64,000 bases of DNA from Arcobacter sp. CECT 8983 (GTDB taxonomy: Bacteria; Campylobacterota; Campylobacteria; Campylobacterales; Arcobacteraceae), in contig NZ_PDKF01000004.1 in the NCBI RefSeq assembly GCF_004118855.1, positions 62,001 to 126,000 on the forward strand, in the 5' to 3' direction. The notes beneath the pieces are model-generated. The model was given only the letters and a program-made list of their open reading frames with translations. It made no database searches and was not told where the DNA came from. Within the stretch, counting starts at the first letter, position 1. The number at the start of each line of letters is the position of its first letter. A program made the position numbers and the translations under genes. Positions 1 through 64,000 of the stretch are shown here, one piece after another.

Positions 1-1179
1 AAATCAAGTAATGAAAAAGTAAATAGAATGTCAATTTTGGCAAATGATTTAAATAAGTCAGCTCAAGATGGTCAAGAATTAGCTACTAAAACAACAAGTG
101 CAATGGAAGAAATTGATGTGCAAGTTAGTTCAATTAATGAAGCAATTACTGTAATTGACCAAATTGCATTCCAAACAAATATTCTTTCACTAAACGCAGC
201 AGTTGAAGCAGCAACAGCAGGTGAAGCTGGAAAAGGTTTTGCAGTTGTAGCAGGGGAAGTTAGAAATTTAGCCAATAGATCTGCTGAAGCAGCAAAAGAG
301 ATTAAAGAGTTAGTTGAAAGAGCAACTAGTAAAGCAAATGAAGGTAAGCAAATTGCTAATAATATGATTGGTGGTTATGCTGACTTAAGTTCTAAAGTAA
401 CTGAAACAATCGGATTAATTTCAGATGTAAACAGTGCAAGTAAAGAACAAGAAACTGGAATTGTTCAAATTAATGACGTTGTAAACTCTTTAGACCAAGC
501 TACTCAAAAAAATGCTGAGTCTTCAACTCAAATCAGTAATCTTGCAAATGAAGTTGCAGGACTATCAACAAATATGCTTGAAATAGCAGATAGAGCAAAC
601 TTTAATAAAGAAAAAAAGAATGAGATTTGTGATATTAATCTTGTCTTTGAAATTGCAAAACTTAAAAATGATCATATTAAATTCAAAAATGATAACTTTG
701 CAAAAGTAGGAAACTCAAATAGTTCTTGGAAAGTTAAAACTTGTAAAGAGTGTGACTTTGGCAAATGGATTTTAGAACAAGAAAATAAAGGAAAAGATTT
801 TACAAAAACTTCATCTTGGCCTTCATTAAAAGAACAACATGAAAATGTACACAAAGCAGTACAAGAGTATGTTGATGAAAATGCTAAAAATGCTTCAAAT
901 GATAAATTAGAAATGATTTCTAAAAAGCTTGAAGATTCTACTCAAAGTTTATTTGATATGATGGATAATATAAAAGTAGAGCATTGTAAAACTTATACTC
1001 AAGATGTGCATGTTGAAAAAAAACCTTCAATAGAACCTAAAAAAGAAACAGTTATAAAAAAACATGTAGAAAGTGAGGTTTCTTCTTCTAAAAAAATAGA
1101 ACCGAATACAAATCCTACTTCAGCAAAAAAAACTATAACTGCAAACAATAATGACGATGATGAGTGGGAAAGCTTCTAA
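1..1179 (+). CDS. Methyl-accepting chemotaxis protein, C-terminal part (5'-truncated by window)
   Basis: The reading frame is open from base 1, so only the cytoplasmic end of a chemoreceptor is present. The highly conserved signalling hairpin that contacts CheA/CheW is plain ([17 protein letters not shown], then [18 protein letters not shown]). After the coiled coil comes a CZB zinc-binding domain, recognised by [14 protein letters not shown] and HENVH, which supply the usual three His and one Cys ligands. A Lys/Ser/Thr-rich tether of roughly 70 residues follows. The protein ends in EWESF, matching the aromatic-x-x-aromatic pentapeptide that recruits CheR/CheB in enterobacterial receptors. 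The sensor half lies outside the window, so ligand and membrane topology cannot be judged. Family assignment is secure. Confidence 0.95.
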
Positions 1180-1255
1180 GAAGCTTCCTTCTTCATCTGT
1201 ATAAGCAAAATCTTATAAAATTTAACTAATTTTTTTTAAACTTTAATCTATAGAA

Positions 1256-1269
1256 TTTTTTGATATAAT
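1256..1269 (+). promoter_or_regulatory. Sigma-70 type promoter, extended -10
   Basis: T-rich run followed by TGATATAAT, the Campylobacterota vegetative promoter form, which depends on an extended -10 rather than a clear -35. It lies about 40 bases before the ATG of the U32 protein gene. Confidence 0.6.
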
Positions 1270-1310
1270 CACGTTTTAAAAACAGTGTCTTGGAAACACA
1301 AAGGAATATA

Positions 1311-2624
1311 ATGAACAAAAATAATAAGGTAGAATTGCTTTCACCTGCTGGTAATTTAGAGAAATTAAAAATTGCCTTTGCCTATGGTGCTGATGCAGTT
1401 TATGGTGGTGTAAGTCACTTTAGTTTAAGAATTAGAAGTGGAAAAGAGTTTAGTTTTGAAACTTTTAAAGAGGGTATTGATTATGCCCATGCAAGAGGAA
1501 AACAAGTTTATGCAACTATTAATGGGTTTCCTTTTAACTCTCAAATAGATTTATTAAAAAAACATATTATTAAAATGGCAGAGTTAGAACCAGATGCATT
1601 TATTGTTGCAGCTCCTGGGGTTGTAAGACTTTGTAGAGAGCTTGCTCCTCAAATACCAATTCATCTTTCAACACAAGCAAATGTATTAAACTATTTAGAT
1701 GCTCAAGTATTTTGGGATATGGGTGTTAGAAGAATTATTGCAGCACGTGAAATCTCTTTAAAAGATGTACAAGAGATTAAAAAACATTTACCTGACATGG
1801 AAATAGAGATTTTTGTACATGGGTCTATGTGTTTTGCATATTCTGGAAGATGTTTAGTATCAGCTGTACAAATGGGAAGAGTTCCAAACAGAGGAAGTTG
1901 CGCAAATGACTGTAGATTTGAATATACTTTATATGCAGCAAATGAAGATCATAGTACATTATTTAGACTTGAAGAAGAGCCAGGTGTGGGAACATATATC
2001 TTTAATGCAAAAGATATGAACCTAGCTTCTCATGTTGATGAGATTTTAGAAAGTGGAGCAGTTGATTCTATTAAGATTGAAGGTAGAACAAAGTCACCAT
2101 ATTATGCAGCTGTAACAGCATATGCTTATAGAAAAGCAATTGATGATTATGAAGCTGGAAAATTTGAAGCAGACAAATATCAAGAAGAACTAGCAACTAC
2201 AAAAAATAGAGGTTTTACAGATGCCTATTTAGTGCATAGACCTTTTGATAGAACTAATACTCAAAATCATGAATATGCATTAAGCAAAGGAAGTTATGAG
2301 GTAAGTGGACTTATTACAGAAGATGAAGAACATTTCTATTGTAAATATAAAACTTATCCAAATGATGAGATAGAAATTTTTGCTCCAATTGGAAGTTTAA
2401 TTCAAGCGTGTGAAAATGAAATTGGAAAAATCTATAAAAAAGAAGATGGTAAATATTATGTTTCATTTAAAAAGATTCTAACAGAAACAAATAAAGAGTT
2501 AGAATCAGTACATAGTGGAAATACAAATAAAATTAAACTTCCAGGAAAGTTACCTTATTTAACAATGCTTAGAGTTAAAAGTGAAGAAGAAGTAAAATCT
2601 TGTGAAGGTTCTTGTAATAGTTAA
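1311..2624 (+). CDS. Peptidase U32 family protein (TrhP/YegQ-like tRNA hydroxylation protein)
   Basis: About 437 residues. The U32 signature is present (EIFVHGSMCFAYSGRC), followed by further cysteines in GSCANDCR that bind an iron-sulfur cluster in this family. The N-terminus VELLSPAGNLEKLK and YGADAVYGG are typical of the TrhP/YegQ branch, which acts with prephenate in making 5-hydroxyuridine at tRNA position 34; older annotations say collagenase-like protease. I place the start at the ATG with an AAGGA ribosome site seven bases upstream, not at an in-frame TTG 21 bases earlier that has no such site. The gene leads the conserved block that continues to rimM. The exact substrate is inferred from family membership. 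Confidence 0.88.
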   Translation: MNKNNKVELLSPAGNLEKLKIAFAYGADAVYGGVSHFSLRIRSGKEFSFETFKEGIDYAHARGKQVYATINGFPFNSQIDLLKKHIIKMAELEPDAFIVAAPGVVRLCRELAPQIPIHLSTQANVLNYLDAQVFWDMGVRRIIAAREISLKDVQEIKKHLPDMEIEIFVHGSMCFAYSGRCLVSAVQMGRVPNRGSCANDCRFEYTLYAANEDHSTLFRLEEEPGVGTYIFNAKDMNLASHVDEILESGAVDSIKIEGRTKSPYYAAVTAYAYRKAIDDYEAGKFEADKYQEELATTKNRGFTDAYLVHRPFDRTNTQNHEYALSKGSYEVSGLITEDEEHFYCKYKTYPNDEIEIFAPIGSLIQACENEIGKIYKKEDGKYYVSFKKILTETNKELESVHSGNTNKIKLPGKLPYLTMLRVKSEEEVKSCEGSCNS

Positions 2625-2626
2625 GA

Positions 2627-3934
2627 ATGGTAGTTTTTAGAGTTACAGAAAATATAAATATCAAGACAACAGATGGGACTTTAGTTAAGTATGAAAAAGT
2701 AAAAGGACCATCTAACTTATTAAATGAAACTATTTATATAACTACATTAGATGATTTTGGTGATTTAAAAAAAGTTTTTGCAAATGTCGGAAATAAATAC
2801 AAAGCAAAAATTATCGATGAATCAAAAGTTAGATATTTAAGTCAGTTTCCTAGGGAACTAGGTATTACAAATATAAATGAATACAATATTACAAATAATT
2901 TAAACTATAAATATAGAAATAAAATAGCTATTCAAAGTGAAGAAAATCTTGTAGAGTCTGTTTATTTAAATGAAGAACAAAGTGATTTGAAAAAACAAAT
3001 AGATGGTACTCTAAAAAAAGATATAAAAGTTCTAATTTTAGGTAGCTTAGGTTCAAGTATCTCTGAAATGATTTGTGCTTGTAGTGCCCTTAGAATTTTT
3101 TATGAAAGATTAAAAAAGAAGTTTAAAACAGTAAGCTTAGATATATATATTAATGCTTCTGAAAATAGATTTTACTCAAGAGATAAAATGATTTTTTCAA
3201 ATCAAAGTTTTATAAACAAAATCAGTGCTTTATCAATTGATGTTAAAGAGTTTTGTTCTTATGATTTCTTTGTTGATGCAAGTTCAGTTACTAAAAGAAG
3301 TTTTTATCAAAGGCTTAACTACACTGATGCTTGGTTATATAAGTTAGGAATAGATTATAAAACTATACCAGAAAAGAAAAAATATAATGAAATCAACTTT
3401 ACTTCATATAAGCCTAAAAAAGAAATAAAAGAAAAAATTGAATCAATAAAACAAATGGGAAAGGTTTTATTATTTCACCCATATTCAGCAAATGCAGCTA
3501 AATCTATACCAAAAGATTATGCAGTAAAATTACTAAAAAAAATGATAGAAAAAATGCCTGATTATGTTTTTGTATCGGCACTAAAACTTGACCCAAAATT
3601 TAAAGATAATAAATATATTGACCTTTCAAATGATTCAAGTAGTTTCTTAGATTTTTGTTATATTGTCTCAAATTGTGATAAGGTATTTACAGTTAATACT
3701 TCAACATATCATATTGCAGATGCTTTTTTTATTCCTAGTGTTGTTATCTTTACAGATTATGACCGCAAAAGAAATGTAAAACAGTATGAACATTCAAAAG
3801 CAATATATGTAAAAGATAAATCAAAAGACTATAGTCAGTTTATTTTTAAAAATGAATCTTTAGTTTTATATCGCTTTGATGGATGGCAAGAACTTAAAGC
3901 ATCTAAAGTAATTAAATTATTAGAAAAACTTTGA
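2627..3934 (+). CDS. Glycosyltransferase family 9-like protein (heptosyltransferase-related)
   Basis: 435 residues starting two bases after the preceding stop. The second half resembles GT9 heptosyltransferases: a strand ending in LLFHPYSANAAKSIP (the usual sugar-nucleotide domain entry), then VSNCDKVFTVNTSTYHIADAF, equivalent to the conserved segment in which a Thr/Asp-rich turn precedes H-x-A. The N-terminal 110 residues are not recognisable to me. No signal peptide or membrane segment is visible, consistent with a peripheral inner-membrane enzyme acting on lipooligosaccharide or a glycan. The acceptor and donor sugar are unknown. The very short gap suggests co-transcription with the U32 gene. 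Confidence 0.65.
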   Translation: MVVFRVTENINIKTTDGTLVKYEKVKGPSNLLNETIYITTLDDFGDLKKVFANVGNKYKAKIIDESKVRYLSQFPRELGITNINEYNITNNLNYKYRNKIAIQSEENLVESVYLNEEQSDLKKQIDGTLKKDIKVLILGSLGSSISEMICACSALRIFYERLKKKFKTVSLDIYINASENRFYSRDKMIFSNQSFINKISALSIDVKEFCSYDFFVDASSVTKRSFYQRLNYTDAWLYKLGIDYKTIPEKKKYNEINFTSYKPKKEIKEKIESIKQMGKVLLFHPYSANAAKSIPKDYAVKLLKKMIEKMPDYVFVSALKLDPKFKDNKYIDLSNDSSSFLDFCYIVSNCDKVFTVNTSTYHIADAFFIPSVVIFTDYDRKRNVKQYEHSKAIYVKDKSKDYSQFIFKNESLVLYRFDGWQELKASKVIKLLEKL

Positions 3935-3940
3935 TAAAAT
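3932..3940 (+). promoter_or_regulatory. Possible promoter -10 for the purE-like gene
   Basis: TGATAAAAT lies at the end of the glycosyltransferase gene, 30 bases before the purE-like ATG. The hexamer TAAAAT with an upstream TG resembles the other extended -10 elements in the window, but no -35 is evident. Confidence 0.4.
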
Positions 3941-3969
3941 CACGTGTTTAAAAAATAACAGGTGAGAAA

Positions 3970-4455
3970 ATGAAGTTTGTATCTATTATTATGGGTAGTG
4001 AATCTGACTACGAAACAATGAAGTGTTGTGTTGAGACTTTTGAGAAGTTTGAAGTTAAATATGAACTTGTTGTTTCTTCTGCCCTTAAGTCACCCAAAAG
4101 AACGGAACAGTATGTGTTAGAAGCTGAGAGAAAAGGAGCTGTAGTATTTATTACTGCATCAAAGGTTGTTTCTCATTTAGCGGGAATGGTTAGTTCTTTA
4201 ACTACTAAACCAGTTGTATCACATCAAACAAAAAGTAGTGATATTAATGAATCCTTTTCAACTGTTTACACCCCAGCAGGAATACCTGTTTGTAGTGCAA
4301 CACTTGGTGAAACAGGAGCTATAAATGCTGCATATTTTGCGATGCAAATTTTAGCAATCTCAGATAAAGAGTTGGCTGTAAAATTAAAAGAAGATAGAAT
4401 AGTTCAATCAAAAAAAGTTGAAACAATTTCTAAAAAAATAGAAGTAATTTTATAG
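3970..4455 (+). CDS. purE: PurE-family protein (N5-CAIR mutase fold) with altered active-site motifs
   Basis: 161 residues, the usual PurE length. PurE interconverts N5-CAIR and CAIR in purine synthesis. The phosphate-binding start MGSESDYETM (residues 8-17) and the C-terminal TPAGIPVCSATLGETGAINAA are clearly PurE-like. However, the normally invariant SAHRTP loop reads SALKSP (37-42), replacing the catalytic histidine by leucine and the arginine by lysine. The GAGGAAHL loop reads TASKVVSHL (62-70), and the GVP loop reads VSHQT (83-87). The gene sits where purE lies in Campylobacter (between the U32 gene and glyQ), so it is probably an ortholog. Either it works with a changed mechanism or it has lost mutase activity; a second purE elsewhere would favour the latter. 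Confidence 0.75.
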   Translation: MKFVSIIMGSESDYETMKCCVETFEKFEVKYELVVSSALKSPKRTEQYVLEAERKGAVVFITASKVVSHLAGMVSSLTTKPVVSHQTKSSDINESFSTVYTPAGIPVCSATLGETGAINAAYFAMQILAISDKELAVKLKEDRIVQSKKVETISKKIEVIL

Positions 4456-4542
4456 TACACACAAATTAACCTGTGTTATTAATTGAAGTAAGCTATTACT
4501 TTCAATAAACAAAAATTTAATAAAGAGTTAGGAATAAAATAG

Positions 4543-5424
4543 ATGGTAACATTTTCAGAAATTCTATTAAAGTTACAAGAGTTCTGGGCAAAGCAAGGAT
4601 GTAATATTGTACAACCATATGATATCCCTGCTGGAGCTGGAACTTTTCACCCAGCTACACTTCTAAGAAGTTTAGATTCTACACCTTGGAGTACAGCATA
4701 TGTTGCACCAAGTAGAAGACCAACAGATGGAAGATATGGAGAAAACCCAAATAGATTAGGAGCTTACTATCAGTTCCAAACTTTAATTAAACCTAGTCCA
4801 GATAATATTCAAGATTTATATTTACAATCTTTAGAATATTTAGGATTAGACCTTTCTAAACATGATATTAGATTTGTTGAAGATAACTGGGAATCTCCAA
4901 CTCTTGGAGCATGGGGACTTGGTTGGGAAGTTTGGCTTGATGGAATGGAAGTAACACAATTTACTTATTTCCAACAAGTTGGAGGTCTAGCTTGTGACCC
5001 TGTTGCAGTTGAGATTACTTATGGTACTGAAAGACTTGCAATGTATCTTCAAGGTGTTGATTCTGTATTTGATATTGTATGGAATAAAAATGAACATGGA
5101 ACAACTACTTATGCAGATGTTCACAAAGAGGATGAATATGAATTCTCTAAATATAATTTTGAGATAGCAAATACAGAGATGTTATTTAGACACTTCGATG
5201 ATGCTTTTAATGAGTGTAAATCTTGTTTAGATGCGCAGCTTCCATTACCTGCATATGATCAGTGTATGATTGCTTCACATGCATTTAATACTCTTGATGC
5301 AAGAAAAGCAATCTCAGTAACTGAAAGACAAAACTATATTCTTAAAGTTAGAGAGTTAGCACAAGGTTGTGCTGTTTTATATAAAGAACAGGAAAAAGAG
5401 CGTTTAAAAAGAGTTATGGGATAA
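4543..5424 (+). CDS. glyQ: Glycyl-tRNA synthetase alpha subunit
   Basis: 293 residues, standard for the alpha subunit of the bacterial alpha2beta2 enzyme, which activates glycine and charges tRNA-Gly. Recognised by [20 protein letters not shown] near the N-terminus, [16 protein letters not shown] and YFQQVGG, all class II catalytic-core elements of GlyQ. The beta subunit (glyS) is not in this window, so the two genes are separated, as usual in Campylobacterota. A strong intrinsic terminator overlaps the last codons and stop. No anomalies in the protein. Confidence 0.98.
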
Positions 5425-5439
5425 CTCTTTTAGCTTTTT
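5407..5439 (+). terminator. Intrinsic terminator overlapping the glyQ stop
   Basis: An 11-bp perfect stem (AAAAGAGTTAT at 5407-5417, ATAACTCTTTT at 5421-5431) closes over a GGG loop and is followed by a T-rich tail. The stem includes the final Arg-Val-Met-Gly codons and the stop codon, so coding and termination signals are superimposed. Confidence 0.85.
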
Positions 5440-5450
5440 TTGATTTTTGT

Positions 5451-5469
5451 TGTAAGTTAAGAACTTACA
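5451..5469. repeat. Short perfect inverted repeat in the glyQ-nif3 gap
   Basis: TGTAAGTT, a three-base loop, then AACTTACA. A second weaker dyad (GACAC/GTGTC, 5490-5502) follows. The 140-base gap otherwise shows no gene. The function is unknown; it could be a protein site or a 5'-leader structure for the NIF3 gene. Confidence 0.4.
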
Positions 5470-5564
5470 CAAAAAGCAGGTGTGAATTAGACACTATGTG
5501 TCGTATCAATCGTAGTGAATAAAATGAACTAGATTGTTATGAGAAAATTAATAAAGGACTAGTT

Positions 5565-6320
5565 TTGAAAATAAAAGAAATATATAGTTTTTTAGATGAA
5601 TTATCACCTTTTGAGTTACAAGAAAAGTGGGATAATTCAGGTCTTCTAATAGGAAACTTTGAAGATGAGGTTAAACAAGTTTATATTTCTATAGATTTAG
5701 ATGAGCAAATAGTTGATGAGATGGAAGAAAACTCATTAGTTATAACTCATCATCCTTTAATCTTCAAAGCTTTAAAAACTATCAATTATGATAGCTATAG
5801 TTCTAAATTAGTTAAAAAATTAATTCAAAAAAATATTGCTCTAATCTCTATGCATACTAATATTGATAAAACACATTTAAATAAGTATGTGGCACGTGAA
5901 GTTTTAGATTTAGAAGTTATTGATAGTGAAGAGTTTATTTGCTATGCACATGTGAATGATAGCTTTGAAAACTTTGCAAACAAAATTACTAAGAACTTAG
6001 GATTAGAGTATTTAAAATATGTAAAATGTAACGAAGAAGTTAAAAAAGTTGCATTAGTAACAGGTGCAGGTATGTCATTAATAAATGAAGTTCAAGCTGA
6101 TCTCTTTTTAACAGGAGACATAAAATATCATGATGCTATGGAAGCCAAAGCAAGAGGTATTTCCTTAATTGATATTAGACACTACGAAAGTGAAAAGTAT
6201 TTCAGCACTCTATTAGAGGGACTTGTTAGTGAATATTTGAAAAAAAATCAATTAAAAGCTATAATAACAGCTTCAAAAAACCCATTTAAGTTTTGTACAC
6301 AAGGAGACACGGTTGAATAA
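5565..6320 (+). CDS. NIF3/YbgI family dinuclear metal-binding protein
   Basis: 251 residues, typical of the short NIF3 form without the inserted PII-like domain. Metal-ligand motifs are intact: WDNSGLLIG near residue 21, ITHHPLIF (about 60-67), MHTNIDK (about 96-102), TGDIKYHDA and DIRHYESEK near the C-terminus. The family forms hexameric toroids with two metals per subunit; it is often annotated as GTP cyclohydrolase I type 2, but its cellular role is not settled. It starts at TTG preceded by AAGGAC at suitable spacing. It overlaps the next gene by 8 bases, so the two are translationally linked. Confidence 0.9.
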   Translation: MKIKEIYSFLDELSPFELQEKWDNSGLLIGNFEDEVKQVYISIDLDEQIVDEMEENSLVITHHPLIFKALKTINYDSYSSKLVKKLIQKNIALISMHTNIDKTHLNKYVAREVLDLEVIDSEEFICYAHVNDSFENFANKITKNLGLEYLKYVKCNEEVKKVALVTGAGMSLINEVQADLFLTGDIKYHDAMEAKARGISLIDIRHYESEKYFSTLLEGLVSEYLKKNQLKAIITASKNPFKFCTQGDTVE

Positions 6321-7032
6321 GTATTTACAGGATTTAGTAAAACTATCTAAGTATGATGGTTCTATCAGTATGTTTGAACCAAAAATAGAAAATGAAAAAG
6401 CAAAGTTATCGACATTTATTGAAGTAGCAGAAACAATTAAAACTTCAATTAATGATACATATGCACAAATAGATGATGTAAAATCAAAAAGAACAAAAAA
6501 CAATATTCATTTAGCAGAATTAAAAACTAAATTAGATGATATTTCTAAAAAGCATAATGAAGTAACAAATGAAAAAGAAGTAAAAGCTTTACAATTAGAA
6601 GAAGAGATTGCAAAAGAGCAAATTGCTTTTGCAAACGAAGAGATTGAAAGATTAGATGAAATTGCAGCAGCTAAAGAAGAAGAATTAAAAGAATTACAAG
6701 CAAAATTAGCTGAAGAAGAAGATTCAATCAAAGAGATTCAAATTGCAGTTGATAATGCAATTGATGAAATTAATCAAGAAAGAAATGCAGTTTATCAAGA
6801 AAGAAGTGAACTGTTAGAAAAATTTGATAATAAAATTTTAACTTTCTATGAAAAAATTAGAAGATGGGCAAAAGATTCAGCAGTAGTTCCTGTAGTAGAC
6901 CAAGCGTGCTATGGATGTTTTATGAAAATCAATGACAAAACTTATTCAGAAGTTATCAAATCAGAAGAGATCATTAACTGTCCACATTGTGGAAGAATTC
7001 TTTACAAAGAAGATGAGACTGAAGAGGCTTAA
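6313..7032 (+). CDS. Coiled-coil protein with C-terminal C4 zinc ribbon
   Basis: 239 residues. Residues about 10-175 form an uninterrupted Glu/Lys/Ala-rich coiled coil. The C-terminus carries CYGCFMKI and CPHCGRIL, two CxxC pairs forming a zinc ribbon of the zf-RING_7 type. Orthologs always accompany the NIF3 gene in Campylobacterota and Helicobacter (known from structural work as a CsgD/flagellar-type ribbon protein of uncertain role). TTG start with AAGGAG seven bases upstream, overlapping the end of the NIF3 gene. Partner or nucleic-acid binding through the ribbon is plausible, but the function is unknown. Confidence 0.85.
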   Translation: MNKYLQDLVKLSKYDGSISMFEPKIENEKAKLSTFIEVAETIKTSINDTYAQIDDVKSKRTKNNIHLAELKTKLDDISKKHNEVTNEKEVKALQLEEEIAKEQIAFANEEIERLDEIAAAKEEELKELQAKLAEEEDSIKEIQIAVDNAIDEINQERNAVYQERSELLEKFDNKILTFYEKIRRWAKDSAVVPVVDQACYGCFMKINDKTYSEVIKSEEIINCPHCGRILYKEDETEEA

Positions 7033-7034
7033 TT

Positions 7035-8180
7035 TTGAGCCTTTTTAGTATTTTTTATTATCTAGTTTCTTTAGTAATTTATATACTAGCAATTCCCTAC
7101 TTACTTTATAAAACAAAAAACAAAAAATACAAAGAAGCAATTCCTGCAAAATTTTTTTTAAAAAACAATAAACCTTTTGAAAAAAGTGCTATTTGGTTTC
7201 ATGTTTGTTCTTTAGGGGAAGCAAAAGCAATTGAACCTTTAGTAAAAGAACTAGAAGAGACAAATATAAGTGTAATAACAAATACAGGTTTTGAAGAAGC
7301 AAAAAAGCTATCTTTTAGTGTTAGATATTTGCCTTTTGAAATATTTTTACCTTTTTGGATAAAAAAACAAAAAGCTTTAGTTGTGATGGAAGCTGAGCTT
7401 TGGTATTTTTTATTTTTATTTGCAAAGAAAAAGGGTGCAAAAACATACTTAATAAATGCACGAATATCTGATAAATCTTATGCTTCATATAGAAAGTTTT
7501 CTTTTTTTTATAAAAGAGTATTTTCAAATATAGATAAAGTATTTGCTCAAACAATAGAAGATAAAGAAAGACTTTTAGAACTTGGTGCAAAGGATGTAGA
7601 AGTTATAGGAAATATAAAACTAGCACAACTTCCTAAAATAACTAGAAGTTTTGAAAAACCAAGTGAAACTTTAATTACAGCTGGAAGTACCCATGAAAAA
7701 GAAGAAGAGCTTATTTTAGAAGCATATGATAGAAAATTTGGGAAACTAGTTATTGTTCCAAGACATCCAGAAAGATTTGAAAAAGTAGCTGAACTTATTG
7801 AATCTTTTGCAAAAGAAAAAAATTTGAATTTTCATAGATTTTCACAACAAGAAAACTTCTCTTCTGATATAATTTTAGTAGATAAGTTAGGTGAACTTAA
7901 TAACATCTATGCTATTTCAGATATAGTGATTTTAGGTGGAGCTTTTGCAAATGTTGGTGGTCATAATCCAATTGAACCAGCTTTTTTTGAGTGTAAATTA
8001 ATTTCAGGAAAAAGAATTTTTAATCAAAAATCACTTTTTGAATGTGTTAAAAATTATAAGATAATAGAAGATAGTGAACTGAAAGAAACATTGGAAAATG
8101 TTCATAATATAGAAAAATCATCTTTAGTACAAGAAGGTGATATAAAGCCAATAATAAAGGAATTACATGGCATACGATAA
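7035..8180 (+). CDS. waaA: 3-deoxy-D-manno-octulosonic acid (Kdo) transferase
   Basis: 381 residues. WaaA adds Kdo from CMP-Kdo to lipid A precursor at the inner membrane. An N-terminal membrane anchor (about residues 3-23) precedes the GT-B fold. Family motifs: WFHVCSLGEAKA (base region, about 54-65), VVMEAELWYF, YLINARISDKS, AGSTHEKEEE in the C-terminal nucleotide domain, and GGAFANVGGHNPIEPA near residues 313-328. TTG start two bases after the previous stop, with GAAGAGG in that stop region as ribosome site. It overlaps the pseudouridine synthase gene by 14 bases. Confidence 0.93.
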   Translation: MSLFSIFYYLVSLVIYILAIPYLLYKTKNKKYKEAIPAKFFLKNNKPFEKSAIWFHVCSLGEAKAIEPLVKELEETNISVITNTGFEEAKKLSFSVRYLPFEIFLPFWIKKQKALVVMEAELWYFLFLFAKKKGAKTYLINARISDKSYASYRKFSFFYKRVFSNIDKVFAQTIEDKERLLELGAKDVEVIGNIKLAQLPKITRSFEKPSETLITAGSTHEKEEELILEAYDRKFGKLVIVPRHPERFEKVAELIESFAKEKNLNFHRFSQQENFSSDIILVDKLGELNNIYAISDIVILGGAFANVGGHNPIEPAFFECKLISGKRIFNQKSLFECVKNYKIIEDSELKETLENVHNIEKSSLVQEGDIKPIIKELHGIR

Positions 8181-8916
8181 AGCATATAAAGTTCTTGCAA
8201 AACAAGAAGGAATTTCGAACTCTAAAGCAAAAGAGCTTATTGATAAAGGTTTAGTTAGAGCTGCTGGCAAAAAAGTAATGATTGCTAGAGGTGAAATTGA
8301 TACTGATACAAAGTTTACTGTTAAAGAGATTGGAATAGTTAAGGTTATTTTTCAAGATGATGATATTTTGGCAGTAGATAAACCAGCATTTTTAACTTCT
8401 GATGAGATAGCAAAAAAATTTCCAAAAGCAATTATGTTAAATAGACTTGATAAAGAGACAAGTGGAGTAATGCTTTTTGCAAAAAATGAAGAGTTCCAGA
8501 AAAAAGCAATTAAAGAGTTTAGAGATAACAATGTATATAAAGAGTATGTTGCAATTGTAGATGGAAAAGTAATTGATGAAATTGAAATAGATAAACCAAT
8601 TCTAACAACAAAAGATAGAGGTCAAGCAAAATCAAAAGTTGATAGTAAAAAAGGTAAGCCTGCAAAAACAACTGTTTATCCAATGTTTGTTGAAGGGAAT
8701 AAATCTAAAATCAAAGTTGTAATTGATACAGGAAGAACTCATCAAATCCGTGTACATCTTAATAATATAGGACTTCCAATTATTGGAGATACAATTTATG
8801 GAAAGCCTGTTGCTAATATAAATAGAGTATTATTACACTCAAAAAGAACAAAAATATTTGACTATGACTTTGAGGCAAAAGAGCCAAGAGAATTCAAAGT
8901 GTATGACTTTAACTAA
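8167..8916 (+). CDS. RluA-family RNA pseudouridine synthase with S4 domain
   Basis: 249 residues. Residues 1-50 form an S4-like RNA-binding module (KVLAKQEGISNSKAKELID, then KGLVRAAGKKV). The catalytic segment NRLDKETSGVML carries the essential aspartate of the RluA family, and GRTHQIRVHL is the conserved RNA-proximal motif. The enzyme converts uridine to pseudouridine in rRNA or tRNA; the target base cannot be told from sequence. ATG start lies inside the end of waaA, consistent with translational coupling. A hairpin terminator follows the stop. Confidence 0.9.
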   Translation: MAYDKAYKVLAKQEGISNSKAKELIDKGLVRAAGKKVMIARGEIDTDTKFTVKEIGIVKVIFQDDDILAVDKPAFLTSDEIAKKFPKAIMLNRLDKETSGVMLFAKNEEFQKKAIKEFRDNNVYKEYVAIVDGKVIDEIEIDKPILTTKDRGQAKSKVDSKKGKPAKTTVYPMFVEGNKSKIKVVIDTGRTHQIRVHLNNIGLPIIGDTIYGKPVANINRVLLHSKRTKIFDYDFEAKEPREFKVYDFN

Positions 8917-8939
8917 AATTTAAGCTTATGAAAAATAAA

Positions 8940-8960
8940 ATCTCCCTTTTTATGGGAGAT
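8940..8960 (+). terminator. Probable intrinsic terminator after the pseudouridine synthase gene
   Basis: A seven-base stem, ATCTCCC and GGGAGAT, around a TTTTTAT loop lies 23 bases after the stop codon. The following T content is moderate, so efficiency is uncertain. Confidence 0.6.
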
Positions 8961-9031
8961 CTATTTCTTATTAAAATTAATAATTACTTAAACTATTACT
9001 TCACTTAACCTAACTTAAAGTATACTTTTAA

Positions 9032-9037
9032 TATAAT
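9032..9037 (+). promoter_or_regulatory. Promoter -10 for ffh
   Basis: TATAAT within an AT-rich leader, about 32 bases before the TTG start of ffh. It restarts transcription after the preceding terminator. Confidence 0.55.
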
Positions 9038-9068
9038 CCACAAAAATTATTAAAGTTTGGAGTTTATT

Positions 9069-10430
9069 TTGTTTGATTCAATAACCGGTTCGATAAAAAA
9101 TGCAGTTAATAAAATAAGACATAAAGATGATGCCGCTTCTCTTAAAAAGGCGACAACTGAACTTAGAAAGTCATTATTAAAGTCAGACGTACATCATAAA
9201 ACTACAAAAGATCTTGTTACCGCAGTTGAATTAGAAACAAAAAGACTAGGAATAGGACAAGACTCATTTTTAAGAGCATTAAAAAGTGAATTAACAAAAA
9301 TTTTAACTACAGAAGGGAATCAAGGTTTTGTATTCTCTGCTACTCCTCCAACTACAATTTTAATGACAGGACTACAAGGTTCTGGTAAAACAACAACAAC
9401 AGGTAAATTAGCAAATTATTTAAAACTTAGAAAGAAAAAAGTTTTAGTTGCGGCTTGTGACTTACAAAGATTAGCAGCAGTTGAACAGTTAAAACAAATT
9501 GCAGCTCAAATTGAAGTAGATATTTATTTTGATGATAATGAAAAAAATCCAATTAAAATCGCATTAGCTGCACAAGAAAAAGCAAAAAAAGAACATTATG
9601 ATGTACTTTTAATAGATACAGCCGGACGACTTGCAATTGATGAAGAATTAATGCAACAATTACATGATGTAAAACAAGCAGTTGTTCCAGATGAAATTTT
9701 CTATGTTGCTGACTCATTAACAGGACATGATGCTACTAAAACAGCAACTACTTTTAAAGAAAAAATTGGAATTGATGGGGTTGTATTATCAAAATATGAT
9801 GGTGATACTAAAGGTGGAGTTGCAATCTCTATTTCTCATCAAGTTGGTGTTCCTTTAAGATTTATAGGTATTGGTGAAAAAATGCCAGACCTTGAAGTAT
9901 TTATTCCAGATAGAATTGTATCTAGACTTATGGGTGCAGGGGATATTGAAGGTTTAGCTGAAAAAACAGCAGCTGTTATTGATGAGAAAAAAGCAAAAGC
10001 TGTATCAAAGAAGATTAAAAAAGGTGAATTTAACTTTAATGACTTCTTAGATCAGCTTTCAATGATGAGTAAATTAGGTTCTATGAAATCAATTATTGGA
10101 ATGATTCCTGGACTTTCTCAAATGGCAGGACCATTAAAAGATATGGATTTTGAAAACTCTGATGAAATTAAAAGAATCAAAGCTTTAATTGGTTCTATGA
10201 CTCCTAAAGAAAGAGAAAACCCAAGCTTGATGAATCCAAGTAGAAAAAGAAGAATTGCTAAAGGTTCTGGGCTTTCAGAAATGCAAGTAAACAAAATACT
10301 TAAGCAATTTAAAAATGCATCAAAAATGGCTAAAAAACTTTCTTCTAAAGGTGGAATGAAAGGTTTACAAAACATGATGCAACAAATGCAAGGAAAAGGT
10401 GGTCCAGGAGGACTTAATTTACCTAAATAG
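9069..10430 (+). CDS. ffh: Signal recognition particle protein Ffh
   Basis: About 453 residues. Ffh binds 4.5S RNA and signal sequences on ribosomes and delivers membrane proteins via FtsY. Seen here: the N domain helix bundle, G-domain P-loop GLQGSGKTTTTGKLA (about 107-121), DTAGR, the TKxD equivalent SKYDGD, and the methionine-rich M domain ending MMQQMQGKGGPGG. I choose the TTG that gives the canonical start MFDSITG, with GGAG seven bases upstream; a further TTG 12 bases earlier would overlap that ribosome site. The SRP RNA gene is not in this window as far as I can see. Confidence 0.97.
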   Translation: MFDSITGSIKNAVNKIRHKDDAASLKKATTELRKSLLKSDVHHKTTKDLVTAVELETKRLGIGQDSFLRALKSELTKILTTEGNQGFVFSATPPTTILMTGLQGSGKTTTTGKLANYLKLRKKKVLVAACDLQRLAAVEQLKQIAAQIEVDIYFDDNEKNPIKIALAAQEKAKKEHYDVLLIDTAGRLAIDEELMQQLHDVKQAVVPDEIFYVADSLTGHDATKTATTFKEKIGIDGVVLSKYDGDTKGGVAISISHQVGVPLRFIGIGEKMPDLEVFIPDRIVSRLMGAGDIEGLAEKTAAVIDEKKAKAVSKKIKKGEFNFNDFLDQLSMMSKLGSMKSIIGMIPGLSQMAGPLKDMDFENSDEIKRIKALIGSMTPKERENPSLMNPSRKRRIAKGSGLSEMQVNKILKQFKNASKMAKKLSSKGGMKGLQNMMQQMQGKGGPGGLNLPK

Positions 10431-10442
10431 GTAAACAAATAA

Positions 10443-10499
10443 ATAGTATTGAGTTGTAAACTTACTTTGAAAGAAGAGGAGTTTAGAATTCAATACTAT
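10443..10499 (+). ncRNA. Long hairpin in the rpsP leader (possible structured RNA)
   Basis: Bases 10443-10463 pair with 10479-10499: about 20 bp with one G-G mismatch and two G-U pairs, closing a 15-base purine-rich loop. It occupies most of the ffh-rpsP gap and ends about 20 bases before the rpsP ATG and 12 before its AAGGA ribosome site. No T-tract follows, so it is not an ordinary terminator. A leader element controlling S16 synthesis or an mRNA processing site is inferred. Confidence 0.5.
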
Positions 10500-10520
10500 A
10501 AATAAACAGAAGGAAAAAAA

Positions 10521-10751
10521 ATGACAGTAATTAGATTAACAAGAATGGGTAGAAATAAAAAACCATTTTACAGAATCGTTGTAACAGACTCAAGAAAAAG
10601 AAGAGATTCAGGATGGATTGAGTCACTAGGTTATTATAACCCAGTATCTGAGCCAAAAGTATTAAAACTAGATGAAGAAAGATATAACTATTGGTTAAGT
10701 GTTGGTGCAAAACCATCTGAGAGAGTTAAGAAATTAGCTGAAAAAAAGTAA
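10521..10751 (+). CDS. rpsP: 30S ribosomal protein S16
   Basis: 76 residues, the expected size. The N-terminus [20 protein letters not shown] and the [14 protein letters not shown] segment identify S16, a small-subunit assembly protein contacting helix 15/17 of 16S rRNA. ATG preceded by AGAAGGA. First gene of the rpsP-khpA-rimM group that is conserved widely; here the usual trmD-rplS continuation is missing. Confidence 0.98.
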
Positions 10752-10771
10752 ATTTATTATAAGATTTTATC

Positions 10772-11011
10772 ATGATTACTAATTTTATAGAAAACTATGC
10801 AAAACTTATAGTAAGTTACCCTGAAGATGTTAGCATCTCAACTAATGTAATTGATGAAACTTTTACTGAGATAACTGTTCATGCAAATAGTGCAGATATC
10901 GGTAAACTTATCGGTAAAAATGGAAACATGATAAATGCATTAAAAACAATGGCGAACGGTTGTAAAGCCAAAGATGGTGTATCTTACAAAATACAAGTGT
11001 TGTCAAACTAG
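10772..11011 (+). CDS. khpA: KH domain RNA-binding protein KhpA
   Basis: 79 residues consisting of a single KH domain with the GKNG loop (IGKLIGKNGNMINALKTM, near residues 43-60). KhpA/YlqC proteins bind RNA, often with KhpB, and are always found between rpsP and rimM. ATG start 20 bases after rpsP; rimM begins one base after its stop codon. The RNA targets are not deducible. Confidence 0.92.
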   Translation: MITNFIENYAKLIVSYPEDVSISTNVIDETFTEITVHANSADIGKLIGKNGNMINALKTMANGCKAKDGVSYKIQVLSN

Positions 11012-11012
11012 A

Positions 11013-11543
11013 ATGAATGATAAAATCTATGTTGCTAAATTAGGAAAGGCTGTTGGTCTAAAAGGTCACTTAAGACTTTTTATTGACTCTGACTTTCCTG
11101 AGCAATTTAAAAAAGGCGCAAGCTTTACTACAAACAAAAAACTTACATTAACTCTTGAGGAATATAATCCCAATAGAGACTTAGTTAAATTTGAAGACTA
11201 TGATGATGTAGATACTGCAAAAAAGCTTACAAATCAACTTTTATATGCAACAATAGAACAAACAAAAAATGATTGCAAATTAGAAGAAAATGAACACTTC
11301 TGGTTTGATATTGTTTCTTGTAATGTTATTGAAAATAATTTAGATTTAGGTGAAGTTGTTGAAATTCATCGATATCCAATTGAAGACTATTTAGAAATTA
11401 AAACATCAAAAGAGTTAGTAGATAAAGGTCATCCAAAAACTTTTTTAATCCCTTATAATATTGAGAACTATATTGTAAGCGTAGATACTGATAATAAAAG
11501 AATTGAGGTTAAAAACTCTTTAGTAATACTAGAAAACTCTTAA
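11013..11543 (+). CDS. rimM: 16S rRNA processing/maturation protein RimM
   Basis: About 176 residues. RimM assists 30S head assembly by binding S19. N-terminal barrel begins YVAKLGKAVGLKGHLRL; the C-terminal PRC barrel includes HFWFDIVSCNVI, LGEVVEI and FLIPYNIENYIVSVD. I start at the ATG one base after the khpA stop; an upstream in-frame start would lie inside khpA. TrmD and rplS, which normally follow in Campylobacterota, are absent, and the next gene is on the opposite strand. Confidence 0.92.
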   Translation: MNDKIYVAKLGKAVGLKGHLRLFIDSDFPEQFKKGASFTTNKKLTLTLEEYNPNRDLVKFEDYDDVDTAKKLTNQLLYATIEQTKNDCKLEENEHFWFDIVSCNVIENNLDLGEVVEIHRYPIEDYLEIKTSKELVDKGHPKTFLIPYNIENYIVSVDTDNKRIEVKNSLVILENS

Positions 11544-11555
11544 TTAAGTTTTCTA
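11530..11555. terminator. Bidirectional terminator between rimM and the SPOR-like gene
   Basis: Stem of nine bases (TAGAAAACT with AGTTTTCTA) around an eight-base loop, spanning the stop codons of both convergent genes. A/T flanks on both sides allow termination in either direction. Confidence 0.55.
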
Positions 11556-12740
11556 ATAATTACATCTTTTTTGATACTCTTCTTTTGTAAAATCAACTAA
11601 AAATGAATCCTTAAACCCATTGTCCATTAGAGCACTAAATACTTTGTTTCTTTCTACTGAAGATTCATATGGCCCAAAATAAATTTCTATTCTATTTTTA
11701 GAATCTCTACATAGTGAAATCTTTTTATCAAAGCTTTCTACTTTGTCTAAATATGATTTATGAAGTTCTCCTTTTATAATAGCTACATTAATAAATGGTA
11801 AGAAAAGATTTGAGTTCATAACATCATTAGCTTCTTCTTTTGTAGGAATAGCTATTGCTACTTCTTTTTTCTCTTCTTCATTAGTATTAGAGTTTGGTTC
11901 AATTATAACAGTAGTGTCTTTATCTTCATTTATTGCATTCTCTATTATTTGTTCAACGTTATTACTTGTTTCTACAACTTTTTTAACTTCTACTGGTTTT
12001 ATAATATTTTTTTGTTCTTCAAGTTCTTTAAATATCTTTGCTTTTTGTTCTTTAAACTCTTGTCTTATTTGTTCTTGCAGTTTTAAAAACTCTTCTTGCT
12101 CTTTTTTTATTGCCATTTGTCTTTCTTCAAGAAGTTGTTTCTCTTTCTCTAAAGCCTCTTTTTCTTTGGCAATTTTTTCTTCTGCTTTTCTTTTTTCTTC
12201 TTCAATTGCTTTTTGTTTAGCTTCTTCTTTTTTTCTTTCTTCTTCTTTTATTTTTCTTTCTTCTGCTTCTAACTGTTCTTTATTTAAAATCTCTGTTTTA
12301 GTTAACATTTTAAGTTTTTGGTTTAACTTATTTTTATCAATATCATCAATATTAATATCAACTTCAGGTTTTTTTTCTTCTTTTACTTGTTTAACAATAG
12401 GTTTTTGTACTTTTTCTTCTTCATCAAAGAAACCTGCTAGAAATAGAATAGTTCCTAAAGTTAAAATAACAGATAATGCAGCTATGACACCAATTAATAT
12501 TTTTAAAACCTTTGGTTTCTTTTTTTGAATTGGCTCTTCATCTAAATCTTCATTTTCAATGGTATTATCTTCATATTCTAGGTTCTCTTCGGTGTTTTGA
12601 ATATTCTCTTCTACAGGATTATCAGATGATGAGTTTTCTTCATTATCAACAAGTTGAAGTGTATCTTCTTCATTAGTTTGATTATTATCTTGTTCTAAAC
12701 CTAACTCTTCTATTATTTCTTGGTCTGTTTTCTCTGCCAT
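11553..12740 (-). CDS. Single-pass membrane coiled-coil protein with SPOR-like C-terminus
   Basis: 395 residues. Residues 1-70 are acidic and probably disordered in the cytoplasm. Residues 79-105 form one transmembrane helix. Residues about 135-255 are a long Glu/Lys coiled coil. The last 85 residues include IEIYFGPYESSVERNKVFSALMDNGF, which resembles a SPOR repeat (fold that binds denuded peptidoglycan glycans). The topology would put the coiled coil and SPOR-like domain in the periplasm. It is the last gene of a minus-strand operon with flgG, three bases after the preceding gene, which suggests an envelope role linked to the flagellum. No named family recognised; the SPOR call is tentative. 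Confidence 0.6.
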   Translation of the reverse strand: MAEKTDQEIIEELGLEQDNNQTNEEDTLQLVDNEENSSSDNPVEENIQNTEENLEYEDNTIENEDLDEEPIQKKKPKVLKILIGVIAALSVILTLGTILFLAGFFDEEEKVQKPIVKQVKEEKKPEVDINIDDIDKNKLNQKLKMLTKTEILNKEQLEAEERKIKEEERKKEEAKQKAIEEEKRKAEEKIAKEKEALEKEKQLLEERQMAIKKEQEEFLKLQEQIRQEFKEQKAKIFKELEEQKNIIKPVEVKKVVETSNNVEQIIENAINEDKDTTVIIEPNSNTNEEEKKEVAIAIPTKEEANDVMNSNLFLPFINVAIIKGELHKSYLDKVESFDKKISLCRDSKNRIEIYFGPYESSVERNKVFSALMDNGFKDSFLVDFTKEEYQKRCNY

Positions 12741-12743
12741 TTT

Positions 12744-13169
12744 TTACTCTTTATTTTGTTTTCTTTTTTCTTTTTGTTTTGCTAGTATTTTTTCTTTGTT
12801 TCTTTTATAATATTCTCTTCGGTACTCTTTAAGCTTATCTTTTTTTCTTTGTCTATACTCTTTATCGTAGTTTAGTCTTTCTTCTTTATTTTCTTCGTAG
12901 TACTCTTTTTTACGTTTTTTATAGTCTTGAATCTTTTTAATGATTTGTTCTTTTCTATCATCAATATGACCTTTTTGCTTTTTTGCAATAAGTTTCATAT
13001 TTTTTAAAAAGTTTATATCATTTAATTCTTCAGAGTAATCTATACTTTTTAAGTTTTTATATTTAGCAGAAGAGTCTTTATCTTTACTTTTTAAGTAATA
13101 TTCTCTTTTCTTCTTTTTATGTTTTAAAAAGTTTTCTTCTCTTAGTCTTTTTAATTCTTTTAAATCCAT
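12744..13169 (-). CDS. Highly charged Lys/Arg/Glu-rich protein, function unknown
   Basis: 141 residues, almost entirely charged and helical. Degenerate units around K-E-Y-Y/R-x-x-N-K-E recur: REYYLKSKDK (about 24-33), KEYYEENKEE (about 92-101), KEYRQRKKDK and REYYKRNKEK toward the C-terminus. No signal peptide or membrane segment. Such tracts occur as nucleic-acid-binding helices in phage HNH-type proteins, but no catalytic domain is attached. It lies 19 bases downstream of flgG and three bases before the SPOR-like gene, so it is co-transcribed with them. It could be a basic scaffold or nucleic-acid-binding protein; function is not known. Confidence 0.6.
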   Translation of the reverse strand: MDLKELKRLREENFLKHKKKKREYYLKSKDKDSSAKYKNLKSIDYSEELNDINFLKNMKLIAKKQKGHIDDRKEQIIKKIQDYKKRKKEYYEENKEERLNYDKEYRQRKKDKLKEYRREYYKRNKEKILAKQKEKRKQNKE

Positions 13170-13188
13170 TGAACTATAAAATTAATAA

Positions 13189-13977
13189 TTATCTTTTTAA
13201 TCTATTAACTGTATCAAGCATACTATCAGTTGTAGTAATTGCTTTTGAATTAGCTTCATAAGCTCTTTGTGCTGTAATTAAGTCAACCATTTCATTAACC
13301 AGTTTTACGTTTGATAATTCAATCATTCCTTGTCTTAATCCACCTAACTGATCTTCAGTAGGATTTGCTACAATTGCATCACCTGACGCTTCACTAGCTT
13401 TAAATAGTGATTCACCTGTAGGAGTTAATCCAGCAGGATTAATAAAATCAGCAATTGTAATTTGTCCAATTTCAACTTCTTCTTCTGTTTGAGGATCTTT
13501 TCCTGTTACAATACCATCAGTACCAATTGAAATATCAACTAGGTTATCAGGAACTGTAATTTGAGGTTCTAAAAGGTATCCATTCCCATTTACAATGTTT
13601 CCTTCTTCATCAAGTTTAAATTGACCATTTCTAGTATAAGCTAATTCTCCATTAGGTAATGTGATTTGAAAGAAACCTTTACCTTCAATAGCTATATCTA
13701 GTGGATTTGAGGTTTCTTTTAAGTCACCTTCTAGAAAGTCTTTTTGTATACCAGAAATTCTAACTCCTAAACCTACATCCATTCCTGTTGGATTGATAGT
13801 GTTTAATGAAGTTCTTCCTGCTGTATAGTTTAAACTTTCGTACATTAAGTCTTGAAATTCTGCTCTGTCTTTCTTAAAACCAGCAGTATTTACATTTGAG
13901 ATATTATTAGATGTAACATCAATTTGATGCTGCATAGAATTCATTCCTGTTGCTGCAGTATATAAACCTCTTATCAT
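13189..13977 (-). CDS. flgG: Flagellar distal rod protein FlgG
   Basis: 262 residues, the standard FlgG length. The rod/hook N-terminal signature is present (ATGMNSMQHQIDVTSNNISNVNTAGFK), with the FlgG core GFFQI..NGELAYTRNGQF and the C-terminal helix NVKLVNEMVDLITAQRAYEANSKAI. FlgG forms the distal rod through the periplasm, joining the proximal rod to the hook. It heads a minus-strand operon, divergent from cheY across a 160-base promoter region. Confidence 0.95.
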   Translation of the reverse strand: MIRGLYTAATGMNSMQHQIDVTSNNISNVNTAGFKKDRAEFQDLMYESLNYTAGRTSLNTINPTGMDVGLGVRISGIQKDFLEGDLKETSNPLDIAIEGKGFFQITLPNGELAYTRNGQFKLDEEGNIVNGNGYLLEPQITVPDNLVDISIGTDGIVTGKDPQTEEEVEIGQITIADFINPAGLTPTGESLFKASEASGDAIVANPTEDQLGGLRQGMIELSNVKLVNEMVDLITAQRAYEANSKAITTTDSMLDTVNRLKR

Positions 13978-14009
13978 GGTATCCCTTTTATTTAAAGTAA
14001 TATTAAATA

Positions 14010-14015
14010 ATTATA
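14010..14015 (-). promoter_or_regulatory. Possible -10 for the flgG operon
   Basis: On the minus strand TATAAT lies about 33 bases before the flgG ATG, within an AT-rich region. No sigma-54 (GG-N10-GC) or sigma-28 element is apparent in the divergent region. Confidence 0.4.
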
Positions 14016-14093
14016 TTTAAAGTACTTTTAAACTTTGATAAATTCTATTAATCATTTTTTTATTTATTAAGTATAAATTTAAAACAAATTTTA

Positions 14094-14099
14094 TATAAT
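14094..14099 (+). promoter_or_regulatory. Promoter -10 for cheY
   Basis: TATATAATG about 40 bases before the cheY ATG, in the divergent flgG-cheY region. Confidence 0.5.
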
Positions 14100-14139
14100 G
14101 TATAGATTTTGAATATAGTTTTTTGATAAGGGTTAAATT

Positions 14140-14508
14140 ATGAAAATTTTGATAGTGGATGATAGTTCTACAATGAGAAGAATCATTGGTAATGTTGTTA
14201 TGCAATTAGGTTTTGCAAAAGATGACTTCGATGAAGCAGAAGATGGTGTTAAAGCATGGAAACTTCTTACTGAAAGTCAGTATGATATTATTTTAACAGA
14301 CTGGAATATGCCTAATATGAATGGTTTAGATTTAGTTAAAAAAGTTAGATCAGAGGGAAATCACCAAAAAGTTCCAATTATTATGATTACTACTGAAGGT
14401 GGAAAAGGGGAAGTTATTACAGCACTAAAAGCTGGAGTAAATAACTATATTGTTAAACCATTTAATGCACAAGTTTTAAAAGAAAAACTTGATGGAGTTT
14501 TAAAATAA
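14140..14508 (+). CDS. cheY: Chemotaxis response regulator CheY
   Basis: 122 residues, a lone receiver domain. The acidic pocket is D7/D8, the phospho-acceptor is D54 in LTDWNMPNMNG, followed by the switch threonine in MITTEGG and the conserved lysine in YIVKPF. Phosphorylated by CheA, CheY-P binds the flagellar switch and reverses rotation. It is followed 34 bases later by a CheZ-type phosphatase, which makes a compact signalling-output and signal-termination pair. No CheA/CheW is nearby. Response regulator identity is certain; the chemotaxis role is inferred from sequence type and position. Confidence 0.93.
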   Translation: MKILIVDDSSTMRRIIGNVVMQLGFAKDDFDEAEDGVKAWKLLTESQYDIILTDWNMPNMNGLDLVKKVRSEGNHQKVPIIMITTEGGKGEVITALKAGVNNYIVKPFNAQVLKEKLDGVLK

Positions 14509-14542
14509 TAAATAATTTACAGTACCAATAAAAGGTTTTAAA

Positions 14543-15715
14543 ATGAGTATGAGTCAAGAAGAAATTGAAGCTTTAATGAATGGTTTAGACTTTGAAGATG
14601 ATAGTTCAAAGGAAGAATCTACACCTGCAGAACAGCCAGAAATTTCTAAAGAAGTAGAACCAGAGCCTCAAGCAGAAGAGACGACAGAAAACTCAACGAT
14701 GTCAGAAGATGACATTAATGATTTGATTGCACAAACTGAAGAAATAGTTAATAATAAAGAAGAAGATACAGAAGAAGAAACAGTTGATGATATTTTAAAT
14801 AATATTGAAGAAACAGAACCAGTAGTTGATACAACACAAAATATTGATGATGTTTTAAAAGAAGTTGAATCAATTGAAGAGGTAAATGAACCTGAGGTTA
14901 CAGAAGATAGTATCCCTTCAGTAGATATTCCTACAATAGACGAAACAGATATCCCTTCAGTAGAAGAACCAACTAAAGAAGAATCAACTGATGAAAGTAT
15001 TTCAGAGGAACAAGCTTTTGAAGAAGATAATTTTGATGATATTCTTTCTTCAATTGATGGAATACAAGAAGAAGAGCCAAAAGAAGAAACTACTTCTGAA
15101 TCTGAAAAAGTGGATATCCCTTATGATATTCCAGCAAATGATCCTGATATAGAAGATATCGATTCAAAAATTAATAGTGGGGTTTTTCCATTGCCAGTAG
15201 AACAAGATAATAAAGTAGTAAATCAATTAAGTCAAGTTGCAAATGACTCAGAAGAGAAAGCAACAAAAATATTTGATGTATTAAGTAATATTTTAGACTA
15301 CAATAATGAAATTCAAAATGATGTTCAAGAGTTAGCAAACTTTAGTGACAAACAAACAGCAATGTTATCTTCATTAAATCAAAAGTTTCCTAATATAGAC
15401 GCTTTTAAACAAAATCTTGAACAAGCAGAGAAAATGGGAAATTTTATCTCTGATATTAATGATAAGATAAATAATGGAAATATGGAAATATTCCAAGCAA
15501 TGGAATTAATGCAATATCATGATATTAATAGACAAAAGATAGAAAGAGTAATGTCAGTTATTAGAAAATTAACTGTATACTTAAATAATCTTTTCGAAGA
15601 TGAAAATGATTATAAAGAGATTGCAGTAGCAAAACATATTCATGGAGATTCATCTACTGGTGATTTAATGGCAGAAGATGATTTAGATGCATTAATTGCA
15701 GAGTTTAATAAATAG
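14543..15715 (+). CDS. cheZ: CheZ-type CheY-P phosphatase with acidic linker and CheY-binding-like peptides
   Basis: 390 residues. The C-terminal helical part (about 225-355) contains QYHDINRQKIERVM, where D327 and Q331 match the D-x-x-x-Q catalytic pair of CheZ (D143/Q147 in E. coli), which dephosphorylates CheY-P. Residues 16-215 are a very acidic linker. The N-terminus MSQEEIEALMNGL (3-15) closely resembles the CheY-binding start of FliM (LSQ-x-EIDALL). MSEDDINDLIAQ (53-64) and the C-terminal MAEDDLDALIAEF (376-388) repeat the pattern; the latter is in the position of CheZ's own CheY-binding tail. Shorter DDIL/DDVL copies lie near 81, 101 and 164. Directly follows cheY. Confidence 0.78.
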   Translation: MSMSQEEIEALMNGLDFEDDSSKEESTPAEQPEISKEVEPEPQAEETTENSTMSEDDINDLIAQTEEIVNNKEEDTEEETVDDILNNIEETEPVVDTTQNIDDVLKEVESIEEVNEPEVTEDSIPSVDIPTIDETDIPSVEEPTKEESTDESISEEQAFEEDNFDDILSSIDGIQEEEPKEETTSESEKVDIPYDIPANDPDIEDIDSKINSGVFPLPVEQDNKVVNQLSQVANDSEEKATKIFDVLSNILDYNNEIQNDVQELANFSDKQTAMLSSLNQKFPNIDAFKQNLEQAEKMGNFISDINDKINNGNMEIFQAMELMQYHDINRQKIERVMSVIRKLTVYLNNLFEDENDYKEIAVAKHIHGDSSTGDLMAEDDLDALIAEFNK

Positions 15716-15724
15716 GAGAAGATA

Positions 15725-16450
15725 ATGGCAAAATATCCTTTAGCAGCATCAATGATTAATCAAATAAATAGGATTGATGTAGTTTCTAATAATTTAGCAA
15801 ATGTTAATACTGTTGGTTTTAAACAAGAAGGAACAGCTGAAGGGTCTTTTAATTATTATATGCAAAGAGCCAAAAAAGATGGTTTTGATCCAACAAAATT
15901 AAACGAAGTAGTTAATACAATTCCAAAAATGGATACAAAATATATAAGTGCTGAACAAGGACCAATTATACCTACAGGAAATGCTTTAGACTTTTCTTTA
16001 ACCCAATCAGATACCTTTTTTAAAGTTAGAGATGAAAATACAGGCGACGTTGTTTATACAAGAGATGGGTCATTTAAAAATTTAAATGGAGTTTTAGTTG
16101 ATTCAAATGGTCAAGCTGTATTATCAAATGACGATGAACCAATCGCAATAGAAGCTGGTGAAAATTTTGAAGCTCAAATTGGAGTAGTTCAAATAAACTA
16201 TGATGATTTACAAAAATATAAAGATAATAATTTCAAAGCTAGAGATGGGCAGGCAAATATTATTCCAATAGAGAATAATGATGGACAATTTATGCAAGGT
16301 TCATTAGAAAAATCAAATGTAAATAGTGTCTCATCTATGGTAGCATTAATTGATGCTCACAGAAGATTAGAACAAGCACAAAAAGCAGTTCAAACAGAGA
16401 GTGAAATGAATGAAGTGTTAGTTCAAAAAATTGGAGATACAAGTAGATAA
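15725..16450 (+). CDS. Flagellar rod/hook-basal body protein (FlgF/FlgG type, probably FlgF)
   Basis: 241 residues. Begins with the axial-protein helix INRIDVVSNNLANVNTVGFK and ends with the matching C-terminal helix NVNSVSSMVALIDAHRRLEQAQKA. The core TFFKVRDENTGDVVYTRDGSFK is the FlgF/FlgG D1 region. It is shorter than the distal rod protein FlgG encoded at 13189-13977, and it precedes flgB and fliF, which suits the proximal rod protein FlgF. AGGAG ribosome site. The stop overlaps the flgB ATG by one base. The exact paralog name is inferred. Confidence 0.8.
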   Translation: MAKYPLAASMINQINRIDVVSNNLANVNTVGFKQEGTAEGSFNYYMQRAKKDGFDPTKLNEVVNTIPKMDTKYISAEQGPIIPTGNALDFSLTQSDTFFKVRDENTGDVVYTRDGSFKNLNGVLVDSNGQAVLSNDDEPIAIEAGENFEAQIGVVQINYDDLQKYKDNNFKARDGQANIIPIENNDGQFMQGSLEKSNVNSVSSMVALIDAHRRLEQAQKAVQTESEMNEVLVQKIGDTSR

Positions 16451-16860
16451 TGGAAGCAAGTGGCGTAACTAACTTATTATTCAAACATTTAAGCTTTAGA
16501 AGTGATAGACAAAATGTTATTTCAAGTAATATTGCAAATGTAAATACACCAGGATATAAAACAAAAGATTTAGTTTTTGAAAATGAACTAAATAAAGTAA
16601 AAGGTAATAGAGAATTAGAACTTTATACAACAAATAAAAAACATATCAATCCTTCTTTAAGTGACATTAATAAATTCAATGAACCTAAATTAGTTAATGT
16701 AAAAGGATTAGAAGAACAAAATGATGGAAACAATGTTAGCATGGATAGTCAAATGAGTGAAATGTCAAAAAATAAGATTATCTTTGATGCTATACAATCA
16801 TCAATTAAAAAAGATTCTAGACTATTTAGGTCAGTAATTGAATCATCACAAAAAAACTAG
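16450..16860 (+). CDS. flgB: Flagellar proximal rod protein FlgB
   Basis: 136 residues, the FlgB size. N-terminal helix LSFRSDRQNVISSNIANVNTPGYK and C-terminal SKNKIIFDAIQSSIKKDSRLFRSVIES match FlgB. It builds the first rod segment on FliE/FliF together with FlgC. Unusually its partner genes fliE and flgC are 18 kb downstream in the same cluster. Translationally coupled to the FlgF-like gene. Confidence 0.9.
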   Translation: MEASGVTNLLFKHLSFRSDRQNVISSNIANVNTPGYKTKDLVFENELNKVKGNRELELYTTNKKHINPSLSDINKFNEPKLVNVKGLEEQNDGNNVSMDSQMSEMSKNKIIFDAIQSSIKKDSRLFRSVIESSQKN

Positions 16861-16876
16861 TTAGGATTATTATTAT

Positions 16877-18622
16877 ATGGATCAACTTTTAAAGTTTATT
16901 AACAACTTAAATGCTGCACAAAGAGCTGTAATAATTGGAGGTTTTTCTATTTTATTTGTGCTACTAGTTGGATTATTGGTATATTCAAATATAAAAGCAG
17001 AAGATAAAAAACTTAATTATACTATTGCAAGTAATTTAACTAAAAATCAAGTAATGATGGCAAGTAATGAGCTTGAAGCATCAGGTGTTCCTTTTTCTGT
17101 TATAGGAAGTGGAAACTCTCTTACACTTAAAACATCAAAAGAGTTTATTAATATTGCAAAAATTAAACTTGTTACAAGTGAAGCTGCAACAAGTAAACAC
17201 GTTGGTTGGGAAATATTTGAGAAATCTTCTTTAGGAACAACAAATTTTGAAAATAATGTAAAATTTTTAAGAGCAACAGAAGGTGAATTATCTAGATCTT
17301 TAGAGTCTCTTTCTGGAGTTTTAAGTGCAAGTGTTAAAATAGCAATTCCTAAAAATACAATTTTTACAGAAAGAAAAAGTGAACCAACTGCATCAGCAGT
17401 ACTTTCATTAAAACCTGGAGTTTTTTTAACACAAAAACAAATTGATGGAATAAAAAACTTCATTGCATCAGCAGTTCCTGATTTAGAAGTTGAGAATATC
17501 AAACTTATAGATCAAGATGGTGCTTTATTACAAATGTCAACAGATGATTTAGAAAATGAAAAATCATTAACACAAAATAAGTATAAACAAAAACTTGAAA
17601 AAGATTATGAAAAAAAGATTGTAGAGTTATTAGAGCCAGTAGTTGGGGTTGGAAGAGTTGTTGCAAGAGTAACAATGGAATTAGATTTCAAAAAAAGACA
17701 TGTTCAAGAAGAAATATACGAACCTGAAGGAACAATAAGAAGTCAACAAACTACAGAAAATAGTTCAAGTGCAACTGGAGGAAATCCTGGTACTGGTGGA
17801 ACAGCTGGGGTTGAGAATAATATTCAAGTACCTGATGAAGCAAATGGAAATAACGGGATTCAATCAAATAGCGAAAGTTCTAAGAATATAACTAACTATG
17901 AAATCTCAAAAAAAATAATAGATGAAAAGAACAATAACTATTCTTCTGTTAAAAAAGTAAGTGCAGCAGTAACTTTTGATTCAACAGTATTTGAAAATAA
18001 TGAAAATAAAGAAGAATTTTTAGCCTCAATAGAGTCTATAGTTCAAGAAACAATAGGTTTTAATGCAAAAAGAGGTGACAAAATTGCAGTAAAAGCTTTC
18101 AAATTTGTTACAATGAAAAATACGAAAGTTCAAGTTGACGAAAATGGAAATCCTGTGATTGTTGATGCTTCAGAAGCAGACTCTTCAGTTGATACTTTAA
18201 GTATGGTTAAATCAATATTAAAAGAGTTTAGTGAATATTTCCAATATTTAATTGCAGCATTACTATTATTTATTTTTTACAAAAAATTCATTGTTAATCA
18301 TGAAGTTGTTATATTAGGAGATGAAGGCAAAAGAAAAGTTGATGCTGATGGTAATCCTATTGATGATGATTTTATGAATGAGTTCTTAGGTGATTATGAA
18401 AATGAGTTTGATAGAAATACTGCAAAAGGTAGATTAAAGTCTAAAGTCAAAAGTCAAATTATGAATAATATTGAAGGCTTAGATGAAGAGAGTGCTGCTA
18501 AGTATGAAGTATTAATTGAAGCAATTGATAAAGAGATAAATAATAATCCAGAAGAAATAGCAAGAATGATTGAGTTACTACTTACAGAAGGTAGTGGTAA
18601 ATTTAAATCGGAAAGAAAATAA
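16877..18622 (+). CDS. fliF: Flagellar MS-ring protein FliF
   Basis: 581 residues. Two membrane helices (about 17-38 and 455-475) flank the periplasmic ring-building motifs. Recognised by ASNELEASGVPFSV, GWEIFEKSSLGTTNFEN and RATEGELSRSLESL in the N-terminal half. The C-terminal cytoplasmic tail (NPEEIARMIELLL) binds FliG. FliF forms the MS ring and part of the C ring collar, the first structure assembled. fliG starts two bases after its stop. Confidence 0.97.
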   Translation: MDQLLKFINNLNAAQRAVIIGGFSILFVLLVGLLVYSNIKAEDKKLNYTIASNLTKNQVMMASNELEASGVPFSVIGSGNSLTLKTSKEFINIAKIKLVTSEAATSKHVGWEIFEKSSLGTTNFENNVKFLRATEGELSRSLESLSGVLSASVKIAIPKNTIFTERKSEPTASAVLSLKPGVFLTQKQIDGIKNFIASAVPDLEVENIKLIDQDGALLQMSTDDLENEKSLTQNKYKQKLEKDYEKKIVELLEPVVGVGRVVARVTMELDFKKRHVQEEIYEPEGTIRSQQTTENSSSATGGNPGTGGTAGVENNIQVPDEANGNNGIQSNSESSKNITNYEISKKIIDEKNNNYSSVKKVSAAVTFDSTVFENNENKEEFLASIESIVQETIGFNAKRGDKIAVKAFKFVTMKNTKVQVDENGNPVIVDASEADSSVDTLSMVKSILKEFSEYFQYLIAALLLFIFYKKFIVNHEVVILGDEGKRKVDADGNPIDDDFMNEFLGDYENEFDRNTAKGRLKSKVKSQIMNNIEGLDEESAAKYEVLIEAIDKEINNNPEEIARMIELLLTEGSGKFKSERK

Positions 18623-18624
18623 AG

Positions 18625-19632
18625 ATGGCTGAAGAGTATAAAGATTTATTAAAAGGGATGTCAATGCTAAGTAAGGTTGCACATTTCTGTGTCCTTATTG
18701 GTGAAGATGCAACAGTAAAGATTTTCCAACATTTACCAAAAAATGTTGTTGAGGACATTTCTACTGAAATCACAATGATTCAATCTGTTGATAAAGAGAT
18801 ATCACTTGCGATATTAGAAGAGTTTCATTTATTTACTAGGTCTAAAAACTTTATTAGTTCAGGTGGATATGATTATGCTAAAGATATTTTATATAAATCT
18901 TTAGGAAAAGGTGAAGCAGATGAAGTTTTAGCAAAACTATCAAGAATGAAGCTTGCAGCGCAATCATTTGCTTACTTAGATGCAATTAATCCGAAGCAAC
19001 TATCTGACTTTATTAAAGATGAGTCTCCTCAAACTATTGCAGTAATTCTTTCTCATATGGAAGCAACAAAAGCAGCTGATGTTTTAATGCAACTTGAAGA
19101 AGATATCAAAGTTAAAGTTACGATGCAAATGGCAACAATTAAAGATGTATCACCAGATGTTGTAAGAACTATTTCTGTAGTATTAGAGAAGAAGCTTGAA
19201 TCTCTTCTTTCTTCTATTGTTGATGTTGGTGGTGTTAAAGTTGTTGCAGATATGTTAAATAGGGTTGGACCAAAATCTCAAGATATTCTTAAAAATATCA
19301 ATGGTGTTGATACATCATTAGCAACAAAAATTAAAGAAAACATGTTTGTGTTTGAAGATTTATTAAATTTAGATTCAGAACATGTAATGAAAATTTTACA
19401 AAATGTTGATACAGCAGATGTTGCAGTAGCAATGAAAAATGCAACTGAAGATGATATGGCTAAAGTTACAAGTGCAATGTCTCAAAGAGCTAGTGATAGA
19501 TTTAGAGAAGAGTTTGAAATGCTTACAAAAGTTAAAATTAAAGACATTGAAGCTGCACAAAGAAAAATGCTTGATGTTGCACAAAAGATGATTGAAGAAG
19601 GTACAATTGATAGAGATATGGATGAACAATAA
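18625..19632 (+). CDS. fliG: Flagellar motor switch protein FliG
   Basis: 335 residues. The three armadillo-like domains are seen: N-terminal FliF-binding part, the middle ESPQTIAVILSHMEATKAADVL, and the C-terminal torque domain with NVDTADVAVAMKNATEDDMAKV and the charged run RASDRFREEFEML. FliG contacts the stator (MotA here at 29596-30354) and transmits switching from the C ring. Overlaps fliH by one base. Confidence 0.97.
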   Translation: MAEEYKDLLKGMSMLSKVAHFCVLIGEDATVKIFQHLPKNVVEDISTEITMIQSVDKEISLAILEEFHLFTRSKNFISSGGYDYAKDILYKSLGKGEADEVLAKLSRMKLAAQSFAYLDAINPKQLSDFIKDESPQTIAVILSHMEATKAADVLMQLEEDIKVKVTMQMATIKDVSPDVVRTISVVLEKKLESLLSSIVDVGGVKVVADMLNRVGPKSQDILKNINGVDTSLATKIKENMFVFEDLLNLDSEHVMKILQNVDTADVAVAMKNATEDDMAKVTSAMSQRASDRFREEFEMLTKVKIKDIEAAQRKMLDVAQKMIEEGTIDRDMDEQ

Positions 19633-20294
19633 TGAATAAAGCAAATGTATACTCAAATGCAAAAGTTGTAAAAAACAGTGAAGTTCAAGAGTACCAATTA
19701 GGTACTTTTGTTAAAGATGAAGCTGGACAAACACAACAGGTTAATATTCCAACATCTGTACTAAATACAAGTAATATCAATGGTGATATGGAAGCTGTAC
19801 TAAGTGAAATAAAAAATTTAAGTACTCAACTTACTCAAATGAATCAAAAAGTTACTAGTCTTGAAAATGCAGGAGTAAAAGAGAAAGATATAGATGCACA
19901 AGTTGTTCAAGCTATAAAAGATTTAAAACATTATGCAAACTTTTTTGAACAAGCAACTTTTCAGATGGAAACAAAACTTCTTAAAACATCTATTTCAATA
20001 GCACAAAAAATTATTGCAATAGAAATTGGACAAAACTCAGCAGCAATTGCAAAACAAACTATTTCTCATCTTTTAGAGAAGATAAAGAATGCTTCAAAAG
20101 TTAAGATACATTTGAATCCAAAAGATTATCAAGTATTAAAAGATGAACTAAATTTAGAAAATTTTATTCAATTAGTTGACGATCCCAACGTAACAGCAGG
20201 TGGAGTAGTTATAGCTAGTGATTTAGGAAACTTTGATGGCAATATTGAAGCTAAAGTTAATACTATGCTTGAATCTTTAGATAATGTCTTATAA
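19632..20294 (+). CDS. fliH: Flagellar export apparatus regulator FliH
   Basis: 220 residues. A central helical segment with NFFEQATFQMETKLLKTSISIAQKIIAIEIG and the C-terminal VKIHLNPKDYQVLKDEL..LVDDPNVTAGGVVI are typical of FliH/YscL stator proteins of the export ATPase. FliH dimers tether FliI (41564-42868) to the C ring protein FliN. ATG overlaps the fliG stop. Family match is good although this family diverges quickly. Confidence 0.88.
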   Translation: MNKANVYSNAKVVKNSEVQEYQLGTFVKDEAGQTQQVNIPTSVLNTSNINGDMEAVLSEIKNLSTQLTQMNQKVTSLENAGVKEKDIDAQVVQAIKDLKHYANFFEQATFQMETKLLKTSISIAQKIIAIEIGQNSAAIAKQTISHLLEKIKNASKVKIHLNPKDYQVLKDELNLENFIQLVDDPNVTAGGVVIASDLGNFDGNIEAKVNTMLESLDNVL

Positions 20295-20354
20295 AAAAAC
20301 TTACAAAAAATAAACTATTTAAATATTTCTTTTATATAATCTTTTTTACTATAA

Positions 20355-20368
20355 TTTTGTGATATAAT
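20355..20368 (+). promoter_or_regulatory. Extended -10 promoter before fliN
   Basis: TTTTGTGATATAAT, nearly identical to the elements at 1256-1269 and 28298-28311, 28 bases before the fliN ATG. It gives fliN and the following hook genes their own start. Confidence 0.6.
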
Positions 20369-20395
20369 GTAGTAATTTAACAAAAAAGTGCATTT

Positions 20396-20683
20396 ATGGA
20401 AATTAGTGAAAGAGATTATGACCTATTAGTAGATACAGAAATTACTGTTGATGTTATGCTAGGAAGTGCAAATGTTACTATAAAAGAGTTTTTAGAACTT
20501 TCAGAAGGTGACATTATATCTTTAGATAAGCAAGCTGGTTCAGGTGGTGATATCTTTGTAAATAAAAGAATTATCGGTACAGGTGATATCATTGTAATTG
20601 ACGAAAAACTAGCAGTAAGAGTTCAAGAAGCAATGGATTCTGATAATGTAGTTAGATATTTCTTTGATGAAAAAGCAAACTAG
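20396..20683 (+). CDS. fliN: Flagellar motor switch protein FliN
   Basis: 95 residues, essentially one SpoA domain: LLVDTEITVDVMLGSANVTIKEFLELSEGDIISLDKQAG and NKRIIGTGDIIVIDEKLAVRV. FliN forms the base of the C ring and docks FliH. A second SpoA protein, FliY, is encoded at 28681-29592, as in other Campylobacterota. FliM is not in this window. The ribosome site before the ATG is weak. Confidence 0.93.
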   Translation: MEISERDYDLLVDTEITVDVMLGSANVTIKEFLELSEGDIISLDKQAGSGGDIFVNKRIIGTGDIIVIDEKLAVRVQEAMDSDNVVRYFFDEKAN

Positions 20684-20692
20684 GAGATTATT

Positions 20693-21367
20693 ATGGCAGT
20701 AGAAAATAATGTAACAGTTAATAGTTCAAGGGGAGCAGATGGCAATTCATATACTACTTCTGTAGCTAATGATGAACTAACAAACAATGACTTTTTAAGA
20801 TTAATGTTAGAACAGCTTAAAATGCAAGATCCTACAAAACCTATGGATTCTGAACAAATGCTTACTACTCAAATGCAAATGTCAAGTATCAATACCAATC
20901 TTGAAACAATTAAAACAATGCAGTATCTTGCTGATTCTTTTAAGCAATCAAATATCTCTAATGCAGCAACAATAATAGGTAAAAATATAGAAGATGGAAA
21001 TGTTGGTGATAATGGAGTTACTAAAGCATATACTGTAAATTCAGTAGAAACTGTAGATGGAGAAGTTATATTAAAAGCGCGACAAATTTTATATATTGAA
21101 GACCAAGTAAGAGATAAAGATGGTAATTATGTTTTTTATGATGTAAAAGGTCAAATATTAGATGAAAATGGTAAACCAACTGGGAAAAAAGTTGCGTTAG
21201 AAGATCCAGGAAGGGTAATCATAGATAAAGATGGAAATCCTGTAATTTTAGATGAAAATAATGAAATCATTGAAGATTCAGGATATACAGTAGATGGAAG
21301 TACTATGCCTGTTTATTCTGACCAATTGTCTGCTATTCCTTTTTCTCAAGTTACTAAAATATTCTAA
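20693..21367 (+). CDS. flgD: Hook-capping protein FlgD
   Basis: 224 residues. The conserved FlgD start is present: LTNNDFLRLMLEQLKMQDPTKPMDS and QMQMSSINTNLETIK. The centre is replaced by an Asp/Gly/Lys-rich segment (KDGNPVILDENNE-type repeats, residues about 135-205) unlike the Ig-like domain of enterobacterial FlgD. FlgD caps the growing hook and is discarded afterwards. AGGAG ribosome site; followed directly by the hook gene. Confidence 0.9.
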   Translation: MAVENNVTVNSSRGADGNSYTTSVANDELTNNDFLRLMLEQLKMQDPTKPMDSEQMLTTQMQMSSINTNLETIKTMQYLADSFKQSNISNAATIIGKNIEDGNVGDNGVTKAYTVNSVETVDGEVILKARQILYIEDQVRDKDGNYVFYDVKGQILDENGKPTGKKVALEDPGRVIIDKDGNPVILDENNEIIEDSGYTVDGSTMPVYSDQLSAIPFSQVTKIF

Positions 21368-21377
21368 AGGCTAAAAA

Positions 21378-22832
21378 ATGATTAGTGGATTATGGAATGG
21401 AATATCTGGACTTAGTGCCTTTGAAAGAGCATTAAGTTCTCAATCAAATAATGTTACAAACTCTAATACAATCGGACATAAGTCAGATAGAGTTAGTTTT
21501 GCAGATATGATGTATCAATCAGGCTATGGAAAAGGTGTAAATATTCAATCTGTACAAAAAGACTTTTCACAAGGTGGACTTAAAGATACAGGAAATGATT
21601 TAGATGTTGCCATTGAAGGAAGAGGTTTTTTTGTTGTAAATGATCCCTTAACCGGAGAGACTTTCTACACAAGAGCTGGAAACTTTAAAATGGGTGCTGA
21701 TGGAACACTTCAAACAGTAGATAACAAAAAAATATATGGTTCTTCTCCTGCTTTAACTAATTTAGTTAGCTCTGATGGTTCAACACAGTTTAACTCAGAT
21801 TATAGTGTGGATATTAGTTCAAAACAAATCTCTACATCAGACTATTTAGAATCAATAAATGCAAAAGCTACAGATTATACTAAAACTGCAAAAGATAGTG
21901 GTGTTTCAGGAAGTGGATTTAAAGATAAAGATTCAAAAATTTCTGATATCCAAGCTCTTATTACAAATTATAAAGAAAAATTAGAACTTTTTGCAAGTGA
22001 TCCTAATGCAACTAGTCAAGCCTCTACATCTCAACAAAATCAAATCTCTTATAGCACTTTTTTAACAGATTTACAAGATACAGATGATTTTGTAGAAGTT
22101 ACAGTTGATGGTGAAAAAGTAAGACAATATTTTGATACTGATGTTCAAACTACAATGAATCTTTTTGCTGATAAATTATCTTCTGTAATAGGTTTAACAG
22201 CAAGTGTTGATGCTACTGGACTTGTAACAATAGATTCTTTAATCCCTGGGAAAAGCTTTGATATAAGAGAAGCTGCAATAAATACTAGTTCACCTGCAAT
22301 AACTGAGACAATATCTCCATCAAATGGTACTGGAAGAGCAATGCTTGATGATGCTAGAGAGGCTTTAAAAAATGCATTAGAAGCAGCAGATGCCAAATTA
22401 ATTGAAATGACCCATACTATTCCTAGTAGTGGTGCTGCTTTAGGTGCAATAGGAGAATTACAATTAAAACTTGATAGTTTAGGTATAACAGAAGATGTAT
22501 TTGGTAATTTATCTATAGAAAATGGAGCAATATATGCAAAGGATGGGGATAATAAGTTTTTAATAGGAAAATTAGAAACTGTTATGTTTACTAATCCTAA
22601 TGGATTAGATCCTCAAGGAAATAATTTATATAGGGCAACTAAAGAGGCAGGAGAAATGATGAATGCATCTAACGTAAATAATTTAGTTGGTTCATCAGTA
22701 GAACTTAGTAATACAAACTTAGGTGAGGGTTTAGTTGATTTAATGGTATATCAAAGAGCATTTGAAGCAAGTTCTAAATCAATTACAACATCTGATGAGT
22801 TTCTTAAAACAGCAATACAACTAAAGAAATAA
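21378..22832 (+). CDS. flgE: Flagellar hook protein FlgE (first of two)
   Basis: 484 residues. N-terminal GISGLSAFERALSSQSNNVTNSNTIGHKSDR and C-terminal helix NLGEGLVDLMVYQRAFEASSKSITTSDE are hook-protein ends; the core has GRGFFVVNDPLTGETFYTRAGNFK. Middle domains (about 160-300) include the KISDIQALITNY segment shared with the larger paralog directly downstream. Builds the hook or part of it. It follows flgD closely; a long hairpin separates it from the next gene. Confidence 0.93.
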   Translation: MISGLWNGISGLSAFERALSSQSNNVTNSNTIGHKSDRVSFADMMYQSGYGKGVNIQSVQKDFSQGGLKDTGNDLDVAIEGRGFFVVNDPLTGETFYTRAGNFKMGADGTLQTVDNKKIYGSSPALTNLVSSDGSTQFNSDYSVDISSKQISTSDYLESINAKATDYTKTAKDSGVSGSGFKDKDSKISDIQALITNYKEKLELFASDPNATSQASTSQQNQISYSTFLTDLQDTDDFVEVTVDGEKVRQYFDTDVQTTMNLFADKLSSVIGLTASVDATGLVTIDSLIPGKSFDIREAAINTSSPAITETISPSNGTGRAMLDDAREALKNALEAADAKLIEMTHTIPSSGAALGAIGELQLKLDSLGITEDVFGNLSIENGAIYAKDGDNKFLIGKLETVMFTNPNGLDPQGNNLYRATKEAGEMMNASNVNNLVGSSVELSNTNLGEGLVDLMVYQRAFEASSKSITTSDEFLKTAIQLKK

Positions 22833-22841
22833 TTTCTTTAG

Positions 22842-22893
22842 TTTGTGTTTAAATATCAGTGCTTAATTTTAAGCATTAATATTTGAACATGAA
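22842..22893 (+). repeat. Long imperfect hairpin between the two flgE genes
   Basis: Bases 22842-22866 pair with 22869-22893: 25 positions with one C-A mismatch and four G-U pairs, centred on GCTTAATTTTAAGC. No T-tract follows, so a simple terminator is unlikely. It may set the ratio of the two hook proteins by stalling, processing or mRNA protection. Confidence 0.5.
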
Positions 22894-22925
22894 AGTGTTT
22901 AAAAATTTATCTAAAAGGATAAATC

Positions 22926-25859
22926 ATGATCGGAGCATTATGGACAGGAATTTCAGGACTTGCGTCTCATCAAGCGGCGTTAGATAACGAATCACATAAT
23001 ATCGCGAATGTTAATACAATAGGTTATAAATCTTCAAGAATCTCTTTTGCAGATCAAATGTATCAAGATAGAATTGGTAAAGGTTCTAAAATACTTGATG
23101 CTGAAAAACTTTATGTACAAGGAAGCTTAAAGCTTACTGGAGTTGATTATGATATGGCAATTAATGGAGATGGTTTTTTTACAGTAAAAAACACTACTTC
23201 TAGAGGAAGTGGAGAAAATTATTATACCCGTGCTGGTAACTTCAGAATGGGTGATAATGGTACACTTCAAGATGCAGCTGGTAATGAAGTTCAAGGGTGG
23301 GCTATGAGAGCCATTGATCCAAATAAAGATGTTGTATCAACTGACCCAAATAACAAAACTTTTACTAGTGATTATACTAAGCTTTTAACATCAAAAGTAA
23401 TTAAATATTCAAACTATATAGAGACAATTACAGCTAAAGCAACTGATTATAATCAAAGTGCAAAAGCAGACTCATCAACTATTTATGAAGGAGCAGGTGG
23501 AAAAAGTAAAGCATCAAAAATTTCTGATGTGGAAGCTTTAGTTGCTGATTATGCTTCTTGGCTTCAAAAACTTGCAGATAATCCTGATGGAGGAAGTGCA
23601 AGCTCAATTGCTCAAATTTCTCAAGTAAACTTTAAATCAGGTTCTGATGGACTTATCTCTAAAGAAGGAGATCAAGTATATGTATATATAGATGGAAAGA
23701 AAATTTCTCAAAACTATATTTCTACTTCAGCATCTCAAGATTTCATTGATAGTTTAAAAACAGGAAAAGCTTCTGTTACAGGTAATAATACATCAACAGC
23801 AACTTATTCTGTAGATAGCCCAACTAATAATACAAGATATGAAATTGAAATAAATGGAACAACTGTATATTATGAGAGTGATAATGATGCAACTACAGAT
23901 GAAATTAGAAATGGACTTAAGCTTGCAATAGAAGCAGAAAGTACTCTTTCAGGGTATACTGTAAATATGCCTGCTGCACCTGATAAAACAATTACTATCT
24001 CTCATGCAGACCCAATTGAAATTTCAGAAAGAACTTTTGATAGTCTTGTACCTCTTGATTTAGATGTAGCTGCAAGTAGAATTGCTACATATAGAGCTTT
24101 AGCTGATAAAATTTCAGAAATTCAAGGTCTTAGAGCTACTATGGTTAGTGAGACAAACTCTACAACTGGAAATAATGATGTTTTAGAAGATAGTGATAAC
24201 TTTAAGTTATCTACATCTAATATGGATATGATAAAAGGGATTCTTCAAATTAAATCTTTAATTCCTGGTGTAGCTTTTGATATTTCTGAAATAGGTGAGA
24301 TATCTGGTAATAATACTGTTGCAGGTGATTTCCAAACTACAACTGTAGCTTCTGCTGGTGAAGGTGTTGGAGCACTTCAAAGTGCGAGAGATGCCCTTGC
24401 AAGAGCAATTACAGGAAATCAAAGGGATGTATATACTACAGCTGATTTAAAATTAGATATACCTAATATCAAAAATGACTTTACATATTCTATTTCAATC
24501 TTTGATAAAGAACTAGATAAAATTATTCCTGTACCAAATGATAATGGAACACCTCCTCAAGCTACAAATATTAGTATTGGCGATGTTGATAGTGTTCAAG
24601 ATTTTGTAGATAAATTTAATGCACAAGCAGCTTTATCTAGTCCTATGTTATCTGATTATGTAGAAGCAGTAAATATCAATGGAAATGTTGTAATTCAAAC
24701 ATTAGATAATAATTATGATGTTGAGTTTAGTGGAAACTTAAAAGGTGCATTGCCATTTTATTTAGATGAAACTTCAGGAATTACTAACTCTCATACAGCT
24801 CCTGTAGCGGCAACTTCTACTATTGATACAGCAACGCTAACTTTCCCAGGTACATTCACATATAATTATAGTGGTTCAAGTGGTTCTAATACTATTACTC
24901 TAACAGGAGTAACAGATATCAATGATTTAGCTACAAAATTACAAGCAGATCCAAATATTGATACTGTTACAACATCGGGAACAGATATAGCAATTACTTT
25001 TGCAGATAAAACAATGGATATAACTGCTTCATCATTAGATGATTCAGATGGTGGTACTGCAGCTGTAAATGATGCTGTGCTTCCTCAAAATCACACAGGA
25101 GGAACAACAACTTCTGCAATTAATACAGCAACATTAACATTCCCTACAACTGATAATTTTGTATTCTATTATGAAAAAGCAGATGGTACAAAAGGTAGTG
25201 TGGATATTCCAGCAGGAACAGCTAATGAAACAGCTATGGCTGCATTAATCCAAGCAGATTCTAATATTACTACAGCTGCATTTGCCGGAAATACAATAAC
25301 TATTACTCCTGCAAATGAAGATTATGCATTTACTTCTACAACATTAATTTCAGATGCACCTACTTCTATGTTACCACTTGATAAAAACAATGATTACAGT
25401 GGAAGACAAGGTGCAGGAGCTGAGTTTATTGAATTAGTAAATACAATTGATCAAACTACGACTCAAAGTTCACTTCAATTAAAACTTGATACTTTAGGTA
25501 TCTCTGATTCAGCATTCGGAGAGTTTTCTGTAGATAGTACAGGACTTATTACAATGAAACAAGACGGTGCAGAGTTTGCTATTGGTCAAGTTTCAATTGC
25601 ATTGTTTAATAATACAAGAGGGTTAAATCCAAGTGGAGACAACCTACTAGCAAAAACAAATGAATCTGGGGAACCAATCTATAACCTAAATAATGAGAAA
25701 ACTGCTAAAATTGAAGGTAAAACTTTAGAACTTTCAACAGCAAATTTATCTGAGAGTTTAGTTAACTTAATGGTATTCCAAAGAGCATTTGAAGCAAATG
25801 CTAAATCAATTACTACATCAGATCAATTACTAAACACACTAATCAATCTAAAAAGATAA
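22926..25859 (+). CDS. flgE: Large flagellar hook protein FlgE paralog
   Basis: 977 residues, about twice the size of the upstream paralog. Ends are hook-type: GISGLASHQAALDNESHNIANVNTIGYKSSR and NLSESLVNLMVFQRAFEANAKSITTSD. Inserted into the surface region are beta-rich modules: about residues 278-371 (ATYSVDSPTNN, INGTTVYYESDNDATTDEI), 625-725 and 727-822. The last two both open with INTATLTFP/IDTATLTFP and share LQADPNI/IQADSNI and TSTTL/TASSL, so they look like a duplication. Such modules resemble surface domains of phage tail and adhesin proteins. AAAGGA ribosome site. Probably the main or terminal hook subunit. Confidence 0.92.
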   Translation: MIGALWTGISGLASHQAALDNESHNIANVNTIGYKSSRISFADQMYQDRIGKGSKILDAEKLYVQGSLKLTGVDYDMAINGDGFFTVKNTTSRGSGENYYTRAGNFRMGDNGTLQDAAGNEVQGWAMRAIDPNKDVVSTDPNNKTFTSDYTKLLTSKVIKYSNYIETITAKATDYNQSAKADSSTIYEGAGGKSKASKISDVEALVADYASWLQKLADNPDGGSASSIAQISQVNFKSGSDGLISKEGDQVYVYIDGKKISQNYISTSASQDFIDSLKTGKASVTGNNTSTATYSVDSPTNNTRYEIEINGTTVYYESDNDATTDEIRNGLKLAIEAESTLSGYTVNMPAAPDKTITISHADPIEISERTFDSLVPLDLDVAASRIATYRALADKISEIQGLRATMVSETNSTTGNNDVLEDSDNFKLSTSNMDMIKGILQIKSLIPGVAFDISEIGEISGNNTVAGDFQTTTVASAGEGVGALQSARDALARAITGNQRDVYTTADLKLDIPNIKNDFTYSISIFDKELDKIIPVPNDNGTPPQATNISIGDVDSVQDFVDKFNAQAALSSPMLSDYVEAVNINGNVVIQTLDNNYDVEFSGNLKGALPFYLDETSGITNSHTAPVAATSTIDTATLTFPGTFTYNYSGSSGSNTITLTGVTDINDLATKLQADPNIDTVTTSGTDIAITFADKTMDITASSLDDSDGGTAAVNDAVLPQNHTGGTTTSAINTATLTFPTTDNFVFYYEKADGTKGSVDIPAGTANETAMAALIQADSNITTAAFAGNTITITPANEDYAFTSTTLISDAPTSMLPLDKNNDYSGRQGAGAEFIELVNTIDQTTTQSSLQLKLDTLGISDSAFGEFSVDSTGLITMKQDGAEFAIGQVSIALFNNTRGLNPSGDNLLAKTNESGEPIYNLNNEKTAKIEGKTLELSTANLSESLVNLMVFQRAFEANAKSITTSDQLLNTLINLKR

Positions 25860-25863
25860 TATT

Positions 25864-25890
25864 TTAAGAAGGCTTCTTTAGCCTTCTTAA
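25864..25890. terminator. Terminator after the large flgE
   Basis: Perfect ten-base stem TTAAGAAGGC / GCCTTCTTAA with a seven-base loop, six bases after the stop codon. The tail is AT-rich but not a pure T-run, so partial read-through to the next gene is possible. Confidence 0.65.
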
Positions 25891-25908
25891 TGAATTAAAG
25901 AGGGGAAT

Positions 25909-26238
25909 TTGGATAATTTTTTATTAATTACAATAATAGGAGTTTTACTTTTATACTTTTTTTCTAGTACAAATGTTCATAAATCTTTATATAGAAAAGT
26001 AAATGAAGAAAAAAATATGGTAGAAGAAGAAAACAAACGTTTACAAGATATAATTGATAGATATGAAAAACAAGTAAAAGTAAGTTCAGGTACTTTAAAA
26101 AACTCTCAAGACTCTTTACAAGTTGCAAGGGATGATCTACAAAAATTAAGGCTTGAAAATACTGAATTAAAGCATCAAGTTGAAATCTTAGAAAAAAGAA
26201 CAGAAGAACTTTATGCTCAAGTAAATACTATGGTTTAG
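25909..26238 (+). CDS. Small membrane-anchored coiled-coil protein, function unknown
   Basis: 109 residues: one N-terminal membrane helix (about 3-19, NFLLITIIGVLLLYFF) followed by a continuous coiled coil (about 28-105) rich in Glu, Lys, Leu. Not a known flagellar protein by sequence. TTG start preceded by AGAGGGGA. It lies between the large hook gene and the secreted TPR protein gene, ten bases upstream of the latter, so the pair may act together in the envelope. Function unknown. Confidence 0.7.
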   Translation: MDNFLLITIIGVLLLYFFSSTNVHKSLYRKVNEEKNMVEEENKRLQDIIDRYEKQVKVSSGTLKNSQDSLQVARDDLQKLRLENTELKHQVEILEKRTEELYAQVNTMV

Positions 26239-26248
26239 GAAAACTTTT

Positions 26249-28246
26249 TTGAAAAAGATATATAGTTTATTATTTATTATACTTATTGTGCCAATTGTAG
26301 CTTTTTCAAATGAGGGTAAAATTGATTCCCAACCAGAAATACTTTTTAAATATGATAAATTAAAAAAAGATCAAGAAAAATTTAGATTACAAGTAGAGTT
26401 CAATAAAGCTATTTTATTACTTGAAAAAGGTGAATATAAAAAAGCAATTGAAAGCTTTAAAGTTACTTCCGACTTATTAAAAGTTCCATCTTTTCTAAAT
26501 ATAGGAATTGCATATTACAAGCTAGGACAAATAGATAATGCTTTACTTTATTTAAATAATATTTATGACTATAAAGAGGCAATTTACTCAGATACTTATT
26601 CTTATATCTCTGCTAGTTATTATTTGTACTTAATAAAAAAAGAGAGAGAATACCTAGAAACCATTGTTAATATTACAAAAAAATTTAAAAATTTAACTGA
26701 GCATTCAAAAAGATTGGTTGTAGATACTTTTATTTTATTAAAAAATTATGAGTTGGCTTTAAAGATATTAGAAACTATGGATTTTCCAATGAATATGAAA
26801 AAAGCTTTACTTTATTTGAAATTAAAAGACTATATTAAAGCAGAAACACATTTGCAAAGAGCAAAAGAAGAAACCTTTAATCAAGATAGAATTAATTTAA
26901 TTATTTGGCTAATGATTTATAGAGATTTAAAAGCAAATGATGTTCAGAAGTTATTAGATAGATTAAAAGAGTTAGAAAAAGTAAAAGATAATTTTAAAGT
27001 AAATCAAGAGTACCCTTTAAAAATATTTTTTAATAAAGCAAAATATACACCAAAAGAGTATCTAACTTTTGTAACAAAGTTTGACAAAGATAGAAAAATT
27101 GATTTCTTATTTTATTTTGCACCATTTGTATTTTCTGATAAGCAAGAAATTCTTTATGATATTTCAAAAGGATTTATTTTTAATAGTGAGCAAAATGTAG
27201 AAAGTTTAGAAGAAATGGTTAAGTTTAATGCTAAATTTATTGATGTAATAAAAGAAGACCCAATTATTAGGGTAAATAAAATGTTATCATTTTTAAAAGA
27301 AGACTCTAATTCTTATATTTACTATAATTTAGCTCTTTGTTATGCACAAATTAGTGATTTTCACAATGCATATAAGTATTTTTCAAAAGCATATAAGTTG
27401 AATCCAGGAAATAAATTATATGCGGTAATGACTTTAATTAGTGCAGATAAAATAAACCGAGCTATAAAAGATAAAGAATACATTATTCAAAATATAAAAT
27501 CAAAGAATGGAATGTATAAATATTTTGGGCAAACTATATATAAAGAGTATGTAGATCAAAAGTTTAGTGTAGTTTTTGATCCTTTATCATATAGTGAAAC
27601 AATTTTTTATAAGGCTTTAGATTATTTAGATAAATTAGCACAAAATAAAATTACCTTAGAGCATCCATTATTTGTGGAACATTACAAAGATCCATTAGTT
27701 TATTTAATGATGTCAACAATTAGACGAGATGGGGAAAATGATTATAATTATTTTGCAAGACTTCAAGATAAAACTCCTTTAAGTATTAATAATAACTTTT
27801 TAGAAGGACCTTTAGTTATTACTAAATATTACATAGATTTATTAAAAGCAATTGGGCTTTTTCAAAAAGCTGATCTATCTTTAAGTATAGATGAAAGCCC
27901 ATCGTACTTGAGAACAAAAGCTTTAAGAGAGTTACATAATAGTAATCCTAAAAAGAGTTTGAAAATTTTACAAAATCTTCAAAAAAAGTATAAACTAGAA
28001 GATAAATATACTATGTATTTAATAGTAGCTGCACAATTAGAAGACAAAAAATACAATGAAGCATTACTTCAAATATCTTTAATTAAAGCAATTTTAAAAG
28101 ATCCTGGTGCAGACTTTTTAACAGGGGTACAATTAATACAAGACCTAAAGTTAAATAGTGCATCACAATATTTCACTCAACCTTATAAAGACTCTTTTAT
28201 TGATTTTAAACTTCTTAACTTTGATTCACTTTTAGAGTCAATGTAA
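26249..28246 (+). CDS. Secreted TPR-repeat protein (flagellum-linked, function unknown)
   Basis: 665 residues with a cleavable-type signal peptide (MKKIYSLLFIILIVPIVAFS). From about residue 45 on, helical hairpins of TPR type repeat: LLEKGEYKKAIESFK, IAYYKLGQIDNALLYLN, and later YYNLALCYAQISDFHNAYKYFSKAYKLNP (about 355-385). Campylobacterota need the TPR proteins PflA and PflB to build the wide periplasmic motor scaffold. This protein and the similar-sized one at 39567-41561 are candidates for that role, but I cannot assign either name from sequence alone. TTG start after AGGA. Confidence 0.75.
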   Translation: MKKIYSLLFIILIVPIVAFSNEGKIDSQPEILFKYDKLKKDQEKFRLQVEFNKAILLLEKGEYKKAIESFKVTSDLLKVPSFLNIGIAYYKLGQIDNALLYLNNIYDYKEAIYSDTYSYISASYYLYLIKKEREYLETIVNITKKFKNLTEHSKRLVVDTFILLKNYELALKILETMDFPMNMKKALLYLKLKDYIKAETHLQRAKEETFNQDRINLIIWLMIYRDLKANDVQKLLDRLKELEKVKDNFKVNQEYPLKIFFNKAKYTPKEYLTFVTKFDKDRKIDFLFYFAPFVFSDKQEILYDISKGFIFNSEQNVESLEEMVKFNAKFIDVIKEDPIIRVNKMLSFLKEDSNSYIYYNLALCYAQISDFHNAYKYFSKAYKLNPGNKLYAVMTLISADKINRAIKDKEYIIQNIKSKNGMYKYFGQTIYKEYVDQKFSVVFDPLSYSETIFYKALDYLDKLAQNKITLEHPLFVEHYKDPLVYLMMSTIRRDGENDYNYFARLQDKTPLSINNNFLEGPLVITKYYIDLLKAIGLFQKADLSLSIDESPSYLRTKALRELHNSNPKKSLKILQNLQKKYKLEDKYTMYLIVAAQLEDKKYNEALLQISLIKAILKDPGADFLTGVQLIQDLKLNSASQYFTQPYKDSFIDFKLLNFDSLLESM

Positions 28247-28297
28247 AAATAATATAATTCCCCTCGTTTTTTTAGTAATATTCATCTATTTTAATAT

Positions 28298-28311
28298 TTT
28301 TTTGATATAAT
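28298..28311 (+). promoter_or_regulatory. Extended -10 promoter before the FlaG-like gene
   Basis: TTTTTTTGATATAAT, 33 bases before the ATG at 28345, which has a strong AAGGAGG ribosome site. It would start an operon running through FliY, MotA and MotB. Confidence 0.65.
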
Positions 28312-28344
28312 AAATGTAATTCTGTACTTTTCAAGGAGGTTCTT

Positions 28345-28665
28345 ATGGAACTAGGAAGAATTGCTGAAATTGATAATGCACAAGTTAACCATACAGAAAA
28401 GATTAAAACTGTACAAGAAGTTGATGAAAAGCATAAGTCTATTCAGGATGACCAGTACAAAAAAGTACAAGGTTCATTACATGAAACAGAAAAAAATGAA
28501 GTTATACTAGATAATGTGAAATTCGGTTATAACAAACAATCTCAGGACTTTTTTGTAAAGGTTACAAGGGGTGATGCTGAGTATAAGTATCCTACTGAGG
28601 ATATGATGAGAATAAAGGCTCATATGCTTGAGTCTATAAACGAAGAAGAAAAAAAGAATATATAA
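28345..28665 (+). CDS. FlaG-like small flagellar protein
   Basis: 106 residues. The N-terminal half is polar and probably disordered. The C-terminal part (about 52-100) has the FlaG pattern: a predicted beta hairpin VKFGYNKQSQDFFVKVTRG followed by YKYPTEDMMRIKAHML, like the VIRQIPPEE segment of FlaG/YvyC proteins. FlaG proteins influence filament length. The match is weak, and an unrelated small protein is possible. Strong AAGGAGG ribosome site. Confidence 0.5.
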   Translation: MELGRIAEIDNAQVNHTEKIKTVQEVDEKHKSIQDDQYKKVQGSLHETEKNEVILDNVKFGYNKQSQDFFVKVTRGDAEYKYPTEDMMRIKAHMLESINEEEKKNI

Positions 28666-28680
28666 TCAAAGGGTTTATTT

Positions 28681-29592
28681 TTGGCGTCTGATTTATCAAG
28701 TTTTTTAAAAGATGAACTAGCTAATACTTTAGAGCAATTATTGTCTAAAAGCACAACTGTTGATTCAGTATCACCATTGGATGTTAATAGTTTAGATGAT
28801 TCTCAATGTATTGAGGTATCGGTTAAGTTTGAGTTTTCATCAATTAGTTCAACTTGGAAGTTTTATATACCTTCTCTTACTGCAACTAAATTTGAGTACT
28901 TTATGCTTGGTGGAATGGGTGACTTAAAAGAGCATATTGATGATGAAATTGCAGATGCAGTAAATGAAATAATTTCTAATGTATGTGGTAGTTTATGTAC
29001 TTCTGTAAATGCACAAGGTTTTCCTGATGTATCTTCAATTAAATCTGAAGTTTTAGATTTTTCAATAAAATCATGTTCAGATATTGAAGATAATGACAGA
29101 ACTTATAATTTAGATTTAGCATTAGATGGTGAGAAATTACCAATTTATTTATCTTTAGACGAAATAATTTTGCCTTATTTATCATCAATAACTGGATATG
29201 ATGACTCTTCTAACCATGAAGTAGTAACAGCTCCACAAAATGCATCTAGTAGTTCAAGTGTAGCTTCTACTCAACCTGCTATGAGTCCTAGTGTAAGTGC
29301 AATAAGTTCTTTATTATCAGAGGATTCAGCTGAAAACTTACAAATTTTATTTAATATCAAACTAAAATTAAGTGTAAGACTTGGAACTAAAAATTTCTTA
29401 TTAAAAGATATTTTAAGATGGGATATTGGTGAAATTATTGAGTTAGAACAAATGGTAAATGAGCCTTTAGATATTTTAGTAAATGGCGTTAAAATTGGTG
29501 AAGGTGAAGCTGTTATTGTTGAAGGTAAATTTGGTCTAAAAATAAAAAATATTGGCGATGGTTCAACAAAACTAAGTCAAATAGGAATATAA
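28681..29592 (+). CDS. fliY: Flagellar motor switch protein FliY (CheC-like plus SpoA)
   Basis: 303 residues. Residues 1-165 form a CheC/FliM-middle-like domain (GMGDLKEHIDDEIADAVNEIISNVCGSL). A Ser/Ala linker follows (about 180-210). The C-terminal SpoA domain runs NIKLKLSVRLGTKNFLLKDILRWDIGEIIELEQMVNEPLDILVNGVKIGEGEAVI. FliY shares the C ring with FliN and FliM in Campylobacterota. It lacks the FliM-type N-terminal CheY-binding peptide; such peptides instead occur in the CheZ-like protein at 14543-15715. TTG start. motA begins three bases after its stop. Confidence 0.85.
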   Translation: MASDLSSFLKDELANTLEQLLSKSTTVDSVSPLDVNSLDDSQCIEVSVKFEFSSISSTWKFYIPSLTATKFEYFMLGGMGDLKEHIDDEIADAVNEIISNVCGSLCTSVNAQGFPDVSSIKSEVLDFSIKSCSDIEDNDRTYNLDLALDGEKLPIYLSLDEIILPYLSSITGYDDSSNHEVVTAPQNASSSSSVASTQPAMSPSVSAISSLLSEDSAENLQILFNIKLKLSVRLGTKNFLLKDILRWDIGEIIELEQMVNEPLDILVNGVKIGEGEAVIVEGKFGLKIKNIGDGSTKLSQIGI

Positions 29593-29595
29593 CAT

Positions 29596-30354
29596 ATGGA
29601 TAAGAGTACTGCAGGTGGATTGGCTGGTGGTTGGGCCTTAGTTTCCCTGGCCATTATATTAGGTGGAGTTGGTTTTGGACCTTATTTGGATGTACCTTCT
29701 GTAATTATTGTTATTGGTGGAACTTTATCAGTAACTGCTGGGCAGTTTGAGGCAAGTGATTTAAAAAGAATTGTACCTTCACTAAAAGTAGCTTTTAATG
29801 AAGTTAAAGTTGAATCTTTACCTGAATTAATTGAAAAAATCACTTTTTATGCTACTGAGATCAAAAAGCATGGTGTGATGCATATTGAACAAAAAGTTTT
29901 AGAAGAAGATAATCCTTTTTTTAAAGAAGCTTTCCAATTATTAGTTGATGGTACAAAAGCAGAAACTTTAACTCCTTTATTAGAAACAAAACTAGAATAT
30001 ATGGAAAAAAGACATACTACTATGCATAAAGTATTTGCAAATATTGGTGGAACATCTGGTTCTATGGGTATGATTGGTACTTTAGTTGGACTTGTTGCAA
30101 TGCTTGCAAACTTATCTGATCCAGCATCAGTTGGTCCTGCTATGGCAGTAGCTTTACTTACTACAATGTATGGAGCTTTAATTGGTACATTATTTGCAGG
30201 CTTAATTGAGAGTAAATTATCGCAAAAACATGCAAAAGAAGTTGAGTCTTGTGAAGTAATCATTTTAGGTGCAAGTATGATTGCAGCGGAAGAATCAATA
30301 GGTAATATTAAAATGCAACTAAATGCAATCTTAGTTGATGATGGAGAAGAGTAA
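29596..30354 (+). CDS. motA: Flagellar stator protein MotA
   Basis: 252 residues with four membrane helices: two near the start (about 10-30 and 34-55, with VIIVIGGTLSVT) and two after the cytoplasmic loop (about 150-175 and 182-205). The loop carries charged residues that engage FliG. The last helices read GMIGTLVGLVAMLANLSDP and AVALLTTMYGALIGTLFAGL, typical of the short MotA/PomA group. With MotB it forms the ion channel driving rotation. Confidence 0.95.
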   Translation: MDKSTAGGLAGGWALVSLAIILGGVGFGPYLDVPSVIIVIGGTLSVTAGQFEASDLKRIVPSLKVAFNEVKVESLPELIEKITFYATEIKKHGVMHIEQKVLEEDNPFFKEAFQLLVDGTKAETLTPLLETKLEYMEKRHTTMHKVFANIGGTSGSMGMIGTLVGLVAMLANLSDPASVGPAMAVALLTTMYGALIGTLFAGLIESKLSQKHAKEVESCEVIILGASMIAAEESIGNIKMQLNAILVDDGEE

Positions 30355-30359
30355 AATCC

Positions 30360-31133
30360 ATGGCAAATAAAAAGTGTCCAGAATGTCCTAAATGCTTACC
30401 AGGTTGGCTTGTTCAATTTGGTGACTTAATGTCATTACTTTTAACTTTCTTTATTTTACTTTTATCTATGGCAGTAATGGATAAGAAAAAAGTAGAAGAA
30501 TATTTTGATATTATGAAAAAAGCAATGGGCTTTATAGATGCTTCAACTGATATTCAAACTCAGTCGGAAAAACATTCAACAGAAACAAGTAACTCTTCAA
30601 ATGATGATACTGATTCAAATGATGAATCTATGGAAGAAAGTATGCAAGAAGTTACAGAACTTGTAAATCAAATGAATGATATAAGTACAATAGAAACAGA
30701 GCAGATTCAACTTGAAAAGGGACAAAACGAATTTACTTTAGATATTCCATCTACTATTATGTTTGAAGAAGGGGAATATAATATTACTAATCCTAATTCA
30801 AAAAGATTCATTGCAAAAGTTGCAAGAGTTATAAGAACGATGCCTCAAGCTTTTAATATTGAGATTATAGGTCATACAGCAACAAATGGTTTTAAAGATG
30901 ATAAAATTCCTAGAGATAATTGGGATTTATCAGCTTTAAGATCAATTTCTGTGGTTAAAGAGCTTATAAAAAATAGAATTGACCCAAGCTCATTAAAAGT
31001 ATCAGCATACTCTTCATATCATCCTAAGAGTGAATTAGCCTCAGATAATAGAAGAGTTGAGATGAAATTCTTTGCAGACAATACTAATGATGATATATTA
31101 TCTGAAGAGAGTTTCTTTGATAGATTGGAGTAA
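30360..31133 (+). CDS. motB: Flagellar stator protein MotB (PomB-like)
   Basis: 257 residues. N-terminal CPECPKC precedes a single membrane helix FGDLMSLLLTFFILLLSMAVMD; D22 is the ion-binding aspartate. The adjacent DLMSLL resembles sodium-type PomB (DLMSLLMCFF) more than E. coli MotB. The C-terminal OmpA-like peptidoglycan-binding domain shows IEIIGHTATNGF and LSALRSISVVKELIK. The linker (about 60-110) is acidic and Ser-rich. Starts six bases after motA. Sodium coupling is an inference from the helix sequence only. Confidence 0.93.
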   Translation: MANKKCPECPKCLPGWLVQFGDLMSLLLTFFILLLSMAVMDKKKVEEYFDIMKKAMGFIDASTDIQTQSEKHSTETSNSSNDDTDSNDESMEESMQEVTELVNQMNDISTIETEQIQLEKGQNEFTLDIPSTIMFEEGEYNITNPNSKRFIAKVARVIRTMPQAFNIEIIGHTATNGFKDDKIPRDNWDLSALRSISVVKELIKNRIDPSSLKVSAYSSYHPKSELASDNRRVEMKFFADNTNDDILSEESFFDRLE

Positions 31134-31135
31134 AA

Positions 31136-31438
31136 ATGGATATAAATACTAATTACGTAGATATTAATACAATAAAAAAGAACCCATCAGATAATTATAA
31201 AAATCTTGATTCGTCAAAATTAGAAGATGATGGCTTAAGAAAAGTTAGTAATGACTTTGAGGCTTTTTTTATGAAGCAATTATTAGATATATCTTTAAAA
31301 GATAGTACTTTTGCAGGTGAAGGAAGTGGTTCAGATATTATTAAAGGTATGTACACTGATACTATTTCAAGACAGTCAGCAGGTACCTTAGGAATAAGTG
31401 ATATGTTATACAATTTTTTAAGTGAAAGAAAAAAATGA
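31136..31438 (+). CDS. flgJ: Rod-binding protein, FlgJ N-terminal type
   Basis: 100 residues. Contains the FlgJ rod-cap motif: VSNDFEAFFMKQLLDISLKDSTFAGEGSGSDIIKGMYTDTISRQSA. The muramidase domain of enterobacterial FlgJ is absent, which is usual in Campylobacterota, where a separate enzyme must open the wall. Follows motB by two bases. Confidence 0.85.
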   Translation: MDINTNYVDINTIKKNPSDNYKNLDSSKLEDDGLRKVSNDFEAFFMKQLLDISLKDSTFAGEGSGSDIIKGMYTDTISRQSAGTLGISDMLYNFLSERKK

Positions 31439-31448
31439 AGGTTTTAAT

Positions 31449-31826
31449 ATGGTTAACTCAATTATAGATGAAATGTTACTTTTAATAAGAAAAATGGAAG
31501 ACTATATTGCCCAAGATATTGAAGATATTAAAAAAGCAAAACATGAAGAACTTCTTACTAGAAATAGTGAAAAAGAAGAGATGATTGAGAAAATAACATC
31601 ATACAAACAAGATTTAAATAATGCCTTAGTAGAAGAGATGGAAAAAGGTGTTGATGTTAATATTTATAGGGAAAAAGTTGATAGTTTAGAAGAGGAACTT
31701 AAAACACTTTATGAAGCAAATAGAAAGTTAGCATTAATAGTAAAACCAATACAACAAATGTATAAAGATATCGTTGATGAGCTAACTGAATTAAACGGAG
31801 GACAAATGTTCGATGTTAAGGCTTAG
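31449..31826 (+). CDS. flgN: FlgN-like export chaperone
   Basis: About 125 residues, all helical. The pattern IIDEMLLLIRKMEDYIAQDIEDIKKAKHEELLTRNSEKEEMIEKI is typical of FlgN, the chaperone of the hook-associated proteins FlgK and FlgL (FlgL is encoded here at 42865-44232). I use the ATG with GAAGG seven bases upstream rather than a start 27 bases earlier within flgJ. Its end overlaps the FlgA-like gene by 14 bases. The family is divergent, so this is a moderate call. Confidence 0.65.
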   Translation: MVNSIIDEMLLLIRKMEDYIAQDIEDIKKAKHEELLTRNSEKEEMIEKITSYKQDLNNALVEEMEKGVDVNIYREKVDSLEEELKTLYEANRKLALIVKPIQQMYKDIVDELTELNGGQMFDVKA

Positions 31827-32214
31827 TGCTCTTTTATTTTTAGTATCAATTCTTACAACTAAATTATTTGCAATAAATGTAATAATAGCAAAAGAGGATA
31901 TCCATTTTAATAAGTTCATTACATTAGAAATGATTACAATGGGTAAAGTGCAAAGTGTTAAAAGACATTGTGTGCCTTCAACTATAGATGATTTTAGAAC
32001 AAAAAAAGTACAAGCAACTCATTATATGAAAAAGGGATATGTGATTTGCAAAGATGACATAAAAGAGTTTAATCAAAAATCTGTATTATTTGACTTTGGA
32101 GCAATAGAAATAGAGAAGAATGGTAGAATAATATTTGAAAATGATGAATATATAAGAATTAAAAAGAGTAATGGTGATATTGAAAAAATTTATAAAGATG
32201 GAAGAATAAAATGA
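31813..32214 (+). CDS. flgA: FlgA-like P-ring assembly protein (SAF domain)
   Basis: 133 residues with a signal peptide (MLRLSALLFLVSILTTKLFA), so periplasmic. The mature part contains an SAF-like segment (INVIIAKEDIHFNKFITLEMITMG, then THYMKKGYVICKDDI) and a final beta domain (FDFGAIEIEKNGRIIFENDEYIRIKKSNGD). This matches the C-terminal half of FlgA, the chaperone for P-ring protein FlgI. It is shorter than enterobacterial FlgA. flgI itself is not in the window. Overlaps flhF by four bases (ATGA). Confidence 0.75.
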   Translation: MLRLSALLFLVSILTTKLFAINVIIAKEDIHFNKFITLEMITMGKVQSVKRHCVPSTIDDFRTKKVQATHYMKKGYVICKDDIKEFNQKSVLFDFGAIEIEKNGRIIFENDEYIRIKKSNGDIEKIYKDGRIK

Positions 32215-33374
32215 ATATGCTTTCATTTTTAGGTGAGACTCCTACTGCTGCACTTAAAAACGCCCAAGCTGAATGTGGTGAAGAGGCAATTGTAATTTCT
32301 ACTAAAAAAATATCTAGTGCAAAAGATGGAAATAAAGATATGTATGAAGTTATTGTTGCATTAGAAGACGATGATAATAAAGAGATAAAACATACAAAAA
32401 AAATCTCAACATCAGTTTCTTCTGTAGCCGATGACAGAAAAGATAAAAGATTTGAAGCAAAGGTTTATGATTTTAAAGAAGAGATTCTTAAGATGCAAGA
32501 TGCAATTATGCAAGTACAAAAATCTCTTTGGAATCCTAAAAGTCAGCTATATGATTTAACTATACCTTTAGAATTTGTAGATATGTATAATCTTTTTGAG
32601 CAAAATGAGTTTGATCAAGAGATGACATATACAATTATGAAAAAGACTATTAAGCAGCTACCTGTTGCTTTAAAAAATAACCCTAAAAAAGTAAATGACT
32701 TTTTCAAATTAGTTCTTAGAAGAATAATTCCAATAAAACAAGAAATACCATTAAGAAAACACCAAAGAAAAATAGTAATGATGGTTGGACCAACGGGAGT
32801 TGGTAAGACAACTACAATTGCAAAGTTAGCTGCAAGATATGCTTATAAACTAGGACAAAATTACAAAGTTGGAATTGTTACTTTAGACTCATTTAGAGTA
32901 GGAGCTATAGAGCAACTTCAAGCATATACAAATATTATGAGACTTCCTTTAGAAGTAGCTAAAAAACCTGAAGATCTAGTTGAGGCATTACTTAGATTAA
33001 AAGATTGTAATTACATTTTTATAGATACCGCTGGTTCTAGTCAATATGATGTTGATAAGATTGAAATGATAAATGAATATCAAGAAAAAGTTCATGAATT
33101 ACCTATAGAAAAAGTATTGGTGCTTCCTGCAAATGTAAAACATAGTGATTTAGTAGATATTTATACTAATTATTCAAGACTTAATATTGATTATTTAACT
33201 TTTACAAAGTTAGATGAAACTAGAAGTTTTGGAAATCTTATCTCTTTTGCACATAAAACAAAAAAATCAATTACTTATTTTTCAATTGGGCAAAATGTTC
33301 CTGATGATTTAATTGTTTCTGATTCCTCTTACTTAATTGATTGTTTTATGAATAATGCTTGCTCAAGGAGATAG
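32211..33374 (+). CDS. flhF: Flagellar biosynthesis GTPase FlhF
   Basis: 387 residues. The N-terminal B domain begins FLGETPTAALKNAQAECGEEAIVISTKKI; the SRP-type NG domain has MMVGPTGVGKTTTIAKLAARYA (P-loop near residue 190), DSFRVGAIEQLQAY, DTAGSSQYD and FTKLDETRSFGNL. FlhF places the flagellum at the cell pole and in Campylobacter also affects gene expression. It overlaps flhG by 20 bases. Confidence 0.97.
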   Translation: MNMLSFLGETPTAALKNAQAECGEEAIVISTKKISSAKDGNKDMYEVIVALEDDDNKEIKHTKKISTSVSSVADDRKDKRFEAKVYDFKEEILKMQDAIMQVQKSLWNPKSQLYDLTIPLEFVDMYNLFEQNEFDQEMTYTIMKKTIKQLPVALKNNPKKVNDFFKLVLRRIIPIKQEIPLRKHQRKIVMMVGPTGVGKTTTIAKLAARYAYKLGQNYKVGIVTLDSFRVGAIEQLQAYTNIMRLPLEVAKKPEDLVEALLRLKDCNYIFIDTAGSSQYDVDKIEMINEYQEKVHELPIEKVLVLPANVKHSDLVDIYTNYSRLNIDYLTFTKLDETRSFGNLISFAHKTKKSITYFSIGQNVPDDLIVSDSSYLIDCFMNNACSRR

Positions 33375-34191
33375 CTTGTTTAATTCTATCTCAGCACAAG
33401 CTAGTAAGCTTGTAAATTTAACTAAAAGTACTTCTGCTGTATCCAAAACAAAACTACTTACAATCACATCAGGAAAAGGTGGTGTTGGAAAATCAACACT
33501 TACTGCAAACATGGCATATTTATTGGCTAGAAGAGGCTTTAAAGTAGCTGTAATTGATGCAGACATTGGACTAGCAAATATGCAAGTTCTTTTTGATATA
33601 AAGCCACGATATTCATTATTTGATTATATTGAAGGAAGAAATACAATAGAAGAAGTGATATCAAAAACTTCATATGAAAATATCTCTTTAATTGCAGGGA
33701 AAAGTGGATATCAGTATTCTAGTTTAAAAGCTTCATTTATCTTAACAAGAATAGTAACAGATGTAAAATCTTTAAACAGTTTTGATTATATAATTATTGA
33801 TACAGGCGCTGGATTAAATGAATATGTACAAGAGTTTTTATCTATTTCTGATAATATCTTAGCTTTAACAACAACAGATCCTTCTGCTTTAACAGATGTT
33901 TATGCATTGATAAAAATGCTAGCAAAAGATAAAGAAAAACTATTGATATGTTTTAATCATACTAAAAATTATAATATTGGTGAGACAATTTCTAAATCTT
34001 TAGTAAATTTAGCTAAAAAAAATAGGTTAAATTCAAATTTTATGGTAAAATATATAGGTAATGTGTCGACATCTACAAATATTTCAACAACATCAAGATT
34101 AAGAAAGTTATTTGTTCAAGAGTTTACAAATGATGAAATAACTTTGCAATTACAAAAAATAATCGACATTTTACTAAAAGAGATTAAGTAA
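33355..34191 (+). CDS. flhG: MinD-like ATPase FlhG (flagellar number control)
   Basis: 278 residues. Deviant Walker A TSGKGGVGKSTLTANMAYLL with the signature lysine, ADIGLANMQVLF, and IIIDTGAGLNEYVQEFL. The N-terminal extension (about 1-28, MLAQGDSLFNSISAQASKL) resembles the FlhF-activating peptide of FlhG. FlhG limits flagellar number by stimulating FlhF and checking C-ring assembly. The start lies inside the end of flhF, which couples their translation. Confidence 0.95.
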   Translation: MLAQGDSLFNSISAQASKLVNLTKSTSAVSKTKLLTITSGKGGVGKSTLTANMAYLLARRGFKVAVIDADIGLANMQVLFDIKPRYSLFDYIEGRNTIEEVISKTSYENISLIAGKSGYQYSSLKASFILTRIVTDVKSLNSFDYIIIDTGAGLNEYVQEFLSISDNILALTTTDPSALTDVYALIKMLAKDKEKLLICFNHTKNYNIGETISKSLVNLAKKNRLNSNFMVKYIGNVSTSTNISTTSRLRKLFVQEFTNDEITLQLQKIIDILLKEIK

Positions 34192-34250
34192 ATAGGGTAG
34201 TTTGTGCTAATAAATAAGCATTTGGTATTTTTTATATTAGTAGGAAAAAT

Positions 34251-34583
34251 ATGGTTGTAGAAAGATTTTCTCAAAATCTTATAAATAGTGGAATATTTAA
34301 ACTGTACATAGCTACAGGATTTTTTGCAACACTAATTTTCTTCGTAATAAATGCTGATTTATTTACACCAATGGAAATGATTTTTGGAATAATGGGTGTA
34401 ACTATTGTTTTAAAAGGTGTCACTAACATGATGCTATCATTAATTATTTTACTTTTTAACTTAGATAATAAAAGAGAAGAGTTAAAGCATAAGTACAATG
34501 AAGACAAGATTGATGCTATGTTAGCTGAATTAAGTGTTCAAGATGCTCAAGAAAAAGTAGATAAACAAACTTCAAATAAATAA
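34251..34583 (+). CDS. Small two-helix membrane protein downstream of flhG, function unknown
   Basis: 110 residues. Two hydrophobic helices (about 15-35 and 42-70) and a charged C-terminal tail. From memory, Campylobacter jejuni has a small membrane protein in the same place between flhG and fliA-fliM; here the gene is kept, but fliE follows instead of fliA. AGGA ribosome site before the ATG. Function unknown; a motor or envelope accessory role is suggested only by position. Confidence 0.7.
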   Translation: MVVERFSQNLINSGIFKLYIATGFFATLIFFVINADLFTPMEMIFGIMGVTIVLKGVTNMMLSLIILLFNLDNKREELKHKYNEDKIDAMLAELSVQDAQEKVDKQTSNK

Positions 34584-34593
34584 GGAGAAGTAG

Positions 34594-34896
34594 ATGAATA
34601 TTAATTCTATTACTGATTCAATTGGATCAATTACTTCGAAACAAACTAATCAAGTAAATCAAAGTCAACAATCAGATTTAAGTTTTAAAGATATGCTTAA
34701 AGATGCAGTTAATGATGTAAATGATACACAAGTACAAGGTTATAATGCAATGGAAGGTATAGCAACAGGTAAAGTTAAAAACCTTCAAGAAGCTGTACAA
34801 AAAATTGAAGAAGCAGAGCTTTCTCTAAAACTAGGGCTTGAAGTGAAGAATAAAGCAATTAGTGCTTATAGAGAAATTATGAAGATGCCAGTTTAA
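34594..34896 (+). CDS. fliE: Flagellar hook-basal body protein FliE
   Basis: 100 residues. Shows the FliE pattern FKDMLKDAVNDVNDTQVQGYNAMEGIATG and C-terminal AELSLKLGLEVKNKAISAYREIMKMPV. FliE joins the MS ring/export gate to the proximal rod. GGAG ribosome site. flgC follows 12 bases later. Confidence 0.95.
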   Translation: MNINSITDSIGSITSKQTNQVNQSQQSDLSFKDMLKDAVNDVNDTQVQGYNAMEGIATGKVKNLQEAVQKIEEAELSLKLGLEVKNKAISAYREIMKMPV

Positions 34897-34908
34897 TAGG
34901 AGTTTATT

Positions 34909-35379
34909 ATGGGTTTTTTTGATGGATATGATATTGCTGTTTCTGGTATGAGTGCACAACGAACAAGAGTTAATGTTACAAGTGCAAATATTGCAAATGC
35001 TAAAACTACGCATACTGAAGATGGTGGACCTTACAAGAGACAAAGTGTTGCCTTTCATGAAGTACTATTAAAACAAAACGAAAAAGCAACAAATGATATT
35101 AATTCAGACTTTAATAAAAAAGATGGTGATAAAGATCAATTATCTTTAAGAGGAGTAGGAGTAAAATCAATAGTAGAAGATGATTCTGATCCTGTTATGA
35201 GATATGAACCATCACACCCTGATGCAAATGATGAAGGTTATGTTGCTTATCCAAATATTAATCCTGTTATTGAAATGATTAATTTATTGGAAGCTAGACG
35301 TTCTTATGAAGCAAATGTAACAGCATTTACAACTCATAAGAATATTGATGTGAGAACATTAGATATCTTAAAAGCATAA
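34909..35379 (+). CDS. flgC: Flagellar proximal rod protein FlgC
   Basis: 156 residues. N-terminal YDIAVSGMSAQRTRVNVTSANIANAKTT and C-terminal YPNINPVIEMINLLEARRSYEANVTAFTTHK are diagnostic of FlgC. Builds the proximal rod with FlgB and FlgF. AGGAG ribosome site. The fliK gene starts three bases after its stop. Confidence 0.96.
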   Translation: MGFFDGYDIAVSGMSAQRTRVNVTSANIANAKTTHTEDGGPYKRQSVAFHEVLLKQNEKATNDINSDFNKKDGDKDQLSLRGVGVKSIVEDDSDPVMRYEPSHPDANDEGYVAYPNINPVIEMINLLEARRSYEANVTAFTTHKNIDVRTLDILKA

Positions 35380-35382
35380 TAA

Positions 35383-37752
35383 ATGAGTGAAGAAGTAAAA
35401 TTTTTAAATCTTAGTAAAACTACTCAAGACACAAAAACTACTAGTACTAAAGCTATTACTGAGTCAAAGAAAGAAGGTAAATCTTTATTTGATACAATGG
35501 TAGATAGTTCAGCTAAGAAAATTAAAACTTCTTCAGAAGAAAAAACTACAGAATCTAAAACTTTAGATTCTAAAAATACTGAAACTTCAAAAGAAGAAGT
35601 TAAAGAAAAAACCTCAAAAGAGACTGACACTAATAATTTAAAAAAAGAGTCTTCAAGTAATAAAACTGAAGATAATACTGAACAAAATAGTGAAAATAAA
35701 AAAAATCAAAAACAAAATATTAAAGAAGAAAATACAGAAAATCAAAAAGATACGAATAAACCTTCAACATCAAAAACTAGCGGTTCTTTATTAGATAGAT
35801 TAGTTTTAGAAGCAAATAAAAAGATTAAAAAGAATGATTTAGAAAAAAATGGTGATAAAACTTTAAAAAACCAAGACTCTAAAGAAGTATCACAAAAGCA
35901 AAACTCATTATTTGAAGAAGTTGTAAAAGAAAATAAAAAAACAGATAAAAAAAGTCAAACAGAAGAAATTGACAAAGATAATAAAAAGAGTTTAGAGTCA
36001 AAAGAAAAAGTAAGTAAAGATTCAGAAACAAATGTAGAAAACAAGAGTGATAAAACAGATAAAAAAGCAAAAGTTACTGATGAAAAAGTAAGTGATGAGA
36101 AAGTAAAACAAACTCAACCTTCTTTGATGGATGAATTAATTAATAAAGCAAAAAAAGAGATAGATGGTAAAGAAAAATCTTCTACAAAAGAAAATAAAAA
36201 AGAGATAAAAGATTCTTCAGAAAAAGTAATTAAAAATGATAAAGATATCTCTACTTCAAAGATAGAAAATAAAGTTGAATTAAAAGAAAATCTTAAAAAT
36301 GAAGAAAATGAAGAAAACACTGCAAAAGATAAAACAAAAGTAGAAAAAAATAGTGATTTAAAAGAGAGTTCAAAAGAGCTTAGTATCGCAAAAAATGTAG
36401 ATGAAACTTTGGATGAGTCAAAAACAGAGACTAAAAATATAAATGAAGTTGCAAAAAAAGAGGAAAATAAAAGTTCTGAAATAAAAGAAGAAAAAACAAA
36501 TAAAACTTCTATAGAAACAAAAGATACAAATAAAAAAGAAGCAGAAAAAGTCGTTAGTTCTGATAGTTCAAAAAAACAAGTTGATGATCTAAATGAAGAA
36601 TCAAAGACTAAAACAAATAATACAAAAGAAGCTGTACTAAAAGAAGAAAAAACTGTTTCTTCTGAGAATATTAATAAAAAAACTGAAACAAATACTTCTA
36701 CCTCGGAAGTTAAAAAAGAATCAGGTAATTTAAAAGATCTTGATAAAGAAGCTATTGTTAAAGATGAAGAGAAAGTAGATGTTAAAAAAGATTCTTTAAA
36801 AGAATCGACACAAGATAATACAAAAGAGACAAAACCTAAGTCTTTAATGGATCAACTTTTAAAGGCAAATCAGCCTAAAACTGTCTCAAGTGATGCTGTA
36901 GAAACTATAAATTCTAAAATTACTAAAAATAATGATTTAGTTACAAATATTTATTTAGGTTCACAAAAAAACTCAATTTATAATAAGATGCTTTCTAATA
37001 AAAGTGAAGCTGTAAAAATTGTAAAAGAGGGTAAAAGCACTGATGATATAAAAAAAGGTGCTGAGAAACTAGAGTTAAATCCTAAAGATTTATCTGTTTC
37101 AAAAGAAGATGCAAAAGTAGTAGAAACGAAACATGAATTAAACAAACAAACAGAACAAAAGGTTCAAAGAGATAGCATTGATAGAATGCTTTTAGACCAA
37201 AACAGTAAAAAAAGTTCAATTAAAAATGAAACAGTTTCTAAAGCAAGTAACTCTTCTAATCAAGAAACAACTGTTAATTTAACAGTATCACCAAATGCAA
37301 CTTTAACTATACAAAATAGAATTATTGGTGCACATCAACAAATGTCATCAATGATGTCTGATATTGCAAGAAATATGTATGAGAATTATAAGCCACCTGT
37401 CACTGCATTTAGAATTAATTTATTCCCAGCACAATTAGGTCAAATTGCAATTTTAATGAAAAGTGATAGAGATAGTGGAATTAGTATTTCTATGAATATG
37501 ACAAACTCTTCAACATTAGATGCTGTTGTAGAAAATCAAGGTTCACTAAGAGAAGCTATTAATAGAAACTTCAATAATCAAACAGATGTAAATTTTGAGT
37601 TTGGTATGCAAGGTGGAGAACAAGGTAATTCTTCTTCTGGAAATAACAATGAAGAACAACATCAAGAATCACAACAGCAACACTCTTCATCTGATATTTT
37701 AGATGCAGTTAATGAAAATAAAAATGTTGCAGATGACTTAAATTATATGTAA
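35383..37752 (+). CDS. fliK: FliK-type hook-length control protein with SLxD repeats
   Basis: 789 residues, long for FliK. Residues 50-630 are Lys/Glu/Ser/Thr/Asn-rich and probably disordered, as expected of a molecular ruler. The C-terminal Flg_hook domain is recognisable at about 660-750: PVTAFRINLFPAQLGQIAILMKSD, then LREAINRNF. Five copies of a short amphipathic motif punctuate the N-terminal part: SLFDTMV (34), SLLDRLV (135), SLFEEVV (175), SLMDELI (247) and SLMDQLL (487), mostly followed by AxKKI-like residues. FliK is exported and triggers the FlhB specificity switch. Followed without gap by fliR. Confidence 0.88.
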   Translation: MSEEVKFLNLSKTTQDTKTTSTKAITESKKEGKSLFDTMVDSSAKKIKTSSEEKTTESKTLDSKNTETSKEEVKEKTSKETDTNNLKKESSSNKTEDNTEQNSENKKNQKQNIKEENTENQKDTNKPSTSKTSGSLLDRLVLEANKKIKKNDLEKNGDKTLKNQDSKEVSQKQNSLFEEVVKENKKTDKKSQTEEIDKDNKKSLESKEKVSKDSETNVENKSDKTDKKAKVTDEKVSDEKVKQTQPSLMDELINKAKKEIDGKEKSSTKENKKEIKDSSEKVIKNDKDISTSKIENKVELKENLKNEENEENTAKDKTKVEKNSDLKESSKELSIAKNVDETLDESKTETKNINEVAKKEENKSSEIKEEKTNKTSIETKDTNKKEAEKVVSSDSSKKQVDDLNEESKTKTNNTKEAVLKEEKTVSSENINKKTETNTSTSEVKKESGNLKDLDKEAIVKDEEKVDVKKDSLKESTQDNTKETKPKSLMDQLLKANQPKTVSSDAVETINSKITKNNDLVTNIYLGSQKNSIYNKMLSNKSEAVKIVKEGKSTDDIKKGAEKLELNPKDLSVSKEDAKVVETKHELNKQTEQKVQRDSIDRMLLDQNSKKSSIKNETVSKASNSSNQETTVNLTVSPNATLTIQNRIIGAHQQMSSMMSDIARNMYENYKPPVTAFRINLFPAQLGQIAILMKSDRDSGISISMNMTNSSTLDAVVENQGSLREAINRNFNNQTDVNFEFGMQGGEQGNSSSGNNNEEQHQESQQQHSSSDILDAVNENKNVADDLNYM

Positions 37753-38505
37753 ATGGAACAACTTTTATCCTTTTTAAATGAAGAGCTACTTTTTAGCTCT
37801 TTACTTCTTTTTGCAAGAATCTTAGCTTTTGTTGCTTTTATGCCTCCAGTTTTTGATCACAACTCTGTAAATCCTACAGTAAGAGTTTCTATAGCTTTTT
37901 ATTTAACAATTTTTTTATATCCACTAATAGAAGTAAAAGGTAATTTTACCCAAGAAGCTTTTATTTTATCATTGATATCTGAAATAACATTAGGTCTTGT
38001 AGCTTCTTTCTTTTTGCATGTTATTTTTGCAGCTGTAAGAATTATTGGTGAGTTTGTTGAGTATGCAACTGCATTATCAATGGCAAGTATGTTTGATGCA
38101 TCAAGTGGAACTAATACAGGTCTTGTAAATAGACTTTTATATTTAATAGCTTTGATGGTTTTCTTCCAAACTGGTATGTATGAAATAACTATAATAATGC
38201 TTGTAAAGAGTTTTTCTATGGTTCACTTAGGGATGTTTAATGTTTTTTCATATGATGGAATACAAATTGCAATAGATGAAATACAAAGAATGTTTGCTTT
38301 TGCATTCTCTTTTGCCTTACCTCTATTTTTTATTGGGTTTATATTGGATATATATTATGGGTATGGAACTAAATCAATGCCAGCTTTTTCTCCTTTTGTA
38401 ATTACTTTTCAGCTAAAGTTTGCATTAATATTTATATTTTTGATTTTAGGTATGGAAGTTTTTACAGAAAATTTAACAGATTATATGATAACTAAGTTTG
38501 AGTAG
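37753..38505 (+). CDS. fliR: Flagellar export gate protein FliR
   Basis: 250 residues, mostly membrane helices. Begins SLLLFARILAFVAFMPPVFDHNSVNPTVRVSIAF, the FliR N-terminus, with FALPLFFIGFILDIYYGY in the C-terminal part. FliR is part of the FliP5-FliQ4-FliR1 gate of the flagellar type III secretion system; fliP and fliQ are not in the window. ATG directly after the fliK stop codon. Confidence 0.95.
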   Translation: MEQLLSFLNEELLFSSLLLFARILAFVAFMPPVFDHNSVNPTVRVSIAFYLTIFLYPLIEVKGNFTQEAFILSLISEITLGLVASFFLHVIFAAVRIIGEFVEYATALSMASMFDASSGTNTGLVNRLLYLIALMVFFQTGMYEITIIMLVKSFSMVHLGMFNVFSYDGIQIAIDEIQRMFAFAFSFALPLFFIGFILDIYYGYGTKSMPAFSPFVITFQLKFALIFIFLILGMEVFTENLTDYMITKFE

Positions 38506-38510
38506 ATAAT

Positions 38511-39563
38511 ATGGCAGACGAAGAAGAAAAAACCGAAGAACCCACCCAGAAAAAAATAGATGATGCCAAAGAAAAAGGTAATGTTCCTAAATCAATGGAA
38601 GTTACAGGGGCAGCAGTACTACTTTTTGGTTCAGTTTATTTATTATTCTTTTCTGGTTTTACCTTTGAATCAATAAAAAAGTTAATGTTGTTTTCTTATG
38701 GTTTCATGGGTCAAGAAATGAATTCTACAGTATTTTATTCAATAGTATATACTTTTGTTATGACAGCTGTGAAGGCACTTTTACCACTTTTTGCATTAGT
38801 TGTTTTATTAGCATTGGTAACAAATTGGAGTCAATTTGGTTTTATCATAACTCCTTTAAAAATTGACCTTCAAAAGTTGGATCCAATCAAAGGTTTAAAA
38901 AATGTATTTGCATTAAAAAAAGGCTTAGAAGCATTAAAGTTATCTCTTAAATTAACAATTATTATTATCGTGATGTTTATAGTTTTAGCTTTAACCCATA
39001 AAGCCTTCCTAGCTATGATGGATAAAGAGTTTTATGCGACATTCAATACTATTATAAATCTGATTATATATTTTTTAGCAGCAATTCTTCTAATTATAAT
39101 AATTTTTGCTATAATAGACTTCTTTTTTACTAGACATTATTATTTTAAATCTTTAAAAATGAGTAAACAAGAAATTAAAGATGAATTTAAAAATATGGAG
39201 GGTGACCCTCAAGTAAAAGGACGAATTCGTAAGATACAAATGCAAATGCATCAAAAAAGAATGATGAATGATGTTCCTGATGCAGACGTTGTAATTACAA
39301 ATCCAAGTCATTATGCAGTAGCGTTAAGATATGATAACACTAGAGATAATGCACCTAAAGTAGTAGCAAAAGGTATTGATTTTATTGCTTTAAAAATTAA
39401 AGATGTTGCAAGAGAAAATGATGTTCCTATTATAGAAAATCCTGCTCTTGCAAGATCTTTATTTTCTCAGATTGAAGTTGATCAAGAGATACCAGCAGAG
39501 TTTTATAAAGCCTTGGCTGAAATATTCTCTTATGTATTTGAATTGAAAAAAAAGAAAAGGTAG
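38511..39563 (+). CDS. flhB: Flagellar export switch protein FlhB
   Basis: 350 residues. N-terminal EEKTEEPTQKKIDDAKEKGNVPKS, four membrane helices (about 30-215), then the cytoplasmic autocleavage domain. The cleavage loop is NPSHYAVALRY (N264-P265-S266-H267), with Ser in place of the usual Thr of NPTH; cleavage between N and P should still be possible. FlhB switches export from rod/hook to filament substrates when met by FliK, whose gene lies two genes upstream. Confidence 0.96.
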   Translation: MADEEEKTEEPTQKKIDDAKEKGNVPKSMEVTGAAVLLFGSVYLLFFSGFTFESIKKLMLFSYGFMGQEMNSTVFYSIVYTFVMTAVKALLPLFALVVLLALVTNWSQFGFIITPLKIDLQKLDPIKGLKNVFALKKGLEALKLSLKLTIIIIVMFIVLALTHKAFLAMMDKEFYATFNTIINLIIYFLAAILLIIIIFAIIDFFFTRHYYFKSLKMSKQEIKDEFKNMEGDPQVKGRIRKIQMQMHQKRMMNDVPDADVVITNPSHYAVALRYDNTRDNAPKVVAKGIDFIALKIKDVARENDVPIIENPALARSLFSQIEVDQEIPAEFYKALAEIFSYVFELKKKKR

Positions 39564-39566
39564 TTT

Positions 39567-41561
39567 TTGAAGTTTTTTATATTTTTTATATTGATATTTA
39601 CTTTTTCATTTGCAAAAAAAGATTTTTATTATGGATTTATTGACTCTACAGGAGAGCAAATATCACAAAAAAGAATTCAAGAAATAGATGATGGATTTTC
39701 AACAATTAAAAATGCAAGGCAACTTTCAAAAGAGGGTAGAGTTGATGAAGCATATTCTCAAGTAACTGCTTTAAAAGAACAAAATAAAGTTGAAATCTTA
39801 TATTCAGATATTATTATTTTATATTCAGAATTAGCAATTAAAAAGAAATCAAAAAGAATTATAATTGATGCAGCAGCTGAACTTGAAAAAGCTATAAATG
39901 ACTCAAAAATTCATGAAAATGATTTATCTCGTGCTTACATGATTTTAGTTGAACTAAAACTTAATCTTAATAAATCAGAAGAGGCCAAATATTTTGCTAA
40001 TATTATTATAAATAACTTCGATAATGAAGTTATAAATGCTTATGGAAAAATTTACCTTGCAAAGGTTTATAAACATCAGCGAAATTATGACATGGCTATT
40101 AAAATTTTGTATGAAGTTTTAACAAAAACTACTGACCTTTTAGTTGCTACGTTAGTTGCAGATGAATTATTTGATGTATATATTTTGAATGACCAGAAAA
40201 AAGAGGCATATGAGCTTATTTCTAAAGTATTAGAAAAAAATATGGATTATTATGCGAAAGACTCTTTTTTAGCATTGGAAAAGGTTAATAGATTATTAAA
40301 AGCAGATATGCCTGAGTTTGCAGTAAAAATTTTAGAAGAGTTATTAAATAGAACAGATAAGCCAGCATCAATAGAAGACTTTAAGTTTAAATTAGCAGAA
40401 ATATATATGAAAATGTACGATGGGACAGACAAATATTTAGTAAAAGCAAGAGAACTTTATAAAGATATTTTAAATGATTTTGCAGGTGGAATATACGCAG
40501 AAAAAGCAAAAATGTATATAGATGAAATCTTAATGAGACAAGGAATCTTAGAACCAGCAGCAGTTTCTGCAAAATATCCAGAATCTGAAGCCATGCAACA
40601 AAAAGTGTTAGTGCAAGAATTATTAAATCATAAAAGACAAGAAAAATATGATTTGATTTTAAAATCAAAAAGAATTTACAAAAAAATCTCAAACACTATT
40701 GCACAAAGATTTGGTTATGAATCAGTAGAAAAAATTTTTGATGAAGTAACTATTGATATGATTAAAAAATATTTAGCAACGGGAAAATGTTTTTTATTAA
40801 ATGAGACTTTAAATAGTGCAAGAACAGAAACCTTTCAAACACTTATTGAAGATGAAACAACAAAAGATAAGTTTTTTGAGTGCTTAGTTGAGGTTCCATC
40901 AGAAAAAGCCTACAATTTATTAAAAGATACTTTTAGTACAAGTAGAGATGCAACCTTATATCTATATTTAGAAAGAATGGCACTAGCATTACAAAACTTT
41001 ACAGATGCAAAAAGTTTTTCTGCCAAGATTGATATGGTTGATGATAGAAAAGTTTTAGAAAAGGAGTTTTTATATAGATTTTTAATTAAAAATACTGTTG
41101 GGGACTCTATTTCAATGGATAAATTTTTTAACTATGCCCATAGAAATCAACAATTTATAAAAGCTAATACCAATAATCCTATGATTATTGATTTTTATTA
41201 CTACTACTATCTTTATTTGATGAAAAGAGATTTAAAAAATGAGGCGAAAGATATTTTAAATAAATTATATCAAAAACAAAAAGAGAACAATGCTTATGTG
41301 TATTCTCCTTTTGTAGAGTTGGAATTAGCAAAAATAGCTCAAACTAATAATAAAAATGAAGAAGCATTAAAGTTACTTTTAGATGCCCTAGATTACTCTA
41401 GAAAAATAAGTCCAAATGACTTAGCACAGGTTTATTATGAGTTAATAATTCTTTATGAAGAGTTTAATAACAACATAAAAAAAGATGAATTTATAAACAA
41501 ATGTAAATCAATCGAAGGAACTAAAGATAGTTTATATAAAAAAATGTGTGATGAGATGTAA
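39567..41561 (+). CDS. Secreted TPR-repeat protein, PflA-like candidate
   Basis: 664 residues with an N-terminal signal peptide (FFIFFILIFTFSFA). TPR-like helical pairs fill the rest, for example AKVYKHQRNYDMAIKILYEVL (about 165-185), ARELYKDILNDFAGGIYAEKAKMYIDEIL (about 293-320) and the C-terminal ELAKIAQTNNKNEEALKLLLDALDYS. In Campylobacter the periplasmic TPR protein PflA is needed for motor rotation and scaffold assembly; this protein, set between flhB and fliI, is a reasonable candidate. The name is inferred. TTG start. Confidence 0.75.
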   Translation: MKFFIFFILIFTFSFAKKDFYYGFIDSTGEQISQKRIQEIDDGFSTIKNARQLSKEGRVDEAYSQVTALKEQNKVEILYSDIIILYSELAIKKKSKRIIIDAAAELEKAINDSKIHENDLSRAYMILVELKLNLNKSEEAKYFANIIINNFDNEVINAYGKIYLAKVYKHQRNYDMAIKILYEVLTKTTDLLVATLVADELFDVYILNDQKKEAYELISKVLEKNMDYYAKDSFLALEKVNRLLKADMPEFAVKILEELLNRTDKPASIEDFKFKLAEIYMKMYDGTDKYLVKARELYKDILNDFAGGIYAEKAKMYIDEILMRQGILEPAAVSAKYPESEAMQQKVLVQELLNHKRQEKYDLILKSKRIYKKISNTIAQRFGYESVEKIFDEVTIDMIKKYLATGKCFLLNETLNSARTETFQTLIEDETTKDKFFECLVEVPSEKAYNLLKDTFSTSRDATLYLYLERMALALQNFTDAKSFSAKIDMVDDRKVLEKEFLYRFLIKNTVGDSISMDKFFNYAHRNQQFIKANTNNPMIIDFYYYYYLYLMKRDLKNEAKDILNKLYQKQKENNAYVYSPFVELELAKIAQTNNKNEEALKLLLDALDYSRKISPNDLAQVYYELIILYEEFNNNIKKDEFINKCKSIEGTKDSLYKKMCDEM

Positions 41562-41563
41562 GT

Positions 41564-42868
41564 ATGGATATTGACTCATTATTAAATAGCATTGACTCAA
41601 CAGAACTTTCTATACCTTTTGGAAGAATTAAACATATCTCTTCAACAACAATAAAAGCTTCTGGAATTGAAGTTGCTGTAGGTGATATTGTAAGGATTGA
41701 GTCCCAACAACATATTTATACTGTTTTAGGAATGGTTGCCTCAATTGAATCAAATGTTTTTACAATTGTACCTTTTTCATTTATTGATGGATTTAGAATA
41801 CATGATAAGGTTTTTTTACAAAAAGATGGATTATCTGTTGAAACGGGATATGGTCTTTTAGGAAGAGTAGTAAATGCTTTAGGGGAACCTATTGATGAAA
41901 AAGGGAAAATTAAAGATCTAGCAGAGAGTTCTGCTATTAATAAAGTTTCAATGTCTCCACTTGAAAGAGGAGTTATTGATGAGAGGTTTTCCACTGGAGT
42001 TAAAGCAATTGATTCAATGCTAACAGCAGGAAAAGGTCAAAAAGTAGGTATCTTTGCAGGTTCTGGAGTTGGTAAATCAACTTTAATGGGAATGATTGTT
42101 AAAGGTTGTGAAGCTCAGATAAAAGTTGTTGCCCTTATTGGGGAAAGGGGTCGTGAGATTCCAGAATTCATTCATTATAATCTTAACAATAATCTAGAAA
42201 ATACAATTATTGTTGCAGCAACTTCTGATGAGTCTGCATTAATGCGTAAATATGGAGCCTTTACTGCAATGGCAATTGCAGAATTCTTTAGAGATAAAGG
42301 GCATGATGTACTTTTAATGATGGATTCTGTTACAAGGTTTGCAATGGCACAAAGAGAGATAGGACTTAGTACAGGAGAACCACCTGTAAGTAGAGGATAC
42401 CCACCATCTGTATTTGCATTATTACCTCAATTAATGGAGCGAGCAGGTAATAACACAAAGGGTTCTATTACTGCCTTTTTTACAGTTTTAGTTGATGGGG
42501 ATGATATGAATGACCCAATTGCAGATCAAAGTAGGTCAATTTTGGATGGACATATAGTTTTAACAAGGGAATTAACAGAACAAGGGTTTTATCCTCCTAT
42601 AAATCTTCTTAAATCTGCTTCAAGGGTTATGGACAAAGTTGTAAATGATGAACACTATAATTACTTTTTAAAGCTAAAAAGGGTATTATCATTAATAAAA
42701 GAGAATGAAGTTTTAGTTCGTGTGGGTGCTTATAAACCTGGAATGGACAAAGAGCTAGATGATGCCTTAGCTAGAAAAGAGAAAATTAGAACTTTCTTGA
42801 CACAAGGCATGAAAGAACAGTATAATTTTAATGAAATAGTAGCGAAGTTCAAGGAGGTATTCCAATGA
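41564..42868 (+). CDS. fliI: Flagellum-specific export ATPase FliI
   Basis: 434 residues. Walker A AGSGVGKSTLMGMI (about 166-179), GERGREIPEFI, Walker B DVLLMMDSVTRFAMAQREI and GYPPSVFALLPQLMERAG are all typical of FliI. It forms a hexameric ATPase with FliJ that energises export; no fliJ is evident here. Starts two bases after the TPR gene; its stop overlaps the flgL ATG by four bases. Confidence 0.97.
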   Translation: MDIDSLLNSIDSTELSIPFGRIKHISSTTIKASGIEVAVGDIVRIESQQHIYTVLGMVASIESNVFTIVPFSFIDGFRIHDKVFLQKDGLSVETGYGLLGRVVNALGEPIDEKGKIKDLAESSAINKVSMSPLERGVIDERFSTGVKAIDSMLTAGKGQKVGIFAGSGVGKSTLMGMIVKGCEAQIKVVALIGERGREIPEFIHYNLNNNLENTIIVAATSDESALMRKYGAFTAMAIAEFFRDKGHDVLLMMDSVTRFAMAQREIGLSTGEPPVSRGYPPSVFALLPQLMERAGNNTKGSITAFFTVLVDGDDMNDPIADQSRSILDGHIVLTRELTEQGFYPPINLLKSASRVMDKVVNDEHYNYFLKLKRVLSLIKENEVLVRVGAYKPGMDKELDDALARKEKIRTFLTQGMKEQYNFNEIVAKFKEVFQ

Positions 42869-44232
42869 TTAGGTCAACTTCAGAAACGTTATTTAGATTA
42901 CATAATTTAAATAAAGAACAACAAAGAGTAACTTATCAAACAAGTTCAACTAAAATACTACAACATGGTAGTGATGATGCAAATTTATTTTCTAGGGATG
43001 TTTATCTAGATGATAAAATTAATGTATATGAAGGGATAAAGCTACAAATAGAAAAAACAACTGCTCAAAATAATGTAGCTGATTCTACTTTAAAAGAAAT
43101 AAAAGAGCTTTTAGATTACGTAAAACAAGAAGTAACTAAAGCAAAGAATGGAACAGTAGATGATGAAGCAAGAGAAGCTATTGCTGTTAACTTAAGAGGA
43201 GTAAAAGAGAATCTTTTTATGCTTGCCAATGAACAAGTAGAAGGAGAATACCTTTATGCTGGTTCAAATTCAATGAAAGAACCTTTTTCAATGGATGCCT
43301 CAGGGAAAATTACTTTTGAAGGTGATGGTTTTTTAAGAAAAGTTGCAGTAGAAGATGGTTCTTATAGAGAAAAAGGTATTACTGGCTTTGAAACTTTTAT
43401 GTATAATTCAGAAGTTGGCTATAAAGGTGATACTTTAGAATTTAGTAAAAGTGATAGAATTATCGATGAAGGAAGATTTGAATGGAAATTAGAGGGAGCT
43501 TCACCTGCAATATCTGCTGAATCTTCTACAACTACATTAAGTTTTAGTGCTGAAACTCCATTAATTGATGAAAATGGTAAAGTATGGCAACTTAATGATA
43601 GTGCTAATGCTTTAGTTGATGATATGGGAAATACTGTAAGTCTTAAATCTGCTGATTCTTCAACTAATACATTTGTTGTTGATATGTCTAATTTTAATAT
43701 GACACCAGCTAATGCAGAAGCTCCTGCACAATTTAGTAAGACACAATTAGTAAAATACAATGAAGAGGGAAATGCTACAAATGAAATACTTCAAGTAAAA
43801 ATAGGTGAAAATAAAGATTTTCAAGTTGATTTACCTGATGTAGATGGAACGAAATTTGAAGCAAAAGGTAATACTTTTGATGTTATTGATAATATCATTA
43901 ATGCCTTAGAACTTAAAGATTCAAATGGAAATGCCATTAGTAAAGATGAAGCTAAAGATGCTCTTTCTGATGGGTTAGAAGATATTTTAGAAGCATATGA
44001 AGCAGCAAATACAGGACATGCAAAACTTGGTGGGAGAAATAAAGTATTTGAGATTTCTTTAGATAGAATAGAATCTAAAATAAATCAATATCAAATTATG
44101 TCTCATGAAGTAGGTGCTGCTGATTTAACAAAACTAGCAGTAGAAGCCAAGGCATTAGAAGTAACATTTACTGCATTATATTCAACAATTAGTAAGATGC
44201 ATGAATTAACATTAGTTAATTTTGTTAGATAA
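42865..44232 (+). CDS. flgL: Hook-filament junction protein FlgL
   Basis: 455 residues. The N-terminal helical part matches FlgL/flagellin ends: IRSTSETLFRLHNLNKEQQRVTYQTSSTKI, and NLFMLANEQVEGEYLYAGSNS. The C-terminal helix LTKLAVEAKALEVTFTALYSTISKMHELTLVNFV closes the D0/D1 domain. The middle (about 150-370) is a variable surface domain. flgK, normally its partner, is not in the window. AAGGAGG site lies inside the end of fliI. Confidence 0.9.
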   Translation: MIRSTSETLFRLHNLNKEQQRVTYQTSSTKILQHGSDDANLFSRDVYLDDKINVYEGIKLQIEKTTAQNNVADSTLKEIKELLDYVKQEVTKAKNGTVDDEAREAIAVNLRGVKENLFMLANEQVEGEYLYAGSNSMKEPFSMDASGKITFEGDGFLRKVAVEDGSYREKGITGFETFMYNSEVGYKGDTLEFSKSDRIIDEGRFEWKLEGASPAISAESSTTTLSFSAETPLIDENGKVWQLNDSANALVDDMGNTVSLKSADSSTNTFVVDMSNFNMTPANAEAPAQFSKTQLVKYNEEGNATNEILQVKIGENKDFQVDLPDVDGTKFEAKGNTFDVIDNIINALELKDSNGNAISKDEAKDALSDGLEDILEAYEAANTGHAKLGGRNKVFEISLDRIESKINQYQIMSHEVGAADLTKLAVEAKALEVTFTALYSTISKMHELTLVNFVR

Positions 44233-44257
44233 TTGAAGAATTAAGTTAAAGAACTAA

Positions 44258-46372
44258 ATGAATATAAGACGTTTCTTTTCTAAAGATTTATTGGTTGTTG
44301 CACTTTTTGTTGCAATTTTAATGATTATTATAGTACCTCTACCAAAAGGGGTACTAGATTTTTTTCTAATTTTATCTTTATCTTTTTCTCTTTTAATTTT
44401 ATTAATTTCTTTATATATACAAAAACCAGCAGACCTTACAACTTTTCCAACTTTAATATTAATCTTAGCTCTTTTTAGACTATCTTTAAATATTGCCACC
44501 ACAAGATCAATTTTAAGTGAAGGACATAATGGTCCTGATTCTGTAAGTTCTATTATTGCAGCCTTTGGAGAGTTTGTTGTTGGCGGAAATATGGTAATTG
44601 GTGTTATTGTATTTATTATTTTAGTATTAATCAACTTTATGGTTGTAACTAAAGGTGCTACAAGAGTTGCAGAAGTTACTGCTAGATTTACCTTAGATTC
44701 TATGCCTGGTAAACAAATGGCAATTGATGCTGATTTAAATGCAGGTTTTATTGATGATAAAGAAGCACAAATAAGAAGAAAAGAACTTATTTCAGAAGCA
44801 AGTTTCTATGGGGCAATGGATGGTTCCTCTAAGTTTGTAAAAGGTGATGCCGTTGCTGGTATTATTATTACAATAGTAAACTTAGTGGGTGGACTACTTA
44901 TTGGTTTATTCCAGCATGATATGACAGTTTCACAAAGTGGTGAAATATATACTATCTTAACTATTGGCGATGGACTTGTAGCTCAACTTCCTGCATTAAT
45001 TTTATCTACTGCTACTGCTGTAATAATTACTCGTTCAAATATGGATGAAGATAAGTTTGCAAATCAATCTGTTTCTCAATTAGTTAAAGAATCTAAATCT
45101 TTAGTTTTAGTTGGAATAGGTCTTGTTTTCTTTGGTTTTGTACCAGGATTCCCAACAGGAATCTTAGTTGTTATGGGAATTATTTTAGCAACTATTGGGT
45201 ACACAATTTCAATGATTGAAGATGGTAAAGACAATGCCCTTACAAGGCTATTTACTCCTGCTGCACAAAAAGCTAAACCTATAGAAGATAAAGGTGATAT
45301 AGAATCTCTAAAAGAGAAGAAACAAGAAGCTGCTCCTGATGAGAAACAAGTTATGGAGAATATCATGAAAATGGATGTTCTTGAACTTAAACTTGGAATT
45401 AGACTTCTACAACTAGTGCAAGGAAATTCAGAACTTCTTGATAAAATCAAAGCAATTAGAAAGACAATTGCATCTGATTTAGGTTTTGTAATTCCTCAAA
45501 TTAGAATTTCAGATGATGCAAACTTGCCATCAAATGAATATGAATTATATTTAAAAAGAATACCTTTAACAAGAGGAAGAGTAGAGGTTGAAAAACTTCT
45601 TGCTATGGGTGGGATTCCAGGGAAACTAAAAGGAATAAAAGTAAAAGAACCAGTATTTAATCTTGATGCAGTTTGGATTGAAGAAGCACAAAAAGATGAT
45701 GCTTTAATGAATGGTTTTACAGTTGTAGATGCACCAACTATTATTTCAACACATATTTCAGAACTAATTAAAAAACACGCTGAAGATATTATTACAAGAC
45801 AAGATATTGTTGATATTGTTGAAAGACTTAAAAAAGACTTCCCAATTGTTATTGAAGAGGCTATGAAAGTAACTTCTTATGGTTCGTTATTAAAAGTGTG
45901 TAAAGATTTACTTCATGAAAAAATACCTATTGTTGATATGTTAACTATTATTGAAGCAGTTGCTGATATTGCAGAGTTTACAAAAGCACCTGATGTATTA
46001 CTTGAACATGTAAGAAGTAAACTATATAGACTTATTACAAATAGATTTAAAGATGTAGATGATACACTACATATTATAACTATTAAACCAGAAATTGAAC
46101 AACAATTTATAGGGAAATTGCAAGAACAGCATGGAGTGTCGCAACTTATGCTTTCAATTGCAGAGATCAATAATTTAGTAACAAAAACTAAAGAATTATT
46201 AGAGCAAATAGAAACAAAAGGCTTTGGAAAAGTTGCTATGGTAGTTGACCCAATGTTAAGAAAAAGAATTTCTGAAATATATGAAAAATTTGGACTTCAA
46301 GTTGCTGTATTATCACATGCAGAACTTGATTCTAGAGCAAACTTTGCAATCGAAGGAACATTAGACTTTTAA
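44258..46372 (+). CDS. flhA: Flagellar export gate protein FlhA
   Basis: 704 residues. Eight membrane helices in the first half. The conserved FHIPEP region is visible (LNIATTRSIL, then DSMPGKQMAIDADLNAGFIDDKEAQIRR, and GDAVAGIIITIVNLVGG). The C-terminal cytoplasmic half (about 360-704) forms the nonameric ring that docks chaperone-substrate complexes. It ends overlapping the BatD-like gene by one base, so transcription continues beyond the flagellar block. Confidence 0.97.
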   Translation: MNIRRFFSKDLLVVALFVAILMIIIVPLPKGVLDFFLILSLSFSLLILLISLYIQKPADLTTFPTLILILALFRLSLNIATTRSILSEGHNGPDSVSSIIAAFGEFVVGGNMVIGVIVFIILVLINFMVVTKGATRVAEVTARFTLDSMPGKQMAIDADLNAGFIDDKEAQIRRKELISEASFYGAMDGSSKFVKGDAVAGIIITIVNLVGGLLIGLFQHDMTVSQSGEIYTILTIGDGLVAQLPALILSTATAVIITRSNMDEDKFANQSVSQLVKESKSLVLVGIGLVFFGFVPGFPTGILVVMGIILATIGYTISMIEDGKDNALTRLFTPAAQKAKPIEDKGDIESLKEKKQEAAPDEKQVMENIMKMDVLELKLGIRLLQLVQGNSELLDKIKAIRKTIASDLGFVIPQIRISDDANLPSNEYELYLKRIPLTRGRVEVEKLLAMGGIPGKLKGIKVKEPVFNLDAVWIEEAQKDDALMNGFTVVDAPTIISTHISELIKKHAEDIITRQDIVDIVERLKKDFPIVIEEAMKVTSYGSLLKVCKDLLHEKIPIVDMLTIIEAVADIAEFTKAPDVLLEHVRSKLYRLITNRFKDVDDTLHIITIKPEIEQQFIGKLQEQHGVSQLMLSIAEINNLVTKTKELLEQIETKGFGKVAMVVDPMLRKRISEIYEKFGLQVAVLSHAELDSRANFAIEGTLDF

Positions 46373-47841
46373 TGAAAACAGTAGTTAAATCTTTAATTAT
46401 TATTTTTATATTAACCTTGGATTTATTTTCAAGTGTAAAACTCAACTCTTCAAACACATTTATAAAAGGGGAACCTTTTATTTTTGAATTTGAAGTAAGT
46501 GGCAGCTCAATAAAATTCCCTAAGATAGAAAAAATAGACTCTTATGTAGTTCAAAGTTTAGGTACTTCAAGGTCTTTACAAATTATAAATGGCAACTATA
46601 GTGAAAAGATAAGTCAGAAGTTCCAAATCCTACCTCAAAAAGAGTTTATTATTCCTTCATTTACTTTTGAAATAGATGGAACAAAAACTCAATCTCCTTC
46701 TAAAAAAATAACTCAAAGAAAAGTTAATAAAACAGTATCTAATAATTTTGATTTAGAGTTAGTTGCATCAAAACAAGAAGCCTATGTGGGTGAAGATATT
46801 TTATTAAAATTAATATTTAAATATAAAAAAAATCTTCAAATTACCAACTTAGGTTTTGAACCACCACACTTTGAAAACTTCTGGTATAAAAAACTAAATA
46901 ATAAAGATGGAAGATATGAAGAAAATGGCTATATTGTTCAAGAATTAGAGTATTTACTTTTTCCTCAAAAAGAAGGAAATCTAAAAGTTAATCCTTTATC
47001 AATAATTGTTCAATTAGTAAATCAAAACTCAAATTATGGAAATTTTTCTTTTCTAAGTGTTCCTGTTGAAAGAAGAGTATATTCTAATTCATTAGATTTT
47101 GATATTAAACCTTTACCTAAAAATGTAAGTTTAATAGGTGATTTTGATATAAGTGCAAGCCTTGACAAAAATGAGATTAAAGAAGGGGAATCGGTATCTT
47201 TGAAGTTAAATATCAAAGGAAGTGGTAATTTTGATGATTTAGAAGATTATAAACTAGATATTGAAAATGCAACTATTTATGATAATAAACCACAAATAAA
47301 AACAAGTTATTCTAATAAAGGATTTGAAGGAACTTATAAAAAGAGTTTTTCTATTGTACCTTCAAATTCAATTACAATTCCAAGTTTTAAACTAAGATAT
47401 TTTGATAAAAAACAAAAAAAAGTTATAGAGAAAGAAACAAAAGAGTTTAAAGTAAAAGTAAACTCATTAAATAAACAAAAAACAACTTCTAAGTTAGAAA
47501 AATTAAGTGAGCCTAAAGTGATAAAAAAAGTTATTGAAAAAAGTATAACTTTAAAAGATAAATTTCTATATTTTTCATTAGGAAGTTTAGTTACAATATT
47601 AATATTTGGTTTATATATTTATGTTAAGATTCACAAACAAAAAACTAAAGAAGATAAACCTTTAATTAAAAAATTAAAATCATCTAAAACAAAAGAAGAG
47701 CTGCTAAAAACACTTCTTCCTTATTTAAAATATAATACTCAATTAGATGAATTAATATTTGAATGTGAAAAAACTGAGGATTTTAAACAAACAAAGAGAG
47801 ATATTATCACTTTAGTTAAACAACTAGATATCAAAGGTTAA
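46372..47841 (+). CDS. BatD-family periplasmic protein
   Basis: 489 residues. An N-terminal hydrophobic signal (about 3-20) is followed by tandem beta-sandwich domains with BatD features: FIKGEPFIFEFEVSG, QEAYVGEDILLKLIFKYKKNL, YLLFPQKEGNLKVNPLSI, and KNEIKEGESVSLKLNIKGSGNFDDL. One membrane helix (about 400-420) precedes a short cytoplasmic tail. BatD normally accompanies BatA/B (von Willebrand) and MoxR proteins in aerotolerance loci; none are present in this window. Overlaps flhA by one base. Biochemical role unknown. Confidence 0.8.
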   Translation: MKTVVKSLIIIFILTLDLFSSVKLNSSNTFIKGEPFIFEFEVSGSSIKFPKIEKIDSYVVQSLGTSRSLQIINGNYSEKISQKFQILPQKEFIIPSFTFEIDGTKTQSPSKKITQRKVNKTVSNNFDLELVASKQEAYVGEDILLKLIFKYKKNLQITNLGFEPPHFENFWYKKLNNKDGRYEENGYIVQELEYLLFPQKEGNLKVNPLSIIVQLVNQNSNYGNFSFLSVPVERRVYSNSLDFDIKPLPKNVSLIGDFDISASLDKNEIKEGESVSLKLNIKGSGNFDDLEDYKLDIENATIYDNKPQIKTSYSNKGFEGTYKKSFSIVPSNSITIPSFKLRYFDKKQKKVIEKETKEFKVKVNSLNKQKTTSKLEKLSEPKVIKKVIEKSITLKDKFLYFSLGSLVTILIFGLYIYVKIHKQKTKEDKPLIKKLKSSKTKEELLKTLLPYLKYNTQLDELIFECEKTEDFKQTKRDIITLVKQLDIKG

Positions 47842-47843
47842 AG

Positions 47844-48551
47844 ATGAAATATATTTTTGCACTATTTCTTTTAGTTAACTCTTTATTTGCCTATGAATTT
47901 TATGCAAAATTAGAACCTGTAAACTCTTATGAAATAAAAGCAGCTGTAAGTGGGAAAGTAATATATGTAAATGATGAAATTGAAGGTAAAAAAGCCAATA
48001 ATTCAAAAATTGTAGAAATTGATTCTTATGTTGATAGAATAGATTTAAAACAATCAAAGATAAAATTAAAAGCTATTTCTCAAATGCTTAAAATTGAAGA
48101 AAAAAATTATAACAGAATGCTTCAAGTATCATCTAAATCTGGTTTTGAAAAAGATTCACAAAAATTAAAAGCAATAAACTATCAAACAACAAAAGCAGAT
48201 ATAGAAGTTAAAATTGCAAACCTACAAGATAGTATTAAAAATAAATTATTAAAAGAAAAAGATAGATACATTTATAATATTGCAGTAAAAGAAGGAGATT
48301 ATGTTAATCCTGGCACTTTACTTTATGAAGCAAAAGATTTATCAAAGGGAAAGTTAGAAATATTTGTTCCTATTGATGATATTGAAGAGATAAAAAGTAA
48401 AACAATTTTCTTAGATGGTAAAAAAAGCAATATAAAATTAGACAAAGTTTATAAAGTTGCAGACTCTAAACATATTTCTTCATATAAAGTAGAAATAATT
48501 GTACCTGATCCAAAAGTATTCTCAAGGCTTGTAAAAATTGAATTTAAATAA
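47844..48551 (+). CDS. HlyD-like periplasmic adaptor protein
   Basis: 235 residues with a signal peptide (MKYIFALFLLVNSLFA). The pattern is that of a small membrane-fusion protein: biotinyl-lipoyl half-motif YEIKAAVSGKVIYVNDEIEGKKA (about 31-53), a coiled-coil hairpin (about 60-140), then the second half-motif IAVKEGDYVNPGTLLYEA (about 151-168) and a beta barrel. There is no adjacent transporter of RND, ABC or MacB type; the nearest transporter is an MFS protein two genes on. Lies two bases after the BatD gene and overlaps the next gene by 14 bases. Confidence 0.7.
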   Translation: MKYIFALFLLVNSLFAYEFYAKLEPVNSYEIKAAVSGKVIYVNDEIEGKKANNSKIVEIDSYVDRIDLKQSKIKLKAISQMLKIEEKNYNRMLQVSSKSGFEKDSQKLKAINYQTTKADIEVKIANLQDSIKNKLLKEKDRYIYNIAVKEGDYVNPGTLLYEAKDLSKGKLEIFVPIDDIEEIKSKTIFLDGKKSNIKLDKVYKVADSKHISSYKVEIIVPDPKVFSRLVKIEFK

Positions 48552-50247
48552 TCTAGTAGCCTGTCCTTTAGATTGCTATGATACTTGCCAAGGATATGTA
48601 GATGAAAAAGGGAATATTAAAGGTAGTAGTGAGCATTTAGTTACAAATAAAAAATTATGTGTAAATTTTGCAAACCTTTTAAAAGAGAATTTTTTAAAAA
48701 CAGCTTTTTATAAAGATAAAGAAATAAAGCTAGAAGAAGCTTTAGCTATTTTAGTTAAAAAACTTCAAAGTACAAATAGTGATAAAACTCTATTTTATAA
48801 AGGTGCTGGGAATTTAGGAGTTATGCAAAATAGTGTTAAAACTTTTTTTGCAAAATATGGTTCTACTCTTACAAAAGGAAGTCTTTGCGATGCAATTGGT
48901 TCTTTAGGTATTGAACAAGGAAGAGGTGGGATTAATGTAAATCCTCCTATTAAAAAACTTATAAATAGTGATGTAATAATTGTTTGGGGAAGAAATTTAA
49001 CTGTTACATCAGCTCACATGTATAATCTAATAAAAGATAAAACTTTTATAACTATTGACCCACTTAAAACAAAGATTGCCAAAAAATCTGAGCTTCATTT
49101 ACAAATAAATCCAAAAACTGACCATGACTTAGCTCTTTTGTTAACTAGGTTTGCACATATGTCAAATCAAGAAGATGAAGAGTTTATTTCTTCTCATGAA
49201 GGAGCAGATTGGTTTTTTGATTTAGCAAGGTCAAAACCAGTAATTTCTTATGAAAAGACTACAGGTATATCTTTACAAGAAGTTACTAAGTTTTTTGAAA
49301 TCATAAAAGAAAAGAGTGTTTCTATTTTATTAGGACTTGGGCCTCAAAAATATTATGAAGGCGCACAAATCTTTAGAACAATTGACTCTTTTGCTGCTTA
49401 TATTGGAGTTCACAACAAAGAAAAGGGTGGGCTTTGGTATTTAGATGATTCATCTTATGGTTATGAAAAACAGCTAGTTTCAAATGCAAAGAGAAAAATT
49501 GCTCTTCCAACAGTAGACTTTTCAAATTTTGATTTAGTATTTATTCAAGGAACTGATCCTGTTGTAACTGCTCCAAATACTAAAAAAGTAATAGAAGGCC
49601 TTCAAAAGAGTTTTGTTGTATTTTTTGGTACTGTATTAAATGAAACAAGTAAATATGCAGATTTAATAATACCTTCTTCATCATTTTTAACAAAAAAAGA
49701 TGTGAGACTTTCTTATGGGCATGAGTTAAAAGCAATTTCAAACTATACAGAAAAGAAAGATGAAAATACTATAAGCGAATATGACTTAGCTAATTTTTTA
49801 AATGAAAAGTTTGGTTTTGAAAAACTTGATGATGAAGAGAAGATTTTAAATTACTATATAAGCACAAAAGTTGAAGATAACTCTTATATAGAAAAATTTG
49901 AATTTATAGAAGAGCTTGAAGTAGAAGAACTACATGAAAAGAAAAAAGATAATCAATACTATTTTTTAACAGCAAAAAGAAAAAACTCTTTAAACTCTCA
50001 ATTTAAAGTAGATAACTATTTATATGTAAATCCATGTTTAGGATTTAAAGATGAAGAAGAGGTCTTATTAAAGTCAAAATTTGGTGAAACAAAAATTAAA
50101 ATAAAAAATAGTGAAGATATAAAAGAAAATTGTGTATTAGCATACTCTGGAAATAAATATGCAAACTATGTAACGCCTTTTTCAACTGATCAAGAAGCAG
50201 ATTCTGCTATATTCCAAGAGGTTTTAGTAGAAATTGAACTATCGTGA
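48538..50247 (+). CDS. Molybdopterin-dependent oxidoreductase (cytoplasmic, Fe-S containing)
   Basis: 569 residues. N-terminal C-x3-C-x3-C (CPLDCYDTC, residues 9-17) plus C42 in KKLC gives a [4Fe-4S] site. Then DMSO-reductase family segments: KGAGNLGVMQN, GSLCDAIGS, VIVWGRNLTVTSAHM (pterin binding), and PVVTAPNTKKVIEGL; the C-terminal small beta domain is present. No twin-arginine signal is seen, so it should act in the cytoplasm. The substrate cannot be assigned. It is shorter than typical family members. TTG start inside the end of the HlyD-like gene; it overlaps the MFS gene by 14 bases. Confidence 0.8.
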   Translation: MNLNNLVACPLDCYDTCQGYVDEKGNIKGSSEHLVTNKKLCVNFANLLKENFLKTAFYKDKEIKLEEALAILVKKLQSTNSDKTLFYKGAGNLGVMQNSVKTFFAKYGSTLTKGSLCDAIGSLGIEQGRGGINVNPPIKKLINSDVIIVWGRNLTVTSAHMYNLIKDKTFITIDPLKTKIAKKSELHLQINPKTDHDLALLLTRFAHMSNQEDEEFISSHEGADWFFDLARSKPVISYEKTTGISLQEVTKFFEIIKEKSVSILLGLGPQKYYEGAQIFRTIDSFAAYIGVHNKEKGGLWYLDDSSYGYEKQLVSNAKRKIALPTVDFSNFDLVFIQGTDPVVTAPNTKKVIEGLQKSFVVFFGTVLNETSKYADLIIPSSSFLTKKDVRLSYGHELKAISNYTEKKDENTISEYDLANFLNEKFGFEKLDDEEKILNYYISTKVEDNSYIEKFEFIEELEVEELHEKKKDNQYYFLTAKRKNSLNSQFKVDNYLYVNPCLGFKDEEEVLLKSKFGETKIKIKNSEDIKENCVLAYSGNKYANYVTPFSTDQEADSAIFQEVLVEIELS

Positions 50248-51415
50248 ATTATTAAAAAACTATGATGTAGTTAGACAACTATCTCTTTTACAATTAGTAG
50301 CATATTTTGCTGCATGGTTTTCAAATGTAGCTATTTATACTATGCTTGTACAGTTTAACTCTTCAGCTTTTGCTATTTCTGTTGTTACTGCAATGCATTT
50401 CTTACCTGCAATTATAATTGCTCCTCTTTCAGGGGCTATTATTGATAGATTTAGAATCAAACCTTTAATGATAACTCTTTTATCTGTAGAGCTTGCTATG
50501 ACCTTACTTTTTTTAACTATTGATAGTAAAGAAGAAGTTTGGCTTTTAATGATTTTTATTTTTATTAGAATGGCTAGTGCATCAATGTTTTTTTCAACTG
50601 AAATGTCACTACTTCCTAAACTAGTTTCAGGTATAGCTTTACAAAAAGCAAATGAGATACACTCTATTATTTGGTCTTTTACTTTTGCTGCTGGTATGGC
50701 TTTAAGTGGCATTGTTGTTAATTTAGTTGGAGTAAAATGGGCTATTATTATTGATGCTTTTATTATTTTTACTGCAATAATACTTCTTATAAATATAAAT
50801 TTTAAAATAGAAATAATACATACAAAAGAGAAAATAATATCTTTAATAAAAGATGGCTTTTTATATTTAAAACAGAATAAATTAGTAGTTCATTTAATTG
50901 TTCTTCATTCTTCTGTTGGACTTACTATCTTTGATACAATTGTAACTTTATTAGCAAAAAATCAATACAAATATGTAATCTCTGTTCCCCTTGCTATTGG
51001 ATTAACAAATGCATTTCGTGCAACAGCACTTATGATAGGTCCTTTTATAATCTCAAATTGGGTAAATAAAGAAAGACTTCTATATATCTTTATTTTTCAA
51101 GGTTCTGCTATAATTTTTTGGGCATTAGTACAAAGTAATTTTTATATATCTTTATTAGCAATATTTTTTGTTGGATTTACCACAACAACTATTTGGTCTT
51201 TTACTTATGCTTTATTACAAGAGAAAACTGATAATAAATACCTAGGAAGAGTTATTTCATATAATGATATGATTTTTATGTTAACAACAGTTTTAACTAC
51301 AATCTTTATTGGAATAATGGCAGAGTTAGTGTCATTAAAATTAATTACTTTAACTTTAGGGGTATTATTTTTTCTTGTAGCAATATATTACAAATGGCTA
51401 AAGTCAAGAATTTAA
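50234..51415 (+). CDS. MFS transporter
   Basis: 393 residues with about 12 membrane helices. The family loop GAIIDRFRIKPLMI (about residues 64-77) corresponds to the G-x-x-x-D-R-x-x-R motif between helices 2 and 3. It resembles the MFS_3/enterobactin-exporter-like group (QLVAYFAAWFSNVAIYTMLVQ at the start). Substrate unknown. TTG start within the end of the molybdoenzyme gene suggests co-translation, so the four genes from BatD on form one unit behind flhA. Confidence 0.85.
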   Translation: MNYRELLKNYDVVRQLSLLQLVAYFAAWFSNVAIYTMLVQFNSSAFAISVVTAMHFLPAIIIAPLSGAIIDRFRIKPLMITLLSVELAMTLLFLTIDSKEEVWLLMIFIFIRMASASMFFSTEMSLLPKLVSGIALQKANEIHSIIWSFTFAAGMALSGIVVNLVGVKWAIIIDAFIIFTAIILLININFKIEIIHTKEKIISLIKDGFLYLKQNKLVVHLIVLHSSVGLTIFDTIVTLLAKNQYKYVISVPLAIGLTNAFRATALMIGPFIISNWVNKERLLYIFIFQGSAIIFWALVQSNFYISLLAIFFVGFTTTTIWSFTYALLQEKTDNKYLGRVISYNDMIFMLTTVLTTIFIGIMAELVSLKLITLTLGVLFFLVAIYYKWLKSRI

Positions 51416-51619
51416 GTTAAATTTCTAAAAATTACAAAAAAATTACATAAAATAAATAATAAAAAATTAGCTCTTTATTATTATAAGACGAACTTATGTC
51501 TTGTTTAAACAAATCCCTATATAAACTTGTTTATAGAACTTTATTAATATAAAAATAAATAATATTCATACAGAAAAACATAAAAAAACTTAATAAAAAA
51601 TGAATGATCATTCAAAAAC

Positions 51620-51633
51620 TTGATTAATGTCAA
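51620..51633 (+). promoter_or_regulatory. FNR/CRP-family operator before nrfH
   Basis: TTGATTAATGTCAA matches the TTGAT-N4-ATCAA consensus with one mismatch. Its centre falls about 41.5 bases before the start point predicted from the -10 at 51656, the classical class II activator position. Confidence 0.6.
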
Positions 51634-51655
51634 TTTTAATATAAAAAACTAATTG

Positions 51656-51661
51656 TATAAT
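51656..51661 (+). promoter_or_regulatory. Promoter -10 for nrfHA
   Basis: TATAAT 25 bases before the nrfH ATG, with a GGATAGG ribosome site between. Confidence 0.6.
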
Positions 51662-51685
51662 TTCAAAGTAAATAAAGGATAGGTA

Positions 51686-52222
51686 ATGGAGAAGAATAAA
51701 AAAATTGTAGTTTATGGTTCAATTTTAAGTTTTCTAATTGCTTCAGCTCTTTTTGTTTACACAGTTTATGCGTCAAATATGTTGTCATATTTGTCAAGTG
51801 ATCCAAAAGCCTGTATTAATTGTCATACTATGAATTCAGCGTATGCAACATGGGAAAAAAGTTCACATAAAAATGTGGCAGGGTGTGTTGATTGCCATCT
51901 ACCTGTAGGCGATGTTGTTGCAAAATACAAAGCAAAAGCTATAGATGGGTGGAATCACTCTGTTGCATTCACTCTTAACACTTATAAGAATAATATTCAT
52001 ATAAGTGATGATGGAGCAAGCCGTGTGCAAGCAAACTGTGTTAGATGTCATGCAAGTGAAAATGCTACACTTAAAATGAACGCTGACAAATATCACAGTG
52101 AAGAGGTTGGAAGTCTTGAGAATGGTCGTAAATGTTGGGAGTGTCACAAATTTGTGCCACACGGAAAAGTTAGAAGTTTGATATCAACACCATATAATCT
52201 TGGTGTTAAAGCAAAAGAATAG
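51686..52222 (+). CDS. nrfH: Cytochrome c nitrite reductase membrane subunit NrfH
   Basis: 178 residues. One N-terminal membrane helix (about 7-30) anchors a tetrahaem NapC/NirT-type domain with four CxxCH sites: CINCHTM, CVDCHLP, CVRCHAS and CWECHKF. NrfH oxidises menaquinol and passes electrons to NrfA on the periplasmic side. ATG after GGATAGG. The gene is followed 15 bases later by nrfA, the standard nrfHA operon of Wolinella and Campylobacter. Confidence 0.97.
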   Translation: MEKNKKIVVYGSILSFLIASALFVYTVYASNMLSYLSSDPKACINCHTMNSAYATWEKSSHKNVAGCVDCHLPVGDVVAKYKAKAIDGWNHSVAFTLNTYKNNIHISDDGASRVQANCVRCHASENATLKMNADKYHSEEVGSLENGRKCWECHKFVPHGKVRSLISTPYNLGVKAKE

Positions 52223-52237
52223 TAGAGGTTGGTTGTT

Positions 52238-53728
52238 ATGAAAAAATACAAAATATTACTGGTAGTAAGTGTAGTTGCAATTGGATTAATGATTGCTCTT
52301 TTAACTTCTATTACTGAGAAGAAAGAAGAACAAGTTAAATTAAATGAGGTTCCTAAAATAGATAGATGGGAAACAAAAAACGAAGAGTTTAAGAAATATT
52401 ATCCAAGACAGTTTGATTCTTGGAAACAAACTAAAAACTCTGATGAAATTCATGATATGTTAAAAGATTATCCTGAATTAGTTGTATTATGGGCAGGTTA
52501 TGGATTTGCAAAAGATTATAATGCACCAAGAGGACACTTCTATGCAATAGAAGATAATAGAAATACATTAAGAACTGGTGGTCCAGTTGATGAGAAAACA
52601 GGTCCTATGCCAACTGCATGTTGGACATGTAAATCTCCTGATGTTCCTAGAATAATGAATAAAGATGGTGACATGGAATACTTTACTGGTAAATGGGCTA
52701 AATATGGTTCAGATATCATTAATCCAATTGGTTGTGTAGATTGTCATAATCCAGAAACAATGGAACTTCAAGTAAATAGAAAATATTTAGATGAGGGATT
52801 AAAAGCAGCAGGTGAAAAATCATTAGCCGAAGCTACTCAACAAGATATGAGAACTATGGTTTGTGCTCAATGTCACGTAGAGTATTATTTTGCAAAAACA
52901 CCATTAGAAAATGGTAAAAAAGCAGCAGTTGTAACTTTACCATGGGCTGAGGGTACACTTGTAGAAGAGATGGAAAAATATTATGACAATATGGAGTTTA
53001 AAGATTGGACACATAAAATTTCTAAAACACCTATGTTAAAAGCACAACACCCAGGTTGGGAAATGTGGAAAACTGGTGCACATGGAAGAAACAATGTATC
53101 TTGTGCAGATTGTCATATGCCATATGTTCAAGAAGGTGGTATTAAATATACAAGTCATAATATCGGAAATCCATTAGAAAATATGGATAAATCTTGTATG
53201 AATTGTCATAGAGTAAGTGAAAAATCATTACTTGCTAATATTAATGCTAAAAGAGAAAGAAAAAATGAGCTTCATAAAAAAGCTATGAAAGCTATTGCAG
53301 CTGCTCACTTAGAAGCAGGGAAAGCTTGGGAATTAGGTGCTACTAAAGAAGAAATGGCTCCTATCTTAAAAGATATTAGACATGCTCAATGGAGATGGGA
53401 TTATGCTGTAGCTTCTCATCCAGCATTCTTCCACGCACCAGAAGAGACTTTAAGAGTTCTTGGTACTGCATTAGGAAAAGCTGGTGATGCAAGAATCAAA
53501 TTAGCAAAAGTGTTAGCTAAATATGGTGCAGCTGATTATAAAGCTCCTGAGATTAAAGATAAAAAACAAGCTCAAGAGATTATTGGATTACCTTTTGAAA
53601 AATTAATTGATGAAAAAATGAAATTTAGAAATGGGTTAATGCAAGAATGGAAAAAAGAAGCAGAGAAAAAAGGTATTTATAATCCTGAATCAACTAAAGG
53701 TATAGAAGATAAAACTTCTTATAACTAA
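52238..53728 (+). CDS. nrfA: Ammonia-forming cytochrome c nitrite reductase NrfA
   Basis: About 496 residues. A signal peptide/anchor (about 4-24) is followed by five haem sites: the catalytic CWTCK with lysine as axial ligand, then CVDCH, CAQCHVEYYF, CADCH and CMNCH. This pattern is diagnostic of NrfA, which reduces nitrite to ammonium with six electrons in the periplasm. I start at the ATG with AGAGG nine bases upstream rather than at a TTG directly abutting that site. A strong terminator follows. The neighbouring CcsBA protein probably serves the CxxCK site. Confidence 0.97.
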   Translation: MKKYKILLVVSVVAIGLMIALLTSITEKKEEQVKLNEVPKIDRWETKNEEFKKYYPRQFDSWKQTKNSDEIHDMLKDYPELVVLWAGYGFAKDYNAPRGHFYAIEDNRNTLRTGGPVDEKTGPMPTACWTCKSPDVPRIMNKDGDMEYFTGKWAKYGSDIINPIGCVDCHNPETMELQVNRKYLDEGLKAAGEKSLAEATQQDMRTMVCAQCHVEYYFAKTPLENGKKAAVVTLPWAEGTLVEEMEKYYDNMEFKDWTHKISKTPMLKAQHPGWEMWKTGAHGRNNVSCADCHMPYVQEGGIKYTSHNIGNPLENMDKSCMNCHRVSEKSLLANINAKRERKNELHKKAMKAIAAAHLEAGKAWELGATKEEMAPILKDIRHAQWRWDYAVASHPAFFHAPEETLRVLGTALGKAGDARIKLAKVLAKYGAADYKAPEIKDKKQAQEIIGLPFEKLIDEKMKFRNGLMQEWKKEAEKKGIYNPESTKGIEDKTSYN

Positions 53729-53734
53729 AATATA

Positions 53735-53764
53735 AAATAAAGAGAACTTCTGTTCTCTTTATTT
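53735..53764. terminator. Bidirectional terminator after nrfA
   Basis: Thirteen-base perfect stem (AAATAAAGAGAAC with GTTCTCTTTATTT) and a TTCT loop. A/T-rich arms make it usable from both sides: it ends nrfA and also follows directly the minus-strand mini-ORF at 53765-53800. Confidence 0.85.
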
Positions 53765-53800
53765 CTATTGGTACTTGTAAGTAACATCAATGACTTTCAT
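53765..53800 (-). CDS. Putative 11-residue mini-ORF within a long hairpin
   Basis: On the minus strand: ATG followed by ten sense codons and TAG, encoding MKVIDVTYKYQ. An AAGGAG ribosome site (53809-53814) stands eight bases before the ATG, and a strong terminator begins one base after the stop. A T-rich run with TATTAG (53847-53852) could be its promoter, giving an RNA of roughly 100 bases. Codons 4-11 lie in the 3' arm of the hairpin 53768-53850. It could be a leader peptide, a signalling peptide, or chance. Confidence 0.4.
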   Translation of the reverse strand: MKVIDVTYKYQ

Positions 53801-53850
53801 TGCAAAATCTCCTTTCATAAATAAATCTTGATGTTACTTACATGTGCTAA
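53768..53850. repeat. Long inverted repeat between nrfA and ccsBA
   Basis: Arms 53768-53790 and 53828-53850 pair over 23 positions with one T-T mismatch and two G-T pairs (core TGTAAGTAACATCAA / TTGATGTTACTTACA). The 37-base loop contains, on the minus strand, the ribosome site and start codon of the mini-ORF. Possible structured small RNA or leader of ccsBA. Confidence 0.6.
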
Positions 53851-53874
53851 TACAAAAAAACAAGGCAGTTTATT

Positions 53875-56800
53875 ATGTTAAAAAAACTTAAATCTATATT
53901 TTCAATGCCAATTGTTGTTGTACTTTTACTATTTTTTGGACTTTCTTGTGCACTTGCCACATTTATTGAAAATGATTTTGGACCAATGGGAGCAAGATCT
54001 TTTATTTATGGTCAAACATGGTTTGAACTTTTAATGCTTTTATTAACAATTGCAGTAATAGTAAATATTTTTGTTTTTAAAATGTATAAAAAAGATAAAT
54101 TCTTTTTATTTATGATTCATATTTCATTAGTATTTATTTTTGTTGGTTCTGCAATGACAAGATATATGGGCTATGAAGCAAATATTACTATATACGAAGG
54201 ACGAATGGAAAACAAAATGTACTCTAGTGATGAGTATATAAAAGTCTATAAAAATGATAAATTAGTGTATGATAAAAAAGTTTTAATGACAAAACTAGCT
54301 CAAGATAACTTTTCATATAGTACAAATATAAAAGATAAAGATATAGAAATAAAACTAAATAGTTTTATTGATAATGCCGTTGAAAGAATTGTTCCAAGCG
54401 AAAATGGAAAACCTATGATTAATATTATTGTAAAAGGTTTTAAAGAAGCTAAAAGCATTGATTTAAGTGATAAGCAGACAAAAAAAACTACAAAGTTTTT
54501 AGACTTCTCTTTAAATAGTGATAAAAAGAGCAATAAAGCCTATGTTAATTTTGAAACAAATGGAAATAAGATTTTATATAATTCAAATCTTGAAACAACT
54601 CTTTTTACAAAAGATTACTCTTCAACTAAAACAATAAAAGCAAATCAAAAAGAGCAGTTACTAACTGATGTTATTTATAAAGTAGGGCAAACCCAATTTA
54701 TAATAAATGAAGCTTCATTAAAAGGCGAAGTAAAAACTGTACATGGAAGTGAAGAAATTCCTGAAAACAAAAGATTATCTGCGGTTATTTTAGACTTGTT
54801 TATTGATGGTAAAAAACAAGAAATTTCACTATTTGGGAAAAATGGATTTACTGGCTTTAAAAGAAATATTGATATTGAAGGAGAAAACTTAACTTTACAA
54901 TGGGGTACAAAGCAGATGAAACTTCCTTTTTCTATTTTATTAAATGACTTTAGACTTCATAGATATCCAGGTTCTAATGCTCCTTCTGCTTATGAGAGTG
55001 ATATTAAAATTTATGACACAGAAAATAAAAATACATTAGAGTACACAATTTATATGAATAATACTTTAGATTACAATGGATATAGACTATTTCAGTCATC
55101 TTACACAGAAAATGAAGATGGAACAATACTTTTAGTAAATAAAGACCCAGGTAAAGTTCCTACTTATATAGGGTATTTTTTACTGTTTACAGGACTTATA
55201 TTAAGTCTTTTTGTAAAAAAAGGAAGACTAAAAAAACTTAGTTCAAAAAAATATGATGTAGAGAGTATAAAGAAAATATATTATGCGAAAAAAGCAGTTA
55301 TTAGTTTTATTCTTGTTGCTTTTAGTATGTTCTTTATTCAAACAAATAGTTTTGCAAATACTGTTTTAGAGAATAATCCTAAAGTTTTAAATATAGATAA
55401 AGCTCATGCAACAAAGTTTGGTTCTCTTTTAGTTCAAGATTATCAAGGAAGAATCAAACCTGTAAACTCTTTAGCAATAGAAATAATAAATAAAATCACA
55501 AGAAAAAGTAGTGTTTATGGTTTAGATGCAAATCAATTTTTCTTAAGTATGATGTTATATCCAAAAGTATGGCAAGAAGTAGATTTTATAAAAGTAAAAA
55601 GTGAGAGATTAAAATCAATAGTTGATGTAGAAAAAAGTGCAAAGACTATCTCTTTTAATGATATTTATACAAAAGAGGGCTTTTATAAACTAGAAGGTCA
55701 TTTAGAAATAGCTAATAAAAAGAAAAGCTCTTTAAGAGATGAGTTTGATAAAGATTTAATAAAAGTAGATGAGAGATTAAATATTGCATACACTCTTTTT
55801 ACAGGTGATTTTTTAAGAGTATTTCCTAAAAAAGGTGATGCAAATAATAAGTGGCTAAATACAAATGAAGCAGTAAACTTACTTATTTCAAAAGATTCAG
55901 AAGCTATAAAGAATTTAATGCAAGACTATTATTTAAAACTTGATTTGGCAACTAAAAATAAAACTTCTTGGGCTGAGGTTGATGCTTCTTTAGAAAATAT
56001 TATAAACTACCAAAAACAAAATGCAAATACAAATGTTATTCCAAGTGATTTAAAAATCAAAGCAGAACTAATTTTTAATAAATACAATATTTTTGAAAAC
56101 CTAACTCCTATTTATTTAATTCTTGGATTCTTTTTATTAGTTTTAATTTTTGTGAATATATTTAAAAGTGAAGTAAAACTAGAAAAGATTTCTAAAGTAG
56201 TTTTATCTTTACTTGTGATAGCTTTTATTTTTCATACTCTTGCCCTTGCTTTAAGATGGTATGTTGCAGGACATGCCCCTTGGTCAAATGGTTATGAATC
56301 AATGATTTATATATCATGGGCGATAGTTTTAGCAGGAATTTTTTTCTCAAAGCAATCAGTTCTTGCTTTATCAACAACTACAATCTTAAGTGGAATAACT
56401 CTTTTTGTAGCTCACCTTTCATGGATGGAGCCACAAATTACAACTTTAGTTCCAGTATTAAAATCATATTGGTTAACTATTCATGTAAGTGTTATTACAG
56501 CTAGCTATGGCTTTCTAGGTCTTTCATGTTTACTTGGATTTTTATGTTTAATTATTTTTGCTTTAGCAAATCCTAAAAAAGAGGATGATAAGTTTTTTAA
56601 TATCTTAGTTAGTATAAAAGAGTCAAATAGAATAAATGAAATGTCTATTTTAATAGGACTTGTTTTACTTGTTATTGGAAATTTCCTTGGTGGTATTTGG
56701 GCAAATGAGTCATGGGGAAGATATTGGGGCTGGGATCCAAAAGAGACTTGGACTTTAGTATCTATTATTATTTATGCAATCATAATTCACTTAAAATATA

Positions 56801-57015
56801 TAAAAGATATTTTATCTGATTTTGTATTTGCAGTATTAACTACAATCTCTTATGCTTCAATTATTATGACATATTTTGGAGTGAACTATTATCTTGCAGG
56901 AAAACACTCTTATGCAGCAGGTGATCCTGTGCCTATTCCTACTTTTGTACCAGTTACAGTACTTGTAATTTTAGTACTTGTAGTTCTTGCATATAGAAAT
57001 AGAAAAGTTATCTAG
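53875..57015 (+). CDS. ccsBA: Fused cytochrome c biogenesis protein CcsBA (NrfI-like)
   Basis: 1046 residues combining a ResB/CcsB-like N-terminal part (membrane helices near 12-30, 55-75, 80-98 and 425-445 around a large periplasmic domain) with a CcsA-type C-terminal part. The latter holds the WWD haem-binding segment WGRYWGWDPKETW and the flanking HAPWSNGYESMIY and HVSVITASYGF histidines. These proteins export haem and attach it to CxxCH. In Wolinella the equivalent NrfI in nrfHAIJ is specialised for the CxxCK site of NrfA, and its location directly after nrfA here argues for the same. Specialisation is inferred. Confidence 0.9.
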   Translation: MLKKLKSIFSMPIVVVLLLFFGLSCALATFIENDFGPMGARSFIYGQTWFELLMLLLTIAVIVNIFVFKMYKKDKFFLFMIHISLVFIFVGSAMTRYMGYEANITIYEGRMENKMYSSDEYIKVYKNDKLVYDKKVLMTKLAQDNFSYSTNIKDKDIEIKLNSFIDNAVERIVPSENGKPMINIIVKGFKEAKSIDLSDKQTKKTTKFLDFSLNSDKKSNKAYVNFETNGNKILYNSNLETTLFTKDYSSTKTIKANQKEQLLTDVIYKVGQTQFIINEASLKGEVKTVHGSEEIPENKRLSAVILDLFIDGKKQEISLFGKNGFTGFKRNIDIEGENLTLQWGTKQMKLPFSILLNDFRLHRYPGSNAPSAYESDIKIYDTENKNTLEYTIYMNNTLDYNGYRLFQSSYTENEDGTILLVNKDPGKVPTYIGYFLLFTGLILSLFVKKGRLKKLSSKKYDVESIKKIYYAKKAVISFILVAFSMFFIQTNSFANTVLENNPKVLNIDKAHATKFGSLLVQDYQGRIKPVNSLAIEIINKITRKSSVYGLDANQFFLSMMLYPKVWQEVDFIKVKSERLKSIVDVEKSAKTISFNDIYTKEGFYKLEGHLEIANKKKSSLRDEFDKDLIKVDERLNIAYTLFTGDFLRVFPKKGDANNKWLNTNEAVNLLISKDSEAIKNLMQDYYLKLDLATKNKTSWAEVDASLENIINYQKQNANTNVIPSDLKIKAELIFNKYNIFENLTPIYLILGFFLLVLIFVNIFKSEVKLEKISKVVLSLLVIAFIFHTLALALRWYVAGHAPWSNGYESMIYISWAIVLAGIFFSKQSVLALSTTTILSGITLFVAHLSWMEPQITTLVPVLKSYWLTIHVSVITASYGFLGLSCLLGFLCLIIFALANPKKEDDKFFNILVSIKESNRINEMSILIGLVLLVIGNFLGGIWANESWGRYWGWDPKETWTLVSIIIYAIIIHLKYIKDILSDFVFAVLTTISYASIIMTYFGVNYYLAGKHSYAAGDPVPIPTFVPVTVLVILVLVVLAYRNRKVI

Positions 57016-57018
57016 TTT

Positions 57019-57627
57019 CTATATGTCTTGAAGGTATTTTATCTCTTTGAAATACTCTTTATAAAATGGTAGTGATACTTCTTCAAAGCTATCTTTATCT
57101 AAAAATAGATTTATATACCATTCAAACTCTATCTCTTTTGATTTTAAAGCATTTATAGAAAGTAAAGTATCATTTATACACCCAAGTTTTGATGGTGTTA
57201 TTAGTTTTGCTTCTGCATTAAAGAATTTTATTAAATCAATAATAAAAAAATCTTTTTCAATAGGAACCATAAGTCCACCAGCACCTTCAATAATCAAAAT
57301 GTCACACTTTGCTTCAAGTTCTTTCTTTTTTGCCAATAAAAAATCTAAATCTATTTTTGTATCATTTTTAGCTACAAATGGAGCAGCAGGAAGTTTAAAT
57401 TGATAAGGAACTACATCTTTCATCTCAAAATTAAAAGATGGATTTAATTCTTTTACTAAGTTTAGCATTTTAGAACCATCTAAAGGAGAGCTGATTACTC
57501 CCGTTTCAATAGGTTTAAAGTATCCTACTTTTAAACCTTTTTTTGAGTAATACCTAATAAATTTTTCGCAAGCAAAAGTTTTACCAACATCGGTATTTGT
57601 AGCTGTAATAAAAATTGTTTTTTTCAT
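57019..57627 (-). CDS. bioD: Dethiobiotin synthetase BioD
   Basis: 202 residues. P-loop FITATNTDVGKTFACE (residues 5-20), GYFKPIETG with the catalytic lysine region, and LIIEGAGGLMVPI identify BioD, which closes the ureido ring of dethiobiotin using ATP and CO2. Convergent with ccsBA with only three bases between stops. No other bio genes are nearby. Slightly shorter than E. coli BioD but complete. Confidence 0.93.
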   Translation of the reverse strand: MKKTIFITATNTDVGKTFACEKFIRYYSKKGLKVGYFKPIETGVISSPLDGSKMLNLVKELNPSFNFEMKDVVPYQFKLPAAPFVAKNDTKIDLDFLLAKKKELEAKCDILIIEGAGGLMVPIEKDFFIIDLIKFFNAEAKLITPSKLGCINDTLLSINALKSKEIEFEWYINLFLDKDSFEEVSLPFYKEYFKEIKYLQDI

Positions 57628-57740
57628 AATCTTACTTTATTGTTTGTTTGGAATTCTACCTAAGTAAAATTAAAAACTATATATTGTATATTTTTTGTCA
57701 CGTTATATATTTATTTGCAAATTATTTTTATAGGAATTTT

Positions 57741-59972
57741 ATGTCAAAGCTCAAAGAAGTTAACTTTTGGCTTGTTTATATTGTTGTTAGTGTATTAATT
57801 TTAACAGCTGCAATTTTTATTTTTTATTATGAATGGATTATAAATAAAAACAAATATGCCCAAAACCTAACAAATTTTAATAAAATTAGTGTTCAAAGTA
57901 CAATTTCATCTTTTAGAAATAAAGAGTCTACTTTAAAAATATTAGGAGAGAACCTTTTAGAATTAGATACTTTAAATAATCCAGAAAATGGAAGAAAAAT
58001 AATAAATGATATGAAAAGAGTAAATAAAGGAGTAGTCGCTTTTGGTTTAGCAAGGTACGATGGACAACTACTTCTTATTTCTACAATTAAAAGTTTAGAA
58101 AATCTACCTAATTTAATGGACAATAAACTAACAGGTAAAAGTTTTGCAAAAGCAAGAGATAGTCAAAAGATGCATTTAGGCAGAACTTATTATATGGAAG
58201 AACTAGGTAAATGGGTTATTCCAATTAGAATGGGAATTCAGGATAAAACAGGGAAAACTCCTTTAGTTATGACTGCTGGTATTGATGTTGATTCTGATAA
58301 TAGTATTTTAAGTATAAAAGAGTTACCTAATAATTTGAAAGTACAACTTTTAAGAGATGATGGTTTTCTTCAATTTCAAATGCCAATAGATAGCTCTTTG
58401 GAAGATGTCTATTCAAAAGAGTATGATTTCACTAAGTTTAAGCAAGTTAATAAAGTAAAAGAGTTTTCTTCTGAAGTTATTACTGTTAAAGCAAATGGTA
58501 AAAAATGTATGATGTCTGTTATTTACCTAGATGAATATAATTTATATTCCTTAGTTTCTATTCCCTATGATGTGGTTACAAAAGATTTCAATAAAAAACT
58601 TATCATTGCAATGACACTATTATTTATTCTTCTTGGAATTTTATATTTTCTATTTAGCTATAGTATTAAAATTCAAACTCGTACTAGAAATGAACTAAAA
58701 TATATAGCAAACCACGATACCTTAACAGGAGTTTATAATAGATACTCATTAAATCAAGAGATTACAAAAAGAATGCAAGAGGGTAAAAACTTTTATGTAT
58801 TTTTCTTAGACCTTGATAACTTTAAATATATAAATGATACTTATGGACATCAAGTTGGTGATAAACTGTTAAAAAATGTTGCTAGGCGTTTAAAAGCAAG
58901 ATTATTTAAAAGAGATTTTATATCTAGAAATTCAGCTGATGAGTTTATTGTTTTAATTGATGAAAGAAGTGAAGAGACAGTAAGAACAATTGCAAAAAAA
59001 ATCTTAGATATTTTTACAGATAATTTTAAGATTGGAGATATTGAATTATTTACGGGAGTTAGCATTGGTATCTCAAGATATAATAAAAGTAAAACAACAA
59101 CTTCTGAACTTTTAAATCAAGCGGACATGGCATTATATAAAGCAAAAGAAAATAAAAATTCATATGTAATATTTTCAAAATCAATTTATGGAAATACAAA
59201 AGAGATTGTTCAAATAGAGACACAACTTAGAAAAGCAATAAATGATAATGAATTCTCTTTAGTTTATCAACCTAAAATCAATTCAAAAAATCACGAAATA
59301 ATGGGAGTAGAAGCACTTATAAGATGGAATAATAAAAAGCTTGGTTTTGTATCTCCAGAGAAATTTATAAAAGTAGCTGAAAAAAGTGGAATCATAAATG
59401 AAATAGGTGAATTTGTAATAAGAAAAGCCCAAGAAGATATATTTGATGTATGGGAAAAAACTTCAAAAGAGTTTACTCTTTCTGTAAATGTTTCTCCTAG
59501 ACAATTAGCCTCAATAAAAGAGATGAATAGATTTAAAAAGATTATTTTAAACAGTAGTTTTCCAAATGATAAATTTATGATTGAAATAACTGAGAATATT
59601 TTTGTGGGAGACGTTAAAAGAATCATTCTATTTTTAAATACAATAAAATCATATAATGTAAGTATCTCTTTGGATGATTTTGGTACAGGATATTCATCTT
59701 TAAGTATTTTAAGTAAACTTCCTATTTCAGAACTAAAAATTGACAAATCTTTTATTCATAATATGTTTTTAAATGATGAAAATATGAAACTTGTAAAATC
59801 AATTGTAAATATTGGAAAAGATATAAATTTAAAAGTTGTAGCAGAAGGTGTTGAAGAACAAAAAGAGTTAGAACTTTTAGAAAGTTTTGGATGTGACATT
59901 TATCAAGGATATTATTTCAGTAAACCTCTTTCAAAAGAAGAACTTATAAACTTTATAAAGTCTAAAATATAA
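57741..59972 (+). CDS. Membrane GGDEF-EAL protein with degenerate GGDEF, likely c-di-GMP phosphodiesterase
   Basis: About 743 residues. Membrane helices near 10-33 and 290-312 enclose a periplasmic dCache-like sensor (GRTYYMEELGKWVIPIRMG). The GGDEF domain begins NHDTLTGVYNRYSL; its active-site loop reads SADEF (398-402) rather than GGDEF, so cyclase activity is doubtful. The EAL domain is intact: EALIRW (524), NVSPRQL, EITEN, DDFGTGYSSL, KIDKSF, EGVEEQ and QGYYFSKPL. I choose the ATG with TAGGA upstream; a longer TTG start 93 bases earlier lacks one. Likely hydrolyses c-di-GMP under control of a periplasmic signal. Confidence 0.9.
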   Translation: MSKLKEVNFWLVYIVVSVLILTAAIFIFYYEWIINKNKYAQNLTNFNKISVQSTISSFRNKESTLKILGENLLELDTLNNPENGRKIINDMKRVNKGVVAFGLARYDGQLLLISTIKSLENLPNLMDNKLTGKSFAKARDSQKMHLGRTYYMEELGKWVIPIRMGIQDKTGKTPLVMTAGIDVDSDNSILSIKELPNNLKVQLLRDDGFLQFQMPIDSSLEDVYSKEYDFTKFKQVNKVKEFSSEVITVKANGKKCMMSVIYLDEYNLYSLVSIPYDVVTKDFNKKLIIAMTLLFILLGILYFLFSYSIKIQTRTRNELKYIANHDTLTGVYNRYSLNQEITKRMQEGKNFYVFFLDLDNFKYINDTYGHQVGDKLLKNVARRLKARLFKRDFISRNSADEFIVLIDERSEETVRTIAKKILDIFTDNFKIGDIELFTGVSIGISRYNKSKTTTSELLNQADMALYKAKENKNSYVIFSKSIYGNTKEIVQIETQLRKAINDNEFSLVYQPKINSKNHEIMGVEALIRWNNKKLGFVSPEKFIKVAEKSGIINEIGEFVIRKAQEDIFDVWEKTSKEFTLSVNVSPRQLASIKEMNRFKKIILNSSFPNDKFMIEITENIFVGDVKRIILFLNTIKSYNVSISLDDFGTGYSSLSILSKLPISELKIDKSFIHNMFLNDENMKLVKSIVNIGKDINLKVVAEGVEEQKELELLESFGCDIYQGYYFSKPLSKEELINFIKSKI

Positions 59973-60030
59973 ATATAGCTTAAAATATTTATTTGACTAT
60001 TTCTTTTACTAAGCTAATTGGTTTTTTAGT

Positions 60031-60036
60031 TATAAT
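60031..60036 (+). promoter_or_regulatory. Promoter -10 for clpS-clpA
   Basis: TATAAT after a T-rich run (GGTTTTTTAGT), 29 bases before the clpS GTG. Confidence 0.55.
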
Positions 60037-60065
60037 ATTACAGATTAATAAAAAAGGTGACTTAG

Positions 60066-60365
60066 GTGGCAAATGAATTAGAAATAGAATTGGATAGTAA
60101 TTTAGAGGTTTCAGAACCTAAAAAGTACAAAGTAATTTTATTAAATGATGATTATTCAACTATGGATTTTGTTATTGATGTATTAACAAATATATTTAGA
60201 AAAAGTGTTGATGAAGCAACTCAAATTATGTTAAATATTCATAATAAAGGTAGGGAAGTTTGTGGAATTTATAGCCATGAAATAGCTGCTACAAAGGTTG
60301 CACAAGTTAAAACACAAGCAAGAGAGAAAGGTTTCCCTCTAAAAGCTATAATGGAAGAAGAATAG
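60066..60365 (+). CDS. clpS: ATP-dependent Clp protease adaptor ClpS
   Basis: 99 residues. Core YKVILLNDDYSTMDFVIDVL and the AxxxMLxxHxxG-like segment ATQIMLNIHNKGREVCGIY form the N-end-rule binding pocket. ClpS delivers N-degron substrates to ClpA, whose gene starts three bases after its stop. GTG start with AAAGGTGA upstream. Confidence 0.96.
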   Translation: MANELEIELDSNLEVSEPKKYKVILLNDDYSTMDFVIDVLTNIFRKSVDEATQIMLNIHNKGREVCGIYSHEIAATKVAQVKTQAREKGFPLKAIMEEE

Positions 60366-60368
60366 AAA

Positions 60369-62606
60369 ATGATAAGTAAAGAATTAAGAAACATATTTGG
60401 ACAAGCTGTAAGTTATGCTAAAAAAAGTAGGCATGAGTATTTAACAGTAGAACATATCTTTCTTATGCTTCTACATGATGAGGTAATTGAAAATCTTTTT
60501 GTAGATTTAGGACTTGATCAAGAAAAAATATTCAATGAAATAAAAAAGTATATTGAAGAAAATACTCCTATTTTCCCTGAAAATGTTCAAGATGAGCCAA
60601 TTGAAACTCTAACTTTAACTTCTACAATTGAGAATATGGTAGCCCATACACAAACAAGTGGAAGAGGAAATGCCAGCGTAGAAGATATGTTTGTTGCAAT
60701 TTTAAAAAATGATAAATCTTACGCAACATATATTCTAAAATCTGCTGGTGTTGAAAGAATTGATATTTTAGAAGAGATTTCACATAGAGAAAATGAACCA
60801 GAGAACTTAGATCAAAAAGAAGAAAAAGAAGATAATAAAGTTTTAGATAAAAACTCAACTGAACTTGTAAGCTTAGCAAAAAATGGTGAGATTGACCCAG
60901 TTATTGGAAGAAGTTTAGAAATAAATAGAGTTATTCAAATATTAGGTAGAAGAAAGAAAAATAATCCTATTTTAGTAGGTGAACCTGGAGTTGGTAAAAC
61001 AGCAATTGCAGAAGGTTTAGCCTTAGAAATTGCAAATAAAAGAGTTCCTGAGTTTTTAGAAGATGCAAAAGTATACTCTTTGGATATGGGTTCAATGGTA
61101 GCAGGAACTAAATATAGAGGTGATTTTGAGAAAAAACTAAAATCACTTCTAAAAGAGATTTCAAAAATTCCTAATGCCATACTATTTATTGATGAAATTC
61201 ATACAATAGTCGGAGCAGGAAGTGTTGGTGGAAGTGCAATGGATGCTTCAAATATCTTAAAACCAATGCTTGCAAATGGAAAGTTAAAATGTATAGGGGC
61301 AACTACTTTTTCTGAATTTAGAAATGATTTCTCAAAAGATAAAGCTTTAAGTAGAAGATTTGCAAAAGTTGATATTGAAGAGCCTAGTATTGAAGATGCA
61401 ATAACTATTCTACAAGGTTTAAAACCTAAATATGAAGAGTTTCATAGTGTTAGTTATAATGCTTCTGCAATTGAATCAGCAGTTGAATTAAGTAAGAAAT
61501 ATATTTCAGATAGATTTTTACCTGATAGTGCAATTGATGTTATTGATGAAGCAGGTGCAAGTAAAAAAATCGAGTATGCAAAAGTAAATAAAAAAAGTAT
61601 AAAAATTTTACAAAAAGATATTGAGGATACAGTTGCAAGAATGGCACATGTTCCTTCAAAATCAACTACTAAATCTGATGTTTCTTTACTTAAAAATCTT
61701 GAATCTAGAATGCAAAAAAGAGTATTTGGTCAAGATATTGCTATTTCAACAATTGTTCAATCAATTAAAAGAAATAAAGCAGGACTTGGATTAGATAAGA
61801 AACCAATTGGAAGTTTTCTTTTCACAGGACCTACAGGAGTTGGTAAAACTGAAGTGGCACGTGAGTTATCAAATCAATTAGGTATTCATTTTGAAAGATT
61901 TGATATGAGTGAATATATGGAAGCACATACTGTTTCAAGGCTTATTGGAGCACCTGCTGGATATGTTGGTTTTGAAAATGGTGGATTATTAACTGAAGCT
62001 ATTAGAAAGCATCCTCACTGTGTTTTATTACTTGATGAAATTGAAAAAGCACATCCTGATTTGATGTCTATTTTACTTCAAGTTATGGATAATGCAGAAC
62101 TAACAGATAATAGTGGAAATAAAGCAGATTTCCAAAATGTTGTTTTAATTATGACTTCAAATCTTGGTGCTAGTGAAGCAAATGTTATGGGATTTGCTAA
62201 AAATGATTCGTTGAATGAGGATAAAGCAGTAAATAAATTTTTTGCACCAGAGTTTAGAAATAGACTTGATGCCACAGTACCTTTTGCACCATTAGAGCAA
62301 AATATTGTTGCAAAAGTAGCTGGTAAATTTGTTGAAGATTTAGAAAAACAATTAGAGAATAAAAAGATTAAAATCTCAATTACTGTAAAAGCTAAAAATG
62401 AGTTAGCAAGACTTGGTTATGACAAAGCAATGGGTGCTAGACCTCTTAATAGAGTTATTTCAGATAAAATTAAAAATGTACTTACGGATGAGATTTTATT
62501 TGGAAAACTTAAAAAAGGTGGTCAAGTTAAGATTGATTTTGTAAAAGATGAGTTTAAATTTACTTATAAAGCTTTAGAGTCAAAAAACACAAAAAGTACA
62601 CAATAG
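60369..62606 (+). CDS. clpA: ATP-dependent Clp protease ATPase subunit ClpA
   Basis: 745 residues. N-terminal ClpN repeats; first AAA+ module with GEPGVGKTAIAEGLALEI and LFIDEIHTIVGAG; second with FTGPTGVGKTEVARELS and LLLDEIEKAHPDL. The lack of a ClpB-type middle coiled coil and the position after clpS identify ClpA. It unfolds substrates for ClpP, which is not in this window. Confidence 0.96.
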   Translation: MISKELRNIFGQAVSYAKKSRHEYLTVEHIFLMLLHDEVIENLFVDLGLDQEKIFNEIKKYIEENTPIFPENVQDEPIETLTLTSTIENMVAHTQTSGRGNASVEDMFVAILKNDKSYATYILKSAGVERIDILEEISHRENEPENLDQKEEKEDNKVLDKNSTELVSLAKNGEIDPVIGRSLEINRVIQILGRRKKNNPILVGEPGVGKTAIAEGLALEIANKRVPEFLEDAKVYSLDMGSMVAGTKYRGDFEKKLKSLLKEISKIPNAILFIDEIHTIVGAGSVGGSAMDASNILKPMLANGKLKCIGATTFSEFRNDFSKDKALSRRFAKVDIEEPSIEDAITILQGLKPKYEEFHSVSYNASAIESAVELSKKYISDRFLPDSAIDVIDEAGASKKIEYAKVNKKSIKILQKDIEDTVARMAHVPSKSTTKSDVSLLKNLESRMQKRVFGQDIAISTIVQSIKRNKAGLGLDKKPIGSFLFTGPTGVGKTEVARELSNQLGIHFERFDMSEYMEAHTVSRLIGAPAGYVGFENGGLLTEAIRKHPHCVLLLDEIEKAHPDLMSILLQVMDNAELTDNSGNKADFQNVVLIMTSNLGASEANVMGFAKNDSLNEDKAVNKFFAPEFRNRLDATVPFAPLEQNIVAKVAGKFVEDLEKQLENKKIKISITVKAKNELARLGYDKAMGARPLNRVISDKIKNVLTDEILFGKLKKGGQVKIDFVKDEFKFTYKALESKNTKSTQ

Positions 62607-62639
62607 ATAATTAAAATAATAAAAACACAAGGATTGATA

Positions 62640-63278
62640 ATGAGGAAAATTTTAGTAAGTTCTTTTGTAGCAATAGCTATTTTAACAGGATGTTCTGAGT
62701 CTAGTGAAAAAACTGAAAAAGAAGTAGCACAAGCAGAAGTAAAAGTTGAAAAAGAGGCAAGTGCTGAATCAAAACTTGTAGATCAAGTTAAAGAATCAAC
62801 TTCAAAAATTACAGAAGTAGTTAAAAGTGCAAGCTCTGAAGTAGCTTCAAAGGTAGTTGAAGAGTCTAAACAAATTGCCCAAAAGGGAACTGATGCTGCT
62901 AAGAGTATTAGCTCAAAAGCTGAAGTTGTAGCAAAAGAGTTAACAGATGAAATTGTTAATAAAACAAAAGAAGCAAAAACAAGTATTGAATCAAGTATTG
63001 ATAATATTGTTGAAACAAAAAAAGATACAAATGTTGCTTCAAAAGGTAAATCTTTATATCTAAAATGTGCAGGTTGCCATGGACAAAATGGAGAAATGAA
63101 AGCTTTAGGAAAATCTCAAGTAATTAAAGGTTGGGATAAAGATAAAGTTTTAAATGCTTTAGTTGGATATAAAGAAGGTACATATGGTGCAGCTATGAAA
63201 GGTGTTATGATTGCTCAAGTAAGCTCTTTATCGAAAGAAGATTTAGAAGTATTATCAGAATATATAGCCTCTTTTTAA
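62640..63278 (+). CDS. Lipoprotein class I cytochrome c with long helical spacer
   Basis: About 212 residues. Signal peptide ending in the lipobox LTGC (residue 18 acylated). Residues about 25-125 form a Lys/Glu/Ser/Val-rich amphipathic helix made of roughly 11-residue repeats. The final 75 residues are a small monohaem cytochrome: CAGCHGQNGE and a distal methionine in GVMIAQV. The spacer would hold the haem domain away from the membrane. ATG with CAAGGA six bases upstream. Probably a periplasmic electron carrier; the partner is unknown. Confidence 0.85.
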   Translation: MRKILVSSFVAIAILTGCSESSEKTEKEVAQAEVKVEKEASAESKLVDQVKESTSKITEVVKSASSEVASKVVEESKQIAQKGTDAAKSISSKAEVVAKELTDEIVNKTKEAKTSIESSIDNIVETKKDTNVASKGKSLYLKCAGCHGQNGEMKALGKSQVIKGWDKDKVLNALVGYKEGTYGAAMKGVMIAQVSSLSKEDLEVLSEYIASF

Positions 63279-63284
63279 TAATTG

Positions 63285-63312
63285 ATAAACAATCACTTTT
63301 GTGATTGTTTAT
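63285..63312. terminator. Bidirectional terminator between the cytochrome and HD-GYP genes
   Basis: Perfect 12-base stem ATAAACAATCAC / GTGATTGTTTAT with a TTTT loop, overlapping the stop codon of the minus-strand HD-GYP gene. Confidence 0.85.
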
Positions 63313-64000
63313 ACATATTTAGAAATATCTACTTCGTCAATTTGTTCTTCTTTTAAATACTTCTTTGCATAAGTCATATAAACACCACTTGTTAAAAATA
63401 GTTTAAATATATCTTCATCAATATGTTCATCTTTTACCATAAAACTAAGTATTTTTAGTGACTCAGAAAGTTTTTTTGCTTCTTTATATGGTCTATCAGC
63501 AGCTGTTAAAGCTTCAAAAATATCAGCAATTGCCATGATTCTTGCAGGAATTGACATATCTTCTTTTTTTAGTTTTCTAGGATATCCAGTTCCTATAAGT
63601 GTTTCATGGTGAGCAGCTGCATATTCTGGAACTCTTTTTAAATTTTTAGGGAAAGGTAGTTGTTCTAACATTTTTATTGTCATAATCATATGTTCATTAA
63701 TTTTAAATCTTTCTTCCTCCGAAAGAGTTCCTTTTTTTATAGTTAAATTGTAAACTTCCCCTAGATTATAAAGATATTTTGGTATTTCCATTTTAAAATT
63801 ATATTTATCAAACTCTTCTTTCAAAAAATGTTTTCTTTCTATTAGATGTTCATTTTTATCACATAATAACTTTTCTTCTTTTGGGAAGAACCTATTAATA
63901 TCTTTTATTCTATTTCTTTCATCATAGGATAAACCTATAGTGTCATCAAAGTATTTTGTCCATTTTCTTTGTGCAATTTCATTTATTTTTTCAATATCTT
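63309..64000 (-). CDS. HD-GYP domain phosphodiesterase, C-terminal part (continues beyond window)
   Basis: The minus-strand frame is open to the window edge, so the N-terminus is missing. The HD-GYP signature is clear: AAHHETLIGTGYPRKLKKEDMSIPARIMAIADIFEALTAADRPYK, which supplies metal-binding histidines and the GYP motif. HD-GYP enzymes hydrolyse c-di-GMP. The upstream portion of the domain (HD pair) lies largely outside or is not recognisable in the visible part. Together with the EAL protein at 57741-59972 this end of the window has two candidate c-di-GMP phosphodiesterases. Confidence 0.88.
   Translation of the reverse strand, partial: DIEKINEIAQRKWTKYFDDTIGLSYDERNRIKDINRFFPKEEKLLCDKNEHLIERKHFLKEEFDKYNFKMEIPKYLYNLGEVYNLTIKKGTLSEEERFKINEHMIMTIKMLEQLPFPKNLKRVPEYAAAHHETLIGTGYPRKLKKEDMSIPARIMAIADIFEALTAADRPYKEAKKLSESLKILSFMVKDEHIDEDIFKLFLTSGVYMTYAKKYLKEEQIDEVDISKYV

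Follow-up and report, generated by a model that had tools for sequence, protein, structure and literature searches.

FliM-like peptides on the CheZ phosphatase of Campylobacterota and their repetition along the linker in Arcobacteraceae

Results

Genes and features of the cheY-cheZ locus

The DNA analyzed here, which we refer to as the window, is a stretch of 64,000 nucleotides from Arcobacter sp. CECT 8983. It contains a cheY gene that is directly followed by cheZ, after which come flagellar genes (Table 1). The relatives of the genome found in our searches are Arcobacteraceae, with named matches to Arcobacter, Malaciobacter, Poseidonibacter and Aliarcobacter. For Arcobacter, the pairing of cheY with cheZ within the main flagellar locus has previously been described as what remains of the F3 chemosensory class (PMC9321776). 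Another gene adjoining the flagellar genes (11553-12740, minus strand) encodes a protein whose N-terminal part is acidic; it has a single membrane stretch, a long charged region rich in E and K, and a SPOR-like end.

Table 1. Positions in the window of cheY, cheZ and the features predicted in the CheZ protein
Feature	Residues	Position	Strand	Evidence
cheY (CheYz), probable substrate and docking partner		14140..14508	+	FliM-binding residues kept
cheZ, Campylobacterota (F3-type) CheZ phosphatase	390 aa	14543..15715	+	ORF, family profiles, 166 orthologues
N-terminal FliM-like peptide SQEEIEALMNGL	4-15	14552..14587	+	FliM consensus match; 166/166 orthologues; AF2 helix 5-13
Linker copy 2, MSEDDINDLIAQT	53-65	14699..14737	+	Identity 0.85 (residues 55-65); AF2 helix 55-70
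Linker copy 3, EETVDDILNNI	78-88	14774..14806	+	Identity 0.68; AF2 helix 81-88
Linker copy 4, TQNIDDVLKEV	98-108	14834..14866	+	Identity 0.65; AF2 helix 101-111
Linker copy 5, EDNFDDILSSI	161-171	15023..15055	+	Identity 0.54; AF2 helix 164-169
CheZ core, long helical hairpin	216-362	15188..15628	+	AF2 helices 220-281 and 286-361, pLDDT mostly >85
Catalytic DxxxQ	D327 and Q331	15521..15535	+	Invariant in alignments, aligned with 1KMI
Putative C-terminal CheY-docking peptide MAEDDLDALIAEF	376-388	15668..15706	+	AF2 helix 378-389; E. coli counterpart

The window protein is related to CheZ and conserves the catalytic pair

Judged from its sequence, the protein encoded downstream of cheY is a CheZ phosphatase, as proposed by the first-pass annotation, which had noted the catalytic pair D327 and Q331. 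These two residues, which sit within QYHDINRQKIERV, are invariant in the 23 CheZ sequences of alignment A1 and in the 51 of alignment A2. A search of the PDB with the alignment profile retrieved E. coli CheZ (1KMI, E = 0.007), whose catalytic D and Q line up with those of the window protein. With the E. coli CheZ sequence alone as target, hhalign gave a weak local match that surrounds the catalytic helix (probability 14%, E = 0.002). In both matches D327 and Q331 fall on D143 and Q147, within the E. coli motif QDLTGQ. The orthologue of Helicobacter pylori is reported to dephosphorylate CheY-P, its catalytic residues being D189 and Q193 (PMC11237671).

The scores of the window protein with existing family models are below their cut-offs: 19.5 bits for the Pfam family CheZ (PF04344; cut-off 30.7), and 119 bits (E = 1.8e-34) for the NCBIfam family NF041271 (Phos_CheZ; cut-off 350). 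NF041271 matches 23 of the 23 aligned orthologues; its cut-off is narrow, and the model appears to be tuned to CheZ members with a short linker. When the AF2 model of the window protein was used in a structural search of the PDB, generic helical hairpins were retrieved at Z 9.5-11, which gives little information for a hairpin fold, and 1KMI was not among the best 50 matches listed.

A FliM-like peptide is present at the N-terminus of CheZ throughout Campylobacterota

The CheZ of the window starts with MSMSQEEIEALMNGL. The first-pass annotation had noticed the resemblance to the CheY-binding peptide of FliM, which we confirm, although it had left off the first two residues. Seven of the nine positions of SQEEIEALM are identical to those of the FliM consensus SQEEIDALL, and the window protein conforms to the pattern [ST]Q[ED][ED][IL]xAL[LM] near the protein start. 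The peptide is present in all 166 CheZ orthologues examined across Campylobacterota, which were gathered with a full-length query and whose matches mostly covered the core only. The pattern fits 164 of the 166; one orthologue (L172) has K for E, and another (L077) has the peptide but starts without a readable ATG. Outside Arcobacteraceae the N-terminus reads MTQEELDALM, versus MSMSQEEIEALMNGL inside the family, and the N-termini of FliM proteins of Campylobacterota (MADILSQEEIDALL) match the CheZ peptide.

A FliM-like N-terminus is absent from the five proteobacterial CheZ proteins that made up our comparison (E. coli, Proteus, Cupriavidus, Halomonas and Pantoea; a sixth, from Photobacterium, was not retrieved by our pattern). 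A phmmer search of the PDB with the peptide returned nothing useful; the PDB library has a limit of 20 residues, and the FliM peptides in complexes are shorter than that. No account of CheZ with such an N-terminus turned up in our literature search; this negative result carries little weight, since subscription papers mostly lay outside the search.

The C-terminal peptide belongs to CheZ in general

A FliM-like copy at the C-terminus had also been claimed, and is indeed present. D380 and L384 of this peptide are invariant in alignment A1, and its E. coli counterpart is QVDDLLDSLGF. The sequence QVDDLLxxLGF or a close variant, which has the same motif pattern, ends the CheZ proteins of E. coli, Proteus, Cupriavidus, Halomonas and Pantoea. 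By this likeness the C-terminal peptide is the ordinary CheY-docking helix of CheZ, and not a special feature of the window protein. The statement that FliM-like peptides occur at both ends is likewise true, but as a trait of this single protein it does not stand: the layout is phylum-wide.

The Arcobacteraceae linker contains conserved motif copies

Besides the terminal copies, a second full copy (MSEDDINDLIAQT) and weaker DDIL copies along the acidic linker had been pointed out. The second copy is conserved within the genus; the weaker ones are VDDIL (81), IDDVL (101) and FDDIL (164), and together the linker copies exceed chance. The motif that we counted is hydrophobic-x-x-hydrophobic-hydrophobic in acidic surroundings, a spacing seen in the peptides of FliM and of E. 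coli CheZ. Since the linker copies are spaced like QVDDLLDSLGF, this pattern also recovers the docking peptide of E. coli. Copies 3-5 are shorter and less FliM-like.

The linker of the window protein has four matches, versus 0.66 in shuffled sequences (P = 0.0018). In 89 distinct Arcobacteraceae linkers, a set in which related sequences are counted more than once, we found 240 motifs versus 45.5 expected (SD 6.3; maximum 64 in 500 composition-preserving shuffles). The 74 linkers of other Campylobacterota, which are also acidic, showed no enrichment of the motif (1 versus 2.9 expected). Residues D, E, S and T are abundant in the Arcobacteraceae linkers, whose median length is 133 aa (82-238 aa), versus about 48 aa in other Campylobacterota. 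A copy lies at residues 25-75 in 83 of the 89, and most of them carry two to five copies, with some members having zero or one.

Because related sequences are counted repeatedly in the motif enrichment, conservation was also examined. Within the genus, with an alignment that is itself anchored on the conserved segments, mean pairwise identity is 0.25 for the linker outside the motifs, versus the values of 0.54 to 0.85 given for the four copies in Table 1; for the CheZ core it is 0.80. In one relative (L109) the linker contains an additional, inserted copy, and another Arcobacteraceae genus has tandem copies of DDILAGIDGIVDD, which are versions of linker copy 5. These comparisons identify the string of linker copies as a peculiarity of Arcobacteraceae.

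The first-pass annotation had regarded the absence of the motifs from orthologues of related species as evidence against its proposal; they are conserved there, so the proposal survives this test. Moreover, the N-terminal peptide is retained in every orthologue examined beside a linker that changes fast, which indicates that it is under selection for some role.

Motif copies coincide with predicted helices

Outside the hairpin, the AF2 model of the window protein has seven helices, namely the six listed with the motif copies in Table 1 and one at residues 201-211. These helices are undocked and of low confidence, and the model predicts no contact for them with confidence (pTM 0.39). A second model was made for L242, the counterpart of L134, in which the copies are at positions 31, 54 and 77; it has helices at 30-38, 54-61 and 77-84, with further helices at both ends and one before the core. 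Nearly all low-confidence helices thus coincide with motifs in two AlphaFold models in which the motif positions differ. AF2 tends to give a helix on any conserved amphipathic stretch, and a helix does not equal binding; read in this way, the models show the motif copies as conserved, predicted helix-forming islands in disorder.

CheYz retains the scored FliM-binding residues, and FliM its own peptide

CheYz keeps D57, W58, T87, Y106, K109 and K119. In place of K91 of E. coli CheY, the alignment shows a lysine one position away in CheYz, at 92. A search of the genome for receiver domains gave 46 matches, of which the best 20 were scored for the FliM-binding residues; CheYz is the only one of these 20 that keeps the full set. 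All cheY genes located beside cheZ in the related loci examined keep the scored residues. It was from these residues that CheYz had earlier been proposed to be the FliM-binding CheY (PMC9321776).

As previously noted, the window encodes no FliM, and its FliY (at about 28681-29592) lacks a FliM-like peptide. The missing FliM is explained by where the window was cut: fliM is present on another contig (C3), and its product starts with MAEFLSQDEIDALLDIADAG, so that its own CheY-binding peptide is intact. Because the genome encodes a FliM with an intact peptide, this protein would be a competitor of CheZ for the same face of CheY.

A DNA search of the same genome with a degenerate peptide pattern gave nine places, versus one for the reversed-pattern control. 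They include FliM, CheZ and the C-terminus of a second CheZ-like protein; most of the others are probably chance matches, and one of the others falls in a lipoprotein-like protein. This second protein is short (about 121-127 aa; L002 1411-1794, contig C4 about 298575-298850) and has the sequence DLHRQKIERV and the C-terminal docking peptide SDDELEALIKSM, without an N-terminal FliM-like peptide. Its gene has a chemoreceptor gene on one side and, on the other, the gene of a truD-like pseudouridine synthase.

Discussion

The best reading of these comparisons is that CheZ bears additional CheY-P docking peptides, one throughout the phylum and several in Arcobacteraceae. The CheZ of H. pylori and Campylobacter (NF041271) is of the same family and has the same core, with the N-terminal MTQEELDALM and the C-terminal DDIEALI in orthologues of the Helicobacter and Campylobacter type, but the short linkers outside Arcobacteraceae lack extra copies, whereas the long linkers of Arcobacteraceae mostly have two to five. 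E. coli CheZ (PF04344, 1KMI) likewise has the DxxxQ in the second hairpin helix and a C-terminal CheY-docking helix; in contrast, its N-terminal helix is different, and it has neither a FliM-like N-terminus nor extra copies. FliM shares the N-terminal peptide, which in that protein is fused to the motor switch; in CheZ it is attached to the phosphatase, the enzyme by which the signal is removed.

We consider it probable that the window protein is a CheZ phosphatase with several CheY-P docking peptides; for the binding we rely on sequence and on conservation of the partner. In this mechanism, a dimeric helical hairpin would dephosphorylate CheYz-P by means of D327 and Q331, a step for which homology argues strongly. 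The C-terminal helix would dock on the alpha4-beta5-alpha5 face of CheY, as in E. coli, and the N-terminal FliM-like peptide would bind additional CheYz-P molecules at that face. In Arcobacteraceae, one to five amphipathic helices on the disordered acidic linker would likewise dock CheYz-P. The free arm would act as a multi-site catcher that raises local CheY-P around CheZ and competes with FliM. We put forward more tentatively that the FliM mimic on CheZ might compete with the motor for CheY-P and that, in Arcobacteraceae, up to seven peptides per chain might produce a steep, buffered switch-off, CheZ then being a regulated sink and not an enzyme only.

The observation of FliM-like peptides on CheZ is confirmed, and the interpretation first given to it is partly supported. 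Results obtained with H. pylori weaken the view that CheZ supplies its own active site through the N-terminal peptide: the CheZ of this species retains phosphatase function and wild-type biofilm behaviour when residues 1-39 are removed, while removal of its C-terminal region abolishes phosphatase function (PMC11237671). Hence, the N-terminal peptide is not essential there, and its essential role is unlikely to lie in supplying the catalytic site. Capture of CheY-P or competition with FliM is the more likely role; together with placement of CheZ, these are the roles left for the peptide.

Placement would mean that the N-terminal and linker peptides dock other receivers (CheV, the CheA receiver, ChePep-like proteins or CheY paralogues) instead of catching substrate. 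The many receiver domains in the genome would offer partners, catalysis is unharmed by the N-terminal deletion in H. pylori, the localisation of H. pylori CheZ depends on ChePep (PMC11237671; PMC7750401), and the N-terminal helix of CheZ is by itself enough for localisation at the pole in Azorhizobium caulinodans (PMC7750401). On the other hand, the other 19 top-scoring receivers are without the full set of FliM-binding residues. Furthermore, the abstract of a 2015 study reportedly mapped the localisation signal of H. pylori CheZ to the central domain. On balance, we consider placement of this kind rather unlikely.

It is less likely still that the peptides act within the CheZ molecule, folding onto the hairpin or competing with the C-terminal peptide of CheZ itself, so that the arm would be autoinhibitory or form oligomers. 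All copies do have the hydrophobic pattern of the C-terminal helix, a dimer would carry many of them, and helices that are undocked at low confidence could still make transient contacts; but the AF2 model has no confident contact, and the SQEE lead-in of the N-terminal copy, which is specific to FliM, would be left unexplained. Equally improbable, in our view, is that the linker copies arise as a by-product where an acidic arm of low complexity occasionally contains hydrophobic pairs, have no binding role, and leave the two terminal peptides as the only ones that matter. The composition of the linker, its widely varying length and the members with zero or one copy would fit such an origin, which is countered by the excess of motifs at equal composition, by the lack of any excess in the other acidic linkers of the phylum, by the conservation of copies 2-5 as islands, and by the inserted and tandem copies.

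The docking-peptide reading has consequences beyond Arcobacter. The function of the N-terminal region of H. pylori CheZ was called unknown in 2024 (PMC11237671), and a FliM-like peptide that is found phylum-wide gives this region a concrete and testable function, for which a strain with an N-terminal deletion is already available. Should CheY-P bind to the linker copies, the Arcobacteraceae would constitute a natural series of CheZ proteins in which the number of docking sites varies (up to seven), and the effect of valency and of competition with the motor on the chemotaxis signal could then be asked directly.

Two further observations concern related peptides elsewhere. Another Arcobacteraceae genus (L174, L175 and L176) encodes a short second CheZ of 161-163 aa with a minimal two-peptide form, having MTQEELDALMAGG at the start and DDELERLIAQ at the end. 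A lipoprotein-like protein (L315 1219-1866; contig C24 about 76398) contains the FliM-like sequence LSQEEINALVKQ, which is probably due to chance or has another role.
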